Assembly (NCBI GenBank): GCA_036925085.1
Contig: JAUPFP010000018.1
Coordinates: 1,751,001-1,815,000 of the forward strand
Reading direction: 5' to 3'
Length of the DNA: 64,000 nucleotides
Source of the DNA: Brachycybe producta
Lineage: Eukaryota > Arthropoda > Diplopoda > Playtdesmida > Andrognathidae
This document shows positions 1 through 64,000 of this stretch, in pieces; the first letter of the stretch is position 1, and every line of letters begins with the position of its first letter. The notes below the pieces were generated by a model. That model was not told the DNA's origin, made no database searches, and was given only the letters and a program-made list of their open reading frames with translations. Both the position numbers and the translations under genes were made by a program.

Positions 1-54
1 CAAAATACCACCGCACTTCTAATACCGGTAATAAGAAACATTTTAATATGGCGT

Positions 55-352
55 AGGAGCAACTCATTTTCGAACTCTGATTATATCTGCGTTTAAGGAG
101 TATATATTAAAAAGAAATTGAAAGTAAGCTAGAAACTAGAATGGTAGCTGATTCACCGTATTTCCATATGAATACATTTTATAATCAACTCTTTTATCGC
201 CAAAAAAATATAATCTGCTTAAAGTTAGATCGTTTTCAAACTCACATAAAACGCTTATTTTGAAAGATACCAACATGAAAATACTCTTAGTTTCAAAAAC
301 ACTTTCAAGTTTCTCTTAATTTTCCTCCTCAAATACACTTTAAAACCACCTT
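55..352. repeat. FB-1 foldback MITE copy
   Basis: Left-edge copy of a dispersed element of about 370 bp that recurs at 17.7, 25.2, 37.7 and 38.9 kb. It has the family marks: a 'gctagaaactagaa' block in the left part, 'ttttgaaagataccaacatg' in the right part, and the terminal motif 'actttaaaaccacctt'. The two halves are inverted copies of each other, so the element can fold on itself. The left terminus is less clear than the right one. Confidence 0.6.
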
Positions 353-604
353 TTTAAGCAAAAAAAAAAAACATTACACGACGAAACAACATTGTATTTT
401 TTTCATTTCTGCATAAAAAAATGAAAACGCTTTTTTTAAAAAAATAATTTAAAACAAAAAATGTTAAGGTTTACTTTTAAAGTAAAATTCACATATAAAA
501 TTGTCATTAAAAGGCACAATACCGTTTATGAAAAATAATGAGTTTTATCAAGATTTACATTAAGAATCTAAAATTAAAATATATACATGTATTATGTTTT
601 AAAC

Positions 605-1024
605 TAGAGATGGGCCATTCGAATCCTCGAATCCCGCGAGTCTTGAAAAATATTCGAGATTCGAAAACTCGACTCTTCGCGCTTTTTTCGTCGTTCGAAT
701 CCTAACCTAAAAAAACTTAAAAACTTTGGTAAAATTAGTTTTAACTTCATTGACGTACAATAGAAGCGTTCACCAACCAAAAAAACTGCGATTGTTGCAA
801 TTTCGGTTGCAATTCCGGATTACCAATATAACCTATAATCCCTCATCTCATATTTGCATGTGTTCTATCAGTTTTATTAATATTGTCTTCGCATTTGTTT
901 TTCTTTTTTGGTGTTTTGTTTGTTCGCATACCATGACTTAGGGTTACACATAAGTGATGCAATCTGCATCCTGTGTTACCTTTTCGACCTCAACTTATTT
1001 CTTGTATTTTGTTGTTTCGAATAA

Positions 1025-1068
<44 letters not shown>

Positions 1069-1240
1069 CACCTTGTGGCGACCCTGAGTGCCACACTGTT
1101 TTTATTATTAATAACTTAATATTTAATATTATTTCATTTATTCGTAAATTCTTAAAAGAATAATATAGGATTCTTACATTAAGGATTCGAAAGATTTGAG
1201 ATTCGAGAACCTTTTCGGATTCGGATTCGAGAAAATTTAG
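605..1240. repeat. Dispersed repeat with ATTCGAA-rich ends
   Basis: Both ends are packed with 'ttcgaat/attcgag' motifs (607-710 and 1,180-1,235), while the middle is ordinary AT-rich DNA with an (ATT)n tract. The left end begins 'agagatgggccattcgaa', a layout common in hAT-type non-autonomous elements. I could not find a clean right terminus or target duplication, so the class is a guess. It lies just downstream of the last coding exon found. Confidence 0.4.
1025..1068. repeat. (ATT)n microsatellite
   Basis: About 15 ATT units in a row, directly after 'ttcgaataa'. Confidence 0.95.
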
Positions 1241-1243
1241 TTT

Positions 1244-2356
1244 CTAAAACAATAACTTTTTGCTTAAATGTGCTTTGAAAATGCAGACTTTCCATCTTTC
1301 TATCGAAGTTTTGACATGAACCTTAGCCATAATAAATAAAAAATCATATTTGAAGATAAACTTGCCACAATTATCTGCAGACAACACCGAACATTTTGCT
1401 TGAATCATATTCCCTGCAACAAAACTGCAGCTCTCTGGTGCGCTTGAAAACCGGATGGTTTCACTACTTGCAGGTCGTAAACCCGGAGGCAAATAGCGAA
1501 GTGCAGAGGGTACCTCCGACTCGTCGATGACGGCGAAACGATCGTCATCGGAACAAATCGACTTTGACTTTCGCGGAACGGGAACAGGAGCTGGGTGTAA
1601 TAAAAACCTAGAATCCACAGAAAGACTTGTAGGTACGTCTTGTTCAAGTGACGTTTGTTTCGCGAGCAGATGCCTCTTTAAAGGTTCGACAGAGTCGATT
1701 TCGCTCAGATCTTCGTACGAAGAATAGTGTTCGGATATCCTCGTCATGTCTTCGCCGAAGTCCGAAACTACGTCATCGGAAACGTGAGGTAATTCCAAAC
1801 TCGTAACATCAGAAAACATCACATCTTCATCTTCGACACCATCGATCACACTTTCATTTTCACTTTCAGACGAATCCATTTTATCAGAATTGATTTCCGA
1901 CATGTCCGATAACTCATCGATATCTTGACTTCCTATTCTAGCCTTAATAACTTCTTGAGGATTTGGAACCAACATCGCAATTGGATCTTCGCCGATGATC
2001 AAATTTCCCATGTTACGAAACGGAGAGACGGACTTCTTCGTACGAAACAGCCAGTTATCTTCCCAGTTTTCAATGACAGAGATAAAAGCTGCAATCCCAA
2101 GTTCGTCCTTTTCACCGTATTCTTCGTCATTGATAATGTCCATTCCCAACTCGGGAAAAGGAACCTTTCGCGACTCTGCAAATTCCAAGCCAGCTCCAAA
2201 TGCACTCAGATCCGGAAGATGTAGTTCTCGAGACACTACGGTTCTTGATATATCGGGTTCCATCACTTCCTCGAGGCGAACTTTACGAACCGCGTTTTCA
2301 TCGTCGTAGTCGTTGTCTTCTACTGTCGTCGTAATTTCCTCTATTTGTTCTTCAAC
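1244..2356 (-). CDS. MYRIP: MyRIP-like long acidic 3' exon (end uncertain)
   Basis: Starts in phase 0 after acceptor attgctgcag/GTT and stays open to a stop at 1,244 (about 370 codons). The first 300 or so codons are coding-like: rich in Asp, Glu and Ser, with clusters such as DIDELSDMSEINSDK and a Pro/Arg patch HPAPVPVPRKSKS. After about 1,405 the translation looks like intron or UTR, so the real exon may end at a donor such as GAG/gtaccc near 1,510 or CAA/gtagtg near 1,470. The C-terminal helices of MyRIP were not found, so further exons may lie left of the window, or this lineage may lack them. Confidence 0.65.
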   Translation of the reverse strand, partial: VEEQIEEITTTVEDNDYDDENAVRKVRLEEVMEPDISRTVVSRELHLPDLSAFGAGLEFAESRKVPFPELGMDIINDEEYGEKDELGIAAFISVIENWEDNWLFRTKKSVSPFRNMGNLIIGEDPIAMLVPNPQEVIKARIGSQDIDELSDMSEINSDKMDSSESENESVIDGVEDEDVMFSDVTSLELPHVSDDVVSDFGEDMTRISEHYSSYEDLSEIDSVEPLKRHLLAKQTSLEQDVPTSLSVDSRFLLHPAPVPVPRKSKSICSDDDRFAVIDESEVPSALRYLPPGLRPASSETIRFSSAPESCSFVAGNMIQAKCSVLSADNCGKFIFKYDFLFIMAKVHVKTSIERWKVCIFKAHLSKKLLF

Positions 2357-5300
2357 CTGCAGCAATAAAAGTTCATAATCAGTACAAGTGAAAGCAACCG
2401 TTGATTACGTCGGAATTAAAACAGCAATTTTCATTTTCCCGTTAGTTTTCCTGGATATTTTTGTATATTTTTTCATGATGAAAATATGTTGAATAATTCA
2501 ATGAAATCGCACAACACAGAACTGTGTTGACGCTTTGAAATATAGTGGAAACCACTTGACACCTTGTTTTACGAAACAATTTTAAAAACGTATTTTATAA
2601 TATATTTATGGTATTCCAATACAATTACATACGAAACAAATATTCTTTTTAATATTGCAACGTGTGGCGTTTTTTTATATTAATTTTGACATTTTGCGAT
2701 GTTCTTCCTTAAAAGATATTTTACATAATTTATGATGCTAGTCGTTTGTGTTGGTCGCATTGCGGAGTTGTAATTTTGGTTTGTTATATTGCCCGTATTA
2801 TTTGTTCTTTATTCGATATGTTTTGCGACAGTGTGGCACATCAACTTCGACAATACATATCTTCTTGCAGTAACACATGGGCGCCACCGCAGACTTTGGC
2901 ATGGGGGCGCGTGCACCCCTTTCGAAAGCCAAATTTCTTATATGATTTGAAAAAAAAAAATAAAAGTGTGTTTGAGCCACTGTACTACATGCCCTGTCAT
3001 GTCGTATCAACAGAAAATGCTATTATTTTTTCTGTCCCTTGTAACACCCTGTTATTTTACATTCATTGTGTTACCATAGCCTTGGGGTCCCTCGTACCCC
3101 AAGTGCCGCATTTCCGCCCCTCTTGTTCCTCTCTGAGGTCCCTAAAATATCAAGTCACATCCTGGTTCCCGTTCACGTTCCCTAGGGCATAGATGCACCT
3201 GCAAAGGTGCACACATACTCTAGGTATAAAGGTCCGTGTTTCAAGAGATTCTGGGTCCATTCTCTGATAATGAAACTATGAAATAACTCACTCAATGGCC
3301 CGGTGGCTAAGCAACGCCACACTTGTAACTCTTCTCTGTTTTATTGTGACTCCATGATTGTGTGCAATAAAATAAGTACCTCGCCCATCTATATTCGTCT
3401 CGCTGTCTTAATGATTCTCTTCTAGCTAACAGCTTAACCAGCAAATACTACGAAAACGACCACGGCACCATTGGTCTCGGGTTTAAATATCACACTCTCT
3501 CTCAGTGAAAAGCGGTATCCGCTCGTACCTAAGAGAGTTTAAGCCTGAGCCCCGTAATAAGAGCTCTACACTGTTACACTCTCTGACTTGCCCGGCCCTA
3601 TAAAACAGTCTTTTGGGCGCCCCTGTAGTAATACCACCACACGCTTTAAATAAAAGCCAGCAATTTTCGATGTCACAACAGCAAAGTCTTCAAGACTGCA
3701 AGTTGCAACAACCAAACTGCTATATCAACCACATAAGTTACAAAACCACTTTAACCGTCAGCATTAGAAAAGTCTGATATGCTTACCATGTACTGAACAG
3801 GAGAACGTCTTTGTCCAGCTCCACGAGCCCAACTAAAGTCTTCGGTGGCACTTTCTGTGCCGATACTAGACTCATCGCTAAAATCAAGTGTTGCATCTCC
3901 TACGTTATACAATTATTATTATTAGCATTTTAATTGGTGATGTTACAATAGCAATAGGGATTCTGTTGCAATGGTTGACTATCCGATAGTACCAGGGCCG
4001 TAGCATATCACGTGGCAAATGGGTAATCGCCCCCTCCCTTCCAATTCTGTCATTTGAAGGGACGTAAAACTTGTGCCAAAAACTGTTTTAATTTTTTGAA
4101 ATATTTACAACATTAATTCTGAAAATTAGACAAATGTTTTCTTTTTTAATTGGCACACTGTGTAGCTTTTGATATCACTGTCAATGTTGTACAAGTGCAA
4201 TTTATTTTGTTGAAAATACAAAAAAATAAATGCTGATAAAACTAACGATTTTCACCGAAATATTTCTTGTTTTAAGGAATTTGTACATATGTACCATTAC
4301 TACATTGTTACTTGGTGGGGGCGTATTTTGGCAGAAGGCCGAAGACCTTCCACACATAATTTCTTGCTACAGCCCTGGATAGTACTGTACCACAATCAAT
4401 TGGTGTTTCGAAAACTTATTAGGCTCTTTTTAATGAAGCTTCAATGAACTAATTTTATGACTTCATTTCAAAATGATTACTTGTAAAAAAAAAAGCCTCA
4501 AATACATCCCTGCCTGACTACAGACTCAAAGTCTATGAGTGCTCGTGACTAGGCGTGACTTTATTTGAGGCTACATTATTTTCTACATAACGTACAGTAG
4601 TTATTTTAAAATTCTGCACAAAAATTAGACAATGTAAAAAATAATACGTTTGATTTTTATTTTTTCTATTCCTTTTTTTTAGTCATTTTGTAAAATCTAA
4701 AATACGAACCACAGGCCTATATTCGAATTGTCATTTTTTTATTGTTTCAAACTTGAAACCATACTAATAATTGAGTTAAAAATATTAAAAAATCCCTACG
4801 TGATTATTTTTTGATAATTTTTCATTTGTAGATTTTAACTTTTTCTTAATTCTTCAGAAAAAAATATCGACTATCGACTATCATTTATCGACGTTTAAAA
4901 ATACCGTCAATAGTTTATTTTCCACAATAGGCACCGTACATAGATCTTCCAGCGTTATCTAATAACGTAACGTAGGAATAGCTGCCGTTGTTATCTGCGA
5001 AGACAGATAAATGATCGAGGAGGAGACTTATCTGTTCGTAAAGATCAGGGTTTCCCAAACTTTTCAGCTCGTGTTCCTTATTAGAATTCGGTGTGTTTTC
5101 GTCTACCAATAAAATTTTACAAGCATTATGCTAGAGAGTCGGAGGGATAGTCCACCTAATTTTTGTAGTATTCCAGTAAAATAAAAAAATGCTTTCCGAT
5201 TATTATTATCCTTCTCAATAAAACTATGGTTAAAAATATGGTAGCGATAAACGTGCGACGAACGTGCTTGCTTATTATTCACCAATTTTAAAATAATTAC

Positions 5301-8300
5301 ATAGAAGAAAATATAATTATACAATTTCGTACTTTATAAATATATATTTCACAAATATTCAATTCTTTAATTTACAGTGAGGCAAGCGTTCCGTGTACCT
5401 TTTGAGACCTTCTCGTGTACCCATTGGGATACACGTACCCCAGTTTAGGAAACCCTGTTATATATACATGTAACAACGGTTTCGTTCTCCTACTTGAATT
5501 GTTTTTCTCGTTACTAGATGATGCTGGCAGGTATGCACATGAGACAATCACTAAATTTAACAAAATAAAACGACTCTTCTCACAAATCCAAAACAGAAAT
5601 TACTTACTATCAAACAGTTCTGCATCCGTTTCAGTCTCTTTCACGCGAGATGATTCTTTACTGCAAGTACGTTTACGGGATCCACTGTTGCCCAAATCTC
5701 GTTTTATTTCGAGAGCCTTTTGGTATTTGTCGATCACCTGAAACGAATGAACGATTTAAACCGTAAACAATTACACAGCCACGTCTAAAACATTCCTACG
5801 TACACTATTAAGAACGGCTGTCGATAGGATCTCTTCGTAACTCAACTCTTCCAACTCTTCGTCTTTGCTCGGACTCAAGGATGTCATTGATCTTACGTCT
5901 GGCTCCTGAAACCAAAACAAGTCCACTATTTTCTAGTTCCATACACTCGAATTCATGCCTTTAAAAAATACTGACCACCATCAGAGGAAGACCTTTAGCT
6001 TCTTCAAGAACTTCATCGATGATGTACTTCAACGCACAATGCGATGCAGTTGGTGTTATATCCTTGCCTGTATAAGGATCATCTGAGAAATACAAAGATG
6101 GCACATTTTTGAGATTATTAGCTTTTTGTTAATATTAACAGCTATTAACAACTTCAATCATTAGTTAATCTATAATAATTGTTATAAGTTATAACCACAA
6201 TTATTGGATTTTAGGGACATTTCATAGTTTCAGAATAACTGAATAGTTTTCTTATTTTTTCTAATTTTAACCTACCAATTTATAAATAATGTGATCTTTT
6301 TAAAAATTGCGACATTTTTAAAAATTTCAACAAACAGCGCAACATTTTTAGAAATTTCAGTAAAAAGAGCAAAGATTTCTTTTTAGAACTAACAACATTT
6401 TGATAAAAAAGTCGACATTTTTTTTTAGAAAAGTGCAACTTTTTTTTTTAGACATTCCAACAAATAAAAATATTTTAGAAGCATAAATAAAAAGGACATT
6501 TTATTTTAGAAATTATAACAACAAAGTGTTCGTTAATTATTGTTATAATCATAATTATAAGATTTGTTTAGTACAATTGCATTGTTTCAAAAAAAAAAAA
6601 AGAATTAGTTTCTTATTTTTTCCAGATTTTAATATAAAAATATCTAAATAATGTGGACTTTTTAAAAATCAATAAATTTCTTAAAAATTTCAACAAACAG
6701 AAAAACATTTTTAAAAATTTCAATAAAAATTCGTACAATGATTTTTAGAAATTCGAACAAAATCTACAAAAAGTATAAATTTTTGGAAATTTCAATAAAA
6801 AGTGCAAAATGTTTTAGGAATTTCAACAAAAGTAACAAAAGTTTTAAATACAAAGTGGTATTAACAAAAAAAAGTAACAAACCTTTTTAGAATATTAATA
6901 AAAAGTACACAATTTTGATAAATTTTGAAAAAAATTGCAAAATTCTAAGAAACTTCAACAATCTTGACAAATAACTATAAAACACTTTCAAACATTTCTA
7001 TAAAAAAATTATGAAATTTATAAATTTAGACACACACCCATTTGCTTGCAGCTAATCAACTTGAATATTGCAAATGAAATCTCTGACAAAATTCTGCGTA
7101 AGTTTTTACCTAATTTTCTGACTATTTTCATTATTTCTTTTCCTTGCAACTTTCACAAACAAAAATATGGTGAAAACCTTTCTTTGCAAAGTTTTTGTTT
7201 AAACTGCAATCAAAACTGCTGTATTAACAAACGGCACAACAAACAATTGCAAAAAAAAAACGATCATAATATGGTGATCACACAAGTAAATCCACACCTC
7301 ATCTGTACGGTTGTTTAAATTAAACTAACATTAAAATATGGGGTTTTTTCATTTGAAGTGTAATTGTGTGTGGTCACCCATGAACTTTCAATATTCTCCT
7401 CAATAATGAACATGTATGTCCTCTAGACATAAAGATCATCAACATTATAATTCCAACAATACAAAAGAAACTTACTGTTCATTGACATTTGAATTGCTTG
7501 CATCAGTTGCATTAGAGCATCTCGAAGTTTTTTATGATAGAGTTCGATCATACGCTCGTCTGAAACACACAAAAAACAACAATAAGAAGATCACCAACCA
7601 CCCAAATCCACGATACACTTAATCCTTGTAATGCCATTCAATGTCATGCTGACTCTGTATGAGCCATATACATGTACTGTATATACCTTTATGTATAAAA
7701 TCTGATACTTAAGACCATAATCATAGTTCTGACATACGGACACCAAGATTTCATTCAAAAACAACAATGTGTCCATTAAAAATTTAAAATTGACTGTATA
7801 ACCTCATCAGTAAGACCAAAACGTTTATGTAAATAAAACTTCAGAAATGTGTAAATTATTTTAAGAAATTGTGCGTTTTATGCAATTAAAAATAAATAAT
7901 AAAATATTAAATTAATATTAAATGTGGGAAGAAACAGACAACTGCATTTGACAAAAGTCGTAAGAGAAAATATACAAAACATGAAATTTCGTTTAAGAAA
8001 CCTTTTTTTTTTAAGAATTTCTTATGATAAAAAACGTATTTTTTTAAAAAGAAAAAAATGAAATTATGCAATTGTTTGCAAATTTCCAGAAATTATAACA
8101 TTCTTGCATGTTAATACATATTTTTTATGATTAAACTAATTGTTATTGCACATACAGCACTCTTATTATGGTATTATTACAGTGTATCCAGAAGGGGTTG
8201 GAGGAACTGCGATGATGCTTTTTGTGCATTTTAAGTAAACTTTTGGCTTTACTCATCAGGTACCTTTAAATTTATAGAACAGTTAAATTCTATTTACTCC

Positions 8301-11300
8301 ATAGCTGTTAAATGAGAAGATAAGTATTGTTTTAAGCCCAGTAGTAGTGCTTACACTGGGACATTGCTCTCCAAAAATCTTATTTCCATTTGGTCAAAAT
8401 GGCACCTGCTCGTGGCTAAGTAGCTATGGTATAAACATATTCTATGGACAATATTTGTCGAAAAGCTATTCGAAAAGACAGGACAAACGTGGCTCGTCAT
8501 TTCACAATAATGAATAGGTCAGTTGTATTTAAAATGAGGCATAAATACTTCTTATTACCCAGCCACTTCAAGAAAACAATAAATTCCTCATCATATATAC
8601 TGTATACTTACAATTAAATTGCATTTTGAGCTACAGCTGAAGTTAAATCTAACCTGCATCAAGTTTAAATGAATGTCAGTAGCTCAAAATGATAAATAGT
8701 TTAAGTAAATAATTCAAAAACCAAAAAGAAATTAAAAAAGCATTGCCAAAACGACCCTCAATTCATTGAAAACAAGTTGAAAATATTCAAATAAACCTTG
8801 ACCATAATTTTCGGTCAAATATTTGCCCTTTTCACAAATTGACCAAGTTAAAATTCAAGTTCATCCTCAATTTAATCTAATAAAAACAGGCCTTTATGGC
8901 CTTTCCATAGGGTTTTCTCGCCTAAGGTTTAAAGGGAAAAAAATCCATTCATGAATAATTTTGACCAAATGGAAACAAGGCATAGGAGGTGCAGCACCTT
9001 AGTGACCACTACGTATACAGTCGTAATCCCATGCATTCTTTGATGAAAGTGGATTACTGTCAGTCCACACACAAAAAAATTATACGAGATCATCTAGATG
9101 GTTCAAAATGAAGAAGTGCAATTCGAGATTTCGTACAATTAAAGTGGTTCATATAAAATTTTGGATCATCAATCTTGATCTTAGACAACAATTTAAATAA
9201 AACCTTGAGTTCGACATCCGTTTGAGTCTGGCAGAAACACACAACGGATTAAATTTATAAAACGTATTAGCAATTGTAAGAATCGCAAACACATAACATG
9301 ACCTGTACAATTTCAGTAAGATGTCATCAATCCAAAGAGCAGCAGCATATTTTAAAAGAAAACAATCCAATTTTAAACAATAAACATTTTTACGACGTTG
9401 TAAATGAATAAAAGTTAAAATATTTAACTTATCATCAATATTTCATATAGAAGTTGAATAAGAAAAAAAAAACTGAACACACGAACAGACAGGACCCACC
9501 CAACTGACAATCTAGCATTTGCCAGATGGGCCACTTGTGTTTGGACAGCTCAAAAGTAAGCTTTGGGCTGGTAGGAAGTAGAAAATCAGCAAATTTTCAC
9601 ATTGAAATTAAACGAATTGGCTTCTTTAGACATTTTACACATTGCAAATAAAAATAAAATTTGCAAATAGTTTTTAGAAAATGTGCGTTATATGCAAATA
9701 TAAAAAAAAATTCCCCAAAAATTCAAAATATGCAAGAAAAAAATGTCAGTTTTATCCAATAAAAAATGTATATTATGTAGCAAAAGCAATTAATTAAATG
9801 TCTAAAATAATTAATATGTACAATCATCGGAAGCAAAAAAAAAAAAATAAATTACAAAATCAAAACGATTTGGTTTAAGAAATTATTTGTAGAATTTCTT
9901 TTTACTGACTAATAACAGTGATTTTTTTAAAGAATTAAGTGTAATTATGAGAATTTACGCAAATTTCCAAAAATTATGCAATTTGTACATTTTATGCATC
10001 ACTAATTAAGTGATAAATTACCGATTTTCTACTTTTCCTAGAAACATACATATACTGTACGTACATTATACATAACAGAACCACTGTATTTTCGACATGA
10101 GGGATGGGGGGATAGGGAGGGGTGGGTCTGATAAAAATAGTCAGCGTCAGCCGTTCTTCTCGATCCGTGCTCTGCTTGACCACCTTAAAGTGTCTTTTTA
10201 TCAGTTAGAGCTCAGAAGTTCGCGAATGAAAAAAATAAATCAGGGCACATAATAAAAAAAAACATTATCTCTCCCCCACTTTTTTTTCCCTCAGAAAACA
10301 TAAATCACATTTACGACACACAAAAACCAAAATCTGACTTACACTCCGGATTTCGATATAACGGATCTAATGAAATGTTATCTAGAGTGTTTCCAATCAA
10401 TTGCTCCACAATGGCTTCAATGTGTTCTCTTATTTCCAACACTCCTGAATCTAATGTAACATTTCCATCAAAAGTAGGGCTCATAATATCTAAAATATAA
10501 TAAATGTTAAAGAAAAACATTTTAAAAATTACATAAATTACATGTACTAAGAAATAATAAAAAAAATCACCTATATCTTATACAAATTATAATTTACAGT
10601 GTATTGTGCATAAACAAACAGCCAATTAATAATAATTTATGTTAACCTTGGTGAGATGTTCTGTGCTGAAGATTACCGTCCCAGGATGTTGTTGAAGACA
10701 CGGCGGGACTGTAGCCGGAATCATTTTCATTATCTCGATCAACTAAAATTGAAACCAAACAAAATTTTTCAAAACCTATTTACGAGATTTCGAATTTTGT
10801 TCAATCAGCAGCAACACATTTAAGACAGGTTATGAAATCTACTTTAAACTCTCACATTATTAGCTTATTATTTTGGGAGACGAGCAGTAGTACCAAAACA
10901 TTAATTATTATTTTCATTAAACTATACGTGCTAATGATGTTTTGTTATAATATAATGTTATAAATACCAACTCTATAAATAACAAATAATATATACTGAA
11001 TTGCAAAGAAAATGCGCTAAATGTCTTGAGTGCCATATGCCCACATGCCATTTTTTATTAGAATAAATGTAGTTTGGTGCCAGCACAAAATTCAGTTTAA
11101 TGCTGTGACACTTGCAGTTTGGTATCAAACCATATTTAGTTTATTGCTGACGCGCGAGTACATTAATCGCTGAAGACATGTAGCATTAGCTATATTTCAT
11201 AAGGGAAGCATCATCATCAGCAGCTTTTGCTCATAAGTCTAAATCATAAATCTAAATCACATTGGTGTAATGTGGCTGGTCCCTGACCAGCCGGTTCCAC

Positions 11301-14300
11301 TCGGATCGTGCGTCGCTCCACACTCTCCGAGTGGGGGCTTGATGACCTGCCGGGTGATCCAGGTCTGCTTGTAGACCTGCATGCGCGGCCTCTTGCTGCA
11401 CCTCCGGTTCTTGTGGTTGGAACCAGACTACCTGGCATGTCTAGGTCCTGTTGTTTTTGTTTTCCGTGCAGTATGGGTCTCCCTAATTCCCACAATTGAA
11501 AAAAAAAACGGCGATGATCCTACACCTCCCAGAGGTGTTTCCGAAGAAAAAAATTTTCTTTCGAACTACATGATTTATTTTTAAAAGCGAATACGGCGAT
11601 ACATTATAGCAATATAACAAATAACAATTCGACTAACTTTAAGGATGTTCTGCGCTCAGAATATCTTTTTTCTAAGTTCCAAAAACTACTTTGGAATCTT
11701 AGAAACTCTCTACACTCTTGAGCATTGACTGTCGAGGAGGAAATCTTCCTGTTTCCGCACTTCTGGCCTTCTGTCCTCTCTGTCCTCTTCTCTTGAGGGT
11801 ACCTCACGTGCCTGTTTTGTTACTTTGGCCCTTGGGAGGGGCCACCTGTGACCAGGGGTCACCCATAGGTCGGTCTGACCAATGGCGATCTCTGGTCCCA
11901 AAACATTTCCTTTTTTGAAACTCATTTCTCCAACTTATGCAAATGATTCAGGAGAAGTTACCTTGATTTATCTTGTGTCACTGGAACAGAGAAAAAGGCA
12001 ATTTCCTCCATGTAATTGTTTACATGTGCAGGCAGTGAAAACCCTTTTTCTTTTAGGACACCTGTTTTAGGGCCATCTGGGCACCAGGGGGGAACTTAAG
12101 GAGGCATGATAAGCGACACCTCCTACACATGTGTACGCCCCACACAAGTGCGGGTGGTGTCACATTGGTAATATTTAAATCAAGAGACATCGCAATGTGC
12201 TCTTTAATTAATTGCAATTGCCAATGTAATAAATTACTAATAATACTCTTGAGAGACTTAAAGTGGTTTCTTGTACACCCGTCTTACAGAAAACACAGTT
12301 CTTCGCTTTTTTTTTAAAGATTCACAGAAATATTTTGGCATATTATTCTTGCAAGGTATCTTCCGAGAAAAATAGTTAGTGTGATAGCTCACTATTGATG
12401 TGTAAAGTGTGAAAACTACCAAAAACCATAGGCATAACCTTGCAGATAAGCTACGTTAAATCAAAAGTAATGCTAAACTCATAAAGTTTTGATAGAAAGT
12501 TTTATACAAAAGTTGATGAGTTTAACAGCAGCTTTGTATATGTATAGAAGTGCACTGTATATAACCTAATTATAGAATGACAAAATTAATTAATTTTGCT
12601 GCTTATGGGTAATCTTAATTCTTCATTAAACCTAGAGAGACTCGTCCTAAACAAGGCTATTAATGATGTCATTAATGAATTGTGGGTTTCAATTTTCATG
12701 ACTGCATTTATTTTTTTTATATTTGCAATGCAGGTTATTTTTTTGTAATTATTATATATTGACAATGCATCTTTCAGCCCTTGGATCTTAAGATCCCTCT
12801 GTCATAAGCCAACCGGCTGCTTGCAGAGTATTTTTTGTTATTGTAATTGTAACCTAGAACAACAATACAATACCTTACCAATACAATACAATACAATACT
12901 TTTGTAACAACAATACATTAAATCGAATTTTACAGTTCGATTTAATGTATTGTAACAAAAAATGTTCAAAATCAGTTTTTAAGATAACAGGAGCTTTAAA
13001 TATATTTTTCTTAAAATAGCTTTTTAATAAGTGTATGTTCATTATGTAAATCTTTCCCTGAACCATGTTAACAATTTAGTTTGTGAACAACCTTAAACTA
13101 AATTTTTATGTTGTCATGTTGTAATCTATATACAGAAATTAAAAAAACCTCTGATCAATGTTATTATTATGCATTTCATTATTTGGATCCAAATTGAAGT
13201 TTTTTCTTCATATGTTTCCTGTATCAGTATTATGTATTGAACTCAAATTTTTATGTCAAACTACTGTGAAAATAAATTTAATAGTGAGTGGGGTCTACAC
13301 TACATTATATCTAGAGTGAGCAGGAAATTGGTCGAAAAACAGAATATGAACACGAACATTTGCCTCAATACACGAAACTTCAGCCCGTGTTCGACAAACC
13401 AGAACACAATCAAAATACAAAATACCATACATTACCCCCTTTTTCATCGGTTTAAATCATTTTTTTTTTCTTGCTTTCTTTCATTAAAGCACAAATTAAA
13501 ATTAATTAGAGCATAAATTAAAAGTCAAAATAAAATGTATTGCCAAATTTGTAATTAACTATAAACTAAAATAGAAAAAAATAATAAACGTTTTTTTTTT
13601 CTTATTAATAATTAATCCACAAATCAGTGCAATATTCAATACACCCACCTCTCACTAATTAGGCCTATACATAAAGATTGAAACGACTGATATAAACCAT
13701 TGTTAAGATTTTAAATTAATAAGCATTTTCAACACAAGCTAAACTGCGTTCCAACATAAATTAAAATTAAGTTGCATTTTGTAGGTAAATAGCAAAAAAA
13801 AAAAACATTCACAATGATTTCCATTAATTAAGAATATTTTTTTTAAAAAATAAATGGTACCAATTACCCGTTTAAAAATTACTTCAGCGTAACCGAGTAA
13901 CTTAAGTTACTTCAAGTTACCGTAATGAAATTCCATTACTATATGTGAAGTAACTGGAAGGTAATAAGTAACTTAAGAAAAATTCAAGTTATTTTTCAAA
14001 AGTTCATTCGCGCCTTCTGGTCCGAATTTTGGACTTCTGGGGCCAGTTGAGCACTTCTGAGGCATTTTTTGAGCTTTTAGAGCATTTAAATATTTTTCGA
14101 ATTTTGGCCGTTTTTTGAAAAAAAACCAAGGCTATTTATAGTCTTGGGTTTTGAGCCATTTTTTCGAATTTTAAAAATTCTCAAATTCTTGTGTTTTTTC
14201 AAGCTTTTTGTGACTTCTGGGGCCAGTTGAGCACTTCTGAGGCATTTTCAGAGTTTTTAGAACAGGTATATGCAACTTCATTAAGAGTCTTGGCCGGATA

Positions 14301-17300
14301 TCGAATTTTAAATATATCCAAGGGCCATACCATATGATGTTTATTGTAACGAATATAATTTTTTATATTTCGCTTTATGAACAAAATTTAGTTAAGCCTA
14401 AGTTGTTTGGTTTAAACGATCGTTTTCGTTTAGATTTTTTTTGATGGGGCGCACCGGGAAGTTCCTCATTTCCCTGTGGGTCAGTCCTGGCCTGCCAGAA
14501 AAGCATTGTGAAAATAACCCGTTAACATGTGCAAGAAAACTTCTCCCATACAAATGTAAATTTAGTTGAAAAGCAGTAAAATGGCACCCATATAAATCTT
14601 CTAAAATATACATTTCTCCATTATCAACATCCGTTGGAAATAAATTCCATAGTCTAATAATCTTAGATACAAATGACCAAAAATACAAATGTGTTCTTAG
14701 GCCGGCCATAGACGTAACATTTATTCTGTGCAATATAAAATGCACATGTTTACCACACAGGTCCAAGAGACTTCTGGATCCACTAAACAATACATGAATA
14801 TCGCTGCAAGTTTAGCTCAGTTGTGTGGAGAAGCAGGAGAACTGAATGAAGATTTCACAAATCCTCCTACACGCTCCGGTATGCAGCTAGACTTTGGCAG
14901 TTTTTCCACCTAAACATTCAAGTATGCTTGCGACAATAGACATGTGTATTTAATAAATTAATAATGCACCGTTAAACGTTACGTATAGGGCCGCCCTTAC
15001 TATAAACTGCTTCTTCGCACAACGTAACAACAATTGGCTTAAGACAAGACCTGAACAGCATGCATTTCTTTCAGATTACTGATGCTGGTTCAAATATAAG
15101 CCCTACGAACTGCTAACAATATCCCAACTCAAGTTCTGAAAGCCACAGCAAAAGCTGCACACTTTCAGTGAAAACAATGAATTCAACTTACAGTCTTCAG
15201 CTTGCTTCATCAGATTGCCTCGTATCGTACGAGCAGACTCGAACTGACGACAACGATCCAACAGCTTCTTATGCAACCAATCGTATGACGGAGAATTCAG
15301 ATTTCTGTTATAGAAATAAGAACGAAGAAATCAACAACACATTAAAAGAGTTTACTTTTTATTAAGTGTGATGGTGCAACTTTTTCTTTTTGGGGGTTTC
15401 TGCAATCGCCATCATATTTGATATATTGCACTCATAAACATATACAAAGTGTCTCAAAAACCAACGCCAAAATCTATTATAAAAAGTATAAGTTACATCG
15501 TTTTAAATTAAATATCTCAGAAATTATAAAATGCTACATATTACGAACTTCGGTGTAACGCTAGGAAAATATAAAAATGTTGGTGTAAAGACAAAAGTCT
15601 GTAAAAACAAAAATTAAAGTCAACATTCTTTTTAAATTCATTGATTTTTTTAAAAAAAAATTAAATTAAATAGTAATTCATTTCACTATTAGAATATATT
15701 TTGATACTAGTGGGGTAACCCGTCATAAATGACGGGAGCATAATTCACTGGCAATTGTGCGCATGCGCGTCGGTTTTTCCTTTTTTTTACTCCTTTCATT
15801 TCAATTTCAAGTCACCCCCTCCCACTTTTCTCTCTCTCTCTCCCCCTTCTACACTTTCCAACCTTTTCCCCTCACCCCCTCCCACTTTTCTCTCTCTCTC
15901 CCCCCCCTTCTACACTTTCCAAAGGAAGAGTTCAACATATAGTTGACCTTGAGAAAAAAAAACGGTTCATTTATTCAAATTTATATAAATTCCGACGTGC
16001 TTCAAGGGTTCTGTACAGTTGTTACTCCACACACACATACATACATACATACACAGACCTGGGATATTATATATATATAATAAATAACATTGTTAAGAAA
16101 TACATTAACCGCCGTATTCAAAAACGTTGCATAAACTAAAAGTCAAACCTTGACGCAATACAAAAACTCTTATATTAAGTCTATGGAGAGTTTTTAAGTT
16201 TAGATTTGTTGGAGTTTCACCGTAATTCACGGCCATAAGTTTCAAATGCATAGTTTTTATTCTTTCTAAAGCCCCTATCACACTAGCAACTTTTTAATGC
16301 AATTCAACTTGTAATGTGACTTGCAACTAGAACTTACACATCAAACTAGTTTTACAACCTAGTTCCAATCAATTTTTCAAAACTTATTTTGTGTCCACGT
16401 TGTGGAAGTTCATAAACCGGTAGTCATGAAACCGGAAATTCATTCAAGGTTTTGATGTCGTCACTATGGGCCTACAAGCCTGATTGGTTGTTTGTGAGAA
16501 AGTTTATAAAAAGTCTCTCAGAAGTTGAACATATGCAACTCAATGAGACTGAGTCTCACCACTAGTTGAAAAGAAAGGTTTATCAAGTTGCATGGCACAG
16601 TGCAAGTTTTATTGCATCAAAGTTCCATCAAAAATTGCTAGTCTGATAGCAATAAAAATCTCGTCTATGAACGCTCTTAGTGTTCACAAACGAGACTTTT
16701 AGTGGTCCAGATGAACTGCAAAATGTGGTCGGCGTTTGGATGTAACTAACAACTGGAGTCGACTTTATACAACCACTTTTTGCAGGTTCATCCTACTACA
16801 TTTGGACTAATTTCTAAGTCAAAGTCAACTTGAGTCGTCGATTCGGCCACACGCCGACCTCTAAGGCTCTTTTTGCAGTCCCATTTGCTACTAAAAGTAG
16901 CTCACAGATGCAAAAAAGTTGGCCTAAGTCGCCAGATGTTTTCAGAAACATGAAATATACAAATATCCTTTGTGGACACAGTGTTTCTTTTGTTGCTAAA
17001 GTAACAAAAGAAACACTGTGTCCACAAAGAATAAACATGTTGTTGTCAAAAAGCGACCCAATACAACTAGTTGCTTCATGTCTCTCAAACCTTGTGAATA
17101 AAGTCATGCGTCAACAAGTGGAGACTTCGTATTTGAAGCCCGTTGAAGATTAAAATATTTCCACTTGTTACATCCGTGTGGACAACGATTAAGATATTCA
17201 ACTTTAAACAACTTTGATTATAGACTGGAGCGATGGTTTCTGTGACATATACCGTATATAGTGTCGTTACTTACTCTTGTCTGGCACAGAATTTACAGAT

Positions 17301-17493
17301 CCAAACTTGGGTTTCCGTGTCCCACGAAGAACATTCTTTACACACGTAGAACTTGCATCTTTCGCAGAGATGTTTCTTGTTAAAAAAGAAACTGAAAGTG
17401 GAACAACAGCGAATGCAACATTTCTCGTTGAACCGCCTCTGTTCGGCCACAATCTTCTGATCCCTCTCATTGTTCTGAGTTTCCTTACTTTTC
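1244..17493 (-). CDS. MYRIP: MyRIP/melanophilin-like Rab27 effector, ten exons, partial
   Basis: Adaptor of the Slac2 family; known members bind Rab27-GTP on secretory granules or melanosomes and recruit myosin V/VIIa and actin. Exons (transcription order): 17493-17275, 15304-15192, 10742-10647, 10489-10343, 7559-7476, 6082-5976, 5905-5804, 5737-5608, 3899-3787 and 2356 downward. All nine junctions have AG/GT borders, and the phases fit without any stop (2-2, 1-1 and 0-0 pairings). The first exon holds an eight-cysteine FYVE-type finger with a CCIRCC start, close to the MyRIP version. The second has the YDWLHKKLL...RCRQFESAR segment matching the family's W-F-Y...RFKRFGSAK helix. Later exons are acidic, with an EDFSW motif like the EDFDW of MyRIP. 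The N-terminal Rab-binding helix exon is missing because the first exon starts inside a codon. The C-terminus is uncertain. The family call rests on the zinc finger and its flanks; assignment to MyRIP rather than melanophilin is inferred. Confidence 0.78.
2900..3039. other. Intron sequence flanking solo LTR
   Basis: Ordinary intronic DNA with an 11-A run near 2,950. I saw no exon here that fits the gene's phase. Confidence 0.4.
3040..3578 (+). repeat. Solo LTR (family LTR-1)
   Basis: Starts TGTAACACCCTG and ends CTACACTGTTACA, the TG...CA layout of an LTR. Inside are a TATA-like 'ggtataaaggtcc' (near 3,222) and a polyadenylation signal AATAAA (near 3,367). The last 290 bp match a second, diverged copy at 35.9-36.16 kb. 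The start and promoter block also resemble the LTR of the large element at 43-50 kb, so the families are related. Flanks 'tccct' and 'ctctc' are not a clean duplication. No internal coding region is left. Confidence 0.72.
3787..3899 (-). CDS. MYRIP: MyRIP-like exon: EDFSW motif
   Basis: 113-nt exon (2 + 37 codons) with acceptor ataacgtag/GA and donor ATG/gtaagc. In the frame set by the upstream exon it reads DATLDFSDESSIGTESATED, then FSWARGAGQRRSPVQYM. The acidic run before E-D-F-S-W resembles the SDSEEDFDW stretch of vertebrate MyRIP in the myosin-binding half. A second frame is also open but does not fit the neighbours' phase. Confidence 0.78.
3993..4377. mobile_element. hAT-type MITE with exact 8-bp target duplication
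   Basis: The ends CAGGGCCGTAGCA and TGCTACAGCCCTG are inverted repeats. The element is flanked on both sides by GATAGTAC (3,985-3,992 and 4,378-4,385), the 8-bp duplication typical of hAT transposons. It is 385 bp long and non-coding, inside an intron of the MyRIP-like gene. Confidence 0.88.
5046..5457. mobile_element. hAT-like element with CAGGGTTTCC ends
   Basis: Left end CAGGGTTTCCCAAACTTTTC; right end, read inversely, CAGGGTTTCCTAAACTGGGG. These ends and the inner '...gtacacgagaaggtctcaaaaggtacac' text are typical of hAT-derived repeats. The flanking octamers (gtaaagat and ttatatat) do not match, so the copy may be damaged. Short open frames inside it (for example 4,915-5,109) are judged fortuitous. 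Confidence 0.55.
5608..5737 (-). CDS. MYRIP: MyRIP-like exon: VIDKYQKALEIKRDL segment
   Basis: 130-nt exon (43 codons + 1) with acceptor ttcgtttcag/GTG and donor A/gtaagt. It encodes a basic helical part (VIDKYQKALEIKRDLG) and a Ser/Lys/Glu-rich tail. The one-base overhang pairs with GA at the start of the 3.8-kb exon, and this pairing picked the frame used there. Confidence 0.8.
5804..5905 (-). CDS. MYRIP: MyRIP-like exon: acidic, 34 codons
   Basis: 102-nt exon in phase 0 on both sides, with acceptor tggtttcag/GAG and donor AGT/gtacgt. It encodes EPDVRSMTSLSPSKDEELEE, then LSYEEILSTAVLNS. The intron to the 6-kb exon is only 70 bp. Confidence 0.8.
5976..6082 (-). CDS. MYRIP: MyRIP-like exon: helical, charged
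   Basis: 107-nt exon (2 + 35 codons). The acceptor is gtatttctcag/AT and the donor GTG/gtcagt; an alternative donor three bases earlier would drop one Val. It encodes DPYTGKDITPTASHCALKYI, then IDEVLEEAKGLPLMV. It ends in phase 0. Confidence 0.75.
6290..7010. repeat. Degenerate tandem array, unit about 30-35 bp
   Basis: Intronic stretch of variants of 'acatttttagaaatttcaacaaaaagtgcaaa', repeated about twenty times with much drift. No coding potential. Confidence 0.7.
7476..7559 (-). CDS. MYRIP: MyRIP-like exon: short helical segment
   Basis: 84-nt exon (2 + 27 codons + 1) with acceptor gtttcag/AC and donor A/gtaag. It reads ERMIELYHKKLRDALMQLMQ, then AIQMSMN, a strongly helix-forming stretch. 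Phase 1 on both sides fits the neighbours. The intron upstream (7,560-10,342) holds no other exon that I can see. Confidence 0.78.
7560..10342. other. Large intron, no gene seen
   Basis: AT-rich intron of the MyRIP-like gene. The only structure I see is a loose inverted pair, 'ccatttggtcaaaatggcac' near 8,390 and 'gaccaaatggaaac' near 8,965, which may bound an old DNA transposon. The open frames here look random. Confidence 0.5.
10343..10489 (-). CDS. MYRIP: MyRIP-like exon: EIREHIEAIVEQL segment
   Basis: 147-nt exon (2 + 48 codons + 1). The acceptor is tatattttag/AT and the donor T/gtaagt. The translation has an amphipathic segment, VLEIREHIEAIVEQLIGNTL, then ISLDPLYRNPE, and joins the next exon to give PEYERMIELYHKKL. 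It resembles the helical part just after the Rab-binding domain in Slac2 proteins (AIEEAI-type helices); this comparison is from memory and approximate. Confidence 0.8.
10647..10742 (-). CDS. MYRIP: MyRIP-like exon: polar linker
   Basis: 96-nt exon (2 + 31 codons + 1) between acceptor caattttag/TT and donor G/gttaac. It encodes an acidic, serine-rich linker (DRDNENDSGYSPAVSS...). No domain was recognised; it is included because phase and splice sites agree on both sides. Confidence 0.75.
10860..11204. other. Intron sequence, nothing recognised
   Basis: AT-rich sequence without exons or clear repeats. Confidence 0.4.
11205..11500 (-). repeat. GC-rich retroelement 3' end with ATG-repeat tail
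   Basis: Much more GC-rich than its surroundings. Read on the minus strand, an open stretch (RRTIRVEPAGQGPATLHQCD before a stop near 11,244) is followed by 'atttagatttatgatttaga' and ends in (GAT/ATG) repeats near 11,210. A short coding tail, a short 3' UTR and a simple-repeat end are typical of non-LTR retrotransposons. The family cannot be named. Confidence 0.45.
11640..12162. other. GC-richer intronic block of unknown origin
   Basis: Contains pyrimidine-rich text ('ctgtcctctctgtcctcttctc') and 'gaccaggggtcaccca', and looks like a diverged mobile element or LTR fragment. It has no TG...CA borders I can trust and no recognisable protein. Confidence 0.3.
12163..12340. repeat. R-3 repeat copy (CACATTGGTAAT...)
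   Basis: Shares 'cacattggtaatatttaaa', 'aattgcaattgccaatgtaa' and 'acttaaagtggtttcttg' with copies at 52.3 and 60.85 kb. The motifs cacattgg and ccaatgtg are inverted within the unit, so it is probably a short TIR transposon. Confidence 0.6.
12700..12852. repeat. R-4 dispersed repeat copy
   Basis: Matches 20,475-20,640 nearly throughout: 'gcaatgcaggttattttttt', 'gacaatgcatctt', then 'ccaaccggctgcttgcagag'. A third, diverged copy lies near 54.09-54.17 kb. Probably a SINE or LINE tail. Confidence 0.6.
12910..12953. repeat. Perfect 18-bp inverted repeat
   Basis: Arms acaatacattaaatcgaa (12,910-12,927) and its complement (12,936-12,953) around an 8-base loop, next to an (AATAC)n tract at 12,866-12,898. 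Confidence 0.85.
13860..13980. repeat. GTAACTTAAGTTAC-rich repeat fragment
   Basis: Dense alternation of 'gtaacttaagttac' and 'gtaatga' motifs on both strands. It resembles the ends of old DNA transposons; borders unclear. Confidence 0.35.
14032..14250. repeat. Direct duplication, 37-bp block, spacing about 180 bp
   Basis: The block 'gacttctggggccagttgag...ggcatttt' occurs at about 14,032 and again at 14,211, each followed by 'gag.tttttagag/aac' text. It is probably two monomers of a longer tandem repeat inside the intron. Confidence 0.65.
14697..14999. mobile_element. MITE with TTAGGCCGGCC / GGGCCGCCCTTA ends
   Basis: Left end TTAGGCCGGCCATAGACGTA; right end, read inversely, TAAGGGCGGCCCTATACGTA. 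The terminal inverted repeat of about 25 bp also contains gtaacattta/taaacgttac. A related element with the same end logic is at 29,438-29,698. About 300 bp, non-coding, intronic. Confidence 0.7.
15192..15304 (-). CDS. MYRIP: MyRIP-like exon: end of Rab-binding domain
   Basis: 113-nt exon. The acceptor is ataacag/A and the donor T/gtaagt. It completes a Glu codon begun by the zinc-finger exon and reads NLNSPSYDWLHKKLLDRC, then RQFESARTIRGNL. This matches the helix after the zinc finger in MyRIP and melanophilin (aromatic pair, then R-x-R-F-x-S-A-x-x-x-x-x-L), which helps contact Rab27. It ends in phase 1 and joins the 10.7-kb exon without a stop. Confidence 0.85.
15707..16082 (-). mobile_element. 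Non-autonomous Helitron-like element
   Basis: On the minus strand the element ends with a hairpin CCCGTCA-TTTA-TGACGGG (15,719-15,736), then TTACCCCACTAG, followed by host T. A hairpin about 10 bp before a CTAG terminus is the Helitron 3' signature. The body carries two tandem copies of a pyrimidine block ('cacttttctctctctctctc' plus 'cttctacactttcc'). It matches 32,602-32,950 almost end to end, in opposite orientation. The 5' boundary is approximate. Confidence 0.7.
16270..16650. mobile_element. MITE with CCCCTATCACACTAGCAAC ends
   Basis: Left end 'ctatcacactagcaactttt'; right end, read inversely, 'ctatcagactagcaattttt'. Inverted repeats of roughly 35-40 bp with a few mismatches bound a 380-bp non-coding element in the intron before the zinc-finger exon. 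Confidence 0.7.
16968..17029. repeat. Perfect 27-bp inverted repeat (hairpin)
   Basis: Arms 16,968-16,994 and 17,003-17,029 are exact complements (ctttgtggacacagtgtttc...) around the loop gctaaagt. It lies 246 bp downstream of the zinc-finger exon, inside its intron, and is probably the core of a foldback MITE. Confidence 0.93.
17275..17493 (-). CDS. MYRIP: MyRIP-like exon: FYVE-type zinc finger
   Basis: 219-nt exon (1 + 72 codons + 2). The acceptor is tttgtag/G and the donor GA/gtaagt. The reading holds a charged helix (ETQNNERDQKIVAEQRRF) followed by four CxxC pairs at exon residues 26/29, 43/46, 51/54 and 66/69, which is the zinc-binding pattern of the Slp-homology domain. The aromatic run FSFFFN between pairs one and two and the W-I-C-x2-C end are family hallmarks. 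It needs two bases from an upstream exon, so this is not the first coding exon. Confidence 0.88.
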
Positions 17494-17688
17494 CTACAAA
17501 AAACACACACAAAAAAACGAAATCTTAATAAACATTTCTTTCAAATAATACAAGACACCGATTCAATTAATAAAAAAATAATATGGGATATGAACAATTG
17601 ATATTAAAACTTTGATAATTATTCTAACTTTTTAAGAGTTAAAAAAAACATGCAAAGTGTTTTAGAGACTAGAATTGAAACTAAAGCT

Positions 17689-18068
17689 TAAGGTGGTTTA
17701 TGAACAGAGCTGACTTTCGAAGTCTGGTTATTCTGTTTTTCAGGAGCAAAATTAAGAAAAGCTGGAAATGTGTTTTAGAAACTAGAACATTAGGTCAACC
17801 ACTTAAAGGTATTTTTTTCATGTTAATATTTTTCAAAATAAACTTTTTATTGGCAGAAATTTAAAAAAATATCGCCTGCTTAACGTCGGATCATTTTTAA
17901 ACTCGCATAAAAATAATTATTTTGAAATATATTAACATGAAAATACCGTTAAGTGAGTTTTAGTTTCTAAATTACAATTCAAGTTTCTCTTCATTATTGC
18001 ACTTGAAATCCAAAATAATCAAAAGTTCGACTCTTCAAGAGACACATTTACACTTTAAAACCACCTTA
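17689..18068. mobile_element. FB-1 foldback MITE, best copy
   Basis: Bounded by TAAGGTGGTTT and AAACCACCTTA. The left part 'ggtatttttttcatgttaat' and the right part 'attaacatgaaaatacc' are inverted copies, as are the gtgttttagaaactagaac and gttttagtttctaaatt blocks. About 380 bp, non-coding, possibly with a TA target duplication. It lies just upstream of the zinc-finger exon. Confidence 0.75.
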
Positions 18069-18330
18069 CATTTCTATCATTTTCACACTCCCTTACCGAA
18101 ACTTACGTTCGCATTAAAAAAAAATAATGATTCCAACAACGGTTCTAGTGCCTAAAAGGCTTTCAAGTTTAAAAAGCAAAATATAATCACAGATGTTGAG
18201 GGCTGTTTCCACCTTAAACTGAGCTTAATGCTCTAATCAACTTACGAAAAAGTTACAAAAAAAGAGTGACGATTAGAGAGGTGCAGCATTGCTGTGGTAG
18301 GTAATTAATTGCAATGTCATTATAAATTCA

Positions 18331-18545
18331 CTAGAACGAAAACCCGTCTTCGACGGGTTCATCATAGTCTCACATAATATCTCAGGTTGAACCTGGTATA
18401 TCTCGGCCTTGCACAAAATTCCAGCCAGGACTTGAACCACGAACCTCTTCTCTCTGCCAAAGACATAACGAATTTTGCTACCAATGTAAATTGTAAGATC
18501 AAAGGTGACCTCTACCATAACCCACGTGGATTCATTTATTCATTG
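18331..18545 (-). repeat. Helitron-like 3' end joined to tRNA-like segment
   Basis: Minus strand: hairpin AACCCGTC-GAA-GACGGGTT (18,341-18,359), then TTCGTTCTAG at 18,331 and host T, as in Helitron 3' termini. Upstream on the same strand is 'ttcgtggttcaagtcctgg' (18,422-18,445), a good Pol III B box (GGTTCAAGTCC), with an A-box-like 'tggtagcaaaattcg' about 45 bp before it. It is either a Helitron that captured a tRNA-derived SINE or two adjacent insertions. Confidence 0.45.
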
Positions 18546-18574
18546 TCAAACAAAAGTATGATACAATAAACCAA

Positions 18575-18750
18575 GCTTTCTTGGCTGCCAATTTTTTATG
18601 TTCAGGGGTTTTAGTGAAATTTGAAGATTTTTCACAAAAATAATTTAAATGGAAGAAAATTTGAAAATTTGAAGGTATACTACCAAGAAGCCCATCTAAA
18701 GATGTGTATTGTGTACCCTTCTAGTTTGAAATAAAGTGAAACTTTTTCAT
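18575..18750. repeat. R-5 repeat copy
   Basis: Shares 'aagctttcttggctgccaa' and 'cccatctaaagatgtgtatt' with 55,668-55,790, in the same order and spacing. Borders unknown. Confidence 0.55.
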
Positions 18751-19188
18751 ACATTGTTTTGGAGGAGAGAAAAAGCGTTCTTTTATCATTTTTCTGCACC
18801 ATGTCGATAACAAGTGAAAACAAAACACACCAATTCACACATGAAATAAATTTTAAAAAAAGTTACACGAACATTTCTTGTGCGTTCCGTTCTGACAGTG
18901 CAAAATGTGAACTTCAAAGAGAGGCTATAATTATAAGTAGAATGATGCACAACTAAGTTGCAGTAACTTTAATGGTGAAACAACCAATTATGCTAGCATA
19001 TAAGATCATATATTTTACAGCTTTCTGGCTAATTAAATTTCAAATTGCATAATTCTGCAAACGCAATTAATTTCTTAGTGTTTGTAGGTGTATGTGTGCT
19101 TACATTCTCGTTTCCTCAAGGGTAGTAGTTTTTGCTTTAACCCTTTTCTGTGTTCCAAGCTGTTCTTTACAAAGGTTACCACTGATTG

Positions 19189-19207
19189 TGTGTGTGTGTG
19201 TGTGTGT
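19189..19207. repeat. (TG)n microsatellite
   Basis: Nine TG units. Confidence 0.9.
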
Positions 19208-19260
19208 CTTAGACCGGTTCCACACGATGCGTACACTTGTCACATACTGTATCTATCTTG

Positions 19261-19362
19261 AACCATTTGCACAGTATTAAAACAAACAAAAAAGTGCTTC
19301 AAGAACTCAAGAAGTACTTTGAAATAAGGTTTTTTATATGTTGGAACTCTGTGCAAATGGTT
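19261..19362. repeat. Inverted repeat AACCATTTGCACAG
   Basis: Arms at 19,261-19,274 and 19,349-19,362 are exact complements. Between them 'agtgcttc...gaagtact' forms a smaller inverted pair. A small foldback MITE is likely. Confidence 0.7.
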
Positions 19363-20072
19363 TTTTTTTAATGTGGAAATACGATAAGTGCATGTTACGT
19401 CTAAAACTGGCCTGATAAATTGATGTAATCTAGTGTTTTCTCAGACTTTTCCCAGTGCCCCATCACTGGCACAAGGCTACTTGTGCCAGTCTAATAGTAG
19501 CTAGACAAAAACAACTAAAACGACCACCCTGTACAAAAACATTTGGATAAGTTTATAGCTATATGCTAGCAATACATGTAAATACTAAAACACATGCGTA
19601 AGTAACCACTTCTAAAGTTACACCAACAAAAGACAAATAACAATATTAAAAGAGCAATGAAAAGCAACATCTAATTCTGATGTAATTAATTCACACAAAA
19701 GCAAACACACTCACACGCATAACAAACACAAAAGGAACACAATTACTTTCAAGAGACTGCTGGTCATTTAAAATGGTCGTTTTGGCAAATTGAAGCTAGT
19801 TTAAATAAACTCATCTCAGACTCAACAATCAAAAACAAGATGCAAAATTGAATGAGTTGACAATTTGTTCTAAAATAGCAACAAAAAAACAAAAAAAATA
19901 TAAAGACACCATAAAAAGTAATTGCATCCATAAAAACTACATAGCGTTTTATTATTTTTTTAAAAAAATTCTTCATTTTATAACTCATAAAATCCTTTAA
20001 ATTACACATTCTTTATTATTATGCGAATGTACCAAACAAAAAAATATGTACCACCACATTTGGACTATGAAG

Positions 20073-20342
20073 TCATTGGTACAACACATAGTAGGCTACA
20101 CAATCGGATTCATTCAACAAAATAAAGTCTGCTCCACGCGGACCATTTTGTAGCGTCACATTAAAGTGGACGTTTTTAGCAAACCAGTTAATTATAAACA
20201 AGCCACCGCCAATGTTTTTTTCTCCACCACATTGGCGATGAGTGGTTGAATCCGGACTCAATCTTGTCCTACCAGTGATCCGCACTGACAGCAGGCCATT
20301 ATTTTCAATAGTGGTCAACGTGAAGCAAGTGGGGTCAACCAC
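20073..20342 (-). other. Unassigned 89-codon open frame
   Basis: Reads from ATG to TAG without low complexity (for example GGGLFIINWFAKNVHFNVTL), ending ESDCVAYYVLYQ. No family recognised and no clear splice sites. Flanking motifs 'ccaccacatttgg' and 'aagtggggtcaaccactta' suggest it may lie in a DNA transposon. It could be a retained exon or chance. Confidence 0.2.
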
Positions 20343-20474
20343 TTAGTGGCAATACAAACTGGTCTTTGTGAAGCCGGTATTAAGAGATGAGTATTTGCAC
20401 AGCTCATCTAAAGCAAATGCTTATTTCTGAACTCACTGAGTTTGCATAAATTGCACAAAAATGCATAATTACAA

Positions 20475-20642
20475 TGACTGCAATTTATATTTTTTTATAT
20501 TTGCAACGCAGGTTATTTTTTTGTAATTATTATTATACTGACAATGCATCTTGCAGCACTTGGATCTTAATTTCCCTCTGCCATAGGCCAACCAGCTGCT
20601 TGCAGAGTATTTTTTTCTCTAATTGTAATATCGTACCAATTT
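20475..20642. repeat. R-4 dispersed repeat copy
   Basis: Same order of motifs as 12,700-12,852: 'gcaacgcaggttattttttt', 'gacaatgcatcttgcag', 'ccaaccagctgcttgcagag'. Confidence 0.65.
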
Positions 20643-21159
20643 CTTTTGGATACATTATGATACCATATGAATAATAGATTAACCAAAAATAAAAATGTAA
20701 AGAAAAATGCACAAATTGGATAAACTTTGCATTCTTGCAAAAAATCGTACAATTTCATTTATTTCTTTTAAAAAAAAACGTTTTTTTGGTAAAATATTAA
20801 CTTCTACATGTAATGAAGGGTGTTTTAAAACCAAACCGTTTTGATTTTGCGTATCTGCACTTTAATTATTTGCGCATTTACTATTTAATATACATTTTTA
20901 TTTACATAAAATGAACAATTTTATTGAAAATCCTGCATTTTTTTTAATCCATTTTTTTTTTTGCAAAAAACGAACAGTTTCTGAAAACAATTTCTACTTT
21001 TCTGAATTTATATTTGCATAAAAACGTGGTACCATAACTTTTTTTTTATCACGCCACAACTAACACCTAAGGCACACCTAAGAAAACTCACGGCACACTA
21101 GTGTACCACAAGCACACCGCACTGGTTTAGTGTGCATACGCCGTAAATGTAAGTGTTTT

Positions 21160-21362
21160 TACTCGCTTTTATTTAACTTCAAAATTTGTTTGTCCAAAAC
21201 CACCTTCTGAAATATTTGCAAATAATTCACACTGCAAGTGTTTGAACCCATGACCAACATTGTCATGGTCTCAGTTGCCTAAGACACTAACCACTAAACC
21301 AACAAGACAAGACTCGATTACATCTTGTTTTACTTTTTAGACCTTTTTAATGAAAGCGAGTA
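21160..21362 (-). mobile_element. TIR element containing tRNA-like Pol III boxes, copy 1
   Basis: Bounded by TACTCGCTTT and AAAGCGAGTA, exact inverted ends. Read on the minus strand, the inside contains an A-box-like TGGTTTAGTGG (21,291-21,301) and a B-box-like GGGTTCAAACA (21,239-21,249), with tRNA-like text 'gtggttagtgtcttaggcaa' between. Copy 2 is at 58,965-59,165. The anticodon arm does not form a normal loop, so this is not a functional tRNA gene. Confidence 0.65.
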
Positions 21363-22456
21363 TCACAAAAACATGTTTTTTGTTTAAAGTTTCTTGTTTT
21401 GCAAGAAAATTAAATCCAAAAATGTCGCAGCACAACTTTGCACACCCATTTGGGAATTAGTGGCATAAAGGTTTTGGTCTTGGTCTTGGCATCACATTTC
21501 ACAATTTGAAGGAAATCAAAGCAGGTGTCTTAATGTTAGTGACTAAACTGAGTTTGGTATTTGAGTTTAGCACCTGCTAATGATTCTTTTAGCCTCTACT
21601 AGTCACTTTACGAATATAAAAATTGATGAGTTTAACACAAGCTATAGACTAACCTCATCAGAGTGGAAAAGAGGGTACAATTAAATAGTACATATTAAAA
21701 TTTGTTGAATAATGTGAATTCACCTTAATATTCATTGGTACAAGACACTGTAACACACACAGTATGTTAGTACACACACATGCACAGCAAAATAAAACAT
21801 ACAAACACCTAAATTCATACAAGATCATTAATCCTGATGAACAAAAAAAAACAATTCTTCTGGCTTACATTTTTCCAATAAGATGAACATCAACATCATC
21901 AATATTGTTTGCACAAATTAAAAGACACGCCTAAAATAAACACCATACAAAAAAAACCTAACCACAATATGGAGATATTTTTTGGAGTGAACAAACACCT
22001 TTCTAAATTGTGTTTACAAACAATTTTGATTGCAAACATTCTGCACTTTTTAAGTGGAACAATAATAGTTCCATATATTTGCAGCAGCAGCAGCTGCTGA
22101 AAACAGGCAATTGTTCCAACACAAGTAAACCTTAAGAGCATAATCAATAAGAGAACTTCGCCCATTGAGTCAAATTAATAGGAGGAGGGATGACTTAATA
22201 TTTCAAACGTGAATTACCACATTCTCAAGAGTTACACCCAATTCATTGAGATGAAGAAGGACAACTTGGATTTTATTCTCGAGATAGCAAACAAACCAAA
22301 TTACTCAATTGAGATAAACAAACCACCAAAATGGAGATCGATCAGCAGCTAAACGTTAGTTCTCTTTTTGCCCTCATGACAAAAAAAACTTTACTGCTAT
22401 ATTTGTTAATTGTGAAATAGTCAAAGCTTAGGAGGTTGAATTCTTAATGATTGCTA

Positions 22457-22759
22457 AAGGCCAATTTACACGGGTCTCTTGGGTTGATCAACTCGGTTGA
22501 ATCAACCAAAGTGAACCCGTGTAAACAGTTAATTTCAACAAAAGTGACCAACCACGTTGATGGGTGAACAAAGTAGGCAGGCGGCCAACTTTCGTTGAAT
22601 CTTGTTGACTCAACTGGGTGAATCAACAAAGGTGAACCGTGTAAACAGCATATTCCACAGTGTTGTTTGCTTTTGTGGAACTGTTGTAAACAAATTTCGT
22701 TCAACCATTGAATTCAATTTCGTTGAATTCAACCCGACAGACTCGTGCAAATTGGCCTT
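22457..22759. mobile_element. MITE with AAGGCCAATTTACACG ends
   Basis: Left end AAGGCCAATTTACACGGGTC; right end, read inversely, AAGGCCAATTTGCACGAGTC. The inside is full of short inverted GTTGA/TCAAC motifs ('gttgatcaactcggttgaat'). 303 bp, non-coding. Confidence 0.75.
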
Positions 22760-23450
22760 AAGTCAAAGGTAGTGGCTTCATCAACTTTTGAATGGAAGTT
22801 TCATGTAAAAGATGATGAGTTTAGCACTAACTTTGACTTAAAAATTATTATGAGTCTATAAACATTTAAATGAAGATTTCTATCAAAGTTGACAAGGGTC
22901 GCACTAACTTCAACTTAAATACTTTCAGTTGAATTTGTTTTCAACTTTTAATGGTGATTCTGGTCATATCATTGTTAAGATTTCTATTTGGGTTTTGGTG
23001 AGTTTTTATTTTAGCAATTCCTTCAATTATTCAAAGGTTCAGGAAATGTAATAGATGTCAATTAGATGTAGGTTAAATTTAACTATAGCTTAACCAACCA
23101 AATAACACCATTTCAAAAGTAACTACTAATGTGAAACGGCAATTTATGGTTTAGTTACTGTGGTAGGACGATAGCAGTTTTCTCACTTTAATTGGCCTAA
23201 ACACAATAAAGCGAATGATTACAATAGTGAATAGGTGGAGGCCACGTTAGTGTTCCCATACTCGATTGCTTCAACCTAATACAGTAGCAGCACTGGCTTT
23301 ATATTGTCAAACTAATGGAAATGCGTTAAATACATTAGACAATTTAACCAGAGTAAACTGAAATTCGTCTCCAGTTGAAATTTTCAAAGGGTTGATAATT
23401 ATCGCCATTGTGGATTCATGGCTTGAAAGGGAAAAAAATTTAGTCTTCAA

Positions 23451-24274
23451 TACAGCGTGTCCCAAAAGTGTATACACACTTTGGGTTGTTAATAAGTGCC
23501 ATGTTTATTTTCTTTTAAAATGTTCTAATCAAAGAGTAAATGTTACAATAAAAGATTATATATATAATATCATTAAATGCTTTATGTCTAATTGATGCCT
23601 TTATCTCAAATTTTCAAAATGTCGTCCATTCTCATGAAGGTAAATACCTATAGTATACACATGATAATTTAAATGCATTTAAATAATGTGTTCTACAGAG
23701 CCCTCTGTGAAGGGCAAACAAACAATATGTCGTCGAATTCAATTTATTCAGTTAATAATCTGAAAATATTGAGTTAATACTTAAATATAATATATAAATT
23801 ATTGACAAAATATTGATTTAGCATTTCAATTTAAAATATTAATAATAAAATTAAATAAAGTCAATTTTTATTTGGATCATGTCCTTAACTGGATTCCGTA
23901 TAATTCACCAAAACACATTTCATTTGAATTCATTTAACTCATGTGTGTGTGTACAAGGTATAAGAAACTCATCTGCAAACATTAATTAACGCGTCTCTTC
24001 CATTTTTTTTTCCCCCAAAAAACTTCAATTTCTCTCCATAAGTGATGTTTGCAGATCAATTTCTTACCGATGACAGTAATGTCTTCATGACAATGGAGGA
24101 CATTTTGAAAACTTGAGATAATGGCATCATTTAAAAATAAAACATGTAATGCTTTTATATATATAATCTTCATTGTCACATTTACTCTTAAATCTTAATT
24201 ATAAAATTAAATTTAAGAAAACAAACATGGAAGTTATTAACAATCAAAGTGTGTATACATTTTTTTACGACACC
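23451..24274. mobile_element. Mariner-like foldback element with nested R-2 insertion
   Basis: Left end 'tgtcccaaaagtgtatacac' and right end 'gtgtatacatttttttacga' are inverted, a TIR style seen in Tc1/mariner elements. The arms stay similar for nearly 190 bp ('attttcaaaatgtcgtccat' against its complement near 24,100). The R-2 copy at 23,644-23,960 sits between the arms. No transposase is left. Confidence 0.65.
23644..23960. repeat. R-2 repeat copy
   Basis: Family marks: 'gataatttaaatgcatttaa', 'gtgttctacagagccctctg', 'ttattcagttaataatctga', 'aactggattccgtataattc' and 'gaattcatttaactcatgtg'. Copies also occur at 26.5, 35.2 and 40.3 kb; ends of the type TAATACC...GGTATTA suggest a TIR element of about 320 bp. 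Confidence 0.75.
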
Positions 24275-24483
24275 AATCTGCATATCATTTTAAAAAGTTG
24301 TACCTAATATAAAGAATCATTTATACAAATAAAAATGCTATGTAGAGACCGGAAGCAGTTACAAAAATGATTCCAACATTTTTCTACTAAAAAAATTGTT
24401 AAAATGTCCATAACAATATGAGAATTTTTAAGAAATTTGTAAGAAAAATTAACAATATCAAGAATTTTTAAATTAGAAAACAT

Positions 24484-24543
24484 TATGAATAAAATCGCCA
24501 AAAATATGCGTATTTTCGCATATTTTTGGCAATTTTATTCATA
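24484..24543. repeat. 27-bp inverted repeat, one mismatch
   Basis: Arms 24,484-24,510 and 24,517-24,543 (tatgaataaaatcgccaaaa...) around the loop tatttt. Confidence 0.9.
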
Positions 24544-25187
24544 AAAAGACTGTTTATTGCACAACAATTCATGCAAAAAAACCAAAAAAACAATAACCCC
24601 ATTAATTAAAAGGATTTTTTGTTACGTTTCGTAAAAAAATAGGTTATTTTTTTGCATTTTTCTTCTTCTAATGGTAGCCATATGCTTGAAGATTACTGTC
24701 ACTTAAATTCTAACAAATTCAAAATAAAAAGCTAATTTTATAAATAGTAAACACATAATATAAATCATTGTGTTTGTTTTCTCAATGCTGAAGCCATATG
24801 TTTAGATTTTTTTCTTCTTCCTTAAAATCTTGTTTTAAATGAATTATGACGTGGGAAACGTATTTTCAAATAAGTAATAAACAATACATGGTTTTATATG
24901 TGCGTGTGTAAGGCATTTTGAAAAATTATTTGCTACTCATGTTGTTGTTTCATAGAACCTATGTAAATAATAACAAGGAAATAAACTGGCAAAAAGACTT
25001 TTTTTTTTTAAATAATGAGCAACAACTTTTGTAACGTGCAACAAATATCTTCCTTAATTTTTCCTTTCTAAAAATATACACAAAACACGCACAATTTCAA
25101 TTATAATTTCAACTAATAAAATAACATGACCTCAGCTACTCTTATCGTTAATTAACAAAATAAAAAAAGGCACAATTTCAGGTGGTT

Positions 25188-25372
25188 TTAAAGTGTAAAC
25201 GCCTCTCAAACTCTGATAAATCTGTCTTTGAGGTGCAAAAATCAAGTGAAACTTAAGTTTTAGAAACTAGAGCAGTAGCTCAATCACATTTTAAAGGTTA
25301 AAGTAATTATAAAAAGTTTATTTTGAAAGTTATCAACATAAAAATATTCTTACATAATTGAGCTACCGTTTT
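25188..25372. repeat. FB-1 copy, truncated
   Basis: Begins 'aggtggttttaaagtgtaaa' and includes 'gttttagaaactagagcagt' and 'tttattttgaaagttatcaa', then breaks off at 'gagctaccgttttagcaggc'. Confidence 0.65.
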
Positions 25373-25974
25373 AGCAGGCACAAAATTCTAGGTCGGCAAT
25401 ATCCGGCATCGGCGCTTTGTCTCCCTTTCAATATATATATATTTTTAGTGGTGAGCAAAGCGAGCCAAATAAATTAGCAACATTTTTTCAATATAGTACC
25501 ATAGAGTACATGTAAACAAGGTATGACATTGAAGTAGTTTTTTTTTAAATTTTGGTAAATTTAAATTTACATTTCACAGTTAAGAAAGAGGCTCTCGAGA
25601 TCCATCCATCCAATTTTGAGATGTTTCCCCGAGGGCTTCGCGATTCTATATGCTTATGGAGCTTCTTAACTTTGAGAGGTTCCCAATGGCCTTCCAGATT
25701 TGAAAGGCTTTTGGATGCCTCGCAGTTTCAAGAACAACCCGACGCCTTCACAATTTTGTTAAGCTCCTATTGGCTTGTTTATCCCATAACTTTTGTTTTT
25801 AAATTTCCAAATAATACAGTATAGTTAGAATGGGTATAATTTAATGAGCTGTTAACAATTACCTTATATTACAAAATATAGATGGTATAGTTTTCGAAAT
25901 GAATACTTACATTGTATCTAAACACATATTACGTGCATCACTCTACAACTTGTATAAAAGTAAATGTTTGACGC

Positions 25975-26049
25975 ACCAGCGCCTGGAAGGAACGGTGCAG
26001 GTGGCATTTGTCACCTTGTCACCCGGGCCAGTACGTGGCCGCCTTCTAG
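25975..26049 (+). repeat. Possible Helitron 3' terminus
   Basis: GC-rich end with hairpin GGCCA-GTACG-TGGCC (26,026-26,040), then GCCTTCTAG and host T at 26,050. This fits the hairpin-plus-CTAG rule. No matching 5' end was found. Confidence 0.4.
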
Positions 26050-26510
26050 TTTCTAACACTTGAGTCTTAATCTTGTCACTAAAACACAGAATAATATAGA
26101 GTTCGAAAATCAGCTCTATAGCTCATAAATCATCTCAAATAGAAGAAAAACATAAAAGAAATACAAAATCAATTTCCAAAATACAATTCCACTATTGGAT
26201 AATTATGTGTTGGTTTTTGTACCACAAATGCCCTGACCAACTACACCCTTCATAGGAGAGCGCATACCTTACGAAAACAGTTACAGAAAAAGGAGTGACA
26301 ATGATGAGAGGAGCGCATTGTTGTGGTAGATAATGGCAAGGCCATTCTAATTACATTCCACATGACGTCACTAATTAGTCTAGCATTGAAATTGTAATGC
26401 TTTGTGCTACGATGGGAAGATCATGTACTAAAAAAAAAAACAGGCGGTGGCCTCTCCATAGGCGCCGACGGCATGGGTGGCTCTGATGCTCAAGCACCCT
26501 TTGACCCTAA

Positions 26511-26836
26511 AACCTAGTATACACCTGATAATTTAAATGCATTTAAATAATAAACGTGTTCTACAGAGCCCTGAGAAAAAGGGGTTTACCCTTTTTCTCA
26601 GGGCTCTGTAGAACAATATGATTTCAATTTATTCAGTTAATAAATCTGAAAATACTGAGTTAATAATTAAATACAATATAGAAACTATTGACAAAATATT
26701 AATTTAGTATTTCAATTTAAAATATCAATAATAAAGTCAATTATTATTTGCTTAATGTCCTTAACTGGATTCCGTATAATTCCCCTAAACACATTTAATT
26801 TGAATTCATTTAACTCATCTGTGCATTACAAGGTAT
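26511..26836. repeat. R-2 copy with internal inverted duplication
   Basis: Same family motifs as 23,644-23,960, but the 'gttctacagagccctgag...' segment is followed by its own exact complement. It is itself inserted in an older repeat ('ggcgccgacggcatgggtgg' left, 'aagtcggtgccgacgc' right). Confidence 0.75.
26558..26614. repeat. Perfect 26-bp hairpin inside R-2 copy
   Basis: Arms 26,558-26,583 and 26,589-26,614 are exact complements around the loop gttta. Sister copies of the family lack the second arm. Confidence 0.93.
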
Positions 26837-27639
26837 TACACTATTCACTCAGTTTGCGCTATCAATCAGTAACTGTAGTTAGCACCATGTTAGGCGGACC
26901 CACCAAAAATGACACTTGAGCTGTTGAGCATGCACCACCTTAAGTTTTTGAAAAGTCGGTGCCGACGCAAAACTGAAAACCGAAAACCAAAAGATGGATA
27001 AGGCGAAATTGACCATATGTACCCTACTTAAAGCTAGGTACAGACAGTCAATTCTGGGTTGGATATATCATTTGAACGTGGGAACGTGAACATTTTTACA
27101 AATTGTAATAATATACTTTGTGATGAGCAATTAGTAAAAAAAAAAAAAACTAGGCGCTGCCCAAGAAAAACTTCAAAAGAAAACCACAAGATAATGGATA
27201 AGCCAGAATTGATTTGTGTATTCCTATAAGCTACTTCATAAATCTTTATCTAAATTTAGTTAGAAAATTTACTGCTGATGAGCCACACAAATTTAACTAT
27301 TAATAATTGTGAAACTAATAAATTGAAGCGTGCAATGACCACTTTTCTAGTTTTAATTAATGGCTAATAAAACTGGATTTAATGTCGCAATGAAGTCTGT
27401 TTTTGGTTGATCAACTTCATAATAAAAAATCTCTTAAATTTATAATGTACCATTAAAATTGATTAACAATTAAGTGTTAGTGGTATTTTATATCCACTGC
27501 AGAAAAATTCATTAACATAAAAACTAGTGAGCTGGGTGTGTGTGGGTGTTTGTGCACGCGCGCACAACAAGTTAATAAAGCAATTTCACAGCTTCACCTT
27601 ATAAAAAAAAATCTTTGCAATGTGTTACTATCTGAGAGT

Positions 27640-27820
27640 AGTGTCACTTCAATAGTGACAAACTGGTAAAATTATACATGTATTGCAAATGCACCATTTC
27701 TATTGTTAATTTTGTGTATCACTTGTGACAAACAATGTATTGCCTGTTGTGCATATTGCTTTTTGTACCATTTATGTAGCCACATGTCAGCTGAGTCTTG
27801 AACTTCTTTGTGGTAAATAA

Positions 27821-27910
<90 letters not shown>

Positions 27911-27911
27911 T
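27640..27911 (+). repeat. Probable non-LTR retrotransposon 3' tail with (ATT)n
   Basis: A 3'-UTR-like stretch ends 'ttctttgtggtaaataa' and runs into about 30 ATT units (27,819-27,911). LINE tails of the CR1/L2 kind often end this way. No coding part recognised. Confidence 0.5.
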
Positions 27912-27999
27912 AATTAGATTGACAGTGTAATAGTTTATGAATAGTTCATCCTCAACACAACTGTTTTTTTTTTTTGCATTATTGCCATAATTTATCATG

Positions 28000-29190
28000 A
28001 GTGTAAGTTGTACCAAAAACATCTGGCTTAAGATGGTGTGGGCATTAGCAAACATTAAAAACCCCTAAGATTCGTCATAAAAGAATAAGTTTATCACCAG
28101 TGACTTATCCCGCTCATTGTTAGCAACTTTGATACAATAAATTCAAAATTTGCTAGTTGGGCTTTAGGCCCAAGTTCCAGAAGCAAACTGCACTTGAAAA
28201 TCAATTTTGAACCCTCTGCATGTAGAAGGATGCTAAACATTGAAAAACACCTGTTGTTCACAAAACTCAAAATTGATGTTTAAGTGCTACGTTTTCTTCT
28301 TGAATTTGCTCCTAATTGAATCATTTGACACAGTTTTTTATGACTTTTCTTTCAAAATAAACATTCTAAGACAATTTGAAAATTTTGAATGATTTTAAAC
28401 AAAATTAGTTGGCATAAAACATGCGAATTTAACTAACTTTCCTTTTATGAATAATGAAATCAACCTTAACCTTCAATTATTACTACAGTAATTATTTAAA
28501 ATCGCATACATCACAAAGGTGACCGAAGACTAGCTTCAAGTCATTAATGCTTGAATGCTTTCCATGACTGAAGCCTGAAAGTGACCAGACAAGGTCTTGA
28601 TTCATAATTTAACAGTGAATCACTTCACTTCGGTTCACAATGGAATAATTTTACCATTATGATTACTATACTGTATAAACCACCATTTAATATCCCATTT
28701 TGCTTGCCATCAATTTTCGTTACATGAAATTTTTATTGGAACTTCATTAAAGTAAAAGTCAAACACACACAAAAAAGGTGCATTGTCTACCTGGGACGAC
28801 GCCAAGGTTAGAAGGTGGAGGCTAGCAGTGACTTGGCATTTTTTTTAATTAATTCATGCTACTAATCTATGAAATTATAAAACACACAAACCTAAGTGTA
28901 GAACTTTGGTTATTTTAAATTTTAAAAGCAATATTATTGAGAGCAGTTTAAGGTGTTTTTAAAAATCTAAAAAATAAGTGAACCACAGAGGAGAATTTTC
29001 GTGTTCCTTATATTTGAAAATTAGTTTTTTTTATGGCAATTTCAAATCCATGTACTAGTTTGTTCTTTTTACAAACTAGGCTACCATATTATTTGTAAAA
29101 TAAGTAACATGAAATTAGCCTAAAGTGGTTCAGTTATTCATCAAGTTTCTTGTATTTCTTTAAACACTGGGTGCATTCGGTTGCTAAAGA
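28000..29190. other. No gene seen
   Basis: AT-rich sequence. I see no exons, no clear repeat ends and no RNA gene. Confidence 0.4.
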
Positions 29191-29264
29191 ACCAATATTA
29201 CCAATATTTGAACTTTAAGAAAACGTGACTGGGAGCCATAATTATAATATCTTCGCCTGTATTT

Positions 29265-29311
29265 TTCTCAAGAAAGCAAGCAGCTAATCCACATACTTGC
29301 TTTCTTGAGAA
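29265..29311. repeat. Perfect 16-bp inverted repeat
   Basis: ttctcaagaaagcaag (29,265-29,280) and its complement (29,296-29,311). Confidence 0.85.
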
Positions 29312-29437
29312 CATTACCTTGAATAGTGCAACCTTTAGTGTGGAGGCCAGAAGGAGCCCCCGGAGCCCCACGCTGCTGACTAAACATTTTTTCCCGGCCC
29401 CGTTCATCGCTTGCTGCCTCAGGCCTCGCATACTCTC

Positions 29438-29698
29438 TAGGGCCGGCCCTCGTAGAAAGTAGCTAAACGCAGTCAAATATTACATACTGAATGTAGAAAA
29501 TGTAACGTTTAACTGCGCAAACTTAACTGCACAAGTCTTCCGTTCTATGCCGTGTCGATCATGTCAAAAATACTCCGAATTCGAGATATCAATTATATAA
29601 ATTAGTGATATCAGTAATTCGAAATATTTTCGACACGAATGGCACGGCATAGAACGGAAGACTTGTGCAGTTAAATGTTACGTGTAGGGCCCGCCATT
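29438..29698. mobile_element. Foldback MITE with perfect 32-bp inner arms
   Basis: Ends TAGGGCCGGCC and GGGCCCGCCATTA match the MITE at 14.7 kb in style. Inside, 29,523-29,554 (ttaactgcacaagtcttccg...) and 29,643-29,674 are exact 32-bp complements. Confidence 0.8.
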
Positions 29699-29749
29699 AA
29701 TGTATATTAGTATATTTGTATATTAGTTATGTCTTATGATTGGTTAAAT

Positions 29750-30950
29750 ACAAAGCGACCGGCGATTGCCGCCTGAAGTATCTGCTGGTGGAAAAGCTTC
29801 AGGTCGCAATAGCAAGTCACGACTCTGGTAAGCTTCAGGCAACGGACAATCGCTCCCTGTCACACATGGGTGTGAGATCTCGCATTTGTGGTCTAAGCTT
29901 GAGAAATGATAAAATGAAGCACATCTGGAAAACTTTAAGGGACAAGTAATTCTCAAACTTTTTTTTTTTATTACAACACGTTATTTTTTGCGTGTAGAAA
30001 TCGCGGCATACCTAGTGAAATTCCAGGCACACTAGAGAGCCATATAGCACATCCTTTGGATACCACTGGTCTAGAAGGTGAAGCAATCACGTGGTGCTCC
30101 CAAGCATCCAGATTCTTTACAGCACAAAGAAATAATCAATGGTTTCCGATTGTACCCATTTTCTTAGTTTCTTAGTAGTTTTTTTTTTTTTAAAAAAGGG
30201 TAACTTGTCTCTTACAGTAATTGCAGTCAGAATTTTTCTCTATATCCGTTGGAAATTGAAAGTCTATGCAAATTCTGTTCATATTGAATACTGTTAAATA
30301 AACAATTTGAAGAAAAAAAAAACCGGCATACCTGCATCTAATTAAAAAATTCTTTTGAATTAATTATACATTATATAGAACACATGTTTTTTTTTCCCAA
30401 AAAGTTATCGTTATAATTTTCTAGGCCAGTCTTTGGATAGAAAAATTCCACATTTTTTTTAGCTAGAAATCAAGATACCCTTGAAATTTAGAAGTTTCTT
30501 TTTGCCCTACTTCGCTACACATTTTATCTTGACAAAAATTAGTTAACGTGACTTCACACGAATACTAAATTTTAAGTAAAGAACAAAAAAAAAATACTAG
30601 AAGAACTTTAAGAAAACATTTCTTGTAATGTTTGTTATCATTGCAAGATCACTTCATTTGTATTCATCATTTAAACTGAAAATAAACCGTTACAAGAAAG
30701 TAAAAAAATACAATCTTGCGTATGTTTCAAACTGAAATAAGTAAACAAGTTACGGTAACATTAAAATGCTGAATGGGAATCGGTGTCCAAGGCAAACTTT
30801 CTTAAAATGTTTGTGCAAATCAGTCATGCATTTTCTCATCTTAAAGTCTGAAAACCCAAAGATCCCAGAACATAATTTTAATGTAAGCAAAGCGAGCATA
30901 CATATTAAAATTTCCCTTAGTTATATTCTCATTTTTGTTAGTCAAGCCCG
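29750..30950. other. No gene seen
   Basis: 29,750-29,870 has three variants of 'agcttcaggcaacg/ctgaagtatctg' around 'gcgattgccgcctgaag', which look like repeat debris. The rest is AT-rich without recognisable features. Confidence 0.4.
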
Positions 30951-31002
30951 AGTAACGTGGACGGACACGCGAGCCGCGAGTAACAAGTAACGCGAGCCAG
31001 GG

Positions 31003-31800
31003 GCTCGTCTGGCTCCGCTTGGTGTCCGTACATTAAAGAGGTGCGCGTCAAGACTTGCAAGTCATAAGACGAGGACGAGCACAGTTTCGTTGACTCGCTG
31101 TTACTCGTGGCATTTCTCCCAACAATGAGTGCATGATGATAAAACTTGCACTGGTAATCAAAACGACATGATCGCCTCATCAGATCCTCACGAGTCAAAG
31201 CCTCTCGAGTAACTGAACTCTCAAACCTCAGTTGCCACGAGCACGAGCACTATCAAGAGCACAATCAAGAACCCAAGCCCGAGCCCAAGTACGATTACAA
31301 TCATGAGTAGTCTGAAAGCACCTTAAGAAACTTCCTTTTCTTATGGTGCAGCTAGAGTACTGGTGCTCGTGCTCGTACTCGTTGAGGCAGCTAGAGTACT
31401 GGTGCTCGTGCTCGTACTCGTTGAGGCAGCTCGTCGACAGGCTCGAGTAATCTAGAGTTCTAGACGGACTCGTGAGCAGCGATGCAAGTAGCACGAGTAA
31501 CAAGAGCCAGAGGTTGGTACATCAAAGAGGTGCTCGTCAAGACTTGCAAGTCATTAGACGGAGACGAGCACAGTTTAGTTGACTCGCTGTACTCGTTTCG
31601 TTTCTCCCAACAATTGAGTGCATGATAATAAAACCTGAACTGGTAATTAAAATTTCGCCCATTCTCATTGAGTCCGCACTAATCAAAGCCTCTCTTGTAA
31701 CTAAACCTTCCACCTTCAGTTGACAAGAGCACGAGCACAATTAAGCCTCACAAGCCAACAAGGGCACAAGCCCGAGTACGAGTAGTCTAAACGCACCCTT
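31003..31800. repeat. Direct duplication of about 300 bp, CTCGTG-rich
   Basis: Blocks 31,003-31,325 and 31,501-31,800 share 'cgtcaagacttgcaagtcat', 'ttctcccaacaa.tgagtgca', 'acgagcacgagcac' and 'cgagtagtct.aaa.gcacc'. The text is rich in CTCG and CGAG on both strands, giving many small hairpins. Confidence 0.7.
31348..31425. repeat. Two exact 39-bp tandem units
   Basis: 'gcagctagagtactggtgct...' is repeated exactly with a 39-bp period. The minus-strand frame stays open and would repeat CLNEYEHEHQYSS. Confidence 0.9.
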
Positions 31801-32383
31801 ATAAACTCATGGGGGGTGACGCCTGACATGGAAAACAGTGTCTCACGCACTTTTTTTTTTAAAAAAAATGTACAACTTAAATATTAAAATAAGAAATTTG
31901 GCTTTTTGAAAGGTGGACACCCCCTAACCTCGCCTGTATATGCGGCTGCCCGTGCGCTCCATTTTATTACCATTCTAGTTATTTTGTTAAAAACTAAAGA
32001 ATAATATCAATACAATGTATTAAATACAATAAACTATTGTACAGAAGAAGTATATGTAGGAGTGCATTTCATTTCTGCGCCCCTAAGGTTAGTGCGACCG
32101 AGGCAAGTGCGCCTTGCTTTAACTAAGCAAGGCTCTGCCTTTAATGAATGAATTTAGAATGACCTTGTCATAATTTGAAACAACAATACACCAACACTTC
32201 TACCTCTCAACACATCATTTCTTTTCTTTAAAGTCGAAATTACACCGAGGAAACATTGTGCAACATGTAGCATGTGACAGTGTGGCATGCGACATGATGC
32301 AACATTTTATCACTATACCACAAAATATGTAACAGGTAAACTGCTACTAATATACCATGTATTACATCATACTGATTTTATTC

Positions 32384-32604
32384 ATGATGATAGCCTCTTA
32401 CTATTCATCATCATCATTTCCTGTACCTTATCCCGCAAGCAGCAGGGTCGGCCTTGCTGGTTCTAACTCTCCACTCGTTCCGATTTTGCACCAAGCCCCC
32501 AGTGACCCCACATGCCACCATATCCCATTTTACTACCACATCCCAGGTTTGCTTGGGTCTTCCTCTACCCCGTTTTATTTGATATGATGATAGCCTCTTA
32601 CTAT
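32384..32604. repeat. Retroelement tail flanked by a 22-bp repeat
   Basis: 'atgatgatagcctcttacta' occurs at both 32,384 and 32,583. Between lies GC-richer text that on the minus strand ends 'gcgggataaggtacaggaaa' plus ATG repeats, like a LINE tail. The second copy of the 22-mer directly abuts the Helitron-like element, and the duplication may be a target-site duplication of the insertion. Confidence 0.5.
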
Positions 32605-32950
32605 TATATATATAATATCCCAGGTCTGTGTGTGTGTGTGTGTGTAGTAACAAAACCATTGAAGCACGTCGGAATTTATATAAATTTGAATAAATGAACC
32701 GTTTTTTTCTCTCAAGGTCAGCTATATGTTGAACTCTTTCTTTGGAAAGTGTAGAAGGGGGGAGAGAGAGAAAAGTGGGAGGGGGTGAGGGGAAAAGGTT
32801 GGAAAGTGTAGAAGGGGAGAGCGAGAGAGAAAAGTGGGAGGGGGTGACTGAAATTGAAATGAAAGGAGTAAAAAAAGAAAAAAACGACGCGCATGCGCAC
32901 AATTGCCTGTGAATTTTGCTCCCGTCATTTATGACGGGTTACCCCACTAG
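32602..32950 (+). mobile_element. Non-autonomous Helitron-like element (full)
   Basis: 3' end: hairpin CCCGTCA-TTTA-TGACGGG (32,921-32,938), then TTACCCCACTAG and host T. It has a (TG)n run near the 5' end ('caggtctgtgtgtgtg') and two tandem purine-rich blocks (the complement of the pyrimidine blocks at 15.8 kb). It is nearly the same as 15,707-16,082. Confidence 0.72.
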
Positions 32951-33262
32951 TTTTATATATATTAAGCTTAGTCTGTCTGTCTGTGTATAATGCTGTACAA
33001 ACAAGGACAAAAACGTTTAAGCACGTGGGAATTTATTTAAATTTAAATGAACCGGTTTTTATTCATGGTCAACTTTATGTTGCGCTCTCCCCATCCAAGA
33101 ACCCAAACAATAGTATGGTGCTTATAAAAAATGCAAGCGGTCAAGGCAAATTCACACAAAATGTCATTTATAATGAACTATTTGAATAAAATAGTTAATT
33201 TTAGTAGCAAAATTAAAATAGAATTTTGCTCACGTCATTTATGACGGGCTCTACACCAATAG
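32951..33262 (+). mobile_element. Second Helitron-like element, directly adjacent
   Basis: Starts right after the CTAG of the previous element with 'ttttatatatattaagctta' and 'gtctgtctgtctgtg'. It shares 'aagcacgtgggaatttattt' and 'tgaaccggtttttat' and ends in a hairpin ACGTCATTTATGACG, then CTACACCAATAG and T. The purine blocks are missing. It is an older or shorter relative. Confidence 0.6.
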
Positions 33263-33444
33263 TCTTAATATCTTAATATATTTAGTCAAGTACGTATATA
33301 TTTTAAATTTTTGTATCTCAATTTAATGAGGCAAAATGATGTATTGATTTATTATTTTCTTTATGTTCAGATACTAAGTAAAGCAGTCAGTTAAGTTTTC
33401 TATGTCCGTAAGTGGACTCCATATAATCCAACTATGGCTGACAA

Positions 33445-33519
33445 CTAGTATCTTACAAACTTTTGATTGAAAAGTTGATGGTGTATCAACTTTTCAATCA
33501 AAAGTTTGCTAGATACTAG
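33445..33519. repeat. 35-bp inverted repeat, two mismatches
   Basis: ctagtatcttacaaactttt... (33,445-33,479) pairs with 33,485-33,519 over a loop of five bases. Confidence 0.9.
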
Positions 33520-33695
33520 AATATTTTTAAAAAATAAATTCGTTTCACATCAGTTTAGAAATATTTATAGGCCTATTTCACGTTTCAATAAAAAAAATCA
33601 AATTGCAATTAAAAAAATGTCAATTTTAAAGATCTAACAAAATTTACGTTCAGTTGAAAGTTTACTGATGACTGCTGAACCACCAATTAAGACAG

Positions 33696-33860
33696 GCAAT
33701 TAGAAAACGGGATAAACAGACGTTTGCTCCGCCCTTTTAATGACGAACGCAACTTCTAATTGGTTTATTGCGACGTCAGACCACATAACCAACCAATTAG
33801 AAGTTGCCGTTCGTCATAAAAAGGCGGAGCAAACGTCTGTTTATCTCGTTTTCTAATTGC
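33696..33860. mobile_element. Foldback MITE (CAATTAGAAAACG ends)
   Basis: Nearly the whole element is two inverted arms of about 72 bp ('gacgtttgctccgccctttt' against 'aaaaggcggagcaaacgtc'), separated by about 20 bp. Confidence 0.85.
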
Positions 33861-34503
33861 TTGTATAATTAAGCCCGAAGACACTCCCATCATAAGTAAA
33901 CTTGATTAAAAATTTCAAGAGTCAGGTTTGAAGGGTCAATTTTAAAACCAGCCATCCCCCCACCCCCAAGGGCTTCATCTTGCCCAAGAGCAACAGGTTG
34001 TTTTGCACAACCACTGATACAACAACCTAATGTCAGTCAGTTTATCGAACCCACATAAAAAGAAACAAGTTGAAGGGGGAAAAAAAAATGTTGCCAAATT
34101 TTCTCTGCAGCTATTCTTTTTGATGCTTGGAATTTTATATTTTTTTCTCGTTAATCTCAACTAATATACTGCACAGTGGACATATAAAGATGAGCGTCCA
34201 ATAGGTCGGTGACGCGCGGCGCGGAGGAAAAAATGCCCCCCCCAAACAAAATGCATGTAAATGCATGGAACCCCATCCATTAGGGCGGAAGCGCAGAGAA
34301 GCGTGACGCTCAGAAGTGTAAAGAAGCACAGCACGTACGGCACTCGCTGCGCTTCCTCCCTAATGCATGGGAGCGCGGAGGGGAGTTCATCAGTGTTCAT
34401 GCAATTGTTTGTGGCTGCTTCCTTATGGCACATCTCACACCTATCCATTACATTGTGACCTTAGTTTAAATAATATAATATTTAAAGCATCAGTAAAATC
34501 AAA

Positions 34504-34688
34504 AGGCATCTGTAGACAGCTTCAGAATTTATTTGGCCCCACCCTTTTATGAGCGTCATCAATTTTTTATTGGTTTGTTACTGGGTCTGATGTCACATGC
34601 CCCGCCCTTTTTATTTCTAATTGGTTGATATTTGATCTGACTTTCATAAAAGGGCGGAGACCAATTCTGAAGCTGTCTACAAATGCCT
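34504..34688. mobile_element. Foldback MITE (AGGCATCTGTAGACAGC ends)
   Basis: Left 'ctgtagacagcttcagaatt' and right 'aattctgaagctgtctacaa' are inverted. The inner 'cgccctttt' and 'aaaagggcgg' motifs recall the element at 33.7 kb, so they may be one superfamily. Confidence 0.8.
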
Positions 34689-35224
34689 GTGTAAAGTCTG
34701 CTCAATGACATCCTATGATATTGTTGGCTGGCATAAGTAAAACGTCTATTGTCCACCACATATTGACATACCTGTCTCATCCTAAAAATAAGATGTTGGC
34801 CATCATTGAGATTTCAGATTGTCATTTTTTCGGGAAAAAAAGGGTTAATAATAAAATAATTCAAAAACCATTTTGTTTAAATTGTTGAAAATATTTGTTA
34901 TTACCTCTTTTCTATCAGACTAAATGATACACTCCTAAATTATATGATAATCCCAATGACATCACAAGCTTCTTCTTAAGAGGAAGAAGGTATATATCGG
35001 AAATTCGATATAACATAAAAAATTTAAACTTAAGGGCATTTTCTTTTACATTATTACACATTTTAAATTTTACATTTCCTTTGTTTCTTTACATTTACAT
35101 TTTACATGTTGAACCCTCTTTTGTTTAGAACTTTGAAGGTCGTTGGGCAAAACCCCATATGATGCCCACAGTTTGGGTTTATTTGACATAAATATACTAC
35201 AAAACTTAAAACTCGAATTACCCA

Positions 35225-35465
35225 TAATACGTTAAATGCATTTAAATAATAAACGTGTTCTACAGAGAACTGCTAAGGAATATTAGAGTTAATATTTAAA
35301 TATATTCACTTTATATTCCAGTATAACGAGTTCGTTTAACAAAATATTGATTTAGTATTTCAATCAGATATTAAACATTGAAGTAAATTTTATTTTCTGG
35401 TTCGTGTTCATAACTGGACTAACTAAACACAATTAATGTGAATGCATTTAGCTCTAAAGTATTAA
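35225..35465. repeat. R-2 copy, diverged
   Basis: Has 'ttaaatgcatttaaataata', 'cgtgttctacagag' and 'aaaatattgatttagtattt', then decays. Confidence 0.6.
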
Positions 35466-35867
35466 AACTACATAATAACATCTAGGATGAAATACACTGT
35501 AAGTGACATACAATTACATCAATGACTCGGCCCCTACTTTAAAAATAAGTTGTTGTTTTTTTTTTACGTTTTTTAGCTTTTTTACGTTTTCACTGTATTT
35601 CTAAAATCTCCAAGGGTGTGATTAGGAAATGTCAACGTGGCATTATAGTTGGATAAGCTGGGGTTACATTCCTCATCAAAATAAAGTGTAGTGCAGGGAG
35701 AGAAAAATTATTTATAGGCCACACTGTGTAAGGAACCCCAAAAATGTCTAGAACGCCACGCAAGATTTCACTTGGTTTTATTTTCATTTTTGAGTACAAT
35801 AAAATTGTCAATTTCTTTTGGTGTTTTTTGCAATAACTTTCAACGAGCATAGCGAACACATTTCTTT

Positions 35868-36157
35868 TCAATGGTTCGGTGGCTGAGCAAAGTACGCCAC
35901 AGTAACAACTCTTCTCTGTTCATTGTATATCAATGGTTATGTACAATAAATACATTAAGTAACGTCACCGACCTGCATTCGTCTCGCCAGTCTTCATTTA
36001 TTCTCTTCCAGCCAACTATTTTCAAAAGAAATACCAAAGGGAACGACCCCGGCACCATTAGGAGTCAATCATACATTCTCTTGGCGTAAGGCGGTATCCA
36101 TCCGAAACTAAGAGGATCCAGACTTGACCCCCGTAACAGGTGCTCTACACTGTTACA
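35868..36157 (+). repeat. LTR-1 fragment
   Basis: 'caatggttcggtggctgagc', 'ttcgtctcgccagtctt', 'cccggcaccatta' and the terminal 'gctctacactgttaca' align with the 3' half of the solo LTR at 3,040-3,578. The 5' half is missing. Confidence 0.7.
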
Positions 36158-36159
36158 AT

Positions 36160-37675
36160 GCTTTAATTCATGCATGCAAATTCCCGGGAATTGGCCAGGG
36201 ACTTGGGTTGTGGCCATGTTATAAATTGTTAAAAAAAACCGCACGAACTCATAATAATAGACCAACCAATTAAATTAGTGATGAATCTGTTCTGTAATGC
36301 ATGTGTCACATCAAATTTTTAATTACAATTATTTATCGTGAACATTTTTAAGTTACACATTCCACAGGTTGTGACACTTTATAACCACAATTTGTTGAAT
36401 AATGTTATTCCACCTTCAGATAGTCATTTGTGAACAGCAGACGTTTTAGCTGTGCCAACACTCTGTATTTCCTTACGGATCTTGCAGGTTACAGATGCAA
36501 CACCAAAATATTTTTAGTTCACAGATTAGAAAGAAGAAGAAGAAGAAGAAGAAAAAACCTTTACTATTTTTCTTTGAAGAGCCATAAGAGAGACTTAAAA
36601 TTGTTAATACTCGAAAATGGAACTAGTAGGTCTACTCTACTGTTAAAACATGCAATTTAACGCAGCCTCCTCCCAAAAAAAAACTTTTATGACATCATAA
36701 AATTTTCAATGGAAGAAGAAACATTATAATGTACGAGTTACTATATAGAAAGTAAAGAGAGAGAGAGAAAGTGAGAATTTTTTTTTTCTTTCTCAAAACA
36801 CATTTACATGGATCAAGTAGTAGTAGTATAACATTCTATATTTTTAAAGCTGATTATATCCAGAATATGAAATGTTCCTTAATATACATGTGCAGTATGT
36901 AAATTCATTATAAGGCTTTAACCATTTCATCTACGCAAACTAAAAAAATAATATAAACTATAAAAGGATTAAGGTAGAAATTGCCATATATAAAATTGTA
37001 ACTAATATTCTCACGGTTCCAATGGACACCTGTTTATCGTCATCAATACATGAAAAACAACCAAAAATTGCATAATAAAATATGCTATTTATTTTTTAAA
37101 AAAATTGCGCTATTTATAGAATAAATATAATAAAATAAGCTATTTGTATGTAAGAAAACAAGCTTTTTAAATAATAAAATATCCTTTAAATAATGTTTTT
37201 TTTTTCAATTGCAAAATAGGATTTTTTATATTTACATTGTACATTTACAAAATAACCTGCAAATTAAAGCAAACATGCAATTCTTTTTTCTTCAATAAAC
37301 AATTGTTTTTTGTTTTGTTTTTCCTAGTGTGAAATTGAATGAATACTGCAACAATCATTGATCAGGATCAAAATTATAAAAAAAAATATTAATATATTAT
37401 TAATATAATTATACACTATAATTATTAATTATTATAAAAAAATATAAAAAAATTCAATTTTTTTAGAATTAAAATTTAGTTTAAAAAATGATAAAATTAA
37501 TTTAAAATAATAAACTATAAAAATATTTTTTTTAAAATTTATTTTGTATTAAAATATTTTTCTTGGCAGAATAAAGCTTAAAATAAAAATGATGTCTCAG
37601 ATCGGTGACCATCTAGTATCTACCGAGGGCAAAAAGGGCGTTGCAAAACAATAAAGTGTCTATGTACATTAAATA
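36160..37675. other. No gene seen; simple repeats
   Basis: Contains (GAA)n at 36,530-36,553 and very AT-rich text at 37,060-37,560. I see no exon or mobile element end. Confidence 0.45.
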
Positions 37676-37677
37676 TG

Positions 37678-37945
37678 TTTTTTTGTGGTTTTAAAATACA
37701 TGTATAAACCACTTCTCGAACTCTTGGTTATTCTGTCTCGCAGGTGCAAAATGAAGAGAGTTGAATGTGTTTTACAGCTTAAAAACTAGAAGGTTAACTC
37801 AATCACCTAAGGGTATATGTCATTGTTCCTTCAAAATAAGCTTTTTATGCGAGTTTGAAAAATGACATAGCTTTAAAGCAGACGATATTTTTATTTATAA
37901 AAAGTTTCTTTTGAAAGATAGCAACATGACAATACCCTTATTCCC
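37678..37945. repeat. FB-1 copy
   Basis: 'cttggttattctgtctcgca', 'aaaaactagaaggttaactc', 'ttcaaaataagctttttatg' and 'cttttgaaagatagcaacat' in family order. Confidence 0.65.
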
Positions 37946-38367
37946 AGACTATAAACGTGGCATGTATCACATACAGTGTATATCATCTTCCTCATCACGA
38001 TGTATGTTTGTTTATTATATTTTTTTTTGTTCATTGACCACATGTGCGCTTCATGGTTTTTGGAAGTGTCATGTCGATTGTCAAACAGTTTGACAACAGG
38101 TTGTCACATACAGATCACTGGTCAGTGTATGGTCACTTTGGTATAGCTTTTTTTCTGTGGCTCTTGCATCTGTTAAGATTGGTCGACATCTGTTTTATTG
38201 TTGCTTTTTTGTTGGATTTATTTTAATATATGGAGGTCTCTTGTCTACCATATAATAAGAAAGGAGTGTCACATGCAATTATCATCTTTATAAATAGAAA
38301 ACTCTAAATACATTATACTATTATTGCATTGACATTTTACAGACAAAAAATAGTTTTTTGTTTCACG

Positions 38368-38368
<1 letters not shown>

Positions 38369-38398
<30 letters not shown>
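38369..38398. repeat. (ATA)n microsatellite
   Basis: About ten ATA units. Confidence 0.9.
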
Positions 38399-38400
<2 letters not shown>

Positions 38401-38889
38401 TATAATAATGATGATGATAGGTGCTAACAAGGCCACTTGAAGTAAAAGAAACAAGGAAGGAAAAAAAAGTTTTCAAACTATTGTAAAAAAAAATACAGTA
38501 TATTCCGAAATAATTCTGATGCAAAGTAAAGTTTGAAAGCAGCTACTGTGATCATTTAATATGAGTGCCTCAGAGGTAAACTATGTTAAGTCCTAAAACC
38601 TAAACTTTGTGCAGGAGAGACTTATTTTATAGTTTTTTCTCTTCATTGAAGGAAGTACGATTTAACACGGTATACCATCATTATTTAGCAGCCAATGTGT
38701 ACACCTGGGAAATTAACACTGTTTACCACTGATAGAACTTGACAAGCTGATTCACAATATGTAAAAAAATTTTTTTTTTTAAATGGGATTTAACACAGTT
38801 TACCTCTGAAGCACTCATATAGAAACCTGAAGTTTTTTTTTTGCATGAATGCTGTTTAGACATGCCAGAGAGGCTATTAAAGTGCTACT

Positions 38890-39225
38890 TAGTTTTTGAA
38901 GTAACTTTTGGGTTATGAACAAACAACGGATAATTAATTGAACTCTTGTTTACTCTGTATTTCAGAAGCAAACTTGGAAGTGTTTTAAAAACTAGAATAG
39001 TAATAACATTTCCTTGTTGATATTTTTGAAAATAATAGACTTTTTTAAAATTTGACAACAAAAAGAACCTTTTGAAATACATTATATCAAGATAAAAAAG
39101 ACTATTATCAATGTATCATTCTAGTTTCTAAAACACTTAAGTTATTCTTAATGTTACTCTTGAAAGGCAGGGTTATCAAGAGTTCAGGGAGATTTTGCAA
39201 TTTAAATTCAGCTTAAAAGAATTTT
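38890..39225. repeat. FB-1 copy
   Basis: 'gtgttttaaaaactagaata' on the left and 'attctagtttctaaaacact' on the right are the inverted family blocks. The middle is partly lost. Confidence 0.6.
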
Positions 39226-40278
39226 AAAATGTGATTGTAAATAGAATCATTTCTCCTCTCTTCTAATTTTGAAAAAAAAAAAACCTTTTCTGGATATATT
39301 GGAGATAATTCTAGGCTTAAGTTCCTATGAAAGAAAGTATTTCATGAATAATTAAGCCTCGAGTCAAACTCTCAACTTTCAGCTGATAAGCTCATTATAT
39401 TTCAGTGGATTGGGGAGACTATATAATTACTAAGCAGTAATTACATTAGGTATGATGATACCTGGCAATAAAAAAATGTGCTGTTTCATTTCATCATTCA
39501 AAGTTAGAGGAGGAGGAGAAAAACATAACATCAACGTGTACGTTTTTCTTTAGTAACTCATTTTTTTAATGCGTGGTCATTCCTCATTCTACTTACTTTT
39601 ATTTAGTACTGCAACTACAATAATCAGCAAAGATAATCTTATAGACATTGTACAACATTATTGTATTGTACACTGCTGTCAAGTTGAGGCTAGGTTACAA
39701 CGAAGTCCCATTAACCCGTCATGCCCCAAATACTTAAAATTCCAAGAGCAATAGCATCCATCAGCCACTACACTATCTTACAAATTTAAAAAAAAAAATC
39801 CTTCTAAAACACATGGCCATCAAAAGTGGTCAAATCATTTCAAAAACACATAAGAATGCTGGTTTTTTTCTTTCTTGCAGAAAATGCATAATTATCAAAA
39901 AAATCTTCGAAAATGTATTTTTGTGGCATACAGTTTTTTTTTTACAAGTAGACATTACAAATTATGCAAATGAACAAAAAAACAGCAATGAAAAAGAGCT
40001 ATGAGTAATATGCGTTTCAAAAGAAAATGAATTTACTGAAAGTGTTTTAGAAACTAGAAGAGTATACTAATCACTTAGAAGTCTTTTCATGATGATGATG
40101 CTTTTTAAAATAAACTGTTTTATGGTAATTATAAATTCTTCACTATGAATCAAGAGTTAATTGGAAAAAATCTCTTTGATAATCTCCAAAAATAATATTT
40201 TGTTTTTATTAAACTGCTATAAAGGTATTTTTTTTTAAAAAAAATACATCAACATCAAAAACCATCTTAAGCTAGAGT

Positions 40279-40596
40279 AATACCTAGTACACACACCTGA
40301 TAATTTAAATGCATTTAAATAATAAACGTGTTCTACAGAGCCCTCTGTAAAGAGCAAACAAACAATATGTCGTCCAATTCAATTTATTCAGTTAATAATC
40401 TCAAAATATTGAGTAAATACTTAAATATAGTATATAAACTATTGACAAAATATTGATTTAGTATTTCAATTTAAAAATATTAATAATAAAGTCAATTTTT
40501 ATTTGGTGTTCATGTCCTGAACTGGATTCCGTATAATTCACCTAAACACATTTAATTTGAATTCATTTAACTCATGTGTGCATTACAAGGGTATTA
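40279..40596. repeat. R-2 copy, near full length
   Basis: Starts TAATACCTAGTACACACACC and ends GTGCATTACAAGGGTATTA, giving inverted TAATACC termini. The inner text matches 23,644-23,960 closely. Confidence 0.75.
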
Positions 40597-40599
40597 CTC

Positions 40600-42735
40600 T
40601 TCCAGCTCTAAAATACTTTCAAATCTTAAAACTAATTTTCAAAATACATAGTTAACGTAGTTTTAGTGGCCTTTTTGATAAGAATGAAATAAATAACCTT
40701 TAAATTAATTAAAACAACCTTTAAAAGTTATATTTCATCAAATTAGATGTGGGCCTCATTAAACTGGGCTGTGTGTGGACGGAAATTCCCCAAAATATAG
40801 TCAGTCATCTAATTTTTTTTACTCATCCTAAGCAGAATAACTATTTGAATAAATTAATAATTATTTCATTAAAAAAATTGTGTTTACAATATTCTACAAA
40901 ATCTTATAAATCTCCAGTAACCTAATAGTGCCATCAAATGAGCACAAAACCAAATATATGAAATGACAAATCTGACATTAGAATTATTTAAAACTTAATT
41001 TTACAAAAAAATCTTACCCAAGCTCGTCATCATCATCATCATCATCATCACCCAATTTATAATGAACATCCATTTGAGATAATTTTTTTAAAAAAATTAA
41101 TTACTCTAAAGAGCACACATCGAAAATTATATTAAATTTTGTTTGATCAATGTCTATTATATGCAAAACACTCCAGTAAATACTGTATGTATCCACATGA
41201 ATTTACACTACACACAGTAAGAGAGAGAAAGAGAGAGAAGTATGCAGCAACTTTGTGGGTCAACCACCAAGTGCACAATGTTGAATAGCTTTCGGTTGTA
41301 TGTGCGTCGACAGGTGGCCAATACCAAGGCTCAAATTCAAGAAGAAAACGTGGCAATTGAACTTCAATATTGAACCCATTGAAGATAATTGTTACAAAGT
41401 CAAAAAAAAAAAACGCACTCTTGTTCTTTTATTGAAAGGTGGATTTTTTTTTTGTATTGAAACTCCGCTCATAAGAGTTGTATAATTGAAATTAAAGAGT
41501 GACAAGTTTTCTTCATGAAGTTGTGCCTCAAATGTGCCTCGCCCATACAAATGCCACAGCAAGCAGCAGCAACAACAGCAACAACAACAGGAGAATATAA
41601 AATTATAAATAGAATAAAAATCAAAGTTATTTCACCTGCAGCTAAAATACAGGTAACACGAATAAAGGATTTGAGAATACAAATACAGGAAACTATTTTT
41701 CTCTCTCTAGCTCTCTCTCTCTCTCTCTATCTATCTCTTTCACATGTATATTGAATTGAATACCATATACACACAAAATGCAGTTCAACCAAAAAAAAAA
41801 AATGAAAGGAATATGAGACACACTAACTCAAGTGATGCTTGACTGATGATACACAGTGACTTATCAAAATGGAAAACACATTCATGTACATGTGTACAAT
41901 GAAATGGCCTTTCATTTTATATAAATTGTATAACAGTACTTCATATTAGACATCAAGAAGAAGAAAAAAAGGAGGGGAGTAGAAAAAGTAATAGAAACGA
42001 CCAAAAAAAAAACATAAAATTTTACAAAAAAAGAGATTTTCAGATTTGAAGCAAGCAAAGTAAAATTTTAGAAGGAGGAGAAGGAGGAGGCAAAATACAT
42101 GCAATGCATATAAGCAATAAACGCTTGAATAAAGATCATCATCATCATCTCTGCAGATTTCTCGTTTTTATAGTACACAGTACATGTAACTCATGTAAGA
42201 CATTGCTTCAAGAAAGAAGAACCCATTCATTCATTCTTCTCTTTTCAACTATAAAAAGGAGGTGGGAGCCACCATAGAGGCTTTTCTTAACTGTTTTTTA
42301 CTATTTGGAAGCGTTAACTAGATTTGTACAGGGTGTTCTAGGCTTCATTTTGAAAACCCCTAAATTATGAGTGGCCACTCCACAAAATTCTACAGAAGAA
42401 GATTGAAAACAAGTTTAAATTCAACTGCAGTATCAATTCAATTTTATTCAGGACACCTGCAATCAGCTTAAACGCCATGTGGCAGGGAGGATTGCTCTCC
42501 TGTAGTAAGACAAGTGAAACAATTAAAATATTTTATATTAGTATCTTCTTCTTAAATAAAGTTACTTCAAAATTTTGACTCTGAGGTATTTTGACTACAA
42601 AGGTATTCGAAACGACCAGCCATTGTATTTTGTAATTTTTATTTTTATTACTTATAATAAAAATGGCTTCTCATTGATTCTGTTCATCCTCTTCTCGAAT
42701 CTGGATATATAGGCTGTTTTAAAAGAAATGTCGTG
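40600..42735. other. No gene seen; simple repeats
   Basis: Has (ATC)n at 41,029-41,050 and (CT)n at 41,700-41,728. The rest is AT-rich. 42,300-42,720 may be a worn DNA transposon ('gtacagggtgttctaggctt'). Confidence 0.4.
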
Positions 42736-42737
42736 TT

Positions 42738-42941
42738 TTAATTAAAATAATTATTTATAAGCAGATGACAATTAATATTAGAGATTTGTGAGCTTTTGAC
42801 ATCAACCAATATTTTATTACCAACCTTTAGATGACATTTTCTACTTTTCGTTTCTTCTCTGAGCAGTATGACACCTGCACAGAGAAGATCCGAGCTGTAG
42901 AGAGAGCTGGATGGAGACAGATTGTAGTCACTCTTCTGCAT
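42738..42941 (-). other. Open frame of 67 codons next to the LTR element
   Basis: Starts MQKSDYNLSPSSSLYSSDLL and ends 15 bp from the 3' LTR of the retrotransposon. Donor-like sites GCAG/gtgtca and AAAG/gttggt lie inside. Ser-rich and not recognised. It could be an exon of a gene cut by the insertion, or chance. Confidence 0.2.
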
Positions 42942-42955
42942 GGGGGTGTAATCGA

Positions 42956-43472
42956 TGCAGGAGAGTGGCGGCCATCTCTCTCTTCCGGTTGATGCTGATA
43001 TACATCTTCTCCATCGGTATTCCGACTAGAGAAGATGTTGTAGCTGCTGAGAATCGTATAGCTCCTGCCCTATGAAACCTCCGGCCTCTGAAGAGAAGTT
43101 GTTAACATAAAGACATAGAGACAACGCTACTTCTTGTTACAACACTTTTATTCATTCCTTGTAAGAAGTACAGATACAAGGGTGAATAGTAAAATACTAA
43201 CTGGAAATCCTCAGGCCCATGATTTGGAATGTATCGCAAAAACAGGCAAAGGAAAGAACTGAGGAACAAAGAGGAACATGGTCCTTTTATACCTTGGACC
43301 TGTGTACACCTGCGAGGTGTAACCAGGTCCAAGTGACCATGGTCCTTTACGTATCAATCCGCCGCTTGGGCATTAGTCAGAAAGGTGAGTCAGAGAGGAG
43401 GGAGGGACGGTTGAGAGTTGTTTACCCCCCAGGCTATGGTTTTGGCGGGATCACGATTTACAGGGTGTTACA
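42956..43472 (-). repeat. 3' LTR, 517 bp
   Basis: In element orientation it starts TGTAACACCCTGTAAATCG and ends CTCTCCTGCA. A TATA box (TATAAAAGG, near 43,284) and a polyadenylation signal (AATAAAAG, 43,145-43,152) are present. It is the same as the 5' LTR. Confidence 0.92.
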
Positions 43473-43486
43473 TACCCTCCAACTTT
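43473..43486 (-). other. Possible polypurine tract
   Basis: In element orientation AAGTTGGAGGGTA directly precedes the TG of the 3' LTR. It is purine-rich but short. A hairpin, ggagtacg-tcct-cgtactcc at 43,490-43,509, lies just before it. Confidence 0.4.
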
Positions 43487-43876
43487 GCTTGGAGTACGTC
43501 CTCGTACTCCAGCCAAGGGTGGAAGGTTTTCAAGTTACGCAGCGGGGAGACATGGGTGGCTGAGGACTTACCGTGTACAGAGGTGGTTATGGAAAGGCAC
43601 TGGCACTGAAGTGTCAGCGCCCTTAAAAATTGGAAAAGGCTGAAAACATAAAACAAAGATAATTAATGCTCGCTGAGTGGCGAGCCGCTATTGAAATCTA
43701 AAAAGAAAAGAACAGTTGCAACGTATTTTATTTTTTATAAATTTTTCGATAATGCCACCCGGATGGGTGGCAACCACATGAGTACATGTGGCGCGCAGCA
43801 AATCCCTGCTGCGGAGGGTGGGGAGGATCCTGGGTCCATGAACCGTACGGGGGGGGTAATCCCGCCGGACCTGGCC
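43487..43876 (-). other. 3' non-coding part of the LTR element
   Basis: About 390 bp between the novel ORF stop and the polypurine region. On the element strand a strong donor-like site ACACG/gtaagtcc lies near 43,571. No further ORF. Confidence 0.45.
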
Positions 43877-45676
43877 TCATCGGTAGCTGGATGCGGCAGA
43901 CAGCCATTGTCCCTGGTCGTCAGGTAGATCCCGGTGGAAGATATTGAAGATGTCCCGGTCCCCGATAATCTTACGGGAGGACCGCTTGTTGTACAGTGTA
44001 GCCCAAGCGGCGTCCCATAAGACGGCGATTCGGTAGCGAGGATCCGGTTCCGGAATGTAGTGACGACTGGTACGGAACGTCTGTCCAGCTGGCAGTCTAA
44101 AGACGGAGTTGACGAAAGCTCCCAAAAGGGCTTCCGTGGCTTCATCGATGGCATCTCCGGCGAAACTGGTGGTTTCAACAATCCGTCTTCTTGGGAAGAC
44201 GATGGTGATGAGGACACTTGTTAGGCGGGAGAGTCCCACGACATATCGCTCCCGGGGAGGGAGGTCCAGACGGGGAAACCCTTCCTCCAAAGAGAAGTGT
44301 CCTACGTAAAGGGTGTTGGCAGAGCGCACTTCGCGCTGCCAAGTGACCCACCGATTGTTGAGCAACCTCTCGCCGGAGGTGGCTGCACGGAACGGATGAT
44401 CCAGCGGTAACCGCCCCAGAGTAGCCCCGGCATGGGGTACAGTGGGCGGTGCGGCTGGTCGGGCTGGTGTTGGAGCCGCAGGTTCCAAAGAAACTGATGC
44501 GCCCGTGATAGGCCTGGCATGGCGCAAGGCGGACCGGGCCATATCGCGGGCCCGCTGACGTAGTCGCTTCGATGCTGACCTCCTGCTCAGCGCCTCCAGT
44601 GGCTTGGCACTTCCTGGTGCACGGCCCAGTGCTTCCATGGGGTCACCTCCCTGTCGCATGACGTCTTGCAGAAGGTTTGTGATGGCCTTCTGTTTTTTCA
44701 AGAACGCGGCACGCTCTGCGGAAGGTGGCGGCATCAAAGGTGTAGGCGTAGGTTGTCCAGAAGGGCGGCCCGGAGGTGGCGGAGGAGGAGAGCGACGCGG
44801 GACCCGAGTAGGAGGGCCCCGAGTTTCATAGCGATGGTCGCGGTCCAGTTGGACTCGGTGATCCTGTAGATCTTGCCTGACCCTTGGGTCGAAGTTATTA
44901 CGCGGCGGAGGGCCGCGTCCAGAGGAACCACGTTGTTCCTGCTGACTTCTTCCGTCGGGTCGGCGTCGGGGCGAAAGATGGGAACCACGTGGCGAAGAGC
45001 GACGTGGTTGTGGCCGTTGAAGAGAGTCTCGAGAAGAGTGGTGGCCCCTGTAGGACTGTTGAGGCTCCTTGGGGCGAGCCCCAGTGGGAACCTGAACACG
45101 AACAGGTTGGGGAACCACCACTATGGAAGGTAGCTTTGGAGTCGGAGTTGGTGTGGCGGCCTCGCTGCGTGGAGGCGTGGCACATCGGGAGGTTGGTGGT
45201 GACGATAATGGTGTATGAGGAGGAGGTGGCGGAGTGATTGACGGCACCGGGGAGCAGTGTTGGAAAGGCTCTGGTGGTGTTATGGGTGGAGAAGGAGATG
45301 TAGAGAGGCCAGTTGTCAGGGTTGCTGGCGAGTTTGAGGATGGAGATGATGACGTAGCTGACGACGTAACTCGGGCGGCTTCTTGGAGTCGGGCCTCGAT
45401 TCGCAGGAGCTCCTCCTTCGGGAGTTGCGCCGTACACGGTAAGCCCAGCTCGACAAGGCGGGCGCAAACCGCACGGAGGTACGCCAGATTGTCCTCCCCT
45501 TCCTTCTTATCTCTGGCTGCCCGACGAAGAGCAGCCTCCCTCTGCAGCTCCAAGTGGAGGTCTTCGAGGGGGGAGGGCACAGATCCACCTCCCCCACGCT
45601 TCCCTCTTGCTTCAGCTCCACCCGGAATGGGTTGACCAGGCGCGATGCTATCGCGGAATGCCTGGTTAACCCCCAT
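43877..45676 (-). CDS. Novel 599-codon ORF in pol position
   Basis: Unrecognised protein. Residues about 37-102 form a likely coiled coil (LEDLHLELQREAALRRAARD...). Residues 103-320 are Pro/Ser/Thr/Arg-rich and disordered (SPSPPITPPEPF, RRSPPPPPPGRP). Residues 320-390 are basic and helical (RSASKRLRQRARDMARSALR). Residues 430-599 look folded, with hydrophobic strands and helices (RYVVGLSRLTSVLITIVF; IDEATEALLGAFVNSVF; YRIAVLWDAAWATLYN). No RT, RNase H, integrase, envelope signal peptide or membrane segment. The ATG has a strong context (G at -3 and +4). Frame integrity over 1.8 kb in a recent element argues that it is a real gene. Possible roles: second structural protein, RNA-packaging factor or captured host gene. 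None is shown. Confidence 0.72.
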   Translation of the reverse strand: MGVNQAFRDSIAPGQPIPGGAEARGKRGGGGSVPSPLEDLHLELQREAALRRAARDKKEGEDNLAYLRAVCARLVELGLPCTAQLPKEELLRIEARLQEAARVTSSATSSSPSSNSPATLTTGLSTSPSPPITPPEPFQHCSPVPSITPPPPPHTPLSSPPTSRCATPPRSEAATPTPTPKLPSIVVVPQPVRVQVPTGARPKEPQQSYRGHHSSRDSLQRPQPRRSSPRGSHLSPRRRPDGRSQQEQRGSSGRGPPPRNNFDPRVRQDLQDHRVQLDRDHRYETRGPPTRVPRRSPPPPPPGRPSGQPTPTPLMPPPSAERAAFLKKQKAITNLLQDVMRQGGDPMEALGRAPGSAKPLEALSRRSASKRLRQRARDMARSALRHARPITGASVSLEPAAPTPARPAAPPTVPHAGATLGRLPLDHPFRAATSGERLLNNRWVTWQREVRSANTLYVGHFSLEEGFPRLDLPPRERYVVGLSRLTSVLITIVFPRRRIVETTSFAGDAIDEATEALLGAFVNSVFRLPAGQTFRTSRHYIPEPDPRYRIAVLWDAAWATLYNKRSSRKIIGDRDIFNIFHRDLPDDQGQWLSAASSYR

Positions 45677-46116
45677 GCCATGAGGTTGATATCGATGCGG
45701 TCTTCCCGCTCCTCCCAGTAGTGTTTTGATGTCGTGACGTCGAAGGGGACGATGCTGCTTGGAGCAGCAGGCTTCCCTTCGCGCCCGACATTGGCAGGTC
45801 GCTTGAAGCTTGCTTTTAGGCGCTTCTCCCCACGCCGGTGAAAATTCTCCGGTTCGGAGGAGGTGCGGCGCCTATCTATTATGTTTGGCGACTCTCTTCT
45901 TGTTGTGGGCGCACTGGCGGCGCCCGCCTTTTGTAGCTGGCAGGTAGATTGAGAGAGGGGTTCAGCGGTCCCCGCCGTTCCACTCTCCGTCTCATCTTCA
46001 CTGGAAGAGGCAGACATCATTCTGCCTCCTCTCCATGAGCCTCTACCTGGCATATTTCTTAAGAGTTTAAAAGTTCTTACTTTTTCAAAAGTCCCGCTGC
46101 TGGTGATTACTTCCAA
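45316..46116 (-). CDS. Novel ORF unit, upstream frame
   Basis: 266-codon frame. The part before about 45,676 looks coding: an Arg/Gly/Ser start (MPGRGSWRGGRMMSASSSED at an internal Met), then RRTSSEPENFHRRGEKRLKA, then SKHYWEEREDRIDINLMAWG. After that point the overlapping frame (next entry) takes over and this one becomes poor. The switch falls at GCATGGGGGTTAACC, where a -1 slip on the G5 run joins the frames. Alternatively the second frame starts from its own ATG there. No known domain; basic and disordered, possibly RNA-binding. Confidence 0.6.
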   Translation of the reverse strand: MEVITSSGTFEKVRTFKLLRNMPGRGSWRGGRMMSASSSEDETESGTAGTAEPLSQSTCQLQKAGAASAPTTRRESPNIIDRRRTSSEPENFHRRGEKRLKASFKRPANVGREGKPAAPSSIVPFDVTTSKHYWEEREDRIDINLMAWGLTRHSAIASRLVNPFRVELKQEGSVGEVDLCPPPSKTSTWSCRGRLLFVGQPEIRRKGRTIWRTSVRFAPALSSWAYRVRRNSRRRSSCESRPDSKKPPELRRQLRHHLHPQTRQQP

Positions 46117-47049
46117 ATAATAACAGAAATCGGTCCCCGATCACTCTGTTATTATTTCAAGAGGTCCAAAAAGTTCTGAAGGTCTGATGCACTGCACGTG
46201 AGTTCAAAGGCTTGAAGGTGGCACTCAAGCTTTTGATTGACAACAAAAACTGATGAAGTCCGAAATTAGAATTTGGAACTTGGCACAAAAAGGACTTGAA
46301 GATTTGAAGAATCGAAGGTGAATATAATTGAGATGACAGGATGAATAAAACGAGTGCTTCTTTTTTTTTTTTATTTGTTTATGGCCAGCAGTTTTTGTTG
46401 TTTGTTGTTTTTTTTTTTCTTTGAAGTCCCAGTGCATTGGTCTGGCCCCCAGAGCAATTGTCTCTTTGAAGTTTTCTATCCCTCTACTGTCAACAGCATG
46501 GTCAATGACGTCCGTCCATAATAAAGGGGAGCACGGTGTTTTTCCTTTTGCTGACCCTTTTATGGCTCTTGATTTTTCTTCTGAACGTCCTTGACTGGCC
46601 TTCGGCGTTTTTCTCAGGTGCACCACGTGGTTGACAGTTGTTTGTGAAGGCCACGTGGTTCCGGTGTAGTTTATTGCATGTTTGAAATGGTTGCCAATAT
46701 GTAAATATTGGCGGCCATGTTGAAAAGTTTAGAAGTGTTTCAAAAATTAAAGTTGTGTGAATTTTGTAGAGTTTTGGGAGTTATTTGAGAGTGTTTAGAG
46801 GGGTTGTTGATGCTGTGGGGTTGTTTATTCGTTGGGGGGTTCCTTTTATCCCCTCCCCCACCTCTTGACAACTGTCCTCAGTTGTTTCTTAACACAACAA
46901 TTCCTCAAATTCCTCCCGCTCTTCTATTGTTGATATTTGATGGTTGCTGGTGTTTATTTCCATAGTCATGAAATAAACACTGGTGAATTATTGTTTTATT
47001 TTCGTCGCGTTTGGTTTCTTGACAGCGTGGGTGGCCGTAGCTTTCGTCG
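46117..47049 (-). other. Spacer between gag-pro and novel ORF unit
   Basis: Has T-runs (46,360-46,425) and a 133-codon frame at 46,225-46,626 that is Lys-rich and looks fortuitous. This is where reverse transcriptase would normally begin; no RT remnant was recognised. Confidence 0.5.
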
Positions 47050-49248
47050 TCACTTACGGGGTGGAGTTTCGAGGTTTTCCCTAGAGGTGCTGGCAGATTT
47101 GCCAGGGGCCTCTACGGAAGTTTCTCCCAGAGCCCATCCGATGTGTGCTTCGATGCATTTCTGTCGGAGTGTGGACTCGAAGAGGTCGTCCTCCACGTAT
47201 ACTTTGTTTGTTGTCATGGACACAGCTAAGTGCAGAGCCCGGCCTAGATCTCGGCCTAAGATGGCTTCGTGCCGGCCGGTAATCACTAGTAAGTGCCCTC
47301 GCACAGCGTGGGGGCCCAGCTGGACCGTCGCGGCGAGTCGCCCCACCACGGTGATCCGTTGGCCTCCCACACCCTGAATGTTGGGTGGGATTAACACAGG
47401 CTCGATTTCGAACTTGTGTTCCTGCGCGAGTTCAATGGTGATAACGCTGCCCGTAGCTCCGGTGTCCGCGAGCATTCGTATACACTTTCCGTTGATCGTG
47501 ACGGCGATGCGTGGGTTCTTGTCGCTGGCATCGTAGTCTCCGACTTCTTGAGGTGAACAGCTGCTTACCAGCTGCTCATACACCGTTGTCATTAGTCTTC
47601 GGCAGCAGGAGTGGCCCTTCGTCGGCGATTGGGTTCCGGGAGCCATGATGGCTATTGTTTTATTTTCGCGGCACCCAATCTCCTTGGTGGATTGTTTAAG
47701 GACGTCGAGCGTGTCCTGCCAAACGATTAGCTCGTCCGGGGTCCATTTATTTGCAGGAGCCCGGTCGAGCACTTTGACTGGTATGTCCTCAGAGTCGTCA
47801 GAGCTGTCGTTGTCGGGTTTGTCAGGAGTAGGTGCTCCGGCGGCTGAGTCTGCTGCTGGGAGAGGAATCCGGCGGATTTGTCCCGCCACTCGTATCAGAG
47901 CAAACTCAATGCCGTCTTCGGTGATGATATCCGTTTCAGGCACCTCTCCTTTGATATCATAGTCGGTAACCGGCTCCCCAAACTGCTTGATTGCAACCTT
48001 CTTCTTGGGTTGCCGACACTCACGGACGAAATGCCCCAGTTTGCCACAATTATAACACGTCGACTTACTCTTGTCGAACGTGCGAGTGGTCTCTGGTTGG
48101 GGGTCCGCTGCGGAGTGTCGGTTTGAATTGGTGGCAGCAGTCTGACTAGGCTTCTTATCGTGCCTAGACCGGTGTGTTTTGTCTTTAGGGCTGGCGGCTG
48201 CCGCCGGCTCCTGGTCGGTCTTCGATGCTCCTTTACCCGACTGTGAATCAGCTGCGGGTTTTGGTTCCGTCGGCCATTTATCCAAGGACAGCAAGACCAC
48301 CTCCATATTGAGGACGGCGTTTGCGAAGTCCTTGAACGATGTCGTAGATGCGTGATGCGTGGCGTTCTGTATGGTGGGATGTAGAGCGCGGCGCAACTGG
48401 CTTATACGCAGCTGATCGTCAAGTTGCGGGTAAACTCGGTCGCCGAGTATCATAAACTCCCAGATGAAAGCTTGTGTACTCTCACCTTCCTTCTGGAGCA
48501 TTTCTGTGTACTTTTTCTCCAAGATGGCCAGTTCGTTCGGCTTCCCGAACGTATCTACCATCTGTACTCTCAGTGCTGGCCAAGGAATGTCCTGAAGCTC
48601 ATACCTCAGTTTACTCAGCCACGTACGGGCGGCCCCAGTGAAACACCCCGTGATGTATTCCTCCTTGTGGTGGTCTTTCCAACCGTACAGGTGTGCCACT
48701 TCCTCGAATTCTTCCAGGAAGGGACGGAAACCTGTCAATCCGTTGAATTTTTGGATTGAGTCGGCAGGGTGGCGACCGCTGTATTTCTTATTGAACTCTT
48801 CCACGGAGGGTTCTCTGGGGGTTGGTCGATAGATGCCATCCTGGACGTTTGGCATTCCAGCCGGCATCAGACCTACCCCTTGCGGTGGAAAACGTGGCGC
48901 GTAAACTGAAGTGCCTTGTGTCGCTCCTTGGTGAGGCTGTTGTTCCGGGGGTGTCGAGCGGCGACCGCTACGTGCAACCCGGACAAGCGAGTGAGGAGAA
49001 TCAGCACGTGTCGTAATCGGTATTTCCGCACGCTCATCTCTGTGACGCGGATCATCTGACTGCCCTTGTTGCCAGTCAGGATTACGCGGTAGATGACGTG
49101 TGTGCGGTGTGTAATGTCTTTCGTAACGATCGTGACGCTCTCTGTAGCCAACATAGGGGGCTGAAGAGGCGTCCGAGTCATCGTCGCGAAGTCGGTGTGC
49201 GTGTTGTCCGCCGTGGTGTAGTCGGTCGATTCGGTGTGAATCGGTCGT
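47050..49248 (-). CDS. gag-pro: Gag-protease polyprotein (Ty3/Gypsy type)
   Basis: The frame is open from 49,248; the first good ATG in it is at 48,867 and gives 605 codons. The 127 codons upstream of that ATG also look coding (charged, with Tyr/Arg repeats). Counted from the ATG: a capsid-like Retrotrans_gag region at about 27-200 (YGWKDHHKEEYITGCFTGAA, then RTWLSKL); a basic/Ser linker; a CCHC zinc knuckle CYNCGKLGHFVREC at 271-284; and a retropepsin with LADTGATGSVI (catalytic Asp 468), a GVGGQ flap near 500 and AILGRDLG at 535-542. The product should assemble particles and cut itself. The stop at 47,050 follows the protease directly, so no pol is fused to it. Codon use is GC-rich, unlike the host exons. 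Confidence 0.9.
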   Translation of the reverse strand, partial: TTDSHRIDRLHHGGQHAHRLRDDDSDASSAPYVGYRERHDRYERHYTPHTRHLPRNPDWQQGQSDDPRHRDERAEIPITTRADSPHSLVRVARSGRRSTPPEQQPHQGATQGTSVYAPRFPPQGVGLMPAGMPNVQDGIYRPTPREPSVEEFNKKYSGRHPADSIQKFNGLTGFRPFLEEFEEVAHLYGWKDHHKEEYITGCFTGAARTWLSKLRYELQDIPWPALRVQMVDTFGKPNELAILEKKYTEMLQKEGESTQAFIWEFMILGDRVYPQLDDQLRISQLRRALHPTIQNATHHASTTSFKDFANAVLNMEVVLLSLDKWPTEPKPAADSQSGKGASKTDQEPAAAASPKDKTHRSRHDKKPSQTAATNSNRHSAADPQPETTRTFDKSKSTCYNCGKLGHFVRECRQPKKKVAIKQFGEPVTDYDIKGEVPETDIITEDGIEFALIRVAGQIRRIPLPAADSAAGAPTPDKPDNDSSDDSEDIPVKVLDRAPANKWTPDELIVWQDTLDVLKQSTKEIGCRENKTIAIMAPGTQSPTKGHSCCRRLMTTVYEQLVSSCSPQEVGDYDASDKNPRIAVTINGKCIRMLADTGATGSVITIELAQEHKFEIEPVLIPPNIQGVGGQRITVVGRLAATVQLGPHAVRGHLLVITGRHEAILGRDLGRALHLAVSMTTNKVYVEDDLFESTLRQKCIEAHIGWALGETSVEAPGKSASTSRENLETPPRK

Positions 49249-49426
49249 CTATGAACTGAGACATACGAGTCGAGAGTGCAGCCACTTGTTGTGACAGGTG
49301 GTCAAACTCGGCCCCAGTCGGCCGCGGCGGTGGTGTCACATCAGTAGTCACGGGTACTTCCAACAGATCTTCGTGTGAACCCTGGTGATCAGACAGGGAC
49401 CCCGTATTGTCGTGTGAGGCAGCCAT
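49178..49426 (-). CDS. Gag N-terminal open frame, 82 codons
   Basis: Starts MAASHDNTGSLSDHQGSHED, contains a proline patch and a short predicted coil (LSQQVAALSTRM), and stops after TPTSRR. The main Gag frame is shifted by +1 and opens just after a TAG at 49,249-49,251, so the two overlap by about 70 nt. This may be the true Gag start separated from the rest by a mutation, a programmed frameshift, or an upstream ORF. I cannot tell which. Confidence 0.6.
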   Translation of the reverse strand: MAASHDNTGSLSDHQGSHEDLLEVPVTTDVTPPPRPTGAEFDHLSQQVAALSTRMSQFIDDRFTPNRPTTPRRTTRTPTSRR

Positions 49427-50218
49427 GATTAATGATGTGGCTTGTGTAATGTGAATGTGCGGTGATGAACGAGTCCGGCGAAGTCCAAGTCGTTGTGTGC
49501 AGCTCCGAGGGTTCTCGAGTACACTCTGAGCTATACTTTCGGGTTCCAGTATGATGGGGCTCGTTCAGTTTGTAGGTCGGTGTTGTCACTGCGCGTTGGT
49601 AATTTAGTGCTTGTCGGCAACCGACACTATCGTACTCTTATACACTGAGTAACGATAGATTACCTAAGCTTGTGACGTGTATAACGAAGTGGCCGTTCAC
49701 TCCGTTAGTGTGGTGATGGTTGTATCGTGTTGATCGTGTTCTCAGTTGGGCGTGTGACGAGTTTTGGTTCCCAACTGGTGTAGCGTCGTGGATTCTCTAT
49801 TGAGTGTCAGATTTTAGAAGGATCTCTCTCGACACGTGGTATTTGGCGACCACGTGGAGATTACGAGAATTCCAAAAACCTCAATAAAGAAACAGCAGAT
49901 GTACAATACAACCTTGAGCGTGGTACCCCACCCAATCAAGATTGCACTGCGGAAAGTGAATTAGAAATGAAAGTGTATTGCAATTGCCTGAAGAAGAGGA
50001 AAGCAATACGAAGAGTAAAGCTAGAGCGCGGTGCCCGCACTTTTAGTTTTACTTGAAAACAAGAATGAAGAGTGTGTGTGTGTGAAGAACACACAAAGAA
50101 CAAAAAGTTCAAGATGGCTGAACTTTTTTAAATGCACAAACAAAGGAGAAGTTCAAGATGGCTGAACTTTTCCTGAAAGCAAGAGAAGAAAGCTGTTTTA
50201 CTTTGAAAGTTTAAAACA
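49427..50218 (-). other. Leader between 5' LTR and gag
   Basis: About 790 bp without a long frame. Directly after the LTR the element reads TGTTTTAAACTTTCAAAG. It lacks the TGG expected of a tRNA primer site, so priming is unclear. Confidence 0.5.
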
Positions 50219-50735
50219 TGCAGGAGAGTGGCGGCCATCTCTCTCTTCCGGTTGATGCTGATATACATCTTCTCCATCGGTATTCCGACTAGAGAAGATG
50301 TTGTAGCTGCTGAGAATCGTATAGCTCCTGCCCTATGAAACCTCCGGCCTCTGAAGAGAAGTTGTTAACATAAAGACATAGAGACAACGCTACTTCTTGT
50401 TACAACACTTTTATTCATTCCTTGTAAGAAGTACAGATACAAGGGTGAATAGTAAAATACTAACTGGAAATCCTCAGGCCCATGATTTGGAATGTATCGC
50501 AAAAACAGGCAAAGGAAAGAACTGAGGAACAAAGAGGAACATGGTCCTTTTATACCTTGGACCTGTGTACACCTGCGAGGTGTAACCAGGTCCAAGTGAC
50601 CATGGTCCTTTACGTATCAATCCGCCGCTTGGGCATTAGTCAGAAAGGTGAGTCAGAGAGGAGGGAGGGACGGTTGAGAGTTGTTTACCCCCCAGGCTAT
50701 GGTTTTGGCGGGATCACGATTTACAGGGTGTTACA
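50219..50735 (-). repeat. 5' LTR, 517 bp
   Basis: Same sequence as 42,956-43,472. The border was set where similarity to the 3' LTR stops and the TG...CA ends fit. Confidence 0.92.
50546..50556 (-). promoter_or_regulatory. Core promoter TATA box of 5' LTR
   Basis: Minus strand GGTATAAAAGG, about 185 bp into the LTR from its start. The AATAAAAG signal lies about 135 bp further downstream (50,408-50,415), in the usual U3-R order. Confidence 0.7.
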
Positions 50736-50841
50736 GATGTTAATTGAGGACTTAATTAAGATGCATCATATTATGTCAAGGCATCTATAAACTGACTCAA
50801 TAAAAGGTTGAACGTATGTATGTATGTATATATATATATTT
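50736..50841 (+). repeat. LINE-like tail ending in (TATG)n
   Basis: 'gactcaataaaaggttgaac' runs into TATG repeats at 50,816-50,830 and then TA repeats, as in non-LTR retrotransposon tails. It forms the right flank of the LTR element. Confidence 0.45.
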
Positions 50842-51079
50842 TGTAAATGCTGCTGTTGTTAGATGATGACACTACTACATTCCCAATGCTTCTCTACCAC
50901 AGTCATCATCTTGTCATTCAGTCCTTGGACTGGTTCCACAGCAATTGTATTTGCTGTATACTTGGGAAATTTATGCAGTGGTTTCCCCTTGCCTTCTTCA
51001 TCGCAGGAATACAACCCTCTAATCATTGTGATCTCACTTGTGTTCATCTGGTTTGAAGCCAATCCTTCATCAGTTGAAT

Positions 51080-51245
51080 TATGCCTTCTACTAGTACTGA
51101 TAGAGCTGCTGCCCTCTACCAGGGTATCGGAGTTACCTTCTCCTAGTCTAACTCCTACCTCACGAAGACCTGCCCGGCTTGGGTGGCCCTTCTGGTAGCT
51201 ATGCTACCGCCGGTATAGCTTTCGAGGTCGTCAGAGTATGCAAGC
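51080..51245. repeat. GC-rich repeat fragment (retroelement-like)
   Basis: Contains 'gacctgcccggcttgggtgg', 'gctatgctaccgccggtata' and 'gtcgtcagagtatgcaagcc', a text I associate with interspersed retroelement 3' regions in several animals; this association is from memory and weak. Confidence 0.35.
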
Positions 51246-51429
51246 CCCCCATTAGTATTTAATTTCAAACTTAATCTTTGTAAATTATTTTAGGCTACAT
51301 AACTAGGTGCACATTCGAAGAAGCCCTCTTTGAAATCCAGTGGACACCTTGTCTACACAGAAAATGGAGAATTAAAATATAAACACACTATATTTGATAC
51401 ACGTTTCTTACTCTACAGTATGATTAACA

Positions 51430-51956
51430 TGCCAGGAATAATGGAGAGCCAGAAGTAGATAGATGGCCGATAGCTTCCTAAAGAGGATGAAAATCCTCAG
51501 AAAGGTGGTAACTACAAGTTTCTGGATCGTTTTCGACGTCGCTGCGGTGGGGTTCTTTTACCCTTCTTTTGCCCTGTGGTGCCTCTAATTGATCGAGTTG
51601 AGTATTAGACAAAGGATAACGCTGTTTCTTGTTAAAACACTTTGTTCATCTCAGTGTAGAAATTATAAAGACCACAAGGATGGATGTTACATTTAAAGGT
51701 GAAGTGTCCACGGGCCCATTGTTTGCATTACGGAATGAAAAAACTAATTTGAAAGATAGAATGGACGATGAACAAAGAAAAACGCAATGCTTGGCTGGTG
51801 TACACCTCCGAAGTGCAACCAGGTCCAAGTGACAACGTCCCAAGGGGTATCCCTCCACTTGCAAATAGCTTTGTACTTAGGGAAGGGAGTGACAATGAGG
51901 AGTCGGGCACCCCTAGGCTAGCATTCTGGGAGGATCACAATATATCGGGTGTTACA
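51430..51956 (-). repeat. Diverged solo LTR related to the 43-50 kb element
   Basis: Minus strand starts TGTAACACCCGATATATTG and aligns along its length with the 517-bp LTR (shared 'caccaggtccaagtgac'-type blocks, 'aacactttgttcat', and an end of 'tggctctccattattcctgg' in place of 'cgccactctcctgca'). About 527 bp. No internal region, so it is probably an LTR-LTR recombination product. Confidence 0.65.
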
Positions 51957-52295
51957 TATGTCATGATTAAGAAAACAAAATTAACTTTCATAATTTGTAG
52001 TATTCCATTTTAACGTTCACAAGAGAGAAAGAGACAAAAAGTAAAAAGCCTCAATAGCCGCCACGACTGTACCTCTCTGGTAGATTTATTTTACCATTGG
52101 GGCGCCATAGCAACAAATAGATAACGAACCAACAGAAAAAATAAATGACCCCCAGTTTGCCAGTCGTGTATGCTGTTGGGACTTATGAGGTTGGGATATT
52201 TTATAAGTTGTTAGAAATTATTTTCAAAAATAGTTTTTCTCACACGATATCAGCGTCCCTATGACGCAACGTTGACGTCCGTGGCGCTTCCACAT

Positions 52296-52505
52296 TCTCT
52301 TAAAAGCGGCAATCACATTGGCAATATTTAAAACAAAATTCATTGCAATGTATCTTTGGATTAATTGCGATAACCAATGTGGTAACCAATTTTGGCAAGA
52401 CTTAAAGTGGTTTCTTGCAAACCGTCTTACAGAAAATGCTGATCTTTGTTTTTTTTTGTTGTTGCAAAAAATCTCTGCAAGAATCACAGCAATTATTTGA
52501 CTTCT
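52296..52505. repeat. R-3 repeat copy, fullest
   Basis: 'gcggcaatcacattggcaat', 'ttgcgataaccaatgtggta', 'cttaaagtggtttcttgcaa', 'ccgtcttacagaaaatgc'. The same order is seen at 12,163. Confidence 0.65.
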
Positions 52506-53024
52506 TTCTAGCATTATGAATCTTATAATAAAAATAGCTAATGAGACGGCCACTTAAATCATATTCTTAATTAGCACTAACTGTCGATAGTCAAAGTATC
52601 TGTTAAAACTCAAATTTTATGTTAAAATGTTATGTACTCTAAAATATTATGCACCCCTCTGTCATGATCTTGTCTAAAAAATGTAAAGTTTGTATACAAA
52701 GTTTTGCCTCTTTTAGTTTGACTGTTTGGAATAAAATACTTCGTTTTCAGACACCTTGTATATCTAAGTTATTATCTAGAAAGGGTTACCGGAAAGAAAG
52801 AAAAAAAAAAACGTTTACTGTATCTGAAATTGTCAGTGCTGTTATTATTCTCAAGTGTAATTCTATAAAACAATCTTGAGAGTTCATACGACACAGCAGA
52901 GCTAATCCCGCCCAAGTAACATGAAACTGACATGTTATAAATGGATACATGTGCAGTTGAAACTTCTGGTTATCAAAGAAAATTGCTATTTGGACTAGCA
53001 CTATAGCCTCTATGTGCAGACTGG

Positions 53025-53089
53025 TCCAAGACAATGAGTGACCAACATTAAATATACTGTATTTGGTGTTGGTCACTCATTGTCTTGGA
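53025..53089. repeat. Perfect 23-bp inverted repeat
   Basis: tccaagacaatgagtgacca... (53,025-53,047) pairs exactly with 53,067-53,089 over a 19-base spacer. Confidence 0.92.
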
Positions 53090-53099
53090 TCAATTGAAT

Positions 53100-55565
53100 G
53101 AAATAAGTTTGTGTATTTCATTTGGAAGGTGGCTTATTTGCGAAATTAGCAAACTGTTGAATGTGCTATTTTTGTTTGAACACTTCCAGAGCCAGGTGCA
53201 ATGAAGGGATATTAATGACTGTACACAGAGGCTGACAGTAGTGTTATACCTCCACTTCAAAAATTAACTGCAGTTACATAACCAAGGTTATAGTTAACTA
53301 CAGACACACTAGAAGTGTTACTATTGTGCGTTTTCATTTTTAAGACACCTGTAGTTAAATGAATGTTTCTCTCTTCCTGTTAAACAATTCTGCATTTTAT
53401 GAAATGTTCACTCATTCAGCCAAAAATGGGGTGCTCTCACTATCCACCGCATTTACTTACTGTAAGCTAATGTGGTTAACCACGTTGTGTCAATGCAGTT
53501 GAGTTAGCTTCATTGTTGTAACCACATTTGCTTCCACTATAGGACTAGAAAATTAACTGTGTTTAATTTTTCTACTGCAGTTAATATTTGTAGTAGAAAA
53601 GCGGTATTAGTGGTTTATTATTTGGATGAATCGAAACTAGTTAAGATTACACTAGAATTAAACAAACTTCGTTTCCGGAAATATATAATTACTCGGAAAA
53701 CGTGACTGAATTTCTATCAGAACTTGAGTAGGATACTGTTAGCAGTGCGTAGGGATGACTTTAGCTCCAATATTCTTTAAAAATGTTAGTGGAGTCTTGT
53801 CCAAAGCCAACTGCTAGTATGCTGTATAAAGTTGTATATATGGATAGAGGTGACCACTCTAAGAAAATAATTTTTGCACGTGCAGACTCATATTTTCGGT
53901 CATTTGTACCTATACAGTGATTCGACAATGAAATTTACTTCCAGAGGAAGTAGTGAATGAGGAACATTTTGATTTAGGGAATTTACGAGCGTATAATGGT
54001 GCTACTGAACAAGGCATACATGCTAATGCTGTCATTCAACTCAAAATTGTATTCGCATTGGGAAATTATTATAGTGGGTGGTTTATTTTGACAATGCATT
54101 TCTGTGCTGCATTGGACTAAATAATCCCTCTGCCACAGTGTCACTCCCTGGGCTGCTTACTGAGTAATTATTCAAATAAAAAAAACATCTTTATTCTAAC
54201 ATACAGTACATCAAAATCACAAGATGTATTTAAAACAACAAGAAACAATGTGCTGTCACCAAGAAACAGGTTTGATCACTTACAAACACATTAGAAAGAC
54301 ACATGCACTGCGCTCTCTATTTCCAACAAGTAGGCCACATAAAAGCATAAACACTATTTAGCAGAATTTCCTACCAAACATATAGTAGGCCTATAGAATT
54401 TGGTAGTTCACCCCATGTCATAAGTGTCCTCTAGTATAATACACTATGGTAGTTAAAATGAGAGATTTGATGTTTATTTTTTGCTCTTTTTTCCATTTTC
54501 TGAAAAATTAATGAACTTTTGAAGGCTTTTGAACCACTTTCTGACTTCTAAAATCAAGGCTATAGATTTAAAAATATGAAAACATTTATGGAAATTTATA
54601 GTTTTTAATGACTTCGAAAGACTTGTTCTAAATATCCAATACATTTTCAATACATTCGATATGTCTCTGCAAAATTTGGTCTTTTGTAATGCAAAAAAAA
54701 AAACGTTGGCTTTTCTTGACATTTCCTTTAACTTTTATATATATTTTTTTTTCGAAAATTGCGAACTATTTTTATAGCATTTTGAAGACATCTTCCATGA
54801 GACTCTCTCAGTAAATATGCTACAGAAATGAAACTAGATAAAATTGCTAACAAACAGTACTAGAGGCTACTAGTACTATACTGTGCATTCCTTTACTTTG
54901 GTTCGTTTTTAAGATTTTTATGCACTATAATGTCTATTCTTTTGTAAACATCAATAATGTTTTCTAACTGGCTGCCCATAATAATACTGTATTTGTGAAA
55001 CTTTTTTTCTTCTCTCTCTCTCTCTCTCTCTCCAAGTGTCTATAACTCAACAGTATAGTTAGTTTCATACTTATACAATATCTAACCCCGATTCAAGAAA
55101 CTAGAAAAACACACCACAAAGTTTCTCATCATGAGTTACAGACGATAAACTTGACGACTATTGACCAATACACATAGCATTTATGGACACATGGAATAGC
55201 CACACTTTATGACCAATCTAAAAAAAAAAAAAAAGAAACCCATATCACACCAGGTATATAATACCCTAACTACAGACTCCACACACAAGTCATAAAACTC
55301 CAACGCAATTTAATGTCTACCAATTAAGCCCACATACAACAAGGGGCCCATGTATCATGAACAAGTAAGTAGGCCTACCATAATATGCGCAAAAAAAAAA
55401 GATGATTACTAAGCTCCTAATAGCAACCCGAGTGGTGCAGGTAAAATGTCTTCTATTTAAAGGCGGAATATCTCAGAATGCATTGTATTGTAGTTGAATT
55501 CCCTTCTCTCCCTTTGCGGTTATTAAAAAAAAATTAACGTTTTCAAGCAAAACGTTAATTTCAGA
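53100..55565. other. No gene seen
   Basis: AT-rich. Holds a worn R-4 copy near 54,085-54,170 and (TC)n at 55,010-55,032. 53,260-53,600 has many 'ttaactgcagtta/gtggttaacca' motifs that may be an old TIR element. Confidence 0.4.
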
Positions 55566-55577
55566 AGAAATATCAAG

Positions 55578-55795
55578 AAAATATTCAAAGTGTTTTAGAA
55601 ACTGGAATAGCTGGTGATATAATCATATTGCTAAATTTTTTTTTTGTAATGGTATCTTTTAAAATTAAGCTTTCCTGGCTGCCAACTTCACAAGTTCATG
55701 GGTAAACGGAGGAAAAATTGAAAATTCTAATGTAACCCATCTAAAGATGTGTATTATACTGGTTAATTTTTACAATTCTAGAGTGTGCAGTTTCC
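55578..55795. repeat. FB-1 fragment followed by R-5 copy
   Basis: 'aaagtgttttagaaactgga' (FB-1 left block) is followed by 'aagctttcctggctgccaac' and 'cccatctaaagatgtgtatt' (R-5, as at 18.6 kb). At 18.6 kb the R-5 text again sits just beyond an FB-1 copy, so the two may belong to one larger element. Confidence 0.5.
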
Positions 55796-55814
55796 GAGAA
55801 CATTCGTGCACAAA

Positions 55815-55880
55815 GGCAGGGAGGGAGGGAGTGAGGGAACGAGTGAGTGAGGGAGGGAGGGAGTGAAGGAGGGATAGAGA
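55815..55880. repeat. GGGA/GAGT-rich low-complexity tract
   Basis: Purine-only text built from gggagggagt and gagtgagtga units. Confidence 0.85.
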
Positions 55881-56031
55881 GTCAGCCCTTAGCAAATTAT
55901 GATATTAGCTGATGTTTCTTTTGTACGATATCGCCATGAAAAATCTTCCTCAATTCTAGCAAAACAATTTGAATTGTATTGTAAGATTGTTCCCGAAAAA
56001 CGTTTACTTGACTCAAAATGGATCTATTGAT

Positions 56032-56690
56032 CTGCATGCTTCAAAAGTTATGCCGTTCAGAGTGAACGTAGTTGAAGTGTAACTATGGTTACTCATGAAA
56101 CTTCTAAAGCTTCATGGAAATTGTAAAACTTCATGCAACTTCTAAAATTCATTGCAAATGAATTTGAAGAGATTAAATTAAACTGTTGGAAGCGATACGT
56201 TCCAAGGGAAGTCTGGAACGCAGGGATCTTTTCAATTACTGTGGGAACTGCACGCTTCAAAAGCTACACTGTTCACAGTGGACATACTTAAAGTGTAACG
56301 GAGGTTCAACTTCTAAAACATCATGGAACTTCTAAAATTCATTGCAAATGAACCTGAAGAGATGGAAGGGAACTGTAGGAAGCGATGTGTTGCAAGGGAA
56401 CACTGTAACACAGGGATGTTTTCAACTCCCGTCTGAACTGCATGCTTCAAAAGTTACACCGTTCAGAGTGGACATAGCAATTGAAGTATAACTATGGTTC
56501 CTCATGAAACTTCTAAAACATCACGGAAATTGTAAAACTTCATGAAACTTCTAAAATTCATTGCAGATGAACCTGAAGAGATGGAAGGGAACTTGTTTGA
56601 AGCGATGCATTCCAAGGGAAGTCTGTAATGCAGGGATGTTTTAAATTCCTGTGTTAGTTATGCCGTTCAGAGTGGACATAGTTGAAGTGT
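56032..56690. repeat. Satellite-like array, about 3.2 units of about 200 bp
   Basis: Units begin 'ctgcatgcttcaaaagttat' at 56,032, 'ctgcacgcttcaaaagct' at 56,248 and 'ctgcatgcttcaaaagttac' at 56,448. A partial fourth starts near 56,650. Inside each unit 'catgaaacttctaaa' is itself repeated two or three times, so the array is hierarchical. Confidence 0.85.
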
Positions 56691-57957
56691 AAATATGGTA
56701 ACTATTGTTTTTCCCTATTTTTTTTTTTTACTAATTCCTCACCCCTCAATTTGGCCATGTCACCAAGTCAGATGCGTGGTCCTTTATACTGCAATGCTAC
56801 CCACATATCTGACACGACTCACAACAATGTAACAATTAAGCACACAACAATAACAACAAAAAGTGTTAAATATTTTGTTCATTTTTCATAAAAACAAATT
56901 CATTTTTAAATTTGGTTAACAATAGATTTCGTTATATTGTTAACTAGACCTAAAATATCAAATGTATAGCTTTTTGTCTAAACTTTTCAAGATAATCATC
57001 GTCTTCGAACATGAAATAGTTTACCTGCGCCACTCAACCGGCTTAATACATTGCGTACAATAGATAAATTCCCACATGAATCGGTGTTGGTGACTAAAGG
57101 GGGAAACATCTTTTTAGTCATAATGACACAATTCTAGTCGAGATAGAGAGAAAGCGAGAGAAACTTGCAAATAAAAAAATCGATATAATTCACAGTTGGC
57201 CACTGTACGGCACGGGTTAACTGAAACAAAAAAAAAACTGGGCAGGGCCACACATCGTGGTAGCACTTGGTAACATTAGCAAGTTTAAAAATGGCGGGAA
57301 TTACAGTGCATTAGAATATTTGCATATAATTAAGGATTAACATGATTGCATGTAATTGCAATAATAATTAAAATCCTCATTTTTACAAAAATAAGATTTT
57401 ATTCCAAAAATCCAGATAACAGTGATTTCATGCTTTGATGATTTTATACTTTTTATTACTATTTTTCATTTTTTTTTAATAATTTGGATTTTATTTTAAT
57501 TTATTTTATATATTTATATATTTAATAATTAATTTTTTTTTCTGCATCAGCAGCATATTTAACCAAAGCAACTTTATAAACCTTCAAATCAATAAAATAT
57601 AAATAAAGGCTATGGAAACAATAAAATAAACAAATTTGCCTTATACTCTGTACATGTACATATTTACCCACAGAGATCAATCATTCGATTCATTAACATA
57701 CAGTATTATTTATTGTTCAGTCTATTATAATCAAGTTTTTTGATTGAAAACACTGAAAACTACTTGTTATTCTATTTAATTATGGTGATCTTTAAATAAA
57801 TAACTTGAAAATCCCAATTGTATTTTTCTCTCGAAGTATTTCCCGATTTTTTTTTGTATACTTTGGGATCCGGAATCCCTCCAAAATTTCGCTATTTTTG
57901 TTCCATAATTCCCAGGGTTAGTGACTAGAAACGATTGAACTAATCAATGGTGAATAA

Positions 57958-58503
57958 TGTGACACCCTGTATCTACATACTTGTGGAACACCACGTAGAA
58001 ATTCCTTTCTTTCAGTATGGCACCCCTTTGTGCACAGATGTCCAGACTTGGGTGGCCCGAATTCTTATCGAATTCGAGGAACCCAGAAGAATGGTGAGAA
58101 TTGGGAAAAGAGTCCCAAAAATGCCTTTCCTAAAAATGTAATATTCTCAGCCCAGGGCAATGATTGGCCCAGTTGGCCACTCATTGAGCCCTGAGGCGAC
58201 AGTCGCCCCTCCCCAGAGACCGAAAGAAAGTGCCAGGAGACTTACGTTTGAGGACAGTTCTGAGTAGAGATTAAGATAGTTCGGTTCGATAGTTCGATCA
58301 AGAGAGTTTCTGATCAAGTAGAGAATTAAGAGAGTAATTCCGGACTGAGAACCAATGTTCTACTCAAGTTTGTAACAGAAATTATATCGTAAAATGTATA
58401 CACACAACAATGTAACCATAACGAATATGTTGTAAGAAAGTAAAGAGAACTTTTCTACCTCGAAGTGGTGTGTGCGTGTTTGTGTAAGTTTTATTCCCGA
58501 ACA
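57958..58503 (+). repeat. LTR (family LTR-2), plus strand
   Basis: Starts TGTGACACCCTGTATCTAC and ends near CCCGAACA. It shares 'cacagatgtccagacttggg', 'ggcaatgattggcccagttg' and similar blocks with the LTR on the minus strand at 61.55-62.06 kb. The two are diverged, so the copies are old. Confidence 0.7.
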
Positions 58504-58745
58504 GTGGAATTACAAAGAAGAGGCTTTAGCCCATCAGCCCATCACTCAGCCACCAACAGAGGCACTCAGAAACCTTCTGAGTTCCTCTGATTGGGATCTT
58601 CTGGCCGGGCTAAAAGAGGACTAGTATCGTCGCAGTCGTCACGCATCTATACATAAGATTCACAAGTAGAGGTCTTTTTTGTGGGCCTTTAAGACGGCTG
58701 GATTCGAGAGACTGAAAGAGCGGGTAAACCACTTGAACTTTCGGG

Positions 58746-58835
58746 ATGTCGCGCCCAATTAAATCAGGGGCTGGTCCAGAGCCAACACCACCACGTCAAA
58801 ATGGTGGTGCAAAAGGGCCAGCCTCGTCACAATAA
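58746..58835 (+). pseudogene. gag stub of LTR-2 element
   Basis: ATG reads MSRPIKSGAGPEPTPPRQNG and stops after 29 codons. The MSRP start and Pro-rich text match the stub on the other strand (61,371). The rest of the element is missing, so it is a truncated 5' end. Confidence 0.55.
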
Positions 58836-58964
58836 GTTTAGAATCTTGTGTTATACCAATATACAAAATCACATTACACATAATTTAAAAAAAATCCTTT
58901 CAAAATGTAAGGTGGTTTGTTAAATGTAAACAAGAAAATTAAAGAAAAAACATGTTTTTTGTGA

Positions 58965-59165
58965 TACTTGCTTTTATATAAAACAAAAAAGGTCTAAAAA
59001 GTAAAACAAGATGTAGCTGAGTCTTGTCTTGCTGGTATAGTGGTTAGTGTCTCAGGCAACTGAGACAAAGGTAAGTGTTGGTCATGAGTTCAATCCCCGT
59101 GCAGTGGTGAATTAATTTTCAAATATTTCAAACAAACAAATTATGGAATTAAATAAACGCGAGTA
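58965..59165 (+). mobile_element. TIR element containing tRNA-like Pol III boxes, copy 2
   Basis: Ends TACTTGCTTTTAT and AATAAACGCGAGTA are imperfect inverted repeats. It contains an A-box-like TGGTATAGTGG (59,033-59,043) and a B-box-like GAGTTCAATCCC (59,086-59,097), about 42 bp apart, with 'gtggttagtgtctcaggcaa' between. It is similar to 21,160-21,362 along its full length, including the parts outside the tRNA-like core. Confidence 0.65.
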
Positions 59166-59407
59166 ATAATAAAAAAAATAAAGATTAAATTAAAACACCT
59201 GTGACCCGAGTTAGCAAAGAGGAAGAGAGCTACAATTTCTACCTTCCCGTCAATTTGGCAACAATTTATTCCAGCATAGCATAAATCAATCGTTCCCCAA
59301 TGTATATAGGGTGGGCCATAAGTTGCATAGCGGTTATAAAAATCAATATTTTGTTGCTAATTAACCTGAAGATATAATTTCAGATTTTGAAGGCCCACCC
59401 ACGTGCC

Positions 59408-60345
59408 TTAAAATTTATAATGTCACAAGATACACAGCAAACGAGCGAGCTAATCTGATTGCATTTTATTATGCGAACCAGAAGCTAATTGTTTCTTTGA
59501 AGACACCAATGGAGCTACTTGTAAGCATTAATGGCAAACGATACAGATCAATGATCGATAACTTCTTAAGGCGCATTCACACTAGGCTGGTTTACAAGCT
59601 GCTGGATGCTGCTGGCTATTAGCAGCAACAGCAAGCAGCGGCTGCTTTGGGTTCACACTTCTCCAGTCACTGCTGGTATTAACAGCGCAAGTCATCCAAT
59701 CACCGTCGTGCAAAAACACAAACTAACAATCAACCCAAGCAATGGAGTTTCAACTGCACACTAGTGCCACTACCAGCGACACTGGCTGGTAGCACACTGG
59801 TAGCAGCAGGAAAGAAGTCACATGGCCAGCTGGTAGCTGCTAAAGTTGGACATGTTCAACGTCACCTGCCGCTGTTAAAATCACTAGCCTGCTGGAGAAA
59901 GCAGCTGCTGGTAGCAGTTCACACTATGCTGCTAGAAGGCTACAACCAGCCAGCAGCTGGGAAACCAGCCTAGTGTGAATGCGCCATTAGTGCCAAAGCT
60001 GGTCGATACTCCAGGGATGTGGTTCCAGTTAAGATGGAGCTACAGTTCACACTGCCAATCAAACTATGGAACTCCTGAGAACGATTTATGAAGACCAACT
60101 AATTTCCAGAAACTCGGAAACACTGGCCTAATCGACGCTCGATCGCCCAAACTGACTGCCCCGGATTTTTTTCTAATTTTGGAGATATTTAAAAGAGCGA
60201 GTATACACACAACCTAGCTAGTAACCATTAATCAGCTAAAACAATATTCGAATGGAAATTGAAGTAATAACAGAAGAAACATTTGCATTTGTCATTCACT
60301 CGGGCGGGCATCATTTGAGGGCCGTCATTTTTCATACTTGATTTA
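59408..60345 (+). pseudogene. Broken mariner-type transposase
   Basis: Near 59,430 one frame reads YTANERANLIAFYYANQKLI, like the N-terminal helix-turn-helix start of mariner-type transposases. Near 60,150 another reads KLTAPDFFLILEIFKRASI, matching the LTPxDFFLWGYLK motif before the last catalytic Asp region. Near 60,300 SGGHHLRAVIFHT matches the usual C-terminal end. The central catalytic part is deleted, frames change, and the MITE sits between the pieces. Non-functional. Confidence 0.7.
59569..59986. mobile_element. Harbinger-like MITE with TTA target duplication
   Basis: Left AGGCGCATTCACACTAGGCT and right, read inversely, TGGCGCATTCACACTAGGCT. TTA occurs on both sides (59,566-59,568 and 59,987-59,989). 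The interior is rich in 'cagcagctgctggt' motifs that pair with each other. A 3-bp TTA duplication is typical of PIF/Harbinger. Confidence 0.82.
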
Positions 60346-60844
60346 TTTCAAACATAAACTTAAACCTTAAGTTTCATAATTTAATTTAAGCTTTATAATA
60401 AACACAATTTTATAAAAAAAAAAAGTTACTGATTTCTTAATCTCTATGCAACTACTCATGGCCCACGCTGTACATTTGGCTTTATAGAATGTTGATTTGA
60501 GAATGGATAGCTAAGAATCAGTGACGAAATTGGGATTTGGTAAATCAAATGGTGGCACTGACGTGCGTCATAATCAGCTGATTACATTAGAAAACTAAAA
60601 ACTGTCTTTTTTTCCTTAAGTAGACACATGCTGTTATGCTTCACCTAAGACATTAATAGGGCTCTTCTATTATCAACTTTGAGCAACATTTAAATAGCCA
60701 TTATATATAATCAATTTACATTTTGTAATCACCCGTATATACTCATTTTAACTTTTACATCCTCAGCGTATCAGATTGACGTCACAAAATACACAAACAA
60801 TTTTAACTATAGGACTCTAAATATAAATGGGGTTCACATTTAGG

Positions 60845-60995
60845 TAAAGTTTTCTAAAGAGGCAATCTCACTGGCTATTTTTACAGCAAGATTCACTGCA
60901 ATTTTCTCTACAATAAATTGTGATTGTCAATGTGATAAATCTTTTGCTATTAATCTTGCACAACTTACAGACAATTTTTGGTAGGCAGAGTGAGG
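60845..60995. repeat. R-3 repeat copy, diverged
   Basis: 'gaggcaatctcactggctat', 'cactgcaattttctctacaa' and 'attgtcaatgtgataaatct' follow the order seen at 52.3 kb. Confidence 0.5.
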
Positions 60996-61116
60996 GATAG
61001 GTAAGTGGATGGATGGTACAGAATACAACTGGGTGCAAATATTAGGTCTCGCCTAGGACGCAGGAAACCCTGCGCCAGTCCTGATCTCATATCGAATTCT
61101 TTTTCTCCTTGTAATG

Positions 61117-61371
61117 TCAAACTGAAGGTCTTTGCACACATGACCGGGCCAAGTCAGGGCTGAAGGTCGGACGAGTGACGTGTGACGTGACTGGCCCGCC
61201 TCTCGTACCTTTGGCTCCATTAACGACGATGCGTGAGGAACTTCGTCCTCGTTGACGACGTTGTTCTCTCTGCTGAATCGGTGGTGCCGGGGTCGACTCT
61301 GTTGTCGACAGCTGCGGACCAGCCTCTACTGCTGTTGAACCTCTGGGGGTTGGGTTCACCGGGCGCGACAT
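61117..61371 (-). pseudogene. gag N-terminal fragment of LTR-2 element
   Basis: 84-codon frame starting MSRPVNPTPRGSTAVEAG, then Gln/Arg-rich text (QQREQRRQRGRSSSR). It lies about 180 bp downstream of the minus-strand LTR and matches the start of the stub at 58,746. It stops early, and no capsid, knuckle or pol follows. Confidence 0.55.
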
Positions 61372-61549
61372 TTACTTGCCTCGCCTGGCACGGCTCACAA
61401 AAAGACCGTCTTTCCTAGGGATCTTTGGATATAGGGCGTGAAACTCTAGAAACTCTAGTCCTTTTGTTGAGTTGCTGGAGGCTCCAGGCAGAGGGACTCA
61501 GGCTGTGTCTGAGTACCTTCTGCTGGATACTCCTCTATTTTAGGAGTAC

Positions 61550-62060
61550 AGAAACCCAATATAGTCCAAAATACACATACACTGACACTGGCTTATGTAT
61601 TTTGAATATACTTCTTTACTTGCTCTTGATTACATAATTATTATTACTTTTACATAATATCATTCTCTAAGTCAGATCTTTACTCTCTGAACTCTAGACT
61701 CTGGTTCAGGGGTACTTCTTGAATTCTCAAGACCAACTCTCTAGTTTGAACTCTCTACTCTGACTGTCCTCACACTCAAGTCTCAGGCTCACTTGTCCGG
61801 TCTCCTGGGAGGGGAAACTGTCACCTCGGGGCTTAATGATTGACCAACTGGGCCAATCATTGCCCTGGGCCGGGGATATTAAATCATAATCAGAAATATT
61901 CTTGGAACTTATTTCCAATTTTCTCACGGTCGGACTTGGTTCCACGAATTCTCTAGAATTCGGGCCACCCATGTCCGAACATCTGTGCACCAAGGGGTGT
62001 CTTACTGTCAAGACTGAATTTTGACTTGTGTTTCACCTTCTGTTTCTACAGGGTGTCACA
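61550..62060 (-). repeat. LTR (family LTR-2), minus strand
   Basis: Minus strand begins TGTGACACCCTGTAGAAAC. It matches the plus-strand LTR at 57,958 in several blocks; its 3' border (near ...gggtttctgta) is approximate. Confidence 0.65.
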
Positions 62061-63351
62061 GACGGCCGTCCTCCAGTCCACGAGTCGCACCGTTAAATTC
62101 AATGTGTCTGTTCATACAACAACGTGCCATGGCACAACAGTGCCTTGGCCCTACAACCGGGCCACCCGGGCTACCTCCTCGCCGTGTTCGTTTTCTCAAT
62201 GACGGTCCCCGTTCTCAGATCACAGAATAGAAAGAAAAAAGGGAGGAGTTCCATTAATTATTAACAAATGAAACCTCCTTAACTAGGCACGGCCCGATGA
62301 AGTGCGTGCTAGACGGCAGAACCAAGGCAGGACCAGAACTTGGACGTCTCTCGGACAAGTGTGGTTTCGAGATGTATCGGGCAAAAGACAGGTCCGGAGC
62401 ATGGCTGTCTTTCCGGTCATGTCTTGGCCCGGTCATTTGTGCAAGGACCTTAATGGAAATGCATTACGTCATTTCTCCATAGAATAAACTGCTATTTTTT
62501 ATCTACGCGGAAATTGTTTTCACAATTCAATCATTTTCGCCAAGTGGAAAGTGTACATTATCGTGAAAATTAATATAATATAAATATTCACTCACGAGAA
62601 ATTGAAATTATAAGGTTTATAAAACGCCAACAATTTCTAAATATTGTTATTTTGTAAGCGTTTTGGAATGTGTAAAAAAATACTAACATGATTTTAGAAG
62701 AACGAAAAATCTTAAATTTAAAGTCAAAAATTTAAAGTTTCATGACAATAAGCCTATGTACATGGATGTGTGTTTAAACACCTTTTTCTTTCCCTAATAA
62801 GTTAACTTCTCAAACCAAGAAATACTGTATTTTTAGCCCATTTCGCTCACTTAACCTTATTCACTTATGTTGCATTACGTTCGTATTATTGGCTATTTTC
62901 TAAACAAAAATTAACAATTCAATATTTCACAAAAGCAAAATTGTAATTACTTTTACGAAATAATTAAATTTAGAGAATTTTTTTTTGTGTGTTTCAAATC
63001 ATTTGATTTTTCTTGCATCGTTTCTCTTGTAAAAGGTTATAGACTTGTAATTAAATTTTCTCTTCTTTTAATAATTATTTAATTATTACAACTAACAAGA
63101 ATAGGAAACAATAAAAGAATGTGTGAAAATCTAAAGAGGCCAAGGCTTTATTTTAAAGAAGATATATTATTGAAGTAACAAACAATTGAAAGAGATAATT
63201 TATTGAAGCTTTTTTGCAATCAGTTAGAACTACATTAGAGAAAAAAAACATACGACTAATAGTGGTAACTTTCCATTCCATACTTTTAACAAATAAATAG
63301 TAAATATTACATTGTGTTTGTGTGACAGTGTATCACAGTGTTGTTTACAGC
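62061..63351. other. No gene seen
   Basis: 62,061-62,480 is GC-richer with short open frames of no known family (possibly remains of another element). The rest is AT-rich and empty. Confidence 0.4.
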
Positions 63352-63570
63352 TAGGCTTGCCACCTGTGGAGGACAGTCCTCCATTCGGAAGAACTGTCCT
63401 TTGGCCAGGACTCCACGAACGAACTTAAGTTTTTATACAATTTATTGTGTGGAGGACATGTTTGCCTTCGTGGAGGTCATGTTTGCCTTCGTGGAGGACG
63501 GTCCTGGTCTGAGGAGATTTTCTCCGAATGGAGAACTGTCCTCCACAAAGAAGGAAGGGTGGCTAGCCTA
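63352..63570. mobile_element. MITE with TAGGCTTGCCACC ends
   Basis: Left TAGGCTTGCCACC and right GGTGGCTAGCCTA are inverted ends. The inner 'gtggaggacagtcctccatt' and 'gaatggagaactgtcctcca' are inverted too. Two tandem 21-bp units (63,450-63,470 and 63,471-63,491, one mismatch) lie in the middle. Confidence 0.75.
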
Positions 63571-63651
63571 TTTAGTGTTCCAACGAGTATGCGTGAGTTC
63601 TATTCGCACACAATACGCGCACTGTCGCAGAACTCTTTTACAGGGTTCCAA

Positions 63652-63696
63652 CAAATAGAAAACCCCTATATTCCTTGAATAGGGTTTTCCTATTTG
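63652..63696. repeat. Short imperfect inverted repeat
   Basis: 'caaatagaaaacccctatat' pairs with 'atagggttttcctatttg' with one or two gaps. Confidence 0.7.
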
Positions 63697-63704
63697 GAAT
63701 AGAT

Positions 63705-64000
63705 CTACTGTGCAAAAGTTTCAAGATGAAAATAAGTGACAAGCATACATGCTACGTCTTGAAATGGCCTGACATTGACTGCATCAGGAAACTTGGTGCC
63801 TTGACACACAAGCGACTTTCGAAGGACTTTTTCTAAGAAAAACGAAATCGAAGGTCGATGAGCTATCGTCGCAATGTATTTTTTTATGGAAAGACACCGC
63901 GGTGTTTTGAGCGTGTTCAGTTTTAGTTTGAACGCCATTTCATTTTGTCTACAAAAAGTGTTTTAAAAGTATCCTGTGTACCAAGGTTGGCGTCTTTTCA
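63705..64000. other. No gene assigned
   Basis: A 77-codon minus-strand frame (63,705-63,938, ending MLVTYFHLETFAQ) is open but matches nothing I know. Text near 63,755 resembles 'cgtctaaaactggcctgat' at 19.4 kb, so it may be repeat-derived. Confidence 0.25.

What the first reader, a model, noticed from the sequence alone, without database searches (positions are those of the whole stretch)
42956..50735. Young LTR retrotransposon that has Gag and protease but no pol
Two apparently identical 517-bp LTRs enclose a complete Gag-protease but no reverse transcriptase, RNase H or integrase. Pol is replaced by an unrelated, long, intact ORF unit. Pol-less elements are known (LARDs, TR-GAGs, BARE-2-like), but one that keeps protease and carries a large extra gene in the pol position would be unusual and may be undescribed.
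Basis: partly seen in the sequence, partly recalled or inferred. Interest (0 to 1): 0.88.

Follow-up and report, generated by a model that had tools for sequence, protein, structure and literature searches.

The report
Two-part retrotransposon: gag and pol split
The window holds a defective copy of one half of what looks like a two-part jumping gene: one half carries the particle-making gene, a separate half carries the copying enzymes, and because the two share the same ends they probably move only together.

Summary
The element is real: LTRs identical over 517 of 517 bases; Gag and protease present, no RT/RNase H/integrase. This copy is defective: part of its 5' LTR, the primer site and 1.66 kb of leader are missing; gag and ORF2 are frame-broken. 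It is no one-off. The genome holds two multi-copy families with the same 686-688-bp LTR, tRNA-Ala primer site and leader: A (Gag-protease + ORF2, no pol) and B (protease-RT-RNase H-integrase + related ORF2, no recognisable Gag). Forty leader copies typed by short windows: 27 A, 13 B. LTRs and leaders of A and B intermix and group by age, not type, while coding parts are old and type-specific. Older copies keep the split; dN/dS is 0.15-0.28. Best reading: an obligately bipartite Ty3/gypsy-type retrotransposon whose RNAs share particles and recombine at their ends; an unseen Gag+Pol helper is not excluded. ORF2 ends in a CE-clan-like fold without catalytic cysteine. Gag-protease-only elements are known in wheat, with a Gag+Pol helper; my searches found no reciprocal split.

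The parts
42787..43472 (-). 3' LTR, full length 686 bp (TGTAACACCC...GCTCACA in sense)
   Evidence: Homology to the LTR pairs of 10 other copies
43473..43480 (-). Short purine-rich tract directly before the 3' LTR (putative PPT)
   Evidence: Identical in 10 of 10 other copies; function inferred
43877..46053 (-). ORF2 (725 aa from its first Met in open copies); frame-broken once in this copy
   Evidence: open in 5 of 7 other A copies; dN/dS 0.28 against an old copy
43880..44401 (-). C-terminal domain of ORF2: CE-clan (Ulp1/SENP/adenain-like) fold predicted, no catalytic cysteine; about 38% identical to the domain of partner B
47050..49426 (-). Gag-protease ORF; frame-broken once in this copy
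   Evidence: open to the edge of the fetched piece in 6 of 7 other A copies
48379..48654 (-). Gag capsid region (Retrotrans_gag, PF03732)
   Evidence: E 1.3e-7
48010..48060 (-). CCHC zinc knuckle (PF00098)
   Evidence: E 4.9e-7; motif scan
47239..47523 (-). Retroviral-type aspartic protease (RVP)
   Evidence: E 1.5e-8; the pre-protease/protease stretch is 49.6% identical to that of partner B over 230 aa
49427..50217 (-). Remaining distal part of the leader; the proximal 1657 bp with the primer binding site is absent here
50219..50735 (-). 5' LTR, truncated: first 517 of 686 bp

Best explanation
The window element is a defective copy of family A, one of two halves of a two-part Ty3/gypsy-type LTR retrotransposon. 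A encodes Gag (capsid, zinc knuckle) and protease plus ORF2. B, elsewhere in the genome, encodes protease, RT, RNase H and integrase plus its own ORF2, and no recognisable Gag. SHOWN: both families have the same LTR, tRNA-Ala primer site and 5' leader; the copies read carry one half or the other; each half has young copies with open frames and 4-bp target-site duplications; the coding halves are old and under purifying selection; LTR and leader of A and B are mixed and follow age, not type; one older copy of each type (A', B') already has the split. INFERRED: Gag from A forms particles that package both RNAs through the shared leader; Pol from B is taken into them and copies and integrates both; template switching between co-packaged A and B RNAs keeps the ends alike; the Gag:Pol ratio is set by two transcripts (exact A and B sites stand at about 3:1) instead of a frameshift. 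ORF2 ends in a predicted protease-dead CE-clan fold, perhaps a ubiquitin/SUMO-binding module; its role is unknown.
For: Gene content: Pfam; tblastn: the B RT-integrase piece has 0 hits in 14 A pieces and in the window, and A Gag hits only the pre-protease/protease stretch of B. The CCHC motif of A Gag is absent from the six B pieces (one CCHC-like match in L011 lies in the leader and has a counterpart in the A piece L010). Shared ends: PBS exact in 9 of 10 copies, PPT 10 of 10, TSD 4 bp 10 of 10; PBS complementary over 18 nt to tRNA-Ala(AGC) with CCA. Census: 40 of 40 scored leader places typed by short windows as A (27) or B (13). Exact sites genome-wide: junction 528, A gag 358, B 114. First 100 junctions: 46 A, 11 B, 0 both, 43 neither pattern; 20 of those 43 sampled: 9 A-type, 5 B-type, 6 unassigned. 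RT places: 37 of 37 on contigs C1-C61 carry the B-specific pre-protease pattern within 4 kb (3 of the 40 lie beyond the listing). Mixed ends: 5' LTR identity A-B 99.3%, A-A 99.1%, B-B 99.7%; one A and one B leader round to 1.00 identity over columns 1200-2199, where two A copies have 0.96-0.99; A-B identity is 0.85-0.87 at 2.6 kb, 0.68-0.69 at 2.8 kb and 0.45-0.56 from 3.0 kb on. LTR tree: 8 A/B changes, shuffle mean 6.53; leader tree 6, mean 5.90. Age: A' (L110) and B' (L111) match their own type; dN/dS Gag-PR 0.22, A ORF2 0.28, B pol 0.22 and 0.15, B ORF2 0.24.
Against: No expression, particle or transposition data. Genome searches score only 40 places each; 23 of the 43 pattern-less junctions were not looked at, 6 of 20 stayed unassigned, and one of these (L093, mostly N, beside a tandem array of junctions) ends in a 24-residue pol-like match. 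Most census copies were typed by 400-600 bp windows, so the whole gene content was read only in 7 A and 3 B copies, the window, and most of A' and B'. A Gag+Pol helper with diverged ends is not excluded: the search for such relatives did not complete. The first roughly 300 residues of B Pol are of unknown function and could hold an unrecognised capsid. Three of 7 A copies (C5, C11, C20) lack the protease through a shared deletion. One young A copy (C20) has a strongly diverged leader.
Confidence: 0.7

Rival explanations
1. A is an ordinary semi-autonomous satellite (as wheat Sabrina, WHAM or Quinta) and B an independent gag-less satellite (as BARE-2); both are moved by an undetected autonomous Gag+Pol element.
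For: Such systems are described in wheat and barley (passages). Only the best 40 places per search were scored, and the search for Gag-Pol relatives in this genome did not complete. Related arachnid proteins P0032 and P0033 carry Gag and Pol domains together.
Against: No copy with both among the 10 read in full or, by exact patterns, among the first 100 LTR/leader junctions; all 40 leader copies type as A or B by short windows; the 14 older copies that could be typed are A- or B-type; Gag of A and Pol of B are each under purifying selection, unexpected for pure parasites.
Confidence: 0.18
2. B is autonomous: its Pol polyprotein begins with a capsid too diverged to be recognised, and A is a Gag-donating partner of it.
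For: About 300 residues of unknown function precede the B protease; they matched no Pfam family above cut-off, and their structure was not predicted.
Against: No zinc knuckle in the B pol pieces; no Gag profile hit, whereas A Gag is found by the same library; the stretch reads as Tyr/Pro/Arg-rich (inspection).
Confidence: 0.1
3. The window copy is a one-off deletion product of a normal element.
For: The window copy does carry deletions and frame breaks.
Against: Seven other A copies with perfect 4-bp TSDs and 0-3 LTR differences also lack pol, and 358 exact A gag sites exist genome-wide. The deletions of the window copy remove LTR/leader and spacer, not pol.
Confidence: 0.02

Closest known systems
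Wheat RLG_Sabrina_SA and RLG_WHAM ('semi-autonomous' Gypsy elements), partner RLG_Wilma
   Same: Gag and protease in one ORF without RT/INT; high copy number; co-evolution with a pol-bearing partner (PMC9744471, passages)
   Different: Wilma encodes Gag, RT and INT and is autonomous; here the pol-bearing partner has no recognisable Gag, and both partners carry a related ORF2
RLG_Cereba / RLG_Quinta of einkorn wheat
   Same: Pair with conserved LTR parts and PBS; Quinta encodes Gag plus a domain of unknown function; recombination between Quinta lineages inferred (PMC11302176, abstract and passages)
   Different: Cereba is autonomous; here neither member is complete, the LTRs of A and B are about 99% identical and their leaders 94% on average (73.5-99.6%), and the split is reciprocal
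BARE-2 (with BARE-1) of barley
   Same: Pol-bearing element that makes no Gag and whose RNA is packaged in particles of a partner (PMC3735527, passages)
   Different: [quoted passage not shown] B here has no recognisable gag region and A has no pol
Athila families of Arabidopsis
   Same: Pol-less Gag or Gag+Env elements under purifying selection, cooperation proposed (PMC2410132, passages)
   Different: The paper states that all pol-bearing Athilas also have gag
Gypsy-type Gag-Pol proteins of Cordylochernes scorpioides (P0032, P0033)
   Same: Pol 41-44% identical to B; Gag alignable to A at 19-22%
   Different: Gag and Pol domains lie in one protein

Membership tests
Ty3/gypsy-type LTR retrotransposons | RT - RNase H - integrase order with gypsy-type domains | tested here: met
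   Met by B only: in L012 RT 95-255, RNase H 343-447, H2C2 552-610, rve 627-721; best PDB match Ty3 Gag-Pol, E 1.1e-112
Ty3/gypsy-type LTR retrotransposons | LTRs with TG..CA ends, tRNA PBS, PPT, short TSD | tested here: met
   A and B: TGT..ACA, tRNA-Ala PBS, putative PPT, 4-bp TSD 10 of 10; the window copy lacks the PBS
Ty3/gypsy-type LTR retrotransposons | gag and pol in one element | tested here: not met
   A has no pol, B no recognisable gag
Semi-autonomous Gag-Pro elements (Sabrina_SA/WHAM type) | Gag and protease, no RT/IN, gag open in some copies | tested here: met
   Family A; 3 of 7 A copies have lost the protease
Semi-autonomous Gag-Pro elements (Sabrina_SA/WHAM type) | Autonomous partner with Gag, RT and IN sharing the ends | tested here: inconclusive
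   The partner found (B) has no recognisable Gag; no Gag+Pol copy among those typed, but searches score 40 places and most copies were typed by short windows
TR-GAG / LARD | Non-autonomous element with gag only, or a long non-coding interior (definition recalled) | tested here: not met
   A also encodes protease and ORF2; the protease-less A copies C5, C11 and C20 come nearer to TR-GAG
BARE-2-type gag-less elements | Pol-bearing element without Gag, sharing ends with an element that makes Gag | tested here: met
   Family B; its partner lacks pol, unlike BARE-1
CE-clan cysteine peptidases (ORF2 C-terminal domain) | Ulp1/adenain-like fold | tested here: met
   [not shown]
CE-clan cysteine peptidases (ORF2 C-terminal domain) | Catalytic cysteine | tested here: not met
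   No invariant Cys in the A/B alignments; no Cys at all in the 174-residue A row L009; none in the old copies at the stretch where it would be expected (position recalled)

The most novel reading that the evidence does not exclude
An obligately bipartite LTR retrotransposon: a retroelement with a segmented (multipartite) genome whose Gag and Pol halves have been separate, mutually dependent replicators through several generations of LTR turnover, held together by shared packaging ends and template switching, with no autonomous member. I know of no such case; the listings (open-licence PMC papers only; long listings seen in part) showed none.
Probability: 0.6. Interest if true: 0.92.

Novelty: new variant of a known kind. 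Interest (0 to 1): 0.83.

Why it matters
Retroelements are thought of as single self-contained genomes plus their parasites. A lasting reciprocal split would be a natural multipartite retroelement. It would show how mutual dependence can replace autonomy, offer another way to set the Gag:Pol ratio, and allow tests of how two RNAs are co-packaged. It also warns that annotation may file such halves as two unrelated 'defective' families.

Tried and rejected
Single deletion product: rejected (multi-copy family). Assembly artefact: rejected (perfect TSDs in 10 of 10 sampled copies on nine contigs). Shared LTR between neighbouring B and A elements at C17:4042200-4046000: rejected; two complete LTRs stand about 20 bp apart in an AT repeat. 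A significant match between the N-termini of B Pol and A Gag: not found (BLASTP at E 1 gave only the pre-protease/protease stretch). Relatives of the first 695 residues of B Pol or of the ORF2 domain in the protein collection: none at E 1e-3 among the 7994 candidates scored in each. Naming the host: not possible; the named proteins among the 120 best matches to B Pol come from a pseudoscorpion, ticks and spiders, with a fish and two frogs among them, at 36-49% identity, some over part of the query. Literature: searches returned no paper; some searches returned listings (20 of 69 shown, 12 of 50, 8 of 23) in which I saw no reciprocal split. Of five papers I saw passages (and one abstract), not whole texts; supplements were not read.
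Full report
1. What is in the window. The element lies on the minus strand. The two 517-bp repeats are identical, 517 of 517. Comparison with ten other copies shows that the true LTR has 686-688 bp: the left one, 42787-43472, is complete; the right one, 50219-50735, lacks its last 169 bp, and the 1657 bp of leader that follow it in other copies, with the primer binding site, are missing as well. Gag (Retrotrans_gag, CCHC) and an aspartic protease are found by Pfam. Gag-protease and ORF2 are each frame-broken in this copy, and about 0.5 kb of spacer near 46365, present in 7 of 7 other A copies, is absent. So this copy is young by its LTRs but defective.

2. A family, not an accident. LTR hits in the 295-Mb genome G000: 40 scored of 1667 first-look candidates. 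Ten copies were fetched in halves. All ten have 4-bp target-site duplications; their LTR pairs differ at 2, 0, 0, 3, 1, 0, 0 positions in seven A copies and 1, 0, 0 in three B copies. Nine of ten have an identical primer site, A_C32 differing at two positions; the common form matches 18 nt of tRNA-Ala(AGC) with CCA. One LTR hit is a solo LTR (L089).

3. Two kinds behind the same ends. Seven copies are of the window's kind (A): Gag and ORF2, with protease in four; no pol. Three are of another kind (B): protease, RT, RNase H, H2C2 and integrase in one frame, then a smaller ORF2, no recognisable Gag. The RT-integrase piece of B finds nothing in 14 A pieces or in the window, and A Gag finds only the pre-protease/protease stretch in B. 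Gag is open to the edge of the fetched piece in 6 of 7 A copies (broken in C28), ORF2 is open in 5 of 7 (broken in C32, C20); B pol is open in 2 of 3 (C10a has an early stop), B ORF2 in 2 of 3 (broken in C26). Three A copies (C5, C11, C20) share one deletion that removes the protease.

4. Census. The 40 scored leader places (of 779 first-look candidates): five were in hand, one was typed, 34 were typed by 401-bp windows: 27 A, 13 B, none other. These windows show Gag or B-specific sequence, not the whole gene content. Exact patterns over the whole genome: junction 528, A gag 358, B pre-protease 114, reversed controls 0; exact matching makes these lower bounds. Of the first 100 junctions listed, 46 have the A pattern downstream, 11 the B pattern, 0 both, 43 neither. 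I sampled 20 of these 43: 9 are A-type (L090 through its neighbour L112, L091, L094, L096, L098, L100, L104, L106, L107; L100 and L106 by ORF2 pieces only), 5 B-type (L092, L101, L102, L108, L109; L102 by ORF2 only), 6 unassigned (L093, L095, L097, L099, L103, L105). L093 is mostly N and ends in a 24-residue pol-like match (50% to B, 50-67% to other gypsy-type Pols); whose it is I cannot say. All 37 RT places on contigs up to C61 (of 40; three lie beyond the listing of the B pattern) carry the B pattern within 4 kb; none of the 37 has an A site within 7 kb on the same strand, as far as the A sites typed in go (exact sites on C1-C5 and the 40 gag places). One A gag place lies within 9 kb of an RT place; by coordinates it is C17:4046864, a separate insertion next to a B element.

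5. Ends follow age, genes follow type. Among the ten young copies 5' LTR identity is 99.1% A-A, 99.7% B-B and 99.3% A-B. Leader identity over the first 1600 bp is 90.2% A-A (71-99.1), 98.8% B-B and 94.2% A-B (73.5-99.6), the low values coming from C20. Along the alignment from the LTR start, A_C10b and B_C26 round to 1.00 over columns 1200-2199, where A_C10b and A_C32 are at 0.96-0.99; A-B identity is 0.85-0.87 at 2.6 kb, 0.68-0.69 at 2.8 kb and 0.45-0.56 from 3.0 kb on. A search with the diverged C20 leader found mosaic relatives at places that by coordinates belong to A and to B copies. With 13 older copies added to nine of the young ones (C5 left out), LTRs again group A and B together in each age class, for example oldA_7050112 with oldB_547264 and oldB_625545 at 89%, against 71-73% to the young ones. 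For the tree test two poorly aligned LTRs (L100, L106) and, in the leader tree, L092 and L107 were dropped, and L112 has no leader stretch. A/B labels change 8 times on the LTR tree (20 copies; shuffle mean 6.53) and 6 times on the leader tree (19 copies; mean 5.90), so labels are mixed as at random. In contrast protease (about 50% aa) and ORF2 domain (38%) separate A from B, and one old copy of each type matches its own type: A' (L110, 7.2 kb read) Gag-protease and A-type ORF2, no RT-integrase hit; B' (L111, 7.4 kb read, with about 1 kb of leader not read) pol and B-type ORF2, A Gag hitting only the pre-protease/protease stretch.

6. Selection. Young against old copy of the same type, NG86 on matched codons: Gag-protease dN/dS 0.22 (742 codons), A ORF2 0.28 (648), B pol 0.22 (566) and 0.15 (904), B ORF2 0.24 (360). 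The values include some neutral decay of the old copies, and dS is 0.8-1.4, so they are rough; third positions vary most in all five.

8. Mechanism and limits. The simplest account is a two-part retrotransposon (see best explanation). Co-packaging and supply in trans are inferred from shared and mixed ends. The main open point is an unseen Gag+Pol helper; the search meant to test for Gag-Pol relatives in the genome did not complete.

9. Known systems. Gag-protease elements without RT/INT exist in wheat, with an autonomous partner; Quinta/Cereba, BARE-2/BARE-1 and Athila are partial parallels, each with a Gag+Pol member. I saw abstracts or passages only, not whole papers.

Noticed in passing
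G000:C1:9695975-9703078: Six LTR/primer-site junctions 1413-1419 bp apart on one strand, about 3 kb from a stretch that reads N (L093): a tandem array of the element's 5' end.
   Followed up: no
L016, L022, L026 (copies C11, C5, C20): A copies that share one deletion of the protease region (window 47037-47729) with the same 9-bp spacing at the junction: a protease-less A subtype that has transposed.
   Followed up: partly
L025:895-2882: A diverged leader allele in a young A copy; pieces of it recur at many places, which by coordinates include leaders of A and of B copies.
   Followed up: partly
L134 (G000:C17:4042200-4046000): A B element and a second element of the family (A by the gag place) inserted about 20 bp apart in an AT repeat, same orientation.
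   Followed up: yes
L129 and around (G000:C13:203324-205394): Tandem array of tRNA-Ala genes, about 146 bp apart.
   Followed up: no
window 15744-16136 (+) and 32417-32938 (-): Two ORFs that share a repeat; the second ends in a stretch resembling the tail of a LINE (resemblance recalled).
   Followed up: no
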